Part shown: piece after piece, positions 1 through 40,697 of the stretch | Numbering within the stretch: position 1 is the first letter of the stretch | Layout of the letters: each line of letters opens with the position of its first letter | Source: Candidatus Methanoperedens sp. | GTDB taxonomy: Archaea; Halobacteriota; Methanosarcinia; Methanosarcinales; Methanoperedenaceae | Direction of reading: 5' to 3' | Assembly: GCA_030650845.1 (NCBI GenBank) | Contig: JAUSDC010000093.1 | Location: 1 to 40,697 of the forward strand | DNA length: 40,697 nt | Translations under genes and position numbers: made by a program | Notes under the pieces: generated by a model | The model's database searches: none | Told to the model about the DNA's origin: nothing | Seen by the model: only the letters and a program-made list of their open reading frames with translations

Positions 1-1567
1 GGCTCATATTTGCCAGGAACTCAGATTTTGTTTTACTAGCATAAGCAAGGCGATCGTTCTCAAGACGGATCGCCTCAGATGTCTTTCTTGCTGTAATATC
101 TGCCGAAATCACAGTTGCAGCAGTCACCATGTCAGTCTCATGGTCTTTAACAGGACTTAATGTCATAAGGAACCATTTCCCTTTATTTTCATACTCTTGC
201 TGCTGGGATGTCCCATTTATGAAAACGTGATCAACTACCTGCACAAACCTGTTCACTTCTTCTGCTGTATGACAATCGCCATAACTGAACCCATTGTAAT
301 TCTCAATACCTAACCGTTCCATATGTCTGGGGTTCATGAAAAGATATCTGTGATCCTTATCCACCATGTATATGGAATCATCAGTGGATTCCACAAGCGA
401 ACGATAATTCTCTTCTGATTTTTCAAGCTCTGAGGTGCGCTCTTTAACCATCTCTTCAAGATGGTCCCTGTGTCTTATCAATTCATTTTCAATCCTGAGC
501 CGTTCTTCCCGTGAGCGCTCAAGAGTTTCAAGCATACTATTGATCGAACCGCCTAGATTCGACAATTCATCTGTCTCTTTATCATCTCTAACTCTTCCAG
601 AAAATGCTGCATTTGTCCCAATTTTATTAACATCTGTATTGAGGGCAGCAAGCCTTGAAAGGACAAGTTTTTCAAGAAGCATTGAAAATAACACGGTAAA
701 AATGATCCCAATGACCAGGAGGGAATAAAATAGATACTTTACACTTTCCTTGCCCTGATTGTAAATAGGTCTGGGCAAGGATACCTCCAACAAATGGGCT
801 GGATTCCCATAAACATCATTCAATAAAGTATATCCTGATATGGAATCCTCACTCGTAGCCCGGACTATTACCGGCTCGGAAAAAGAACCCTCATCCTTTA
901 AGTCAGCAGGAATATCCGGCTCACCAAGATGGTGCATTTTTAAAGATAGATGGGTTATTTCAGAAAGGCGGACAATTTCAGTTTCATCCATGTAGCGCCC
1001 AAAGATAAGCGTCCCGCGGACAGGACCTTCCCCTTTGCTGGTCAGGATCGGATATGATGCAACAAGCAAGGATTTTTCAGGGAGAAGGATCAGACCCTTC
1101 AGGTTTTGCTCCGTATTTTTTTGAATTAGAATAGAATTATTTGTATAAAGTAAAGACAGAAGAATCTCTGGTATTGGTGTTTCAGACGAATTTTCAAGAT
1201 CATACCCTTTGCTAAAGACGATCTCACCCGTGGAGTTCAAATACAGTATAAGATTGACCCTGAGACCCTCGAGGGTTTCATCAGTCGGGTTTGATTCAAT
1301 ATATTCAGGATTGTTATCTTCAATGAATTGATATGTGTCATCCCACCATGCCCAGTCCCGCGTCATGGTGCCTAACTGGTTAATGTCGTCAGAAAACGCA
1401 TCGTTCGCCCTGAGGACGTTCTTGATAGTATTATCCTTCTCTACCTGAATAAAACCGTTCATAAGGAAGGTTGAAGAAACAACATACAGGAATGCGAGAA
1501 GACAGATCATTGTGATGCCAGTAAATAGCAATGTCTTTTTGCGTAGCGTCATTGGGTGGCCTTTCAT
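1..1567 (-). CDS. Sensor histidine kinase with CHASE4-like sensor, HAMP and PAS (C-terminus beyond window)
   Basis: The reading frame opens at ATG 1567 and runs without a stop off the left edge, so only about 522 N-terminal residues are visible. A hydrophobic segment near residues 12-32 is followed by an extracytoplasmic region with the [10 protein letters not shown] signature typical of CHASE4 sensors. A second membrane segment (about residues 265-285) leads to a HAMP-like linker, a coiled coil, a PAS domain (from [19 protein letters not shown]) and the start of the HisKA box (SEFLANMS), where the window ends. The start codon overlaps the stop of the upstream kinase (ATGA), so the two are probably translationally coupled. 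The ligand is unknown. The ATPase half is not visible, so integrity cannot be judged. Confidence 0.88.
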
Positions 1568-3873
1568 GGATCTCCTCCTTTTTTCTGTTTTAAAGGCAGC
1601 GTAAAAGTAAAGGTACTTCCCTCACCATACTCACTCTGTGCATAGATTTTCCCTCCATGCAGTTCAACAAGTTTTTTTGAAATGGCAAGACCGAGTCCGG
1701 TTCCACCGTAATTCTTAGTGATTCCAGAATCAAGTTGCTCAAATGTATGGAAAAGCCCACCCATCTGTTCCTTCTTGATCCCAATTCCTGTATCAGAGAC
1801 TGAGAACTTTGCCATGTCACAATTTTTCTCAGATCTTATAGTGATAGTCCCGCCTTCTTTTTTACTAAATTTTATCGAATTGCTTAGCAGATTGAAAAGG
1901 ATCTGTTTGAATCTCTTTTTGTCTGCAACAATAAAATCCAGGTCAGGATCAAAATCATTTTTCAAGATGATATTATGGTGCATAGCTTTTTCTTTAATTA
2001 GATTGATTGTTTCATTCAAGACCTGCGATACAGATAGTTTTTCTATAACAAGTTCCATTTTTCCAGCTTCTACTTTGGAGAGGTCAAGAATATCATTTAT
2101 AAGGTTAAGCAGGAACTTGCCGCTCGTAATGACATTTTCCAGATAATGCACCTGTTTTTCATTGAGTTCACCTGGCAATTTTCCCATAAGGAGTTCCGAA
2201 AATCCGAGTATCGAATTCAGCGGGGTGCGAAGTTCATGGCTCATATTTGCAAGGAAATCTGATTTTGCCTGGCTTGCATATACAAGACGCTGGTTTTCTA
2301 TGTTGACCTGTTCAGACTTTTTGTGCTCAGTCAGGTCATGAATTACTCCGATGATTGCCAGGGGTTCATTGTTTTCATTCTTGATAATGGACGTAGCCAG
2401 CAAGACCGAAAATATTTTTCCATTCTTATGCCTGACATCAATTTCCCCAGTCCATTGTCCTGTTTTTTGTAACGATGGAAGAATAACAGACCCGGAATAT
2501 GCAGGTTCTGCATCCAGATCATTGACACGTTTTCCTTTTAATTCATCGAGAGAATAACCATATAAATTTTCAACAGTTTTGTTTGAGTAGATTATTTTAC
2601 CATCAAGGCCTGCAATCAGGATACCATCCTTTGCTGCCTCAACAGCTTCAGAAAATAATTTCAGATTCTCTTCAGTTCGCTTTCTTTCCGTGATATCTCT
2701 TAAAATTCCTGACAATCCTATCAGGTTCTGGTTGGCATCCCTCAGGGGAGATACGGATAAACTTACGTTAACGGTTGTCCCGTTCTTGTTCGGACATACC
2801 ACATCAACTCCTGAAATTGGAGTGCCAGAAATTACAGTTTTAATGATTTTTTCCATCTTTGCATGTCCGAATTGCGGGACTAATATTTTTGATAGCTTTT
2901 CCCCAATTACTTCCTGCTCTTTCCACCCAAATGTGTTCTGTGCAGCCCGATTCCAGGATGCAATCCTGTTTTCAAGATCTACTGTTATGATAGCATCGCT
3001 TGCATTATCAAACAGGTTCTTGTACTTTTCTTCTGCCGCAATGCGAAGCTTATCCTCAACTTCAGCAAGCTTTTCATACGGCAATTCTACAGAAGACTTA
3101 TACAATGCCAGATGTATGCACAGGAATGCACTCAGTTTGAGCAAATGTCCTGGCAATTCATGATTGTAATACACCAGGTCGCTTGATATCATGAAAATAA
3201 GACCATAAATTAAAAACTCAAGATGTTTTTCCCCGGTTTCCTGGATCAGTCTGGCATACCTATAGATTGTGAACATTATAAGTAATGTTGTCAGAAGAAT
3301 TCTGAATAAAAGCGCTGTTGGAAAAACATCATCTTGTTGCAATACTGGAAAAAAATCGGGGGAATACAGTGCAGGAAAAACGGCGAATACCAATAATATC
3401 ATTGCAGACAAAAAAAGAAACGTTCCACCCATCCATTTAGGAAGGTTATTCCTGTAAACATAGCTACTGACAAGCAATAGTGTCGCCAGGATCAGGAAGG
3501 ACTCACTATTAAATATTGCAGCTTTCTGAAAAGAATTGGCTGTTATAAAATCCGGGAGGAATGGGAGTGAAAGAAGATGGAACATATCTAAAAGACCGAT
3601 AACAAGAAAGACCGCCCCCAAAAAAAGGGAGTGTTTGTTCTTGCTCTTGCCATAAGCAAACCATGTCATTGCAAATATGGATAAAGAAACAAAAACCGGG
3701 AAGAGTTCTGTCAGGATCTCAATATCATATCCAAGTGGATGGATCGAATCTGGTAGTTCTGCTATTGATTTTTCAAGTATGATACCGCTAATAAAAAGCA
3801 ATGCTATGACAGCAAGTAAAATGAGGATATTTTTCCTGTTTCCTGAAGGTTTCAGCATCATTATCATCGACAT
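1564..3873 (-). CDS. MASE3-PAS-PAS sensor histidine kinase
   Basis: This is a 769-residue membrane histidine kinase. The N-terminal ~260 residues hold several hydrophobic helices with the [17 protein letters not shown] pattern of MASE3 sensor regions. Two PAS domains follow (about 283-405 and 408-525), each ending in the DITERK/DLTEHK type of boundary motif. HisKA carries the phospho-acceptor H546 in [10 protein letters not shown]. The HATPase_c domain has N665 in the N-box ([10 protein letters not shown]), D694 in DTGIGI, and GTGLGL. All catalytic motifs look intact, so it should be active. The 83-bp gap upstream separates it from a paralogous MASE3 kinase and is AT-rich enough to hold its own promoter. 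Several Met codons cluster at the start (residues 1, 3, 5, 6), so the exact start is uncertain by a few codons. Confidence 0.9.
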
Positions 3874-3956
3874 TTATAACGATTTTCAATCATTTTACAT
3901 CATAATTATTATCATATATTACTTGCATATAATAAATATCTTGTGTAGAATAAGAA

Positions 3957-5864
3957 TTATTCACCCTTTTTTGAGAAAACCGGCAGGAAAAAAGTAAACG
4001 TGCTCCCCTGTCCGTATTTGCTCTCGGCCGTGATCCTGCCCCCTTGCAGTTCCAAAAGCTTTTTTGTAACCATAAGCCCGAGTCCTGTGCTTCCGTATTT
4101 GCTGGCAATACCCAGATTGAGCTGCTCAAACGCTAAAAACAGTTTTCCCATATCTTCTTCCTTTATTCCGATTCCAGTATCTGAAACTGAAAATTTTGCA
4201 AAAATACCCTGATTTTTCGTTATTATTGTTACGGTCCCACCTTCAGGTTTACTGTACTTTATAGCATTGGAGAGCATGTTGAAAAGGATCTGCTTGAACC
4301 TCTGCCTGTCTGCTTTTATGACGTTAAGTTCAGGGTCATGTTCTTTTTTAATTACTACGTTGTGCTTTGTGGCTTTATCTCTTAACAGGTTAATTGTCTC
4401 ATCCAATATCTCAGGCACAGGTGTCTTTTCTATATTCAATCCTATTTTTCCTGTTTCAACCTTGCCAAGATCAAGAATATCGTTGACTATGTCAAGCATT
4501 CGTTTGCTGCTTGTAAGGATATTTTCCACATACTTCTTCTGTTTCTCGTTCAATTTCCCGGGCATATCATTTAATAGGAGCTCAGAAAAACCTATCATGG
4601 CGTTCAATGGAGTGCCAAGATCATGGCTCATAGCTGGTAGAAGTTCTGATTTTGCTTTTATCAAAAGGGCAAGACGAATGTTTTCATCCTCTATCTCTTC
4701 TGCTCTCTTACGGTCTGTGATATCCCTGATCACGCATGAAAGACCTATGATCCTTTGATTTGCATTATTCAGCGGGGAAATCGTAAGGCTGACATCTATT
4801 TTGTTACCATCTTTCTTCTTATGCACTGATTCGATGCCTGAAAAGCTTTTTCCTACCAGGATCCTGTGGAAAAGCTGTTCGTTTTCTGCCTGTTTATCCT
4901 CAGGGATCAATAACAGAGAGATCTTCTTTCCAGCGACCTCATCTGCAGTCCATCCGAAGATGTTGAAAGCGCTCTTGTTCCAGGTTATTATCCTGCCATC
5001 AAGGTCAGTGGTTATTATCGCATCGTTGGCGTTGTCCACGAGATTCCTGTACCTTTCCTCTGCTACAACGCGAAGCTTCTTCTCAGCCACGTTCATATTT
5101 TCGTAGGGCAGTTCTATGGATGACTTGTACACCGAAAGATACAGGAAATAAAAACTTGCAGCTTTCAGCAGGTTCCCAGAATAGTCTGAATATAGATATG
5201 AAAAACTGCTAAAGATCAGGATGACAAGACCGTATATCAGGCAGATCAAATAATCTTGCGGTTTGTCTCTAAGTCTTTTTAGATAAAGAATTATTGAATA
5301 CGCGATAATAACCGAGGAAATAATAATGAGATATATGATGTTATTTGAATAACTCCCATCTGTATAGACCAGGGTCGGTATTTCACGCTGATAGACCAAT
5401 CCGCCGATCAGGAGAAGGATCGATAAAAGGTTTACTGATACGATGAGGATTGGTTTTCTTAGAATGTGTGGCCAGGTACTGCCTTTGATGTATGCGCTTG
5501 TGAAGAATAGTATCGATATGACCATAAGCGCCATTCCCCAGAAAAACGCTGACTTATGATAAGAATTGGGTATTATAAATGAAGGCATGAACGGAAATGA
5601 AAGCATGTGATAGATAGTGAGTACTCCGATGAGCAGGAAAGCCGCGCCAATGAAGAGGGAATGATTGTCCTTACTTTTGCCGTAGGAGTACCACGTTATA
5701 ACGAATATGGTAAAGGATAGGACAAGCGGCAGGAGTTCAGTTGAGATCTTAAAATAATCTCCAACTTCGACAGGAAAATTCCTGAAATACTCAAGCGAAT
5801 ATCCTATCAGGAAGATCGGCACGATAATGAACAGAAGCCTCAAAGAGTGTTTTTTTAGATCCAT
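3957..5864 (-). CDS. MASE3-PAS sensor histidine kinase (paralogue of the neighbouring kinase)
   Basis: This is a 635-residue kinase starting at ATG 5864 (MDLKKHSL). A longer frame to 6050 exists but would overlap the KaiC-like gene and adds non-homologous sequence. The N-terminal membrane region has WYSYGKSKDNHSLFIGA, closely resembling the MASE3 segment of the next kinase, so the two are likely tandem duplicates. There is one PAS domain (about 275-400), and HisKA with H414 in MSHDLGTPLN. The usual arginine of the HELRTP box is glycine here. HATPase_c has NMLSNAIKYS, DTGIGI and STGLGL. It lies 20 bp downstream of the KaiC-like gene and is probably co-transcribed. It has lost or never gained the second PAS found in its paralogue. 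Confidence 0.9.
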   Translation of the reverse strand: MDLKKHSLRLLFIIVPIFLIGYSLEYFRNFPVEVGDYFKISTELLPLVLSFTIFVITWYSYGKSKDNHSLFIGAAFLLIGVLTIYHMLSFPFMPSFIIPNSYHKSAFFWGMALMVISILFFTSAYIKGSTWPHILRKPILIVSVNLLSILLLIGGLVYQREIPTLVYTDGSYSNNIIYLIIISSVIIAYSIILYLKRLRDKPQDYLICLIYGLVILIFSSFSYLYSDYSGNLLKAASFYFLYLSVYKSSIELPYENMNVAEKKLRVVAEERYRNLVDNANDAIITTDLDGRIITWNKSAFNIFGWTADEVAGKKISLLLIPEDKQAENEQLFHRILVGKSFSGIESVHKKKDGNKIDVSLTISPLNNANQRIIGLSCVIRDITDRKRAEEIEDENIRLALLIKAKSELLPAMSHDLGTPLNAMIGFSELLLNDMPGKLNEKQKKYVENILTSSKRMLDIVNDILDLGKVETGKIGLNIEKTPVPEILDETINLLRDKATKHNVVIKKEHDPELNVIKADRQRFKQILFNMLSNAIKYSKPEGGTVTIITKNQGIFAKFSVSDTGIGIKEEDMGKLFLAFEQLNLGIASKYGSTGLGLMVTKKLLELQGGRITAESKYGQGSTFTFFLPVFSKKGE

Positions 5865-5884
5865 ATGCAATCTATATATCTTGC

Positions 5885-6751
5885 TTATTTTCTGCCGAAA
5901 ATACGTTTGACGTTGGTCACAACAAATCCGTCCGTATTCGTTACCATCGTATTGAACCTGATAATGAAATCCCTGGCTATGTGAGGCATTACACCCCGGA
6001 ATTTCTTCATATACATTGCCTGCTGCCTTGAGAAACCTTCTTCGAACCACTCAAATACAAGCGCGCCGTCAGCAATGTCCATCATCTCTTCTTCTTTCAT
6101 GCTCTCGAAAATGCCTCTACCGAGCAGCAGAAATACAAGCCCATCCCATTTCTTGGATTTGCGCTGCAGTTCTTCGAGAAAAGAGATGGAATCGTTCCAG
6201 CTCATTGACCTGTTGCACGCATGGAAAAGAGATGTCAGAGAATCGATGATCACAAGGTTATCGGGAGCATTGGTATCCAGTGTGGAAACAAGTTCATTTA
6301 TAATCTGGCGTTCTTCATCTTCACTTCTCAATGCTTTAAGGCTGATCCAATCTTCCTTATTACTGGATGGGAATAATGAATTTGGTGACAGGTCCCTGAA
6401 GATCATATTTTCAGAAAGGGTAGATGCGAATTCAGGAGGGAATGTATGTCCCAGTTCTGCCATAATATCCTCTTTTGTGTGAGTGAAAGAAATGTAGCAG
6501 ATCTTTTCCGGGAATTTCAGGCTCTCTTCTTTCTGAAGGAGCATGGTAAGCTGATTAGATACTAATTTTAGATCTTCAGGATTCTTTTTCATCATGGAGT
6601 GCATGACTGCGCAGGTGTATGCGAATTCAGTGCTACCTGCGCCCACGTCTCCTATAAGGAGCACGAGTGAGCCTGATGGAAAGCCTCCTTTGATAATAGT
6701 ATCAAGAGTTGAGATTCCTGTTGGGGTTCTATTTAGTGTAATGGGTATCAC
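5885..6751 (-). CDS. KaiC/RAD55-like RecA-superfamily protein with altered Walker A
   Basis: This 288-residue protein has the archaeal KaiC/RAD55 layout. It opens with RTPTGISTLDTIIKGGFPSGS, split here by family convention as the TGIxxLD and GGFPxGS motifs, followed by a P-loop at residues 34-41 and a Walker B-like strand ending in D170 (NLVIIDSLTSLF). The P-loop reads GDVGAGST, with Ser40 where RecA-fold ATPases carry the invariant lysine. It may therefore bind nucleotide weakly or act as a non-hydrolysing signalling partner. The start is GTG at 6751. A TATA-like TATATAT about 25 bp upstream argues for a leaderless transcript beginning at this GTG. Two histidine kinases follow, suggesting a signalling role. 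The exact function is unknown. Confidence 0.85.
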   Translation of the reverse strand: MIPITLNRTPTGISTLDTIIKGGFPSGSLVLLIGDVGAGSTEFAYTCAVMHSMMKKNPEDLKLVSNQLTMLLQKEESLKFPEKICYISFTHTKEDIMAELGHTFPPEFASTLSENMIFRDLSPNSLFPSSNKEDWISLKALRSEDEERQIINELVSTLDTNAPDNLVIIDSLTSLFHACNRSMSWNDSISFLEELQRKSKKWDGLVFLLLGRGIFESMKEEEMMDIADGALVFEWFEEGFSRQQAMYMKKFRGVMPHIARDFIIRFNTMVTNTDGFVVTNVKRIFGRK

Positions 6752-6774
6752 CTTTTTATTATTGAATTGATACG

Positions 6775-6781
6775 ATATATA
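6775..6781 (-). promoter_or_regulatory. Candidate TATA box of the KaiC-kinase operon
   Basis: On the minus strand the sequence reads TCCTATATATCG. Its centre is about 26 bp upstream of the GTG start at 6751, the spacing expected for an archaeal promoter giving a leaderless mRNA. It implies that the KaiC-like gene and the downstream kinases can be transcribed independently of the giant pilin-like gene that ends at 6804. Confidence 0.5.
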
Positions 6782-6803
6782 GGAAAAACATTATCTTCAG
6801 GGA

Positions 6804-9800
6804 TCATGATGAATGCACCCTCTGGTAATCGAGATTAAGAGTTCCATTCGAAAGTGGATTCTCATCCACATAACGGACAAGCACATAGTATTTGTTTATC
6901 ACTGGTACATAAGGCACATCCCCTGAGAATGTACCGTCAGGTATAAGTTGATCCTGTGTTAGCGTAATATTGCGATAGGGCATACCGGTTGAATTAAGTG
7001 TTGTCACAGTATCCCATCCAGAGGTAGTGCTATTCTTAATGAGGACAGTAAAATTACCACCCGATACAGTATAGTTCAACTGAAGCACTTGTAATGTATT
7101 AGCCTCTGGAATATCAGTGGTATTTGTGGTGATATTAAGATGGTAACTAAATCCATGAATTCGTTGAAACTCGATGTAAAGATCCCCTGGCGCGGTTCCC
7201 CCGGGTGTCTGGTCAGTGAATCTGGTCTTGACCTGACCATCTGATATCTGGTTAGAAGTTAGTGTCACATTATTTTGTGTCCATGATGAGTTTGAAGTTA
7301 AGCTTTGTGTGGTTCCCCAGGTAGATGAGATATAATCCCAGATGTCCATATTATAACCGGGCTCATTAGTGTTCCCGAGCTTATAACGAGTCTCAAGGCT
7401 ATAGTTTCCATCAGCTGGTATTGAAGATGTTGTGGTTGAGATATTCATCTTATAACCATTATAATATATAATGGGTTGGAGTAAATCAACACCTATGTTC
7501 CCATTGGTTGTTAGATCAATACCTTCATATTTTATTTTTATTACGCCGCCTCCAGTATTGTAATTTAAAGGATTTGGAATAACCTTGTTGTTCACATGCG
7601 TAGAATCAGGGGTACCATCAAATAAGGCGGTCCTAATGCTTTCCCATGCCATTGAAGTCTGGTTATATATAAAAACATCAGTTCCGGCATCTGCATACGA
7701 AGAATCATTTATTGTAATATTTACCCATGAAGAACTTGGATTTGTTTCTGTATAGCTATAAGTTGCATCTGTAGAATAGCGATTTTTTGTTAGTGTTAGT
7801 AATGGGGTATCCCATCTTATTATATTTCTGGAACTAGCTCCATTACTTGTATTCTGAATACCTTTAAACATAATAGAATAATTACCTGTTGATGTAAAGT
7901 CGGACGGAGATATTAAAGCACTGTTTTTAAGGGCAAACGGGGCAGTCCCCGAGTATGTTCCATTATAGAGTTCTTTAAGAGTCCCGTTTGGTTTCTTAAG
8001 ATAAGCATAGTAGTTGCTGCTCGCTGCCGAAGTAACTATTTCAAATCTATAAGAAAAAGTTGCCGTATCAGGTGTACCGTTATTCCATGTAAAGTTTGTT
8101 CCATTCCACCATGTTGTATAAGTTCTTGCACCCGAATCACCATTGTTGTCGGCATCAGAATTTAACGAACCTGAAGCAGGGCTGCCGCCACTCCCGGTCC
8201 ATGCTAAAGTACACGATCCACCGGATGGAGAAACTGAGCAAGAATTTGTCCAACTTTCGTTGTTGCTGAGAAAAAGCCATGTATTTGTTTGTCCATAAGC
8301 TATGGTTTTAGGTATGGTCACATCAATGTTGTTATCATCAGTGTTCAAATTGGTCGCATTATAAGAACCGCTTGTTCCATTGACTCTGTTTATTGTTGGA
8401 GAAATCGGAATATCTCTTGATACTGCTGCACTTTCTCTCAATGTTGCATAATTATCACTATCTGATGCAGATTGCATACCTGCAAAATTCGTAGTATTGC
8501 CAATTATATCGGTATTGTCAGTAACATTTTTATCATTAATTGAATCAGGTGTCATCGGGGTACTGTTCTTGTAAAAAAGAGCAAATGCCCCGCCATCGCT
8601 GCTATTTCTGGCATTGTCGAAATTATCCACATTACCAAAAGTTTTTTCAGATACATTAAACACAAAAGTGAACACTGAAGGAGCGCTTGCAGTATTATTC
8701 ACCCATGTAGCATTCATATTACCATCAATGTCCACAGTGCGTGTTGATATCACATGCGATGAGTTAGGCGAGAAAAAGCTTGCGCTGAAGGATTGGTTAC
8801 CTTTTTGAACATCTTTTATATAGACACCATCGACGTACACTTTCACATGATCAAAGTCTGAATCACTCGGGTCATTCCATGTCCATTTGATATACAATGG
8901 GTAATAGGGCACATTTGTCAGATTGGTTACGCTCGCAGGCGGAATTCCTGTGACGAACATATACTCGGTGCTATTCACATTAGTTCCACCCGGGCGGCTG
9001 CTGTTCACAATGTAGTAATATACCGCGTCTGGAATAAGGTCAGCAAGGCTGACCGAGTGGTATGAAGTAGTCGAATCGCATGCTATGGACGTGTAATTTC
9101 CTGAGGATGTCCCATATTGAACACAGCCTGTAGTGTTAACCCTTGTTGGAATTTCTATCGAATTGAAAACATAGCCGCTCTTGGCAGTCACTATTATGTT
9201 ATTGATAGTTTCCCATGATATTGTCGAAGAGGTGCTGAGCACGCTACCGCTCTGGATATTTGTGATCTTCATACCAGTGGCGTTATTAACATTGATCGTT
9301 GTACTTGCATTTCCGCTTATATCCGTCTGAACCAGGGAAGTTGACAAATTGCCATCGCCGCTGTCAAAACTGATACTCTCGTTTGAGAGTAGATTTCCCC
9401 GACTATTTTTCAGAGTAGATGTGATATAAAATTCGGGATCTGATTCTGTATAAGCAAGCGATAAGAACTCTCCCTGCGATGATGCAGGGTAAACAAACGT
9501 GGTGGTATAAGCTGGACTGGTCAGGCTGGCATCAATATAATAAAATCCTGCACCTCCAGTTTTTAACATTATACTTGCTCTGCCATCTGCACCTGATACA
9601 GCAGAGTTCTGAAGTAGTGTGGCAGTAGCATTGGCATTGCTCGGTTTACGCGTTGTGTTAACATTGAAATTGACCTGCACGTTCGGTATAGGATTATTGT
9701 ATTTGTCCTGAACCTCTACAGCAAGATTAATAGTTCCTTCAACGGGCAGATTCATATTTTCAGGAGTTATTTTAACAAGTCTCATGGGTGATGCATGAGA

Positions 9801-10613
9801 GGGTGCGGTCTTTGATGTTGTTGAAATAAATGTTTCTCCCAATTTGATGACCATGCTGTCAATATATGCAATAATAATTCCATTGTTAATATCGACCTTT
9901 TTTATCACCCCTCCCTCCTTCTCTAGGTTTGATCTCCACCAATTCACATATCCGGGTTTGGTATGCAATATCAACCAGACTTTCTGTCCGATAACAGAAT
10001 TTTTTTGCTGGGACGTTGGATAGATATTTAAAGTCCGTCTCTCCACGCTGTTTATAGTCTCTGTACCCAGAGGCTTTACGCTGATTAAATATGTGGTATC
10101 ATTAGCCAAAAGCGTCTGGGAGTTCGTCGTATATTCAGAACTTCCTCTTCTTATAAGACTGTGTTCATAGATGAATGAATCATAATTCTTGGTTCCTCTA
10201 AGGGAATATGTTATCGTGCTTGTGCTTATGTTCTTGATGCTCGTGTCATCCGTCATCCCATCCTGGAATAATTCGTTATACCTGACCTCAACCCATGTAT
10301 CATTCTGAATATCAAGAGATGCATAAGCACTCTCTCTTGGATTATAGACAAACATCTTGGGAGAATATTTAAAACCCATACTTAATGGAACCGACAGTGT
10401 TGTACCGCCCTGGACGCTGGTTTCAATTCCGGATTTTAAAACTTTAAAATCGTCCTGCATCAGCTTGAGGTGTTCGAGCTCCTCCTGTGTATTCCATACA
10501 GGAACAAAGCTCAACTGAATGGTTGATAGTAAAGAAACACCTATGGCAAGAATTAGAATAAACCCTAATACTGGTGAAATTCCTTCATTATTTTGGAATA
10601 TCTTTTTTCTCAT
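6804..10613 (-). CDS. Giant pilin-anchored surface adhesin with Ig-like and Fn3-like domains
   Basis: This 1269-residue protein begins with an archaeal type IV pilin-type leader: NNEG followed by ISPVLGFILILAIGVSLL (residues 8-29). The probable prepilin-peptidase site lies just after Gly11. The rest is extracellular in character: Thr/Ser/Asn-rich, with many N-x-S/T sequons and few lysines. A Big_1-like invasin Ig domain lies around 278-375 (VEVQDKYNNPIPNVQVNF, then GADGRASIML). One or two Fn3-like domains cover about 465-650. A pair of related ~110-residue C-terminal units end in EFQRIHGF and DYQRVHSS. It is divergent from the pilin gene and probably belongs to the same pilus. It may be a tip or minor pilin-adhesin, or an S-layer-associated protein. 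No enzyme motif is seen. Confidence 0.8.
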   Translation of the reverse strand: MRKKIFQNNEGISPVLGFILILAIGVSLLSTIQLSFVPVWNTQEELEHLKLMQDDFKVLKSGIETSVQGGTTLSVPLSMGFKYSPKMFVYNPRESAYASLDIQNDTWVEVRYNELFQDGMTDDTSIKNISTSTITYSLRGTKNYDSFIYEHSLIRRGSSEYTTNSQTLLANDTTYLISVKPLGTETINSVERRTLNIYPTSQQKNSVIGQKVWLILHTKPGYVNWWRSNLEKEGGVIKKVDINNGIIIAYIDSMVIKLGETFISTTSKTAPSHASPMRLVKITPENMNLPVEGTINLAVEVQDKYNNPIPNVQVNFNVNTTRKPSNANATATLLQNSAVSGADGRASIMLKTGGAGFYYIDASLTSPAYTTTFVYPASSQGEFLSLAYTESDPEFYITSTLKNSRGNLLSNESISFDSGDGNLSTSLVQTDISGNASTTINVNNATGMKITNIQSGSVLSTSSTISWETINNIIVTAKSGYVFNSIEIPTRVNTTGCVQYGTSSGNYTSIACDSTTSYHSVSLADLIPDAVYYYIVNSSRPGGTNVNSTEYMFVTGIPPASVTNLTNVPYYPLYIKWTWNDPSDSDFDHVKVYVDGVYIKDVQKGNQSFSASFFSPNSSHVISTRTVDIDGNMNATWVNNTASAPSVFTFVFNVSEKTFGNVDNFDNARNSSDGGAFALFYKNSTPMTPDSINDKNVTDNTDIIGNTTNFAGMQSASDSDNYATLRESAAVSRDIPISPTINRVNGTSGSYNATNLNTDDNNIDVTIPKTIAYGQTNTWLFLSNNESWTNSCSVSPSGGSCTLAWTGSGGSPASGSLNSDADNNGDSGARTYTTWWNGTNFTWNNGTPDTATFSYRFEIVTSAASSNYYAYLKKPNGTLKELYNGTYSGTAPFALKNSALISPSDFTSTGNYSIMFKGIQNTSNGASSRNIIRWDTPLLTLTKNRYSTDATYSYTETNPSSSWVNITINDSSYADAGTDVFIYNQTSMAWESIRTALFDGTPDSTHVNNKVIPNPLNYNTGGGVIKIKYEGIDLTTNGNIGVDLLQPIIYYNGYKMNISTTTSSIPADGNYSLETRYKLGNTNEPGYNMDIWDYISSTWGTTQSLTSNSSWTQNNVTLTSNQISDGQVKTRFTDQTPGGTAPGDLYIEFQRIHGFSYHLNITTNTTDIPEANTLQVLQLNYTVSGGNFTVLIKNSTTSGWDTVTTLNSTGMPYRNITLTQDQLIPDGTFSGDVPYVPVINKYYVLVRYVDENPLSNGTLNLDYQRVHSS

Positions 10614-10834
10614 ATATCACTTTATATACTATGTATTGAAATTATTTTAAGATTATTATTATCATAATGAATAGCGTCTATAATTAATAAATTTATGCTT
10701 TAGATTATTATATGATTCGTAAAAAATTTTAATAAAAAAGCGCAATTTTATGAACTTAACCAATAACTATATATATCAATGTTAAATATAATAATTAGTA
10801 CCTAAAAAAGGAGAATTATCAAGAGGATACAAAT
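10614..10834. promoter_or_regulatory. Divergent promoter region between giant adhesin and pilin genes
   Basis: These 221 bp are very AT-rich and contain no convincing open frame. On the plus strand a TATA-like TATATATAT (10768-10776) lies about 60 bp before the pilin start. A purine-rich AAAAGGAGAA and a GAGGAT at 10823-10828 offer ribosome-binding sites. On the minus strand TATAAAG occurs only about 12 bp before the adhesin start, too close for a standard promoter. Another TATA-like stretch lies near 10676-10700. Shared control of both genes from here is an inference. Confidence 0.5.
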
Positions 10835-11275
10835 ATGAAAATGAAAGATCTAAAATTTGGCAAGGATAGAAATATATTGAAAGACGAAAGGGGTGTTTCT
10901 CCTGTGATCGCAGTCATCCTAATGGTCGCAATTACCGTAGTCATGGCAGCTATTGTTTCATCGTGGAGCGCAGGAGTAAAGGCGCCAACAACGCCAACAA
11001 CTGTTGGTCTTGACATATCACGCAGTACTGATAATATTACTGTCACAGTTACAGCGATAGACCCGGCAAGCTCAGCAAAGATCCCGGCCCTAAATTTTAC
11101 GTATTATAATTACTCCAGTGGCAACTTCACGAAGGATATTAATTCAAGTTTAGCCACTGTAGATGTTGGAGACTCTATTGAACTTCATACATACAGTCCT
11201 GTACTCAAGCAGCTCGTCATAACTGCATCATTCAAGGATGGCTCAAAGAAAGTCTTGTACTCAAGGGACGTTTAA
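10835..11275 (+). CDS. Archaeal type IV pilin (major-type)
   Basis: This 146-residue pilin precursor has a charged leader ending KDERG, then VSPVIAVILMVAITVVMAA, the hallmark N-terminal hydrophobic helix of archaeal pilins of the Pilin_N/DUF1628 type. Prepilin peptidase should cut after Gly20. The remaining ~100 residues are a Thr/Ser-rich beta domain with NxS/T sequons. The start ATG has a GAGGAT ribosome-binding site 6 bp upstream. The gene has its own promoter and a strong hairpin/T-tract terminator immediately downstream, as expected for an abundant structural subunit. The assembly ATPase and membrane platform are encoded nearby on the other strand. Confidence 0.92.
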   Translation: MKMKDLKFGKDRNILKDERGVSPVIAVILMVAITVVMAAIVSSWSAGVKAPTTPTTVGLDISRSTDNITVTVTAIDPASSAKIPALNFTYYNYSSGNFTKDINSSLATVDVGDSIELHTYSPVLKQLVITASFKDGSKKVLYSRDV

Positions 11276-11288
11276 ATCCCTCCGGTAC

Positions 11289-11331
11289 CCTTTTTGCAGG
11301 CATTCTGCAAAAAGGAAACAGTTTTTTTTTT
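11289..11331 (+). terminator. Perfect 11-bp hairpin plus T-tract after the pilin gene
   Basis: CCTTTTTGCAG (11289-11299) and CTGCAAAAAGG (11305-11315) form a perfect 11-bp stem with a 5-nt loop. A run of T residues follows at 11322-11331. It begins 13 bp after the pilin stop. The next gene starts immediately after the T-run, so the element probably sets the ratio of pilin to the downstream protein by partial termination. The 3' arm (AAAAAGGAAA) is also the only candidate ribosome-binding site for that next gene. Confidence 0.8.
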
Positions 11332-11333
11332 AA

Positions 11334-11801
11334 TTGGGTGTGACAAAATATATCGTCAAACCAACAGCTAAAAGCGCAAATTCCAGTATCGTAAAGCGCA
11401 GCATTGAACTGGCTTTTGGGTTGAAAAGTGAAAAGTATATCCTTTATGCATGGATATTGCTTTTATTGATCAGTATTCTCCTGGCGTTCATTCTACAGAA
11501 CTGGGTAGTAGATATCCAGCCTGCCAGGGTGCAGGCAGATGTGGGGATCTCTGTAACAAGACTGGACATGGAAAGGCTTGAGGTCATGATAATATCCCTC
11601 GAAAAAGATGCGGATTTTGAATACCTTACTTATAACACTTCGAATGGCAGCGGGTACATTAACAGATCCATAGATCCTTTTTCTCCTGTAAGAGATACAG
11701 GAGATAACGGAATAATACCTGTTCCAGGTTATAACGAGCATGTGGAGATATTCGCTAACCTTCGCGATGCCAGAATAAGAATATTCAGCCAAATAGTATA
11801 G
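11334..11801 (+). CDS. Pilin-like membrane-anchored accessory protein
   Basis: This 155-residue protein has one membrane helix (about residues 36-54) followed by a beta-rich domain. Its downstream half resembles that of the preceding pilin in pattern: VGISVTRLDMERLEVMI then YLTYNTSNGSG, against VGLDISRSTDNITVTV then FTYYNYSSG. It lacks the prepilin-cleavage motif, so it is probably a non-processed pilin-like anchor, chaperone or minor component. The start is uncertain: TTG 11334 or GTG 11340, both directly after the terminator T-run. Expression likely depends on read-through from the pilin gene. It ends 9 bp from the convergent pilC-like gene. No named family is recognised. Confidence 0.65.
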   Translation: MGVTKYIVKPTAKSANSSIVKRSIELAFGLKSEKYILYAWILLLLISILLAFILQNWVVDIQPARVQADVGISVTRLDMERLEVMIISLEKDADFEYLTYNTSNGSGYINRSIDPFSPVRDTGDNGIIPVPGYNEHVEIFANLRDARIRIFSQIV

Positions 11802-11810
11802 TTTTTTGGT

Positions 11811-13646
11811 TTACAGGAACATGAACAAGATATAAGCGATCGTTACCATGACCAGACCATGTTTCAGACCGAGTCTTACATCCCCTTCACCCAGGATCCC
11901 TCCCACAAGTCCAGAAAAGAAACCCTCAAGAACAGCGGCATGGAAAAATAATCTGATGTAAAGCGCCTTATCAAAACCTGAGAACGAAATGCCCTCGCCT
12001 GCGATCTCCGTAACTGCGCCAGACTGTGCTTCCGGCATTTGAGGGAAAAAACCTGTAACAAGAGACCATACTACATACAGGAAGACAAAAAATGCAATAT
12101 ACAATATCAATACGTACATTTTTATCGACCGCGACCTCTCTTCCTCCATCTCTCTCGCATTAATGGCGTCGCCCGCTGCTATGACAAGAGTATCCTTCAC
12201 ATTACCTGTCATCTTCATGGCATTCTCAATCAACACCACCACTCTTTGTACAGTAACAGTGTTCACACGGTTCCCAAAATTGCGGAACGCTCCTATGATG
12301 CCATCTCCCAGCTCGATATCAGTATTAATTTTTCTCACCTCGGAATTCAGGATTCCAAGATTAGAAGACATGAGACGTCTGATCGAAGTTGCAACTGTGA
12401 GCCCGGATTCGTGAAGGCTGACAAGCCTGTTCAGGAATTCAGGGAAATTTGAAGATATCTGGTTGATCTTCTTAAAATGAGCCTCCACAAAAATGGCATA
12501 GGGAGTTAAAATAATTATGGCAGTAAAGATCAGGTAATCATCTATCATGTAAATAAGCTGCTCAAACTCAAGACTATAGTAACGAAAGGTAAACAGGATA
12601 AAAAAGATCAAGCCTGCAGGAACTGAAACCCACAGCACTTTTTCAGGGAACTCGATCAGGAGTTTAAATGGATTTTTTATGAAATAGTATATCTTCTCAC
12701 GCAAAACACCCTTCAGGATCGACCTGTCTTCTCTTTTATGACTGGGATCATCTTCAATTTTAATAAACTTAGCAGCTATTCCCTCCATCATGGAATCGAG
12801 AAGAAAGATAAAAAATATGCCTCCTGCAGGAATAATAAGATACACTATCAAAAGCAGGAAAAAATAATATTTTGCACCACCTATCAGCCCAAGCACCACT
12901 AGAAGGACTATTATGAATAGGGGCCCAACTGCAATTCCTGTAACATAAACTTCTGCAAGTACAGCCAGGTTTTCCATAAATTCTTTATTTGAGTTCAATG
13001 CTTTGAGCCGGTACTGTTCTGACTTGGTAAGAAAGTATGCTACCAGGTTCCCACCGCCTGCTATTACGGTGGAAAGGCTTTCAAGGAAGTTCTTATAACT
13101 TTCAGACGGTGTGTTCTTTGCAGCATTCTTCAGAGCAGAGTTAAAGTCAATACTCAATATTTTTGTGTCAATGAGCGTACCTTTTACTTCTTCTGAGATC
13201 TCACCATATATTTTTTTATTCGAAGCAACTACTTTGAAAAATACAGATATATCACTTGACCCCCGGCTCAGGGCATGCATGAGAGCAACGACATGGGGAA
13301 GAACAATATCTATGCTTCGTCCCCTTGCATTCGCCTTATAGTAAGGGTAAGCCATCATTATACCATAGACCAGGACGCCTGCGGCAGCACACATAAGCGG
13401 GAGCAGCAATATTGAAATTAATAATGGAATACCGATAAGACCATATAAAATAATAAATGAGATTATTCCCCCTGGCACCGATAAAAGCAACGAAATCAGA
13501 TATGATCTTGATACATAGACCTCATACGGTACGGCAGCATGTGCCTGCATAAGTTTATGCGAAAGTTCCAGGTACTCCCCGCTTCTTTTTTCAACCCATT
13601 TCCCGAAGATCTTGTAGGAAACCCTATCAAATTTTTTAAGGTTCAT
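11811..13646 (-). CDS. Type IV pilus assembly membrane platform protein (PilC/TadC/ArlJ-like)
   Basis: This 611-residue polytopic membrane protein has two T2SSF-like modules. The first cytoplasmic helical domain (about 110-215) contains ALMHALSRGS and SLSTVIAGGGN. The second (about 395-500) contains FPEFLNRLVSLHESGLTV and MKMTGNVKD. Each is followed by clusters of hydrophobic helices. The size and duplicated T2SSF arrangement match archaeal ArlJ/PilC platform proteins. Its start overlaps the 3' end of the assembly ATPase gene by 11 bp, so the two are translated as a coupled pair. It should form the inner-membrane base on which the ATPase drives insertion of pilin subunits. Confidence 0.9.
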   Translation of the reverse strand: MNLKKFDRVSYKIFGKWVEKRSGEYLELSHKLMQAHAAVPYEVYVSRSYLISLLLSVPGGIISFIILYGLIGIPLLISILLLPLMCAAAGVLVYGIMMAYPYYKANARGRSIDIVLPHVVALMHALSRGSSDISVFFKVVASNKKIYGEISEEVKGTLIDTKILSIDFNSALKNAAKNTPSESYKNFLESLSTVIAGGGNLVAYFLTKSEQYRLKALNSNKEFMENLAVLAEVYVTGIAVGPLFIIVLLVVLGLIGGAKYYFFLLLIVYLIIPAGGIFFIFLLDSMMEGIAAKFIKIEDDPSHKREDRSILKGVLREKIYYFIKNPFKLLIEFPEKVLWVSVPAGLIFFILFTFRYYSLEFEQLIYMIDDYLIFTAIIILTPYAIFVEAHFKKINQISSNFPEFLNRLVSLHESGLTVATSIRRLMSSNLGILNSEVRKINTDIELGDGIIGAFRNFGNRVNTVTVQRVVVLIENAMKMTGNVKDTLVIAAGDAINAREMEEERSRSIKMYVLILYIAFFVFLYVVWSLVTGFFPQMPEAQSGAVTEIAGEGISFSGFDKALYIRLFFHAAVLEGFFSGLVGGILGEGDVRLGLKHGLVMVTIAYILFMFL

Positions 13647-15414
13647 GTTTTTCCAGAAGCAGGGTTCTTCCTTCCTTTATAATAGCCATGGTTTCTTCAC
13701 TTTCCTCGGAATACCGGCGTATGATGGACGTTACATCCCTGTAATCATTGATATCATTGTCAAGCATGTATTGAAACACTGCTTTCCTGTCTTCAAGTTC
13801 TTTATTTAATCTCTCCCTGTCCCAGCCGCGTCCATTCATTATAACATCTAGCACATTTGACGTACCTGATTTATCAATAGAGTCGTGCGTTGGGTTCCAT
13901 TTATACACTTCACGTGTACTGATGTCCCCTGTAGCTGCATTTATTCCCACGAATTCGGAAACGTTCTCAGTTCTCCTGACCCTTTTCCTCCCTACATGCC
14001 GCAACACCTCGATTATCATGATATCCAGTGAGCTCAACATCATAAGAGGGACATTAATTGGTTCGCTCAGGAGCCTGTTCACAGCTGTCTGGATGCTGCC
14101 TGCATGCATCGTAGAAAATGTGGTGTGTCCTGTACTCATTGCCTGGAATAGCGTGTAAGATTCCTTGCCCCTTATCTCACCTACAAGCAAGAATTCGGGG
14201 CGCTGCCTCAGGGCAGAACGCAAAAGCTCGTACATATCTATGTCGGCTGCTTCCTGACCCATGAAGGTCTCCCTTACCGTAGCAGGTATCCAGTTCTTGT
14301 GATATAATGTGAGTTCCCTTGTGTCTTCGATGGTTATAACTTTTGATTCAGAAGGGATGAAAAGGGATATTGCATTAAGTGTTGTGGTCTTTCCCGCTGC
14401 TGTTTCTCCAACTATTATAATGTTCTTATTGTTCTCAACAGCAAGCCAGAGGTAAGCCATTACTTCGGCTGTGAAGGTCCCGTATTTTATAAGGTCTACC
14501 GGGGTGAAAGGTTGTTCCCTGAATTTTCTTATCGTGATCGTCCCGCCACGGGTTGTTACCTCTCTACCCAGGGTGGCTTCAAGACGTGAGCCATCAGGAA
14601 GCCTGGCGTTCAGTATAGGATACCCTGAGGAAACTGATTTTCCTGATACCTGCGCGAGCTTCAGTATCATCATGTTGAGTTCATCTTCTTCGAATTTTAT
14701 ATTCGTCTCAATGTTAGTGTATTTCCTGTGATAGAGGAATACAGGTATGTCTATGCCGTCGCATGAAATGTCTTCGATCATCGAGTCTTTGAACAATACA
14801 TCCAGCTTACCATATCCAATGTAGTCCCTTTTCATGTAATACCATATCTTGAAAAAGGAGGCTTGAGGGAGATCTATCCCATAGACTTCGAGTATCTTTA
14901 GAAAATTATTGTAAAGAATGAGTTCTTTATTCATCTGGTTAAAATCGATATCACACTCAAGCAGGAAGACTTTCAACGATTCATACACGCGTTGCATTAG
15001 ATTTTGCTCAAAATCCGTGAGCACTGGCTCAGATACAACATACATGTTCCTGTGCGTTCGTCGGTTATTAATAACGGTAACAAGGGTAAAAGGTCTTGAT
15101 ACCCAGGTCTGCTCTACTGTTTCATATTCCTGGGGAGGTGAATAACTCACCAGCTCTCCATACTTGCTAGTGTCAAATTCCGGGATCCTGGTAACCTCTT
15201 TTTCCCCGAAGCTTCCCTTCATAACTTCTATTACGGTTTTCAGGAATGCAGAGTATTTTCCCGGAGCTTTCGTGACAATTTTTGGTTTTTCTTTATTCTT
15301 TTTTTTCAAATTTTCTGAAGTTTTTTGAAATATGAAATGTCCACTCTCCTTTTTTAAAAGAGCAGAGCTATCGTCTGGAGTCTTGGTGTTTCCTTCAGTA
15401 CTCGTTTCAACCAT
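13636..15414 (-). CDS. Type IV pilus assembly ATPase (PilB/TadA/ArlI-like)
   Basis: This 592-residue secretion ATPase of the T2SSE family has Walker A GETAAGKT at 336-343, an Asp-box-like TIEDTREL at 361-368, a Walker B region EFLLVGEIRG at 407-416, and a His box STGHTTFSTMHAGS at 427-440. The N-terminal ~80 residues are charged and probably disordered. It powers pilus assembly with the platform protein encoded next. A TATA-like TATTTATATA at 15450-15441 lies about 30 bp before the ATG, suggesting a leaderless transcript. The pilin genes are convergent to this operon, so structural and assembly genes can be regulated separately. Confidence 0.93.
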   Translation of the reverse strand: MVETSTEGNTKTPDDSSALLKKESGHFIFQKTSENLKKKNKEKPKIVTKAPGKYSAFLKTVIEVMKGSFGEKEVTRIPEFDTSKYGELVSYSPPQEYETVEQTWVSRPFTLVTVINNRRTHRNMYVVSEPVLTDFEQNLMQRVYESLKVFLLECDIDFNQMNKELILYNNFLKILEVYGIDLPQASFFKIWYYMKRDYIGYGKLDVLFKDSMIEDISCDGIDIPVFLYHRKYTNIETNIKFEEDELNMMILKLAQVSGKSVSSGYPILNARLPDGSRLEATLGREVTTRGGTITIRKFREQPFTPVDLIKYGTFTAEVMAYLWLAVENNKNIIIVGETAAGKTTTLNAISLFIPSESKVITIEDTRELTLYHKNWIPATVRETFMGQEAADIDMYELLRSALRQRPEFLLVGEIRGKESYTLFQAMSTGHTTFSTMHAGSIQTAVNRLLSEPINVPLMMLSSLDIMIIEVLRHVGRKRVRRTENVSEFVGINAATGDISTREVYKWNPTHDSIDKSGTSNVLDVIMNGRGWDRERLNKELEDRKAVFQYMLDNDINDYRDVTSIIRRYSEESEETMAIIKEGRTLLLEKHEP

Positions 15415-15440
15415 AACTATGTTATTATTAACCTTCTGAT

Positions 15441-15450
15441 TATATAAATA
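15441..15450 (-). promoter_or_regulatory. Candidate TATA box for the pilB-pilC operon
   Basis: TATTTATATA on the minus strand sits 27-36 bp upstream of ATG 15414, the spacing for an archaeal leaderless promoter. The same AT stretch (TATATAAATA on the plus strand) could also serve the divergent acetyltransferase gene, with a leader of about 85 nt. Confidence 0.45.
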
Positions 15451-15557
15451 TCACTGTTAATGAGCTTGAAATGAACTGATATTTTTTGAATCCAGTCCAT
15501 TTTCAGCGGGGTCCATCTGGAATATCTTTATATTTGCTGATAGCAGACAGAGGCTTA

Positions 15558-15992
15558 TTGAACATCATCAGAAAATTCCAGCCACCTGATTTCCCATGGG
15601 TCATTGAAATTGAAAAACAGGTATTTAATGAGCATGACCCATTTTTCTACATGCAGTTCTATGAAACGTGCTCAGATGGTTTTATCGTTGCACAGATCAA
15701 CGGCTTTATCGTTGGGTTCGTAGTCGGTTTTTTGACATCTGAAACGACAGGGCGCATATTCTCACTTGCAGTGCATCCATCTTACCAGAACAGAACGCTG
15801 GGAAGCGCCCTTTTAAAGGAGATCAAAGATGTTTTCCGGGAGATGGGAGTTTCTGAGATAATCCTTGAAGTCCGGCTTGGGAATATGAAGGCAAAAAGGT
15901 TCTATGAGAGGCATGGTTTCATCACCACCGATATTATGGAAAAGTATTATAATGATGGAGAAAGCGCGTATTTGATGAGATTGAAAATGTGA
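15558..15992 (+). CDS. GNAT-family acetyltransferase, RimI-like
   Basis: This protein of about 144 residues has the GNAT fold signature. It opens with IRKFQPPDFPWVIEIEKQVF, the usual beginning of archaeal RimI-type N-terminal acetyltransferases. Motif A is IFSLAVHPSYQNRTLGSALL, with the acetyl-CoA loop QNRTLG. The C-terminal NMKAKRFYERHGF is motif B. I place the start at TTG 15558, preceded by AGAGG with a 4-bp spacer. The frame stays open to TTG 15486, but those 24 extra residues do not match the family. It probably acetylates protein N-termini using acetyl-CoA. The substrate cannot be told from sequence. It is convergent with the methanogenesis-marker operon. Confidence 0.85.
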   Translation: MNIIRKFQPPDFPWVIEIEKQVFNEHDPFFYMQFYETCSDGFIVAQINGFIVGFVVGFLTSETTGRIFSLAVHPSYQNRTLGSALLKEIKDVFREMGVSEIILEVRLGNMKAKRFYERHGFITTDIMEKYYNDGESAYLMRLKM

Positions 15993-16041
15993 GGTCAAGG
16001 TAGTGGATGCATGAAACTTTGATATTATGCACTACAAGCCC

Positions 16042-16968
16042 TTATATCACAAACCCGGTCTCACTCTTCGGCTTTGCCTTAATAAGTATGAAATTCCTCA
16101 TCTTGGAAGGAAGCACCTGTGCAACCTCCTTCATTGTCACCCCTTCCACGAATTTAATGTTCTCTATCATCTCATGGTATTCTTCATACGGAAGTTTCAC
16201 CCGCACCCCGTTCAATTGCAGCGTGATCGGCAGTGGATGCAGACTATCTATGATCTCCTGCACCTGGTCTTCGATCTCTTTCTTGATGCGCTGCGGAGCT
16301 ACAGAAGGCGGATCTTTGGCAATTTCTTTTCGTAAATTATCAAAAACATTCCCTATCACTTCAGCAAGTTTATCAAGAGTGCGCAATTCCTCAGCATGTC
16401 GCATTTGGTGAAGTATCCTCCCGAAGCTTCCGACATATGCTGTGGCATTGGGAACGTCTTCTGTCTTAAGTTCTGGAGCGCCCGTGACCACAATTGGTAT
16501 TTCGATCCCTTCGTAGAGCTTCTTTGATTTTTCTATTATGCAATGCTCGTAATTCCCCAGGATGAAAACAGCAAGGTCATGCTCGTTGATGAGGTCGCGT
16601 TCATACGCACTCAACTGGCAGATCCTTTTTCCTACACCCCTCGCAAGTCCGACCATGTTGGTCTTTGCACCCTTTTTTCTCAAGAATTCTGCCACATCAC
16701 AGTCAAGGTGAGGCAGATGATGATATGCAAGCGTGGGAGCTACCGTTGCTATCTCAGTACCTGTAAGGGGCGCACGGGTAAGCTTCCCAAGAAGCTCTGC
16801 TGCTTTTGCCTCCACTATCGCCATATCTTCAATAGGCACCAGGATCAGCAGCACCACTTCTGTCTGCATTATGTTCTTCTGGAGAATATAGCCGCCAAGG
16901 TCTTCCACCAGTTCAGCGATCTGACCATGCTTGTACACACCGCCTGTGTACATCATAGGTTCAAACAT
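16042..16968 (-). CDS. mmp7: Methanogenesis marker protein 7 (MCR activation complex component)
   Basis: This 308-residue protein begins MFEPMMYTGGVYKHGQI, the characteristic start of marker protein 7. The start is ATG 16968, because a perfect AGGAGG lies 6 bp upstream; an extension to 17058 would run through the mmp17 coding end. Cysteines at 90, 117 and 143 are candidate cluster ligands. In methanogens, Mmp7 co-purifies with Mmp3, Mmp17, McrC and the ATPase AtwA in the complex that reductively activates methyl-coenzyme M reductase; this is established for the family, not shown here. It overlaps mmp17 by 8 bp and is the last gene of the operon. Confidence 0.88.
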   Translation of the reverse strand: MFEPMMYTGGVYKHGQIAELVEDLGGYILQKNIMQTEVVLLILVPIEDMAIVEAKAAELLGKLTRAPLTGTEIATVAPTLAYHHLPHLDCDVAEFLRKKGAKTNMVGLARGVGKRICQLSAYERDLINEHDLAVFILGNYEHCIIEKSKKLYEGIEIPIVVTGAPELKTEDVPNATAYVGSFGRILHQMRHAEELRTLDKLAEVIGNVFDNLRKEIAKDPPSVAPQRIKKEIEDQVQEIIDSLHPLPITLQLNGVRVKLPYEEYHEMIENIKFVEGVTMKEVAQVLPSKMRNFILIKAKPKSETGFVI

Positions 16969-17563
16969 TTTCCGCCTCCTGTAGCGATGCAAGCATTTCC
17001 TTTCCCCGCTGGATCCATTCAGGTTTAAGCGTATCCTCAGATGCAACGAACGACACATAAGAGGGGGTTAGCACATGTTTACGCACCCTGAAACCCTCGG
17101 GTATTATTCGAAGGGCAATAGCGTCTATGAGCCTGTCAAGCACTTCCTGCCGAGGCTCCTCGATAACAAGTTCTTTCATTCCATCCAGTTCTAATAGAGG
17201 ATCAACTTTTATTATTATTATCTTTTTATCAGGCTGCTCGATCTTTTCCTTTCCATATTTTTCCCAGAGCTTGCTAAGAAGCTTGATAGTGAAGGCTTCC
17301 CTTTGCAATTCAATCTTTATTTCATCCTTTCCAAGAGCCCCCATATCGACTTTTGCAAAATCCTTGAGCCTTATTGCAGGGGTCGTAAGGCGAAGAAGTG
17401 CTACAAATATAAAGACTGGCTGGACAGGATCAACATATACTTTGAGTCTTCCTATGACCCTGTTAAGTGAAAGATCTGCTAAAACATCCTGTATCAGTAT
17501 CCTGGTAGTCTTAGCACCCACTGCATCCGGGGATTCCACGATAAATGTCTCAAGCTGTTCCAT
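16961..17563 (-). CDS. mmp17: Methanogenesis marker protein 17
   Basis: This 200-residue protein is recognised from its context and from the opening MEQLETFIVESPDAVGA, with a later RLTTPAIRLKDF segment. No catalytic motif is visible. The family is restricted to organisms with methyl-coenzyme M reductase and is a reported component of the MCR activation complex with Mmp3, Mmp7 and AtwA. It overlaps mmp7 at its 3' end by 8 bp and starts 8 bp after the mmp15 stop, so translation is probably coupled. The length is close to the family norm. Confidence 0.85.
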   Translation of the reverse strand: MEQLETFIVESPDAVGAKTTRILIQDVLADLSLNRVIGRLKVYVDPVQPVFIFVALLRLTTPAIRLKDFAKVDMGALGKDEIKIELQREAFTIKLLSKLWEKYGKEKIEQPDKKIIIIKVDPLLELDGMKELVIEEPRQEVLDRLIDAIALRIIPEGFRVRKHVLTPSYVSFVASEDTLKPEWIQRGKEMLASLQEAENV

Positions 17564-17571
17564 CTTTTCCT

Positions 17572-18816
17572 CTATTTAGTGATAAATCCGGACACAAGCA
17601 ATGCTGCTCCAACAGCTCCTATATACTGTGCATTTTCCGGAACAATGACCTTAACTTTGAGCAGATCTTCGACCGCTCTTGGCAATCCTTCTATGAGCGC
17701 AGTCCCTCCGCACATAATAACGGGTTCTTTCACGTCGATCTCCTGAAGCTGCTGCTCAAAAAGCTGTTCTGCAACGCTATGACAGGCTGCAGCAGCTACA
17801 TCTTCAGGCGTGCTCCCTGCGGCTAGTGAATTAACAAGTGACTGGATGCCAAAAACTATGCAGTAGCTGTTCATCTTGACATTCTCCTGTCGGCCTTTCA
17901 TTGCAAGCTTGCCAAGTTCAGTAATTCCAACCCCCAGCCGTTTTGCAGTCATCTCAAGGAACCTGCCAGATGCGCCTGCGCAGATGCCCCCCATAGTGAA
18001 CATTCCCGGGATGCCGTCCATAACAGAGATCGCTTTGTTATCCATTCCGCCGATATCAAGTACAGTGGCTGGTCCTTTCTGTTTATCTGCAAGGTAAACC
18101 GCGCCCTTGGAGTTGACCGTAATTTCTTCCTGGATAAGGTCAGCCTTGAAATGCTCACCGATCAGGAACCTCCCGTAACCTGTAGTGCCAAGAGCCTGGA
18201 TATCTTCCCGTTTCACGCCTGCTTCTTTTAGAGCAGCGTTGAATGCTTCATCCGCGCTCTCGATAACTTTTATTGTGGGGACCCAGCCTTTGCCGATTAT
18301 CCTGTTATCTTTCATAATAACGGCTTTCGTGGTCGTTGACCCAGAATCGATACCTGCAGTAAGACCGCTTTGTTTTTCCCGCGCAAGCAGGCTCTTCCTA
18401 CGCGCCGTGGTAGTGAGCGCCTCCAGCCTTGTCAGGAGCGTACCAGCCGTCGTTCTTTCTGTAAATGAATAGCTTATGACAGGGATTCCGGTTTTCTCGT
18501 GGATGTACCGGCGCACTTCGCTCCTTACGATAGCGCCCTCTGCACAGCGAAAGCACGTTGCAACGAACACTGCATCAACTTTTACTTTTCCTGTCACTAT
18601 GGACTTTGCCCGCGCCATAAGAAGCTTCAGATCTGAACTTGCGACCTTAAGACCGAATTCTTCTTCTATGTCCTCGATGTCCTTGATATCGATCTCAGGA
18701 TAAACTATCACAGCATTGACCTGCTTTGCTGCAGAATCTATCTCTGCCTGTATGCCGCTGTATTCTGCGCCGCATGAAAGCTGCGCTATCCTGACAAGAT
18801 TTTCTGATGAGTTCAT
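17572..18816 (-). CDS. mmp15: Methanogenesis marker protein 15 (BadF/BcrA-type ASKHA ATPase)
   Basis: This 414-residue protein has an N-terminal domain of ~130 residues (with CFRC at about 106-109) and a C-terminal ASKHA ATPase of the 2-hydroxyacyl-CoA dehydratase activator type. The phosphate-1 motif is [13 protein letters not shown] and the phosphate-2 region is [12 protein letters not shown]. The [14 protein letters not shown] stretch supplies the cysteine that, in activators, binds a [4Fe-4S] cluster at the dimer interface. By analogy it could use ATP to push a low-potential electron, which fits a role in MCR activation, but that is inference. Its start overlaps the mmp5 stop (ATGA). Confidence 0.9.
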
Positions 18817-19262
18817 TTCTTTTCCTCCTTGCCAAGGGATTTCAGGAATTGCGATATTTTATAAACGAACTCCTTTGCTTCTTCTTCGCTTGATGGATAA
18901 TAAAGGTCTAATATAGGGATCTTTTTTGCGCGGATCAAGAAATTTACAAGTTCATTTGTCCTTGCGCACCCCATGCATCCGAACGAGACGACTGGATCCC
19001 GAACAATGATCGCAGCTTCAGCTTTTGAGATGAGCGGTCCATTTAAAGCCATCCTTCCCCTCACGCCTGATGGCACTTCAACAGCAGCATACTTCAATCC
19101 GATCTTGGGGTCCTCTGGAGTGATATTCATGGGAGGAGAATCAAGTCCCGGAGTGTTTACTCTTTTTGATATCTCCTGCATCACTGCAAGCGGCTCATGC
19201 CCGAACCTTTCAACAAGGTCAGAAAGGATGAGACTGTTCGTGGGGTATATGAAAACCTTCAT
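18813..19262 (-). CDS. mmp5: Methanogenesis marker protein 5
   Basis: This 149-residue soluble protein is recognised as marker protein 5 from [20 protein letters not shown] and its position. A C96-x-x-C99 pair in [12 protein letters not shown] could bind a metal or an iron-sulfur cluster. Its start overlaps the mmp6 stop by one base and its end overlaps mmp15 by four, so the genes are tightly coupled. The biochemical role of the family is not established. Conserved linkage to atwA and mmp3 suggests a part in MCR maturation or activation. Confidence 0.88.
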
Positions 19263-19687
19263 TATGACACCTCTGCATTCTTTATAATTTCCATAAGTTT
19301 TTCCAATTCTAATTTTTTCTTTTTCATCTTCAGGGGGGGAATTTCACCTTTATCAAGCGCTCGTAATCCCTGAGCTATCTGAGGAAGAAGCTTTTCCTCA
19401 GTCTCAAGCATATGGAATCCGGGTCTTGCACCGCCCCTTCTCGTAGCTCTGCACCTGTTGGGTTCACCCGGGGCAAATCCTCTCTCTTTAATGAATATGC
19501 CGTAAGGATCTATCTTGCGTGTTTCAGAAAGGAGTTTATCCACCACAGAACGTTCGCCGCTTACCATAACGCCAAAGCAGGTTTCTTTTATCATGACATC
19601 TGCATTAGATTCATAAAGTTTAATAACGACATCGCTTGGAAGCACTTTTGAAGAATTAATAACTATCATTTTTGTTATGTTATCCAT
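19262..19687 (-). CDS. mmp6: Methanogenesis marker protein 6
   Basis: This 141-residue protein is recognised from the GEPNRCRATRRGGARPG segment (about 94-110), characteristic of marker protein 6, and from gene order. The N-terminal half looks like a small alpha/beta domain. The basic glycine/arginine-rich middle could contact nucleic acid or a cofactor, but no function is established. The start codon shares one base with the mmp3 stop, and the stop shares one base with the mmp5 start, implying one polycistronic message. Confidence 0.87.
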   Translation of the reverse strand: MDNITKMIVINSSKVLPSDVVIKLYESNADVMIKETCFGVMVSGERSVVDKLLSETRKIDPYGIFIKERGFAPGEPNRCRATRRGGARPGFHMLETEEKLLPQIAQGLRALDKGEIPPLKMKKKKLELEKLMEIIKNAEVS

Positions 19688-21204
19688 TAAGAAACCTCCC
19701 TTATATACACTATATCCCCTTTTTTCATTCCTTTTAGCCTCTCAGGATCTATCACTTTTCCGATAATGTTCGTACATTCGAATTTTTCACCCGTGGGACC
19801 ATACTTTGCATCATCAACAAGCTTTACACCGATCATGCCATAACGTTTGGCAGCCTGATTGGTGACAGCTATCTCTCCGGCTTTGACTTCTTTCTTTGGG
19901 ACATTTTCAGGATTTATTTCCTTGTAGGCTTCAGCCTCTTTCTCCGACCTGAAGAGGTATGTATTCTCATAGGTGAAAAATACAGGCAGAGGCCCCAACG
20001 GTCTGTCTTTAAGACGCAGGGAATGCCTGAAAAAGTCAAGCGTAATTGGAGCAAGGTCATCATAGAACTTGACATCGATTATTTTATCGGATCTCACACC
20101 AAGCCCGGTTACGCTGCCTGCACTTATTATCTCGATCGTGGTGTCAGGGTACTGCTCGACTATTATGGCATCTTCTCCCGTGTACCCCTCCTTCTCAAGT
20201 TTTAGACCCCGAGCCCCTACTATTTTTTCAGCCTCAGCAAAACCCATCCCCTGCACCATTATGCGCTCTGGATTGGAAATGACCGCAAGTTTGTTGCCAG
20301 TCTGGGCTATCCTGATAAGTTCAAGACCTTCAGTAACGTGCCCGACCACGCTGTGCACAGCGCTTGATGTCCTGTCTCCTTTGTAGATATATGTGCGTCC
20401 ATTTCCCAGACCGTCAGTGCGTATTGACACTGCGCCTTCTGAACGGGCTTCCCAGTGTTCATAAGGACATCCCTCGCCCTTGAGAGCATCATCGGATATG
20501 AATGAATTAGAAAAAGTCTGGACATTGAATGTTTTTTTTCTGATAAGAGCAAGAAAATGTTCTGCTCCTTCGGGTGCTTCTTTGACGAGGTCAACCTTAA
20601 AATATGTGAAGATCCTCATGCCAGCTTCGAGTTTTGTTGAGAGGTCAGTTGTGCAGATCTTGTCAAGAAGTGTTTCCCATTTTATCACAGGTTCTATTTT
20701 CGTGATGGTATCTCCCTGTTTGAGTGCTGCTATAACACCTTTACCGCTTATTATCTTTCCAACTACTGCATCCCTTGGGCTTCCGTAATCAGAATAATGT
20801 TTGACTTTTGAAAACATCAAATATGAATTTTTTGCATCATATCCGCCAGTGCCAAAAAAAACATCATAACGATCTAATTTCTTCTCAACTCTTTCAGGCA
20901 CAACATCGGTTTCAAAAGGCCCGAAAGCTATAGAATTAGCGGTCTCCCAGTGGGCTTTTATATTACTGAGATAATCCTTGAACCTTGACCATATACCATG
21001 ATCTCCTGCAAGTTCTATCCTGAACTCTCCTCTTGTCGTCAGGATCTTGTATTCCGAGGTCGTCTCTTCCTTTTTCGTGCCTGCTTTTAAGATCCCCACA
21101 CTTGTTCCGGGATAATAGAATGCCTTTGAAAGATCAAGGACGTCTTTTAGTACTGCACCGTCCTTTACCTCTAATTTCTGTCCATTAACCTCTATCAATA
21201 TCAC
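19687..21204 (-). CDS. mmp3: Methanogenesis marker protein 3 (UPF0288 family)
   Basis: This 505-residue protein begins with a beta-grasp-like segment (ILIEVNGQKLEVKDGAVL). The body includes YIYKGDRTSSAVHSVVGHV, resembling a cyclophilin-like fold as annotated for this family. The length fits marker protein 3. It starts with GTG at 21204, preceded by AAAGGTG about 6 bp upstream. Mmp3 is a reported subunit of the MCR activation complex with Mmp7, Mmp17, McrC and AtwA (family knowledge). It lies 32 bp downstream of atwA and overlaps mmp6 by one base. McrC itself is not encoded in this window. Confidence 0.9.
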   Translation of the reverse strand: MILIEVNGQKLEVKDGAVLKDVLDLSKAFYYPGTSVGILKAGTKKEETTSEYKILTTRGEFRIELAGDHGIWSRFKDYLSNIKAHWETANSIAFGPFETDVVPERVEKKLDRYDVFFGTGGYDAKNSYLMFSKVKHYSDYGSPRDAVVGKIISGKGVIAALKQGDTITKIEPVIKWETLLDKICTTDLSTKLEAGMRIFTYFKVDLVKEAPEGAEHFLALIRKKTFNVQTFSNSFISDDALKGEGCPYEHWEARSEGAVSIRTDGLGNGRTYIYKGDRTSSAVHSVVGHVTEGLELIRIAQTGNKLAVISNPERIMVQGMGFAEAEKIVGARGLKLEKEGYTGEDAIIVEQYPDTTIEIISAGSVTGLGVRSDKIIDVKFYDDLAPITLDFFRHSLRLKDRPLGPLPVFFTYENTYLFRSEKEAEAYKEINPENVPKKEVKAGEIAVTNQAAKRYGMIGVKLVDDAKYGPTGEKFECTNIIGKVIDPERLKGMKKGDIVYIREVS

Positions 21205-21236
21205 GTAACACCTTTACCGGTTATTTCCATTATCAA

Positions 21237-22865
21237 TTATGTTAATTCCTTGACTATTCCTTCCAGGGTTTCTTCCCGCTCTTTCTCTGAAAGTTTGGAT
21301 AAAACCGCATCGGTATCTCCAATATCAACTATTTTTCCAAGGCGCATCAATGCGGCCCTGTCGCACACCTGAGCCACAAAGTCCATATCATGTGAGACTA
21401 TGATAAATGTTTCTCCAAGTTCTTTCCTGGCATTCAATATGGATTTTGCCACTTCGATCTTTGTCACCGGATCCATAGTACCTGTTGGTTCGTCAAAAAC
21501 AAGTATTCTGGGTTCTTTGATAAGCACCTGGGCCATCGCGACCCTGTGTCGTTCTCCCTCGCTCAGTTCATCTGGCATCTTGGCAAGGATCTCTGCTGCT
21601 TTTTTCTCTGTGAATCCTGCGGTGATCAATGTTTGGACAGCCTTTCGTTCACCAAGTTCCATTGGCAGGTCAAGCCCTATGGACTCTGTCAGGTTATTAA
21701 TAACGTTCCTGTGAGGATAAAGGCTGTATTCCTGATGAAGAACGCCAATATATTTGGTTGCCCTTCCTTTCTTGTCAGGGCCGAGCTGTTTCATGTCTAT
21801 CCACTCATCCCCGATCCTGATATCAATAGTCCCTGAAGTAGGAACGAGAAGTCCGGAAATGATCTTGGACGTTGTGGTCTTTCCAGCACCGCTCACACCG
21901 ATCAGACCGAATATTTCGCCTTCGTTCACATCAAAACTTATGTCATTGACAGCCCGGACTATGCCCCTGTCAAGTGAGAAATATGTCATCTTCAGTTCAC
22001 GCGCACGGATCACTGGTTTACCTATTTCCACTTTTTCCTGCTCCCCTAATTCTCCAACTTCTTTCATGAAAGCAGTGGATACTTCGTGCGGATCACCTAT
22101 CATAACTATCTTCCCTTCATCAAGCCAGAGCGCCCGGTGCGATAGTTCTTCTATGACCTTTGGCCAGTGAGAAGTAATAATGAGTGACATATTGAAATTC
22201 TTCGTTGCATTCAGGATTGTTTCATGAACGATCTGGGCTGTCTTGGGGTCAAGCGTTCCTGTAGGTTCATCAGCAAGCAGTAGAATTGGATTTTTCACAA
22301 GCTGCCTGGCAAGTACAACTCTCTGTTTTTCACCACCTGAGAGTTCTCTTGCTATATGCATCATCCTGTTTGAAAGGTTGACCTGATCAAGCAGATCTGC
22401 AGCTCTATTAATGGCAGTTGGTCCCATTTCCCCGATCTCCTGGAGCGCGTTCATGACGTTCACGATAACCCTTTCATCGCCGTAAAGGGCAAACGTCCTC
22501 TGGAGCATGATGGCTATTCTTCTTGTTATGTCCCTTCTCACCGGGTCATGGATATCCAGTTTTACGAAATCGGCATCGAATTTCTCAAAATTTGAATTGC
22601 ATTTTGGGCATGGTGTTCCCGCTTTGCTTGGTTTTTCAATTAATCCGCATTTACTGCACCTGGCAAGATGGTATATTATGCTTCCTGATACATCGTCAAA
22701 AGTTTCTACACCTCTAAGGATATGCATGAGAATGGATTTTCCAGCGCTGCTTTTTCCCAGTATCCCCAGAATTTCACCCTCATTAACTTTCAGGTTTATG
22801 TCTTTGAGCACATCTACTCCATCAAAGCCGACACGAAGATCCTTTATTTCGATAAATAGCGTCAT
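21237..22865 (-). CDS. atwA: Methyl-coenzyme M reductase activation ATPase, component A2
   Basis: This 542-residue soluble twin ABC ATPase has a first domain with Walker A GKSSAGKS (37-44), signature LSGGEKQR and Walker [13 protein letters not shown]. The second has [16 protein letters not shown] and [12 protein letters not shown] zinc-ribbon-like insert in domain 1 has C70-x2-C73 and C86-x2-C89. There are no membrane segments, which separates it from transporters. This architecture is diagnostic of AtwA (component A2), the ATP-using part of the MCR activation system that returns the F430 nickel to Ni(I). GGAGAA lies about 6 bp before the ATG. It is the first gene of the mmp operon. Confidence 0.95.
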
Positions 22866-23157
22866 ATTTTATTCTCCGGGTTCATGTGTGTGAACTCATT
22901 AATCCGCATTATCATAAATTTTTGCATTTGGTTCTAAAACCATCATTTCTGACGGTTAGCATGTGGTTGATTATTTCTGCGGCGTTTTAAATTAGATAAG
23001 GCAGTACATAAATATAACGATAATACATTACATTATAAACAAAATAACAATCGAATTATATGGACATTAATAATATGGCCTGAAATGAATATCTTTTTCT
23101 GAAATGAACAATAATCCTATATATTCCACCTGACCATTACAGGCGTGAGGTATAACA
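22866..23157. promoter_or_regulatory. Divergent promoter region between atwA and prs
   Basis: This is 292 bp without a convincing gene. Next to atwA, GTTCA-TGTGTG-TGAAC (about 22882-22897) forms a small hairpin in the probable leader. Near prs there are two direct copies of CTGAAATGAA (23080-23089 and 23099-23108), 19 bp apart, followed by TATATATT at 23118-23125. The TATA box lies about 35 bp before the prs start. The middle is AT-rich with several other TATA-like strings, so the atwA promoter cannot be fixed by eye. Confidence 0.45.
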
Positions 23158-24009
23158 TTGGATATTATTGGCGGACCCGCTTCGCAGTTGCTCGCAGGAA
23201 GAGTTTCCAATATTCTAAAAAATAACCTGCTGATAAGTGATTTTAAGAGATTTCCTGATGGTGAGCTTTATACTCGAGTTCTTGACGATCTTACCTGTGA
23301 TGTTGTTACAATAATTCAGAGCACAGTAACAGATTCTGATTTTGTCTCACTTTTGCAGCTTATTGATGCATGCAGAGATGTTTCCAGGATCAATGTTGTC
23401 ATTCCTTACATGGGTTATGCACGACAGGATAAACGTTTCAAACCCGGTGAACCGATAAGTGCCCGGGCTATCGCTGAAGCAATAAAAGCTGATAAAGTTT
23501 ATATAGTTAATATCCACGATGAAAGCATTCTTGATCATTTTGATGCTGAGGCGGTAAATCTTGATTCAACTCCTGTCATTGGAAAATATATTAAGAACAT
23601 GAAGCTTATGGATCCATTGATAATTTCTCCAGATGAAGGGGCCATCGGTCTTGCTAAGAACGCATCAAAAAACCTGGGCATAGATTACGATTTCCTTGAA
23701 AAGACGCGTCATAGCGGAGAGATCGTTTCAATGAAACCAAAGACACTGGCTGTAAAGGACAGGGATGTAATAATCCTTGATGATATTATATCGACGGGCG
23801 GGACGATGGCTGAGACGATTGCTTTGCTGAAGAGTCAGGGGGCGCATGAGGTTTATGTTGCCTGCGTACATCCTGTGCTTTCCAGTAATTCAACACTGAA
23901 ATTATTCAGAGCAGGTGTGAAAGAGATCATCGCAACGGATACGATCGATAAGGGTGTTAGCGTGGTGAGTGTAGCACCGGTTATTGCGGATGCGTTAAGG
24001 GCACAGTAA
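23158..24009 (+). CDS. prs: Ribose-phosphate pyrophosphokinase (PRPP synthetase)
   Basis: This 283-residue enzyme, the usual archaeal length, makes phosphoribosyl pyrophosphate from ribose 5-phosphate and ATP for nucleotide, His and Trp synthesis. Diagnostic features are RFPDGELYTR near the N-terminus, the catalytic flexible-loop region YARQDKRFKPGEPISA (87-102), NIHDESILDHF, and the PRPP-binding loop VIILDDIISTGGT (203-215). Translation starts at TTG 23158, with GTGAGG 7 bp upstream. It appears monocistronic, with a hairpin terminator after it. All key residues are present. Confidence 0.95.
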   Translation: MDIIGGPASQLLAGRVSNILKNNLLISDFKRFPDGELYTRVLDDLTCDVVTIIQSTVTDSDFVSLLQLIDACRDVSRINVVIPYMGYARQDKRFKPGEPISARAIAEAIKADKVYIVNIHDESILDHFDAEAVNLDSTPVIGKYIKNMKLMDPLIISPDEGAIGLAKNASKNLGIDYDFLEKTRHSGEIVSMKPKTLAVKDRDVIILDDIISTGGTMAETIALLKSQGAHEVYVACVHPVLSSNSTLKLFRAGVKEIIATDTIDKGVSVVSVAPVIADALRAQ

Positions 24010-24010
24010 T

Positions 24011-24034
24011 AATTGAGCTAACAATTAAGCTAAC
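24011..24034 (+). repeat. Tandem 12-bp direct repeat after prs
   Basis: AATTGAGCTAAC is followed immediately by AATTAAGCTAAC, differing at one base. It begins one base after the prs stop and precedes the terminator hairpin. It probably reflects slippage or duplication. No function is visible. Confidence 0.6.
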
Positions 24035-24053
24035 TTTTTCATCAAAGAAAAAG

Positions 24054-24078
24054 AAGGAAGAATAACTTCCTTTTTTTT
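24054..24078 (+). terminator. Hairpin/T-tract terminator of prs
   Basis: AAGGAAG (24054-24060) pairs with CTTCCTT (24066-24072) across a 5-nt loop. A run of eight T residues spans 24071-24078. It sits between the convergent prs and ferritin-like genes. The T-run favours termination of prs. In the other direction the A-rich flank gives no T-tract, because the C-rich arm is not followed by one. Confidence 0.65.
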
Positions 24079-24105
24079 CGAATTTAATTTTTTTGCTTTG
24101 GTTTT

Positions 24106-24525
24106 TTACTTTAGCAGTATCGTGAAGGTATGCTTATGCTCTTCTTCATCAGTCATTATTTCTTCGAATAGCAGCCTCGTGGTTGAATCCCCTTTACTGT
24201 CAGCCAATTTGATAATCTCAGCATACAATTCCAGCGCCTCATCTTCAGCCCGAAGGTCATTCTCTATCATTTCTTTCAGAGAACCACCCACAGTGATTGG
24301 AGTGGGCTTTGTCGTTGGAGTCCCCCCGAGATAGAATAGCCTCTCTGCTATCTTTTCAGCATGTTTCATTTCATCAATTGCAATATCCTCAAAAATATCC
24401 TTTATCTCAGGGCTTTTCATTCCCATAGCCATTACATGCTGCCACATGTACTGTACACTTACTCCGATCTCTCTTGCGATCGCACGGTTCAATAATTCCA
24501 GTAGATTTTGTTCCACTTTTAACAC
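24106..24525 (-). CDS. Ferritin-like di-iron protein (bacterioferritin/DPS family)
   Basis: This is a four-helix-bundle protein of about 139 residues. Di-iron ligands in the proposed numbering are E19 (IAREIGVSVQY), E52 and H55 (IDEMKHAEKI), then glutamates in AEDEALELY and the EEEH of IMTDEEEHKH. It likely stores or detoxifies iron, or scavenges peroxide. I choose GTG 24525 as start: a TATATATT box at 24548-24555 lies 25-30 bp upstream, giving a leaderless mRNA. A frame extending to GTG 24579 would place coding sequence across the promoter. The downstream GTG 24516 is a third option. No haem-binding methionine can be assigned with confidence. Confidence 0.85.
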   Translation of the reverse strand: MLKVEQNLLELLNRAIAREIGVSVQYMWQHVMAMGMKSPEIKDIFEDIAIDEMKHAEKIAERLFYLGGTPTTKPTPITVGGSLKEMIENDLRAEDEALELYAEIIKLADSKGDSTTRLLFEEIMTDEEEHKHTFTILLK

Positions 24526-24547
24526 CCGAGGTTTATTTGGATTTACC

Positions 24548-24555
24548 AATATATA
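24548..24555 (-). promoter_or_regulatory. TATA box of the ferritin-like gene
   Basis: TATATATT on the minus strand lies 23-30 bp before the proposed GTG start at 24525. It lies inside the longest open frame, which argues against the longer start at 24579. Confidence 0.55.
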
Positions 24556-24627
24556 GACCTGTCGGGATTTCAAAACCACACGTTTTTTTTCGTGAAAAAA
24601 AAACTTTAGCCCAATTTTGACTTTAGC

Positions 24628-24744
24628 TTACTTCGTTTTATGGTTTATAATATGCATTGATGCTTCAAATTCTTTGTCGATCTGCTTCAGGTCGTAGCAT
24701 TCTTTGCGCTGTTCCGCTATTTGTTGGATATCAGTTTCGTCCAT
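24628..24744 (-). CDS. Possible 38-codon small protein
   Basis: An ATG frame at 24744 encodes a 38-residue hydrophilic, helix-prone peptide starting MDETDIQQIAEQRKEC and ending HIINHKTK, with a TAA stop. A palindromic GTATATATATAC (24773-24784) lies about 30-40 bp upstream and could supply a TATA box. The Shine-Dalgarno match is weak. No family is recognised, and the short length means chance cannot be excluded. It fills most of the gap between the ferritin-like gene and the TPM-domain gene. Confidence 0.4.
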   Translation of the reverse strand: MDETDIQQIAEQRKECYDLKQIDKEFEASMHIINHKTK

Positions 24745-24772
24745 AATAACCACTCATTATGATTATTATTAT

Positions 24773-24784
24773 GTATATATATAC
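24773..24784. promoter_or_regulatory. Palindromic TATA element between small ORF and TPM gene
   Basis: GTATATATATAC is a perfect 12-bp palindrome and so reads as a TATA box on both strands. It fits the minus-strand small ORF (start 24744) best. For the plus-strand TPM gene a closer TATA-like CTATAAATC exists at 24834-24842. Confidence 0.35.
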
Positions 24785-24865
24785 TTTTTTCAGGAAATTT
24801 TATTTTTTGATTTTTTTGATAGCAGCGAGATATCTATAAATCAGTTTAAAGCAATTATTGAAAAC

Positions 24866-25672
24866 ATGAAGTGGACATGGTTAATTATTTTGATGCTGTT
24901 GCTCCCTACTGCATCTGCAATAAGTTATCCCCAGCACAGCGGTTTTGTCACAGACAATGCCAACATGATCGACCAGTCCTATAAAGAAAAGATAACGCAG
25001 CTTGCAGGAGCCATAGAAAAAGAATCTACTGTAGAGATCGCTGTTGTCACAATAGAGTCGCTTGAAGGCGAATCGATGGAGATGTATGCTGTAAAGCTTT
25101 TCGAGAATTGGGGTATCGGGAAAAGGGATAATGATAACGGTCTTCTCATAATTGTCGCTAAGGATTCACACGATTACAGGTTCGAGGTAGGTTACGGGCT
25201 TGAGGGTACAATTACAGACAGTATGAAAGTCAATATAGGGGACAGGATAATCGTACCGAATTTCAAGAATGGGGATTATGGAAAAGGCATATATGAGTCA
25301 ATGCTTGTGGTACAGGAACTCATTAAAGGAAATCCTGAAGTCGTTTCAAAGTATAGCATGAACCAGGGCAGTTCTGATGATTTTGCGTCACTATTCATTA
25401 TTTTGATCATTCTTGTATTTGTATTTATTATCTTTATTTCCATCATGAATACTAGATACAGCAGGGACACATCAGGAAGAAGGCGGTATGATTCTGGCAT
25501 TCCTGCGCCCGGTATTGGCTGGGGATGGGGCGGCGGCGGTCTGGGTGGAGGCAGGATCGGGGGCGGAGGATTTGGAGGAGGTTTTGGCGGTGGAGGTGGC
25601 GGATTTGGGGGCGGCTTTGGCGGTTTCGGAGGAGGTAGATCGGGCGGTGGCGGCTTTGGAGGAAAATGGTAA
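24866..25672 (+). CDS. Secreted, membrane-anchored TPM-domain protein with glycine-rich tail (YgcG-like)
   Basis: This 268-residue protein has a signal peptide (residues 1-18, ending LLPTASA), a TPM domain at about 20-160 (GFVTDNANMIDQSYKEKI, then WGIGKRDNDNGLLIIVA and RFEVGYGLEG), one membrane helix near 174-195, and a C-terminal tail of glycine-rich repeats ending GGFGGKW. TPM proteins of this YgcG type are often linked to LemA, as here two genes downstream. The start is ATG 24866, with CTATAAATC about 28 bp upstream; a frame to 24704 would add 54 residues before the signal peptide. The role is probably in envelope protein quality or repair, but the biochemical activity is uncertain. Confidence 0.85.
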   Translation: MKWTWLIILMLLLPTASAISYPQHSGFVTDNANMIDQSYKEKITQLAGAIEKESTVEIAVVTIESLEGESMEMYAVKLFENWGIGKRDNDNGLLIIVAKDSHDYRFEVGYGLEGTITDSMKVNIGDRIIVPNFKNGDYGKGIYESMLVVQELIKGNPEVVSKYSMNQGSSDDFASLFIILIILVFVFIIFISIMNTRYSRDTSGRRRYDSGIPAPGIGWGWGGGGLGGGRIGGGGFGGGFGGGGGGFGGGFGGFGGGRSGGGGFGGKW

Positions 25673-25684
25673 GGTAGGGATATT

Positions 25685-26326
25685 ATGAAAGAGACAAATA
25701 TGAAAATCAAAGAAATATTAGGAGAAGATCTTGTAACGCTTGCTGAATATTATACAGGAGACCAGAAAAGGCTCATTGCTGTCTGTAAAACCCTTGATCT
25801 TGATATTTTAAGCAAGATCAAACAGGGAAAGGAATTCCCTTTATTATTTACAAAAGAAGAGCTCATAAGGGGCGTGGATGTTTTCCCTGTTGAGTTCCTG
25901 AACATAAAACATGATTATAAAATCCTTCATGGCGAAGATCTCCTGAAAGATATTCAGATATCCAAGAAAAATCTTCGTCTTCAGCTTGAGTTTGAGTTCA
26001 GATCTAAACTCATTCATCTTCGTTCAGAGTACCTCATGTTCAAAGAAAGGGAACTTGAATCCCTCATATTATCCACTGTCCCTGCACTCTCCCCAATAAT
26101 GGGGGCCCTAACATACCTGAAAGACCTGCAGCATGGCGATACTCCGGAGATGTTCGACATCGTTTCAAGAGGATACGGGATCGATGTTAGTGTTCTTAAA
26201 GAGATATATGATATCAGGCAGGGAAAAGCAAAATTTAAGAAAGATAAGGAGCAGTACATTAAAGAACTTATCGATGTATTATCCGGTATAGGAAAGATCA
26301 TAGATGAAATAAAGGTGAGCGAATGA
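25685..26326 (+). CDS. Unknown cytosolic helical protein in TPM-LemA operon
   Basis: This 213-residue protein has no signal peptide or membrane segment. It is Lys/Glu/Leu-rich and mainly helical. No family is recognised. Notable stretches are a charged amphipathic region near 95-125 (KKNLRLQLEFEFRSKLIHLR) and a C-terminal Lys-rich helix. It lies 12 bp after the TPM gene and overlaps the lemA start by 4 bp (ATGA), so it is translated with them. It could be a cytosolic partner of the membrane TPM/LemA pair. Two start codons are possible (Met1 and Met6). Confidence 0.75.
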   Translation: MKETNMKIKEILGEDLVTLAEYYTGDQKRLIAVCKTLDLDILSKIKQGKEFPLLFTKEELIRGVDVFPVEFLNIKHDYKILHGEDLLKDIQISKKNLRLQLEFEFRSKLIHLRSEYLMFKERELESLILSTVPALSPIMGALTYLKDLQHGDTPEMFDIVSRGYGIDVSVLKEIYDIRQGKAKFKKDKEQYIKELIDVLSGIGKIIDEIKVSE

Positions 26327-27312
26327 GTTTGAATAAAGTTTTAGTAGCTATCGGGATCATAGTATTATTAATTGGCGGCGTGTTCTTATTAACATACAAC
26401 GGTCTTGTTTCGGCGCAGGAGGGTGTTGACGCCCAGTGGTTCCAGGTTGAGAACCAGTACCAGCGCCGCGCAGACCTTATTCCCAATCTGGTTGATACAG
26501 TGAAAGCCTTTGCAGCTCATGAGGAAAAAATCTTTATTGAAGTAACGAAATACCGCAGCCAGTGGAGCGCGGCTGCCACACAGGAAGAAAAAATGGCAGC
26601 TGCAGAAGGCATGGATTCCGCTATTTCAAGATTACTCGTTGTAGTGGAGAATTATCCTGAGATTAAGTCAGAACCGAACTTCCTTGCCCTCCAGGCACAG
26701 CTTGAGGGTACAGAAAACCGCATTGCAGTGGAGCGGATGCGGTATAATGAAAAAGTGAGGGATTACAATACGCAGTTGAAGAGAATCCCCTCATCGTTCG
26801 TGGCAGGTATGTCGGGTTTCGAACCCAAAGCATACTTCGAAGCTGATAAAGGAGCGCAGGATGTTCCTAAAGTGAATTTTAATCAGCCGGGTTCGACTTC
26901 ACCATCTGGTTCGCCATCTGCAACGCTTCAGTCCACGATCGCAAATGCGAGCGTTAAGCTATATGGAGTGAAGACCGATGTTGAACTTGGCGAGAACATA
27001 ATATTGAAATTATCCGCTGTTAACCTCATTACAAAACCCGTTATGAAGGCTCAGGTAATCCTGATCCCTCCATCAGGCATGTCTGTCACTTCATCTGAGA
27101 ATGCTTTTTCAGGAGCTGGACAGTATACCGCTACGTTTGATCTGCAGCCAGGCGGATCAAAGGATATTGAGATAACGATACAGACAGTTCAGACGGGCGA
27201 TTTCATTGTAGAAGGCAGGGTCAATTATTATTTCGGGAATGACATGTCAACTGCTGAAGATTATACACTTCAACTTCCAATAAAAGTGAGGAACAAGAAA
27301 CCGATCACATGA
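26323..27312 (+). CDS. LemA family membrane protein with C-terminal beta-domain extension
   Basis: This is a 329-residue protein. Residues 5-27 form a membrane helix. Residues 28-185 match LemA: YNGLVSAQEGVDAQWFQVEN and QRRADLIPNLVDTVKAFAAHE, then a helical bundle ending ISRLLVVVENYPEIKS and NEKVRDYNTQLKRIPSS. A Ser/Pro-rich linker (about 196-207) leads to ~120 residues with alternating beta patterning, resembling CARDB/Ig-like archaeal surface modules. Standard LemA proteins are about 185 residues, so this is a fusion. The topology puts both domains outside the cell. The gene closes the TPM operon. LemA function is not established. Confidence 0.87.
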   Translation: MSLNKVLVAIGIIVLLIGGVFLLTYNGLVSAQEGVDAQWFQVENQYQRRADLIPNLVDTVKAFAAHEEKIFIEVTKYRSQWSAAATQEEKMAAAEGMDSAISRLLVVVENYPEIKSEPNFLALQAQLEGTENRIAVERMRYNEKVRDYNTQLKRIPSSFVAGMSGFEPKAYFEADKGAQDVPKVNFNQPGSTSPSGSPSATLQSTIANASVKLYGVKTDVELGENIILKLSAVNLITKPVMKAQVILIPPSGMSVTSSENAFSGAGQYTATFDLQPGGSKDIEITIQTVQTGDFIVEGRVNYYFGNDMSTAEDYTLQLPIKVRNKKPIT

Positions 27313-27367
27313 AAACACTGTCGCCAATAATCATTTTCCAGCTGTGCAAAAGCTTTTATCCGAATAG

Positions 27368-27404
27368 CATATAACATTAACGTGTGAGTGGAAAAGTTCA
27401 CTCA
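27368..27404 (+). promoter_or_regulatory. Flavodoxin promoter with inverted repeat
   Basis: CATATAAC at 27368-27375 is a TATA-like element. About 20 bp on, TGAGTG (27385-27390) and CACTCA (27399-27404) form an inverted repeat with an 8-nt spacer at the expected transcription start. It could be an operator or a leader hairpin. An AAGGAG ribosome-binding site follows at 27416-27421. Confidence 0.4.
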
Positions 27405-27429
27405 TTCAATATGATAAGGAGTGTGAAAC

Positions 27430-27936
27430 ATGCCGAAAGCAGTAATCATATATCTCAGTACGTCAGGAAATACAAAAAAAATGGCAGATGCCATCGCTGA
27501 AGGTGCAAGATCAAGGAACGTGGACGCTGAAATCATGAATTTCCATGAAGCAAGGATAGAGGACATAAGAGCTGCGGATGCCATTGCAATAGGCTCTTCG
27601 ACGTTCTATTATAAGATGCTGCCTCCAATGGAAAAATTCATTGAAAGCCTTGAAAAAGCAAACGTTGCAGACAAAGTCGGGGCAGCTTTTGGATCATATG
27701 GGTGGAGCGGCGAGGCGCCCGTGATGATCGCAGAAAAAATGCGTGCTCTTGGCATGAAAGTAATAGATCCGGTGTTGCGTATCCAATATGAACCTGCTGA
27801 AAAAGATCTTGAAGAATGCAAAAGGCTTGGAAAAGATATCGCTGCTAAAGTGAAAAAGACCGCGGAAAAACCAAAGTCAGGAAAGCCTGAAGATGCAGGC
27901 GTCAGGGAAGTCAAAATGGGTGAGGGAGGTCACTGA
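27430..27936 (+). CDS. Flavodoxin-domain protein (FprA C-terminal type)
   Basis: This 168-residue protein has a flavodoxin fold. The FMN-phosphate loop is STSGNT at residues 10-15, and GSYGWSGEAP is the aromatic FMN-stacking loop. The second-strand segment AIGSSTFYYKMLPPMEKFIE is also typical. The sequence resembles the flavodoxin half of archaeal A-type flavoproteins but lacks the di-iron domain, so it is a stand-alone electron carrier. AAGGAG lies 8 bp before ATG 27430. The C-terminal ~25 residues are Lys/Gly-rich and probably disordered. The redox partner is unknown. Confidence 0.9.
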   Translation: MPKAVIIYLSTSGNTKKMADAIAEGARSRNVDAEIMNFHEARIEDIRAADAIAIGSSTFYYKMLPPMEKFIESLEKANVADKVGAAFGSYGWSGEAPVMIAEKMRALGMKVIDPVLRIQYEPAEKDLEECKRLGKDIAAKVKKTAEKPKSGKPEDAGVREVKMGEGGH

Positions 27937-27953
27937 TAGAGTCTGTTCCAATT

Positions 27954-30059
27954 TTAAGCCCCTCTTAACAGCTCCATCATCTTGCCCGCATCTGTCACAG
28001 GAAGCTGGCAGCTATAATTCCTGCAGACATACGCAGTAGCCCTGCCCTCGATGCTTTTGAGGTCTCTCGCATATTCAGCAATGCCAATTATTTCAGTGTC
28101 CTCAACAGTCCGAAGGATAACCACCTTTCCAGGCATGAACTCTCTTCTCAATGCCGCAAGCATGGCTTTTGTATCCTCTGCCCCTGCCTCACCTGCAATA
28201 ACCACTTCGCTTGTCGGACCGAGCGCAAAATCAAGCGCCACCATCATCTGTGTATATACCATTGGCATCTGCCAGATCGTTCCTGAAAAAGCCCTTCCGA
28301 TCTGTGCCGCTTTTTCCTCAAATTCCATATTTGCTGTCATCCTTCCAAGGCGCGACAGGTTAAGCATTGCAACCGAATTACCAGAAGGTAATGCTCCATC
28401 ATATATCTCTTTCTTTCGAAATATAAGTTCCTCACCGTCATCTGCAGTGAAATAAAGACCATGTTTTTCCTTATCCCAGAAATGCTCGATCATCTTTTGC
28501 GTTATTTCAAGCGCAGCATTCAGGTACGATACCTTAAAAGTCGCTTCATAGAGTTCTATCAATCCCCATGTAAGAAAAGCATGATCATCCAGAAAAGACA
28601 TCACATCTGCCTCGCCTTCGCGGTAGCGGTGGAAAAGCCTTCCATCCTTACCTCGCATTCGCGAAAGTATGAAATCTGCCGCCCTGCAGGCAGCATCGGC
28701 ATACTCAGGTTTATTAAACGTTGAAGCGCCCTTTGCAAGCGCAGCTATCATCAGTCCATTCCAGTCTGCCAGTATCTTATCATCCTTTCCCGGATGCACG
28801 CGGTTTTCACGGGCTGCGAAAAGTTTCTGCTTTGCATCGCTCATTCTTCGAAGTATCTCTTGCGCCGATAATTTAAGGTCTGCTTCCAGTTCAGGAAGTG
28901 TTTTGGACAGGTGGAGTATATTTTTTCCAGAACTACTCCCTTTTTCCCTGAAGTTTCCATGTTTATCGATCCCGAACACTTTTTTCATCAGTTCACTATC
29001 TTCCCCGAGAATCGAATCTATCTCCTCCTCTGCCCAGACGTAAAACCTTCCTTCCACCCCCTCGCTATCCGCATCTTCGGCTGAATAGAATCCCCCCTCA
29101 GGAGATGTCATATCTCTCAGGACATAGGTAAATATCTCCCTTGCCGTTCTTTTGAACTCATCATTCCCGGTCGCCTGATAAGCCTCTGTATAAGCCATAG
29201 CCAGCAGTGCCTGGTCATAGAGCATCTTTTCAAAATGAGGAACAATCCATCCTGCATCAGTGGAATATCTATGAAAACCTGAGCCGACGTGGTCATATAT
29301 CCCGCCCATGCTTAAGGCTAAGAGTGTGCGCTCAACCATTCTTAGAGCCATAATATCACCTGTGCGCTTCCAGTTGCGCAAAAGAAACATGAGATTATGC
29401 GGGGTCGGGAATTTAGGGGCGCCGCCAAAGCCGCCGTACTGCTCGTCAAATGCTCCCAGGAGCTGCTCATAAGCCACATTAAGGACATCCTCTTTCAATT
29501 CCTCTCCAGCTTTTTGCTCATCTTTAAGTGACGAAATAACCTCTGCAGCAAGAGCTTCTGCCCTGTCCTTATTCATCTTCCAGATGTCTCGGATCTGCGG
29601 TATTATCTCCATCATGCCCTGTCTGCCGAATTTGCTTTTCTTCGGAAGATATGTTGCTGCAAAGAATGGTTTTTTATCAGGCGTCAATATTATATTGAGC
29701 GGCCACCCACCGCTACCTGTCATCGCCTGGCAAATCTTCATGTAGATGCCATCAATGTCTGGGCGCTCTTCCCTGTCTATCTTTATACTGACAAAAACTT
29801 CGTTCATCAATTTTGCTACTTCTTCATCTTCATACGATTCCTTTTCCATCACATGGCACCAGTGGCATGTGGAATAACCGCTTGAGAGAAATATGGGTTT
29901 GTCTTCTTTTTTTGCTTTCTCAAAAGCATCGCTGCCCCACGGATACCAGTCCACGGGATTATGAGCGTGCTGGAGAAGATAGGGGCTTTTCTCAAGGGCA
30001 AGGCGGTTGGGTTTTATTCTGGACTTTGAATGATTTTTGTTCTCCATCTCTTTACTCAC
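27954..30059 (-). CDS. DUF255 thioredoxin-fold protein (YyaL/SPATA20 family)
   Basis: This 701-residue protein has an N-terminal thioredoxin-like domain with [15 protein letters not shown] and the redox motif C65-H-W-C68. A long (alpha/alpha)6-barrel-like region follows ([31 protein letters not shown], then [14 protein letters not shown]). This is the usual full-length arrangement. The function is poorly known; the family has been annotated as glycosidase- or epimerase-like. The start is GTG 30059, overlapping the stop of the metallopeptidase gene by four bases (GTGA); ATG at codon 5 is an alternative. Overlap with the restriction-island genes may be accidental or indicate shared transcription. 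Confidence 0.9.
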
Positions 30060-30385
30060 TCCATCAGAGAACGCTTTTCTTTGTTCAATTTCTTTTCAAT
30101 CATCTCATAGTCGCCCAGGTAAGCAGTCATTAAGCTTTTCCAGAGTTTACCATGATTCGGAACATTGAAATGCAGCAGTTCATGCACAATCACATAGTCG
30201 CCGATTTCCTTGTCCATATCCAGAAGTTCTTTATTAAAATTCAGATTACCATCTGTCGAACATGAAGCCCATTTGTTTGCCATAGGTCTGATAGCAAGTG
30301 CTTTTACCTCAATATCCATTTTTCCGGCAAACTCTTTTACTCTTGCCTTGAATTCTGATTTATCTTCCCATTTACCCTTGATCAT
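30056..30385 (-). CDS. Minimal YgjP/WssP-type zinc metallopeptidase
   Basis: This 109-residue protein holds only the C-terminal catalytic half of the YgjP/DUF45 family: [17 protein letters not shown] (39-54), then the zinc motif H68-E-L-L-H72 and a third ligand H78 in PNHGKLW. Family members are usually about 230 residues, so the N-terminal half is missing. The frame has its own ATG overlapping the hsdR stop (ATGA), so it is a designed short form rather than an obvious truncation. DUF45-type proteins are frequent neighbours of type I restriction genes. A role in processing or turnover of HsdR is inferred from position only. Confidence 0.8.
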
Positions 30386-33312
30386 AAGTTGTAGGCTTTG
30401 AATAACTGATTGAATAAATCTTCTACAATAGCAGCAGCTTTATCAATGTCATCTTCTTCTCCAAGCAATGCGTAATAGGCTCCTGTTCTCAAATCTCTCA
30501 ATTCCTTTTCGCTGGTTTTCCAGTTTGGATTATTGATGAACTCTCCTTTGATCTGCTTGGTTATTTCATCTGCTTTTTTGAAACCTTTGTCAATTAACGT
30601 TCTGAAAATAAAGAAAGTGAGACCATCAAAACCCTTCTCAACCTGTTCTTTTCTTCGTTTTATGTCATCTTCATAAATCTTTCTGATTTCTGCTAATGCT
30701 TCCAGCGTTGTTAATTGTCTATCTTCATAGCGTTCTTCCACCTGTGCAGCTCTTTCCTGCAAACCTATTAAAAATGGATCGTCAGATTCTTTTTCAGCGA
30801 TTTTTTCAATACTCTTGACCCGGTTGATTACCCGTGTATTGTCATTTTCCTGAGATTCCTGTATTTTTTTGATCGTTTCTTCGTTAATCTCAAAGAATTC
30901 ATTGACCTGCGCCAAATTGCTCATGCCTACTTTATTCTGGATCAGTTCATTTGTTTTTCTCTGGAACTCCCTGTCAATCTGGATTCGTCTTGCATAAGCA
31001 TTTCTTACGATCTGGTAAATAGCGGAAAACGTGGTGTAATTATCAATATAGGGTCTCAGGAATTTATCAGGTGAAATGATCTCATATAGCATTTCCACCT
31101 CTTTGTACAATTTGAAAAATTCTTTTCTTTGAGATTTATCCCTGAAATGTGCAATGAGATTATCGGTGTCTTTGTCGTTAAAACCAAATTTGATCAGTTG
31201 TAAGTATGGAGGGACTTTTTCCACCATTTTTGCCTTGAACGAGTATTTCAGCAGTTGAATATCCTTTACTATCGCATTGATTTCTTTGCTGTCAAATGCA
31301 AGGGCTTTTTCAAGCTTGTCAAATATGCCTACAAAGTCCAGGACAAAACCATGAGGCTTTTTCATGTCCTTTTCTTCATTCTCGTAGGGTCTGTTTACCC
31401 TTGCAATGGCTTGAAGAAGGGTATGATCACGCATTGGTTTGTCCAGATACATTGCGTATAGAATCGGCGCATCAAAGCCAGTCAATAGCTTTTCTGTAAC
31501 GATCAGAATCTTGGGCAGTTCTCCAATTTTTGTGAACTTTTTTCTAATTTCCTTTTCTTTTTTGGCGTCAATGTGATATTTCTTTAAATCTTCTGTATCA
31601 TTATTGTTACCAGTATAGACTACTTCAGAATATTCCGGGGGCAGAAACTTATCCAGCGCCGTTTTATACATGGCGCATGCTGGACGGTCAACGCCAACCA
31701 AAAACGCCTTGTAGCCCATTGGCTCAACATTTTCTTTGTAATGCCTTGCGACATATTCAGCCACCTTTTCTACCCGTTCCTTTCCTTTTAAAAAGTTACG
31801 GGTGTTTACTGCGCGTTCCAGTATTTTATTCAATTCCTCGATGTCGCTTACTCCAAAAGCTTCAGCCAGGTTCAAGAACTCTTTTTCTAAAATTTCCCTG
31901 GGTACCAAAAGCTCATTTGGAGCCATGCCATAAAACAGGGGCAATGTTGTATAGTCTGCAATACTTTCTGCAATGGAATATTTATGCAGGTAACCAGATT
32001 CATCTTCTATGCCAAAAGTTTTGAATGTTCCTTTACCGTAAACTGTTTTGTCCACGGGTGTACCTGTAAATCCTATCAAGGTAGCATTGGGGACTGCAGC
32101 CATCAGATATGTCCCTAAATCGCCCCCTGTGGTGCGGTGGGCTTCATCGATAAGCACATAAATGTTTTTGCGAAGATTTACGTTAGCAGGCATATCCCTG
32201 AATTTATGCATCATGCTGACTATTATTCCTCTGTAATCATTTTTCAGCAATTTTTGCAATTCTCTTATAGAATCTGCCTGTACAACATTTTTTACACCCA
32301 ATGATTCAAGATTTCTTGCCATCTGGTCTTCCAGTTCATTGCGGTCGATCAATAAAAGAATGGTGGGTTTTTCTGCTTCGGGGGCTTTAAACAGCAATTC
32401 TGCTGTTTTTATCATTGTGAATGTTTTACCGCTCCCCTGCGTATGCCATACTAAACCTCTTGTCTTAATATGGTCGATTGCCCGTTCTACTACTTTTACG
32501 ACTGCTATTTTCTGGTGTTGGGCTAAAATGTATTTGTTCAATTCTTCATTTTGCTCAGCAAAAATAATGAATTTTTTCAGGTAATCAAGTATGTTCTGCC
32601 TGTCGCAAAACGATTTTACTTTTGCTTCCAGATTGCCAATTTCTTCTTCTTTCCAGTTAAAAATATTTCTTTTATTAATATTCCATGTTACGCCATACGA
32701 AAAACCAATGCTTTCAGTGGCTGTAAAAATTTGCTCCGGACAGAAAAACTCAGGCGTCTCACGTTGGTAGCGTCTGATCTGGTCTATGCCAATGGCTATG
32801 GCTTCGTCTTTGGTGGCGTTTTTACATTCAATTACCAGAACCGGAATGCCGTTAATGAGAAATACCACATCTTCACGATTGGCATATTGCCCGTTGAATA
32901 GATAATATTCTTCGGTTACTTCATACACATTTTTGTCAGGCTCGTAATAGTTTATCAGTATAAGGTTGAACTCGCGGTTTTCTTCTTTGCTGAAAAAAGT
33001 CTTTTCTCCCTGAAGGTGCTGTAAAAAATCCCGGTTTCCCGCGATGGTGGGTAACGGCAGATTGAGTTTGCGCAGGAGTTCTTCTTTTGTATCTTTGAAT
33101 TTTGGATTGAACTCTTTTACTTTTTCAAATAGAGTGTCGATAAAAAAGCGTGATGCATTTTTGGCTTTATCTCTGGGTGAAGCGCCGGATGGATTAAAAC
33201 CTCTGCGTTGCTCGGCTTCGCTTTGCGGGACATACCTCCAGCCGATTTCCTGTGCATATTTTAGTATGCGGACTTGCACGCTTTTATGTTCTGTTGGTTT
33301 GAGAGTTGTCAT
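30382..33312 (-). CDS. hsdR: Type I restriction enzyme, R subunit
   Basis: This 976-residue ATP-dependent translocase/endonuclease has a PD-(D/E)xK nuclease site with D148, E162 and K164 (ANREDVVFL, then VLVIECKN). The helicase has Walker A HTQGSGKTF (about 295-305), a DEAH box LIDEAHRTTGGD, FTGTPVDK as motif III, and TEKLLTGFDAP and QAIARVNRP as motifs V/VI. A helical C-terminus mediates assembly with HsdM/HsdS. All catalytic motifs are present. Unlike a standard hsdMSR operon, it is separated from hsdS by three unrelated genes, 69 bp after the stop of the unknown gene upstream, and so may have its own promoter. Confidence 0.95.
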   Translation of the reverse strand: MTTLKPTEHKSVQVRILKYAQEIGWRYVPQSEAEQRRGFNPSGASPRDKAKNASRFFIDTLFEKVKEFNPKFKDTKEELLRKLNLPLPTIAGNRDFLQHLQGEKTFFSKEENREFNLILINYYEPDKNVYEVTEEYYLFNGQYANREDVVFLINGIPVLVIECKNATKDEAIAIGIDQIRRYQRETPEFFCPEQIFTATESIGFSYGVTWNINKRNIFNWKEEEIGNLEAKVKSFCDRQNILDYLKKFIIFAEQNEELNKYILAQHQKIAVVKVVERAIDHIKTRGLVWHTQGSGKTFTMIKTAELLFKAPEAEKPTILLLIDRNELEDQMARNLESLGVKNVVQADSIRELQKLLKNDYRGIIVSMMHKFRDMPANVNLRKNIYVLIDEAHRTTGGDLGTYLMAAVPNATLIGFTGTPVDKTVYGKGTFKTFGIEDESGYLHKYSIAESIADYTTLPLFYGMAPNELLVPREILEKEFLNLAEAFGVSDIEELNKILERAVNTRNFLKGKERVEKVAEYVARHYKENVEPMGYKAFLVGVDRPACAMYKTALDKFLPPEYSEVVYTGNNNDTEDLKKYHIDAKKEKEIRKKFTKIGELPKILIVTEKLLTGFDAPILYAMYLDKPMRDHTLLQAIARVNRPYENEEKDMKKPHGFVLDFVGIFDKLEKALAFDSKEINAIVKDIQLLKYSFKAKMVEKVPPYLQLIKFGFNDKDTDNLIAHFRDKSQRKEFFKLYKEVEMLYEIISPDKFLRPYIDNYTTFSAIYQIVRNAYARRIQIDREFQRKTNELIQNKVGMSNLAQVNEFFEINEETIKKIQESQENDNTRVINRVKSIEKIAEKESDDPFLIGLQERAAQVEERYEDRQLTTLEALAEIRKIYEDDIKRRKEQVEKGFDGLTFFIFRTLIDKGFKKADEITKQIKGEFINNPNWKTSEKELRDLRTGAYYALLGEEDDIDKAAAIVEDLFNQLFKAYNL

Positions 33313-33381
33313 TTTCTTTTTCGATTCATACCTTTCCCATTATTCTGACGGTAATTTCTGTAACAACAAATCAAATTAATT

Positions 33382-34545
33382 TTAATGGTTTCTCCATTCA
33401 TCCTTTTTTATGCGTAAATAAGAGTTAAAAGCATGTATCCCCTTCTCACATTCAATAATAGTATCTAGAGATGGCATGTAAATGTCTTGAAATCCATTGG
33501 TAGTAGAAATCTTAATCGAATCTGCCGTCGGAACAATCCTTTTACCCTTCTTCTGTATGAGCTTATTTTTTTTCAATACATCAATTGACTTCTTGACAAC
33601 GGGATAAACCTTTTCTCTTTTCTTTTGAGCTATTATTTCTCTTCTAATAGCTTCTCTAATGTGTGGTAGTTCGGGGTTGGTTTTTCGCAATTCATTAAAT
33701 TCTGCTCTGTTTGTATATTGATCGCTTATGTATTTCTCATAATCTTCTACATAATGCTGATATCTGGTAGATAGAACGAGACATAAATGTTCTAATGTAC
33801 AGGGAAAACCCATTGCATTTAATGTATACACTGCCAAGAAAGTAGTAATATTATTAATTGTACCATCTTTCAGGCATTCAAGCGAATCAAAATCTTTTAA
33901 TGTGATTTCATTCAAATATTTATTATCCGGCAACGGAACATATCTTTCCTCCTTATGAATTCGATAACGCGATCTCATCGCATTTCGGCAGATGGATGTT
34001 AACACAATTTTAGAGAGAGCTTCATCGGCATCGAGAATATTATGGCTTCCTGAAACTTTTTGTCTCTTAAAAACAGAATCGTAGCAAAGATTAATGATAT
34101 CTTCTGTAGAGAGCTTCCGTGTAATTGCAAAAATCTCTCTGAGATAAGGAATATATGCTTTATAAGAATTCGTTATCTGAGCTAAAGTTTCCTTATCTGA
34201 GCGCCAATGAAGTCTAATTTTTTGTTCATCTTCCTCTTTGAGTTTATCAATACCTGTTCCACTTAAGGGACGTATTGAAGGATGATATTGAATAATCTCA
34301 AAATTTCCAAAATTTTCCGGACCATATAAATGAATTGTTGGCATCAGTACTGGTTTAGTCAATAAAGTCAATTCTTGAGTAATGAGAACGATGTTTTTTG
34401 TAAAGTGAGTTTTCTTTGTTTCATCAGAGGATACGGCCACCAGAGGGTATAAATCAGATGGTTCTACCAGACTAAGTGGACCCAATTCCATTAAACATTT
34501 TTTTGCGATTTCATGTATCTCCCGGAACTGTTCTTCAGTATGCAT
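33382..34545 (-). CDS. Unknown protein, HD-hydrolase partner in the inserted module
   Basis: This 387-residue soluble protein belongs to no family I recognise. The N-terminal ~130 residues look alpha/beta, the middle (about 130-290) is helical, and the C-terminal part includes VVKKSIDVLKKNKLIQKKGKRIVP (given here as approximate positions 315-340), patterned like a winged helix. No nuclease, ATPase or membrane motif is seen. The gene overlaps the end of the HD hydrolase gene by 11 bp, so the products are made together and may interact. Its AT-rich base use matches the neighbouring HD and ATPase genes and differs from the Hsd genes. Confidence 0.75.
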   Translation of the reverse strand: MHTEEQFREIHEIAKKCLMELGPLSLVEPSDLYPLVAVSSDETKKTHFTKNIVLITQELTLLTKPVLMPTIHLYGPENFGNFEIIQYHPSIRPLSGTGIDKLKEEDEQKIRLHWRSDKETLAQITNSYKAYIPYLREIFAITRKLSTEDIINLCYDSVFKRQKVSGSHNILDADEALSKIVLTSICRNAMRSRYRIHKEERYVPLPDNKYLNEITLKDFDSLECLKDGTINNITTFLAVYTLNAMGFPCTLEHLCLVLSTRYQHYVEDYEKYISDQYTNRAEFNELRKTNPELPHIREAIRREIIAQKKREKVYPVVKKSIDVLKKNKLIQKKGKRIVPTADSIKISTTNGFQDIYMPSLDTIIECEKGIHAFNSYLRIKKDEWRNH

Positions 34546-36118
34546 ACTCTTTTATTTCACCCTTCACTTTATCAAATACTGATGGGTCCCCTATCCACCA
34601 GAATTTTTTATAATTTATTCTTTTACTTTTTATCAGATCTATTCCCTTTTCTTTGAATTTCTCTTTGAGATAGGTTAGATAATGAGAAGAAGTGGATCTA
34701 CTTATCTCTAAAGTTCTACCAATCTCATCAGCACTGGTTTTTTTATCAGAATAAAGCTGATTTAATATTTTAAGGCTTGCTTTCTTTTCACTTCTTATTT
34801 CATTTAGTATTTGTGAAATTGTATCATAAAATACAGGCGCTATTGCAGTTTTAGGCTGAAATTCTCCTTTATATCCGAATATGTCCCTGCATATTTCATT
34901 AATTTTTATCGCGATATAAGGATCTGAAACATATATCGAGATATCCAAAATCAGTTCATACATTTTTTTGAGAGTTTCAAGCTCATTTTGAGCGACAATA
35001 TTAAGTTCATATGGCTTTTCAATGCCTATTGCTATCTTTCCATAATCCTTCCAAACATCACGCCGATTTTGATTGAATAAAATGTCATCATATTGGACTT
35101 TAGCTTTCGTTGTCAATTCCCGAAGAAATTCAGTTTGTTTTTCTGGCTTCCCCAGTATATTTTCAGCTTTAGTTATTATATCAGGTGGTGATTTTTTATT
35201 AATTGAGTATGCCCTTTTGTATAGACGACGTGATTGAAGTCTTGTGATCATGTCTCTTGCTTTATCGGATTTACGCATTTCATATAAGAGTTCCTCATCA
35301 CCTAGAATAAAAAGCAAATCAGAATTATCTCGTGTCCATGCTTCTAAGGCACAGTGTAACATTGCATCAGCTACTAATACTGTATGATGGCGAAATGCTG
35401 CCCTGTATAATTCATATCTTGCTCGCAACACTGTTAACAAAGAGGAAATTGAATCCTTTCCATCTGAAAAAGTTACCTTCTTACCTGTTTCTGTTTGAAT
35501 CAAGCGAAAACTTGAATATATACGGTCATCGTAATTTCCATAAGAGAGTCCTAAGAAATAACCATCTCTTCGAATATAATCTAAATTATCAGCATCAATA
35601 TATCCATTTAAAAATTCAGCCAGATAGTTTTTTTCATATTCTTGACTTTTAGTCACTATTTTCTTTATGTCATCTGCTTCATCTCTTTTCAGGACATCTG
35701 CAACAAATAACGTTTTAGAAGCCTCTTGTTTTGTCAAGATGTGATTTTCAATGACTAGATCCTTATAATCCCCATTTATCATAAGTTCCAAAAATTTTGT
35801 ATGTTTAGGTACATCGTCCAATTCTTCAGTAATGTGAGAAAAGCATGCATGTCCGATATCATGAAGAAGGGCTGCTTTAAATAATAGTTCCTTCTCGTCG
35901 AGAGATAATTGGATATGGCTGCGTTCCAAAATAGTATTGACACAATGGCGCACACCTATACTATGGTCAAATCTTGTATGTACTGCTGTAGGATAAACTA
36001 AATGAACCAGAGCTAATTGTTTGATTTTTCTAAGACGTTGCATTTCGAAAGTGTCGAGTAGTTTTACTTCGCCAGGAAGTAGTTCTATATCTCCATAGAT
36101 TGCATCTCTAATTTCCAT
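34535..36118 (-). CDS. HD-domain phosphohydrolase (SAMHD1/dNTPase-like) with C-terminal HTH
   Basis: This 527-residue protein has an N-terminal HD phosphohydrolase of the COG1078/SAMHD1 type. Metal ligands are H52 (TRFDHSIGV), H86 and D87 (LLHDIGHACFSH), and D175/D177 (YIDADNLDYIRRD). The histidines H90, H95 and H106 match the catalytic set of SAMHD1-like dNTPases. The substrate is unproven; dNTPs or another nucleotide are likely. Residues ~438-490 form a helix-turn-helix (TSADEIGRTLEISRSTSSHYL), unusual in this family, suggesting DNA binding and autoregulation at the adjacent operator array. It is divergent from the AAA ATPase gene and first of a two-gene unit. Confidence 0.87.
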   Translation of the reverse strand: MEIRDAIYGDIELLPGEVKLLDTFEMQRLRKIKQLALVHLVYPTAVHTRFDHSIGVRHCVNTILERSHIQLSLDEKELLFKAALLHDIGHACFSHITEELDDVPKHTKFLELMINGDYKDLVIENHILTKQEASKTLFVADVLKRDEADDIKKIVTKSQEYEKNYLAEFLNGYIDADNLDYIRRDGYFLGLSYGNYDDRIYSSFRLIQTETGKKVTFSDGKDSISSLLTVLRARYELYRAAFRHHTVLVADAMLHCALEAWTRDNSDLLFILGDEELLYEMRKSDKARDMITRLQSRRLYKRAYSINKKSPPDIITKAENILGKPEKQTEFLRELTTKAKVQYDDILFNQNRRDVWKDYGKIAIGIEKPYELNIVAQNELETLKKMYELILDISIYVSDPYIAIKINEICRDIFGYKGEFQPKTAIAPVFYDTISQILNEIRSEKKASLKILNQLYSDKKTSADEIGRTLEISRSTSSHYLTYLKEKFKEKGIDLIKSKRINYKKFWWIGDPSVFDKVKGEIKEYAY

Positions 36119-36280
36119 TATTTAACAAATTAACATTGATCAGTAATAAAGCTTTCTATTAATTGATTTCTGTTAAAATGTTAATTTAATAACATCAAGA
36201 ATTGATTTTTTTAACAAAAATCGCCGAATTAAATTATGAAATTAGCTAATATTGTTAATATGTTAAAAACTATGTTAAAC

Positions 36281-36292
36281 TGTTATATAACA
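36281..36292. promoter_or_regulatory. Palindromic operator TGTTATATAACA
   Basis: TGTTATATAACA is a perfect 12-bp palindrome. Its left half is the last hexamer of the TGTTAA array, and its centre is TATA-like. It lies 59-70 bp before the ATPase start. Confidence 0.5.
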
Positions 36293-36318
36293 CGCTCATG
36301 TTTAGAACAGAAACGAAA

Positions 36319-36337
36319 TGTTCTTATATAAAGAACA
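36319..36337 (+). promoter_or_regulatory. Palindrome enclosing the TATA box of the AAA ATPase gene
   Basis: TGTTCTT-ATATA-AAGAACA is a perfect inverted repeat with 7-bp arms. The enclosed TTATATAAA lies about 22 bp before ATG 36351, so it is the likely TATA box of a leaderless transcript. A protein bound here would block TBP directly. Confidence 0.6.
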
Positions 36338-36350
36338 CTAATTTAAATCC

Positions 36351-37637
36351 ATGGTTACTAATGGTAAATATGCAGACATAATCAATGATATTATGAATCA
36401 ATGGGGATATCATTCAAATCCCTATTATGACCATGAATTACAGCCAGATATACTTTTCGATTTATTCGTTAACAGAGAAGTAAGTATTGAAGAATTCTAT
36501 AAATCTATGAAATTGAATACAAGTATGTTTTGTATCGAAGGTGATTACGGTGTAGGGAAATCATCGTTTTTTAGGCGCTGCTCTTTAGGACAGGAGCAGA
36601 TAGATGAATCAAATATTGTGACAAATAAAATAACAATTACAAAAGATACCAGTGAAAATTCTTTTTTATTGTCTATTCTAAGCGCTGTTCTAAATGCGCT
36701 AAAAATATCTTCTGGATTAAGCCAGGAATCAAAAGATGAACTTGGTGAAATTGAAAACGTTGTAACAACACAAAGAGAACAAAGCACGGAAGGCGCTCTT
36801 AGTGGCGGTTTGATAGGATTAAAACAGACAAGAACAAAAGCAAAAAGCGAGCAGCACTCGCCCAATTATACAAGTCTCAATATGCTATCTGACTTGTCAA
36901 ATATTGGAAGAATCTGTGAGATAGATTTGGATAAAAAAATATTGTTACCAATTGATGATCTTGAATCAGAAAAATGTGATTTAGATCAGGTTGTATATTT
37001 AGTCGGACTTCTGAGAGATTTGATATTTACAGATAATTACAATATTATATGTATTGGTGAACCGGGACTTCGAGAGAAATTATCATCAAGTGGGAGAACC
37101 CGGTCGGTATTTGGTGAAAGTATTTTTTTAAAGGAATTGTCATTTAATGATTTCAATAAAGCTATTGAGAAACGATTGGCATATTTTAAGAGCAAAGAAA
37201 ATAATACTTCTCCTTTTGATCCTGACGTACTCAAAATAATTTACAAATATAGTTATGGAGATATTAGATGGGCATTTAACACTTTAAACCGGATGTTTGA
37301 AATACTCATTAGAAAAAATTATATCGTAAAAACCTATGGCCTATCTCATGCATTACTTGTCTTGAAGGAAATAGAATATCGAGCATTTGATTCTCTGGAA
37401 AAAAATGAACAAATGCTGTTAGTTGTATTATCAAAAATTGGGCCTCATTCTCCAAGCGATAAAGAGTTACAGGAGGCTATGAACATGGATAGAGTTACCA
37501 TTCAAAAATTAGTTCAGAAATTATCAGATGATAACAATTTATTAAGGAAGAAAAAGGAATCAAGAAAGTTTGTTTATGAGGTCGGCCCTGTAATTAAATC
37601 TCTTGAGAATACTGACTTGTTAAAAATCCCTTCATAG
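36351..37637 (+). CDS. AAA-type P-loop ATPase with C-terminal winged helix
   Basis: This 428-residue protein starts with HSNPYYDHEL...LFVNREVSIEEF, the pattern of archaeal AAA/STAND ATPases. It has Walker A GDYGVGKS (64-71), Walker B ILLPIDD (197-203), a sensor-like CIGEPG strand and an ORC/Cdc6-like lid (YGDIRWAFNTL). Residues ~350-420 form a winged helix (SPSDKELQEAMNMDRVTIQKLVQKL). A Gln/Ser/Gly-rich insert at ~135-180 is probably flexible. It is divergent from the HD gene and ends 5 bp from the convergent hsdS stop. It probably senses a ligand or DNA state and regulates the HD pair. The function is inferred only. Confidence 0.8.
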   Translation: MVTNGKYADIINDIMNQWGYHSNPYYDHELQPDILFDLFVNREVSIEEFYKSMKLNTSMFCIEGDYGVGKSSFFRRCSLGQEQIDESNIVTNKITITKDTSENSFLLSILSAVLNALKISSGLSQESKDELGEIENVVTTQREQSTEGALSGGLIGLKQTRTKAKSEQHSPNYTSLNMLSDLSNIGRICEIDLDKKILLPIDDLESEKCDLDQVVYLVGLLRDLIFTDNYNIICIGEPGLREKLSSSGRTRSVFGESIFLKELSFNDFNKAIEKRLAYFKSKENNTSPFDPDVLKIIYKYSYGDIRWAFNTLNRMFEILIRKNYIVKTYGLSHALLVLKEIEYRAFDSLEKNEQMLLVVLSKIGPHSPSDKELQEAMNMDRVTIQKLVQKLSDDNNLLRKKKESRKFVYEVGPVIKSLENTDLLKIPS

Positions 37638-37642
37638 TAATC

Positions 37643-38893
37643 TCATTCAGTTTGATTTACAATTTTCTTATCTTCGAACTCCAACTCATGCACCCTGCGC
37701 TGCCCGGTCATCAGTTCGTGCAGCAGGGTTTTGAACAGGGCGGCGAGGGTGCGTTTCTTCTTCTCAAGAATTTCGACTTTATCCTCAAAAGAATTAAGTG
37801 ACCTAATAATATCAGATCTTTCATTTTTTTCAGGTAAACCAAGTTTCAATTTTTTTAAAGTATTCCAAGAAGTTCTTGGGTGTTGAACCCCTGTAGTTGT
37901 TGATTTTGCATAATTAACCAGTTTTTCTATGTGGAAAAAATGTATAAGAAACTCATTCTCAACTCCATTTTTGCCTGTAAAAACCAAAATATCTGTGGAG
38001 CAAATCCCATCAAAATGTGCGATAGCAGCTTTGTCAAGATAAGGTCGAAGTTTTCCATAAAGTATTTCACCTTTATTGAATTTCGACTTTGAACTTACTA
38101 TTTCATTTTCATGACCCCAACTGTATATTCTTATTCTACTTGGAATAATATGTTCTAAACCAATATACGGGGTATTTCCATCTTTATTTGGCTCTGCATT
38201 AATTGAAACTCTTTCACAAATATCATCCAACTCCACTACCTTCCAACTCTTCGGCACTAAACCGATTTCTGTTTTTCTTTGGGATTCGCCTCTGGTGCCT
38301 TCGGTAAAGAGTTTTTGCATGAGGGCTTTTTTCAACTCGGTGGTGGTGCGTATGAGATTATCCTGCTGCTCAATGGCTTTTTGCACCGTGCTTAATACGT
38401 GGGCGATTTTGCGTTGTTCGGGTAAAGGTGGAATCAGGATATCAAATGACTTAATGTTTGCTAAAGAAAGTTTTGGTTGGGCGTTTTTTGACATTCTTGA
38501 AAGCAATTCATCACGATTATGAGTTGCAGATAAGAAATAAACCAAATAATCTCTATGAAGTATTTCTTTATTCTTAATAATTAGTCTTGCTGCATTTTCC
38601 GTAAGATTTGCACCGTCTAATTCATCTGGTATTTTACCGACAAAACCAATTGTTCCTGCAATGGAAATAAATACATCTTCTTTTCTGATGATGTAGTTTT
38701 TTATTTTTTCCATTACTTGAGGTTCCAGATATTTTAATTGGGTTTTGTTAACCGAAAAATTTTCAAAATCAGTAACTCTTAAATAAGGATAAGGGGTTGG
38801 TGTGTCAACCAGTTTCTCCCCTCTGGGCAAACGTTTTCCCCCTTTAACATCAATAAGATTTTCCAGTTTTTCAATTTTCCAGCCTTCCATCAT
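37643..38893 (-). CDS. hsdS: Type I restriction-modification specificity subunit
   Basis: This 416-residue DNA-recognition subunit has two target-recognition domains (about 1-150 and 210-370), each followed by a conserved helical spacer. The first spacer begins IPPLPEQRKIAHVLSTVQKAIEQQ and the second, less canonical, has ERSDIIRSLNSFEDKVEILEKKK and LHELMTGQRRV. TRD 2 opens GLVPKSWKVVELDDI and TRD 1 opens MEGWKIEKLENLI, the normal duplicated layout. It is full-length and apparently functional, defining a bipartite recognition site that cannot be read from sequence. The start overlaps the hsdM stop (ATGA). Its 3' end meets the convergent ATPase gene, interrupting the expected run-on into hsdR. 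Confidence 0.93.
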   Translation of the reverse strand: MMEGWKIEKLENLIDVKGGKRLPRGEKLVDTPTPYPYLRVTDFENFSVNKTQLKYLEPQVMEKIKNYIIRKEDVFISIAGTIGFVGKIPDELDGANLTENAARLIIKNKEILHRDYLVYFLSATHNRDELLSRMSKNAQPKLSLANIKSFDILIPPLPEQRKIAHVLSTVQKAIEQQDNLIRTTTELKKALMQKLFTEGTRGESQRKTEIGLVPKSWKVVELDDICERVSINAEPNKDGNTPYIGLEHIIPSRIRIYSWGHENEIVSSKSKFNKGEILYGKLRPYLDKAAIAHFDGICSTDILVFTGKNGVENEFLIHFFHIEKLVNYAKSTTTGVQHPRTSWNTLKKLKLGLPEKNERSDIIRSLNSFEDKVEILEKKKRTLAALFKTLLHELMTGQRRVHELEFEDKKIVNQTE

Positions 38894-40461
38894 ACCCCCA
38901 ATTTCCTTAAAATATTTTTCACCTCTGCATCAATGGTGATATACTCTCCTTCCTGTTCTCGAAGTTCCTCCACTATCTCTTCAATAGGACGATAGGTGTG
39001 GGCATCATTAACCTGTATGTAGCGGCTGGGCGAAATACTGTAATCATTCTTAACGATCTTATCCTTATTCACCAGCAGGGAAAATTTTTCCACTTCCTTA
39101 AAGGCTTTATAGGTCTCAGCAATGCGATCTATACCATCTTGTGTGATATAGTTCTTAGGATTTCCCTTTTCAAACTCCTTGCCTGCATGTAAAAGGAATA
39201 TTTTGTCCTTGTGCTTTTTGGCTTTGTTCAGAAAAATGATAATCCCCGGAGCAGAGGTGTTGTAAAACAGATTTTCAGGCAAGTATATCACGCCTTCGAT
39301 CAGGTCATGTTCAACAAACCATTTGCGGCATTCCTTTTCCTTATTGATCCCCTGGTTGCCGCTGCCGCGGCTGGCGGCTCCGGTATCCAGTACAACGCCT
39401 CCCCTACCAGTATCATTCATGCTGCTGTAAATATGCTGCACCCAGCCCCAATCAATCTTACCCCCGCAGGGACCTGCCGGGAAGCGCTCCATTTCATCAT
39501 TGATAAAAAAATCGTCATTTATATAGGATAAGCTGTCTTTTCCCTGGTTCCACATGGGATTTGCCACAACACGGTCAAACGTTCTTAGTTTGCCTGCGGT
39601 TTTGAAAATGGGATTTTTTAGCGTGTCGCCGATTTCAATTTCGCCCTCCATGTCGTGTATTACCATATTCATTTTGCTCATTGCCCATGTAGAAGCAATA
39701 AACTCCTGTCCATGCAATTGAAGCGGAGCATACTTTTCTTTAGAGCGCAGCGCCATTTTTTCTTCCATTACCATCTCGCATTTTATGAGCAGACCGCCGC
39801 TCCCGCAGCAGGGGTCGTAAATTTCCATGCCAGGCTCGGCATCCATTATCTTCGCTATGATGAAACCTACTTCTGTTGGCGTATAAAACTCTCCGGCACT
39901 CTGTCCGCTTCCTTCGGCAAACTTGCGTATCAGGTACTCGTAACTGCGCCCGATTATATCAGGCTCCACATCTTTCAATCCCAATCGCTTTTCGGAAACC
40001 TTTTCAATGAGTTTGCTCAATCGGTCATCATCAATATCACGCTGCCCATGTGTGGTAGCGTTAAAATCTACACGGTCAATGATTCCTTGCAGGTCTTTAT
40101 TTTCTTTGGCTACGTCACGAAGAATATCGGTAAGCTTCTGTCCGATTTTATCGGACAGTTTTCTAACCACATCCCACGTTCTTTCCTTTTCGGGGTCTTT
40201 GGGCTTAATGGGCATATAAAAACGCACTATTGATTTATCCCGTTCCACCAATTGCAGGGCTTTGGTTCTGCTATTTACTTTTTCTGCAATGCGGTCAATC
40301 TCATCATCAAACACATCGCACAATCGCTTTATAAAAATCAAGGGAAGAATATAATCTTTGAATTTGGCTGCATCAGCCGCGCCTCTGATACTGCAAGCTG
40401 CATCCCATATCCAGCTTTCCATGGATTTTACTTTTTCACCGTTTCCGTTTGTTTTCGCCAT
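38890..40461 (-). CDS. hsdM: Type I DNA methyltransferase, M subunit
   Basis: This 523-residue adenine methyltransferase has an N-terminal helical domain (WIWDAACSIRGAADAAKFKD) and an S-adenosylmethionine site in motif I, DPCCGSGG, at 216-223, preceded by GEFYTPTEVGFIIAKIM. The catalytic motif IV is N301-P-M-W rather than the commoner NPPF/Y; this variant keeps the catalytic Asn-Pro. It modifies host DNA with HsdS and forms the restriction complex with HsdR. A ribosome-binding AAAGGAAA precedes ATG 40461, and a TATA-like ATATAAAGG at 40520-40512 lies ~50 bp upstream. It is the first gene of the restriction island. Confidence 0.95.
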   Translation of the reverse strand: MAKTNGNGEKVKSMESWIWDAACSIRGAADAAKFKDYILPLIFIKRLCDVFDDEIDRIAEKVNSRTKALQLVERDKSIVRFYMPIKPKDPEKERTWDVVRKLSDKIGQKLTDILRDVAKENKDLQGIIDRVDFNATTHGQRDIDDDRLSKLIEKVSEKRLGLKDVEPDIIGRSYEYLIRKFAEGSGQSAGEFYTPTEVGFIIAKIMDAEPGMEIYDPCCGSGGLLIKCEMVMEEKMALRSKEKYAPLQLHGQEFIASTWAMSKMNMVIHDMEGEIEIGDTLKNPIFKTAGKLRTFDRVVANPMWNQGKDSLSYINDDFFINDEMERFPAGPCGGKIDWGWVQHIYSSMNDTGRGGVVLDTGAASRGSGNQGINKEKECRKWFVEHDLIEGVIYLPENLFYNTSAPGIIIFLNKAKKHKDKIFLLHAGKEFEKGNPKNYITQDGIDRIAETYKAFKEVEKFSLLVNKDKIVKNDYSISPSRYIQVNDAHTYRPIEEIVEELREQEGEYITIDAEVKNILRKLGV

Positions 40462-40614
40462 TTATCGTATTTCCTTTATGTAACCATAATTTTTAAGACT
40501 CACAGAAAATTCCTTTATATCCTAAAAGCACTTTGTATATCTTCCACCTTGCCTGAAATAAATCTTTTATTGCTTTTATCAGGCTTAAATCTATACTATT
40601 TACATCTCGGACAA
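40462..40614 (-). promoter_or_regulatory. hsdM promoter region
   Basis: On the minus strand ATATAAAGG (40520-40512) is a probable TATA box. AAAGGAAATACGATAA leads into the hsdM start with a ribosome-binding site about 9 bp from the ATG. The remaining sequence is AT-rich with no other recognisable feature. Confidence 0.5.
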
Positions 40615-40697
40615 ATGACCCATGGTATAAATCCAGCGAAGTTGAATTTGCCAAAGGTGATGACCTTGTATTCCGAAGAATTAGATCGAATGGGAAA
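40615..40697 (+). CDS. Possible start of a plus-strand gene cut by the right edge
   Basis: From ATG 40615 a frame stays open to the end of the window, encoding MTHGINPAKLNLPKVMTLYS and eight more residues. A TATA-like TCTATACTAT lies about 23 bp upstream, which would fit a leaderless mRNA. Only 27 codons are visible, so the product cannot be identified and a chance frame cannot be excluded. Confidence 0.3.
   Translation, partial: MTHGINPAKLNLPKVMTLYSEELDRMG

Follow-up and report, generated by a model that had tools for sequence, protein, structure and literature searches.

A SAMHD1-type HD phosphohydrolase with an overlapping partner gene and a divergent ATPase in a Methanoperedens type I restriction locus: a candidate toxin-antitoxin-like module

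Introduction

SAMHD1-like enzymes empty the dNTP pool and thereby restrict viruses in both animals and bacteria. How such enzymes are kept in the off state is, to our knowledge, an open question that the Clover system has only begun to answer. Clover consists of the dGTPase CloA and the nucleotidyltransferase CloB (PMC12265719), so that an HD dNTPase effector comes with its own regulator, and the gene pair described below would resemble it in this respect. Additional precedents come from restriction loci and from antitoxins. PrrC, whose gene lies inside a type IC locus, is activated by an anti-restriction peptide together with dTTP, and PrrC, RloC and the rlo genes represent extra effector genes within an hsd locus (PMC12707154, PMC2610378), as seen here. 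The antitoxin domains Panacea (SocA/DUF4065) and DarG C-terminal (PMC8832971) are matched by small HD-linked genes in related archaea.

Here we describe a locus in a 40,697-nucleotide stretch of a Methanoperedens MAG contig, hereafter the window, in which genes were called from a list of open reading frames and Pfam profiles. The locus, from a lineage of methane-oxidising archaea, is a candidate archaeal counterpart of the SAMHD1-like systems and combines the HD enzyme with an ATPase and what may be a protein antitoxin.

Results

Open reading frame calls placed three genes between hsdS and hsdR, one of them divergent from the other two, and these are listed here with their neighbors and the sequence elements around them:

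30056-30385, minus strand: YgjP-like metallopeptidase (PF01863, 96 bits), linked to hsdR in relatives
30382-33312, minus strand: hsdR, intact (HSDR_N, SWI2_SNF2; TIGR00348, 467.7 bits)
33326-33377, minus strand: 3'-end remnant of a DUF5615 toxin gene, FVVTEITVRIMGKV*, from alignment with the toxin genes of loci L011, L057 and L061
33382-34545, minus strand: partner protein, 387 aa, no Pfam family
34535-36118, minus strand: HD phosphohydrolase, 527 aa, Pfam HD and HD_assoc_2, C-terminal HTH-like region
36123-36285, strand unspecified: four TGTTA-N3-TGTTA doublets in the HD-ATPase intergenic region
36281-36337, plus strand: operator-like array in the ATPase promoter, a TGTTC/GAACA pattern aligned in four loci
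36351-37637, plus strand: P-loop ATPase, 428 aa, C-terminal winged-helix-like end
37643-38893, minus strand: hsdS (Methylase_S in two stretches)
38890-40461, minus strand: hsdM (N6_Mtase and HsdM_N)

The insert had been described in a first-pass annotation, whose coordinates, 11-bp overlap of the HD and partner genes (34535-34545) and 5-bp gap between the ATPase stop and hsdS proved exact to the base. Its description of the genes as AT-rich agrees with a GC content of 30-34% in the trio, below most of the contig. Another MAG carries orthologues of hsdR, YgjP, the ATPase and hsdS in identical order, and the gene arrangement is therefore not due to chance.

The interval between hsdS and hsdR was compared in six other orthologous loci, where it holds a DUF433/DUF5615 toxin-antitoxin pair (four loci), a VapBC pair (one) or nothing (one). 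These alignments indicate a cassette slot with fast turnover of its contents, which in Methanoperedens normally holds a two-gene toxin-antitoxin pair, and they bear out the earlier view of a restriction island that hosts extra genes. Given the toxin gene scar in the window, the HD pair occupies a former toxin-antitoxin site. The protein families of the restriction-linked pairs and of the HD pair are unrelated. Orthologous restriction loci with differing toxin-antitoxin-like cassettes in the same gap constitute a natural experiment, in which the swap is legible from scars.

HMM searches, proposed with the first-pass annotation, were clear for the HD protein (HD, 31.9 bits; HD_assoc_2, 52.1 bits; both passing the cutoff), barely positive for the ATPase (KAP_NTPase, PF07693, 21.9 bits against a cutoff of 20) and without any Pfam match for the partner. 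The HD protein shares its HD and HD_assoc_2 family with SAMHD1 and with prokaryotic HD dNTPases such as 2hek-like proteins and dGTPase defence enzymes, and phmmer returned 2hek at 6.6e-34 and SAMHD1 at about 5e-21. Full-length relatives in genomes G312 and G505 are about 36% identical to it. Residues Q34, L35, R49, H52, H86, D87, H106, D177, Y181 and D185 are kept in three of three full-length HD relatives, and H90 in two of three, the G505 protein lacking it. Amongst these, the H..HD..D set H52, H86, D87 and D177 aligns with SAMHD1 and is invariant in three homologues. The roles of the aligned residues, which we take over from what is known of SAMHD1, would be those of metal ligands, catalytic histidine and deoxyribose contacts, the last including the Gln-Leu also present here. 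On the basis of this conserved active site, the HD protein is classified as a SAMHD1/dNTPase-type enzyme, in line with the dNTP-depleting HD enzymes to which the first annotation had pointed, and is predicted to hydrolyze dNTPs. It differs from SAMHD1 in its added C-terminal HTH-like region and its overlapping partner gene, and Asn178 stands at the position of SAMHD1 K312. HTH/MarR matches at the C-terminal ends of the HD protein and the ATPase were below threshold but recurred in relatives, in agreement with the HTH and winged helix proposed earlier.

The partner passed no Pfam, SocA_Panacea or DarG model directly in HMM searches. An adjacent gene of 162-195 aa was found beside seven of 13 other SAMHD1-type HD genes inspected in the order; all seven products matched the C-terminal part of the antitoxin DarG (PADLOC DarG; E values of 4e-6 to 1e-8, under the whole-model cutoff), and one of the seven passed SocA_Panacea. 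A profile of the partner N-terminus ranked five of these HD-linked, Panacea-like proteins 1, 2, 4, 5 and 17 among 136 neighbors, with a score of 27.7 against a maximum of 22.9 over 30 column shuffles. This weak likeness is suggestive of a resemblance between the partner N-terminus and the Panacea/DarG-like proteins whose genes accompany HD genes in relatives, whereas the partner itself, at 387 aa, matches neither model directly. AlphaFold2 predictions for the partner (single sequence, pLDDT 33.5) and for the ATPase (two rows, pLDDT 34.4) were not reliable structures.

The ATPase carries a Walker A motif (GDYGVGKSS), a Walker B motif (ILLPIDDLE) and the motif GDIRW; its orthologue in G016 weakly matches ATPase_2 instead of KAP_NTPase. 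Orthologues are present in three other Methanoperedens genomes, dN/dS against that of Fe_173 is 0.11, and a scan of genome contigs gave Fe_173 as the sole match. In Fe_173 the ATPase gene lies beside a toxin-antitoxin pair, and in G008 and G016 it is solitary at hisH, in all three cases without the HD pair. G003 retains a 51-nt remnant of the ATPase operator adjoining a toxin-antitoxin pair, with no trace of the HD gene. Comparison of these loci indicates that the ATPase was lost repeatedly among relatives, and that it and the HD pair have separate histories, so that the insert is not a single block.

The ATPase promoter contains the array TGTT[C/A]-N19-GAACA-N9-TGTTC-N9-GAACA around a TATA-like TTATATA, which could be aligned across four loci and two downstream copies. 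Its 19-bp core occurs once in its own genome, and the pattern had nine matches in 34 family genomes as compared to none for a reversed control. Because the array is conserved at ATPase copies that stand without an HD gene, its assignment to the HD pair was rejected. A further 29 viral matches to the pattern were treated as chance, and these viruses encode no relative of the trio proteins.

In the window, a second array lies in the same intergenic region, directly adjoining the operator of the ATPase. TGTTA-N3-TGTTA doublets start at 36123, 36171, 36253 and 36273, four as against 0.09 expected across the whole window, and single TGTTA/TAACA sites number 11 in the intergenic region versus 1.4 in shuffles. 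The four-doublet cluster is unique in the source genome. It is absent from the HD-ATPase intergenic region of G312 and is therefore not a conserved trait of the trio.

Amongst the genomes searched, the HD and partner genes recur together in four, and the three copies outside the window are all broken. Relatives of the partner adjoin the HD gene in each of these: in G312 and G505 the two genes are adjacent and overlap, and in G163 they survive as fused remnants. The full trio recurs once, in the distant archaeon G312, with the same divergent layout but decayed and not near restriction genes; its ATPase is only distantly related to that of the window (30-35% identity). Flanks were readable for two of the three other copies, the third being on a 3.5-kb contig, and contained housekeeping or metabolic genes and no restriction or defence genes. 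DNA polymerase and NfeD-like genes lie around the G312 copy, with no hsd in the stretch read. The earlier proposal is supported in part, but a single unit of three genes with a tie to restriction is too strong a reading, the ATPase being separable from the HD pair. The concern that the trio might never recur as a unit was unfounded, and the related concern that it occurs mainly in housekeeping contexts was partly justified by the two readable flanks.

The trio gave no strong match in PADLOC, where the best hit was dGTPase at 21.9 bits (HD protein) and the partner and ATPase stayed below 16 bits; PARIS and RADAR, also considered, had no match there. Tblastn of the partner and ATPase against plasmids and phages, and scans of viral contigs with all three proteins, found no match. 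Identity with Clover fails, as neither the partner nor the ATPase matches a Pol-beta-type nucleotidyltransferase (CloB). PrrC/RloC was similarly dismissed: no trio protein matches an ABC ATPase-anticodon nuclease, and the trio is separable from hsd in relatives.

Discussion

The locus probably encodes a module, so far little known, for virus defence or growth arrest. We are evenly balanced on the more specific reading of an autoregulated, toxin-antitoxin-like pair of dNTPase effector and antitoxin, in which the ATPase would serve as a sensor or regulator. The pair in the slot would be a functional analogue of the usual toxin-antitoxin pair: the HD enzyme may act as the toxin, stopping DNA replication by dNTP hydrolysis, and the overlapping partner may bind and silence it, with both autoregulated through the TGTTA doublets in their own promoter. 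The AAA+-type ATPase, which can occupy the slot separately and has an operator to itself, would most likely be an ATP-dependent sensor or repressor that keeps the pair inactive until the cell is infected or restriction is lost. Overlapping co-directional genes, an operator-like promoter and a recurring pair were all found, as in type II toxin-antitoxin layouts. The SAMHD1-type active site, the trio in G312, the slot with its toxin scar, the DarG-like neighbors of other HD genes, and the sporadic distribution and decay of the HD and partner copies also favor the toxin-antitoxin-like reading. Against it stand the frequent occurrence of the ATPase without the pair, which may mean that the two simply share the slot, and the location of the other copies outside defence islands as far as flanks are readable. 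The absence of H90 from the G505 protein, the failure of the partner to pass a Panacea or DarG model and the low-confidence structure predictions also count against it. A fuller version is rather doubtful, namely that this is an archaeal defence system not described before, where a Panacea/DarG-like antitoxin would restrain the SAMHD1-type dNTPase and an AAA+ winged-helix ATPase would release it, all as an exchangeable cassette in the toxin-antitoxin slot of type I restriction loci, with the ATPase gene elsewhere in the genus bracketed by direct-repeat operator copies that would allow excision.

The ATPase and the HD pair could instead be independent cassettes in a recombination-prone slot, uncoupled from each other and from Hsd. 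The ATPase copies in Fe_173, G008 and G016, the operator remnant in G003 and the rapid turnover of slot contents all point in this direction, but G312 keeps the divergent order of all three genes despite its distant ATPase, which is unlikely by chance, and the TGTTA doublets directly adjoin the operator of the ATPase; we regard this alternative as fairly unlikely. Coupling to Hsd itself, in which the ATPase would detect HsdRMS inactivation, as PrrC does for EcoprrI, and unleash the HD enzyme, would suit the position inside the hsd locus and has the PrrC precedent (PMC12707154, PMC2610378). It appears very improbable in view of an intact ATPase beside a broken hsdR in Fe_173, of ATPase genes away from hsd in G008 and G016, of the hsd-free stretch read in G312 and of the missing ABC-ATPase and anticodon-nuclease domains.

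A housekeeping regulator of the dNTP pool, with the HD enzyme and its HTH serving as metabolic sensor or transcription factor beside hsd by chance, is distinctly improbable. The C-terminal HTH and the setting of the G312 copy between DNA polymerase and NfeD-like genes would fit, and SAMHD1-type HD proteins, present in 40 of 40 relatives searched, are also common as housekeeping enzymes, a further point against the toxin-antitoxin-like reading. The window gene, by contrast, has just four carriers among the genomes searched, with three of the four copies decayed, is low in GC, and shares its genome with two further HD genes of SAMHD1 type. The same genus also contains a SIR2-HD fusion that belongs to the same HD subfamily as the window protein, a point in favor of the toxin-antitoxin-like reading.

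Locus organization

The hsdM-hsdS and hsdR-YgjP genes of the window are separated by a divergently oriented ATPase gene and by an HD gene with its partner, and the coordinates and overlaps of the first-pass annotation were exact when checked against the open reading frames. The three genes have a GC content of 30-34%, below most of their contig (C28; the source genome comprises 3.4 Mb in 258 contigs).

Genes between hsdS and hsdR
36351-37637, + strand, ATPase
34535-36118, - strand, HD protein
33382-34545, - strand, partner (387 aa)

The locus is real and was correctly described, and it is more complex than "one module". Judged from sequence, the HD protein and its partner most likely form a toxin-antitoxin (TA)-like pair that targets nucleotides and occupies a TA slot, and the ATPase is separable from it.

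The HD protein

The HD protein exceeded the cutoffs of Pfam HD and HD_assoc_2, and by similarity it is a SAMHD1-type protein, its top solved-structure relatives being 2hek (6.6e-34) and SAMHD1 (about 5e-21). Aligned with SAMHD1, it has H52, H86, D87 and D177 at the metal-ligand positions, R49, H90, H106, Y181 and D185 at the catalytic or phosphate contacts, and Q34 and L35 at the deoxyribose-contact pair. These residues were invariant across three full-length homologues, except for H90, which is Gln in the relative G505. HTH-like matches at the C-end were sub-threshold in the window, and such a match recurred in G505, where it reached 24.5 bits (cutoff 26). The Methanoperedens relative G006 encodes an 806-aa SIR2-like/HD fusion of the same HD subfamily (L068 4961-7378), which supports the view that this subfamily can serve in defence-type proteins.

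The partner as a candidate antitoxin

The partner was without a family match, PADLOC giving weak JetB3 and WH_III-A matches only, and was present in 2 of 393 phylum genomes, query included. HD gene and partner occurred together in all four carriers found, because a partner relative immediately follows the HD gene and overlaps it in G312 (frameshifted) and G505 (truncated), and persists as a fused remnant in G163; the window holds the only intact copy. G505 also has, upstream of its HD gene, a disrupted frame that begins MVIDNPFTTAVGSMPPRFAGRQKE (L081 3288-3400) and resembles the beginning of an unrelated archaeal ATPase.

At 7 of 13 other SAMHD1-type HD loci examined within the taxonomic order, an adjacent gene encodes 162-195 aa. 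All seven products matched DarG in its C-terminal part, at E values of 4e-6 to 1e-8 that fall short of the cutoff for the whole model, one passed the SocA_Panacea model, and both of the two tested matched PADLOC DarG. Panacea is an antitoxin domain partnered with many toxins (PMC8832971). These HD and small-gene combinations are candidates for a recurrent TA or defence pair in related archaea.

HD-adjacent small DarG-C-terminal/Panacea-like genes
L073 3346-3930
L074 6254-6838
L072 3917-4420
L070 3982-4521
L071 5907-6455
L063 5299-5790
L066 5441-5926

The antitoxin hypothesis was set out in advance of its tests. A first profile-profile comparison of two partner rows with these small proteins was negative. 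A four-row N-terminal partner profile ranked them 1, 2, 4, 5, 17, 77 and 84 of 136 neighbouring ORFs and outscored 30 of 30 column shuffles; the two best-ranked proteins share 81% identity, which leaves less independent support than the ranks suggest. On this evidence, an HD toxin with an antitoxin-like partner is the leading idea but not a proven one.

Turnover of the hsdS-hsdR slot

The same locus was gathered from relatives through HsdR orthologues (89-94%); Candidatus Methanoperedens sp. Fe_173 was the nearest named relative in the searches made.

Slot content in relatives
G019: DUF433/DUF5615 (TA pair)
G003: DUF433/DUF5615 and a VapB-like gene at the contig end
G424: DUF433/DUF5615 (contig ends)
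Fe_173: ATPase and DUF433/DUF5615
G023: VapBC-like genes
G008: no gene

Just before hsdR, the window still carries the final codons of the DUF5615 toxin, which indicates that the HD pair occupies a former TA-pair site. G003 retains, beside its TA pair, 51 nt left over from the region upstream of the ATPase (score 52, against at most 27 in 500 shuffles), so the ATPase was earlier in this slot and was then lost there. Two orders of events would fit: arrival of the ATPase followed by that of the HD pair, or joint arrival of all three genes with later loss of the pair from relatives.

The hsdR gene is intact in the window, while in three relatives, Fe_173, G008 and G424, frameshifts or internal deletions have disrupted it (L011 5376-7228, L060 1040-3456, L061 2459-4379). 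In G023, two genes encoding 362-364 aa lie beside hsdS at the expected hsdM place (L058 6356-8538), and neither matched in a Pfam search.

A separable ATPase

Walker A, Walker B and GDIRW motifs are kept across the Methanoperedens ATPase copies, from which we read the protein as an AAA+ member; profile matches were weak (KAP_NTPase, ATPase_2, MarR). Its dN/dS of 0.11 between the window and Fe_173 points to purifying selection. The gene was found in 3 of 393 phylum genomes, query included. The proposal of one module held in part: the trio recurs in the same divergent order in G312, a distant genome of the phylum, but the ATPase stands without the HD pair inside the orthologous hsd locus of Fe_173 and adjoining hisH in G008 and G016. 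In G312, the ATPase is in pieces (30-35% identity, best E 2e-14), the HD protein is 36% identical over 531 aa, and the flanks include what we take, from reading the sequences, to be DNA polymerase large subunit and NfeD-like genes.

A common array, TGTT[C/A]-N19-GAACA-N9-TGTTC-N9-GAACA, surrounds a TATA-like element at four ATPase copies and stops 13-15 nt short of the start codon. The three-half-site pattern had 9 matches in 34 family genomes, against 0 for the reversed control. Since the array accompanies solo ATPases, autoregulation would be the simplest reading. The HD promoter region carries four TGTTA-N3-TGTTA doublets (0.09 expected in the window), found in the window only; a search for the array in G312 yielded none. 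They probably represent a second, putative operator that arrived with the HD pair.

In G008 and G016, where the ATPase adjoins hisH, a second operator copy lies just downstream of the gene; in G008, the two copies are 82% identical over 67 nt.

Operator direct repeats bracketing solo ATPases
L017 8659-8725 and 10008-10074
L022 about 6217-6249 and 7605-7637

At the hisH site of G009, G005 and G012, one operator is left and no ATPase match was found (L092-L094). The left flank of the upstream copy is fused to the right half of the downstream copy in G009, as would be expected if the ATPase was excised by recombination between the repeats, and G005 and G012 retain final ATPase codons. Because the three scars differ, they are best read as three separate ATPase losses.
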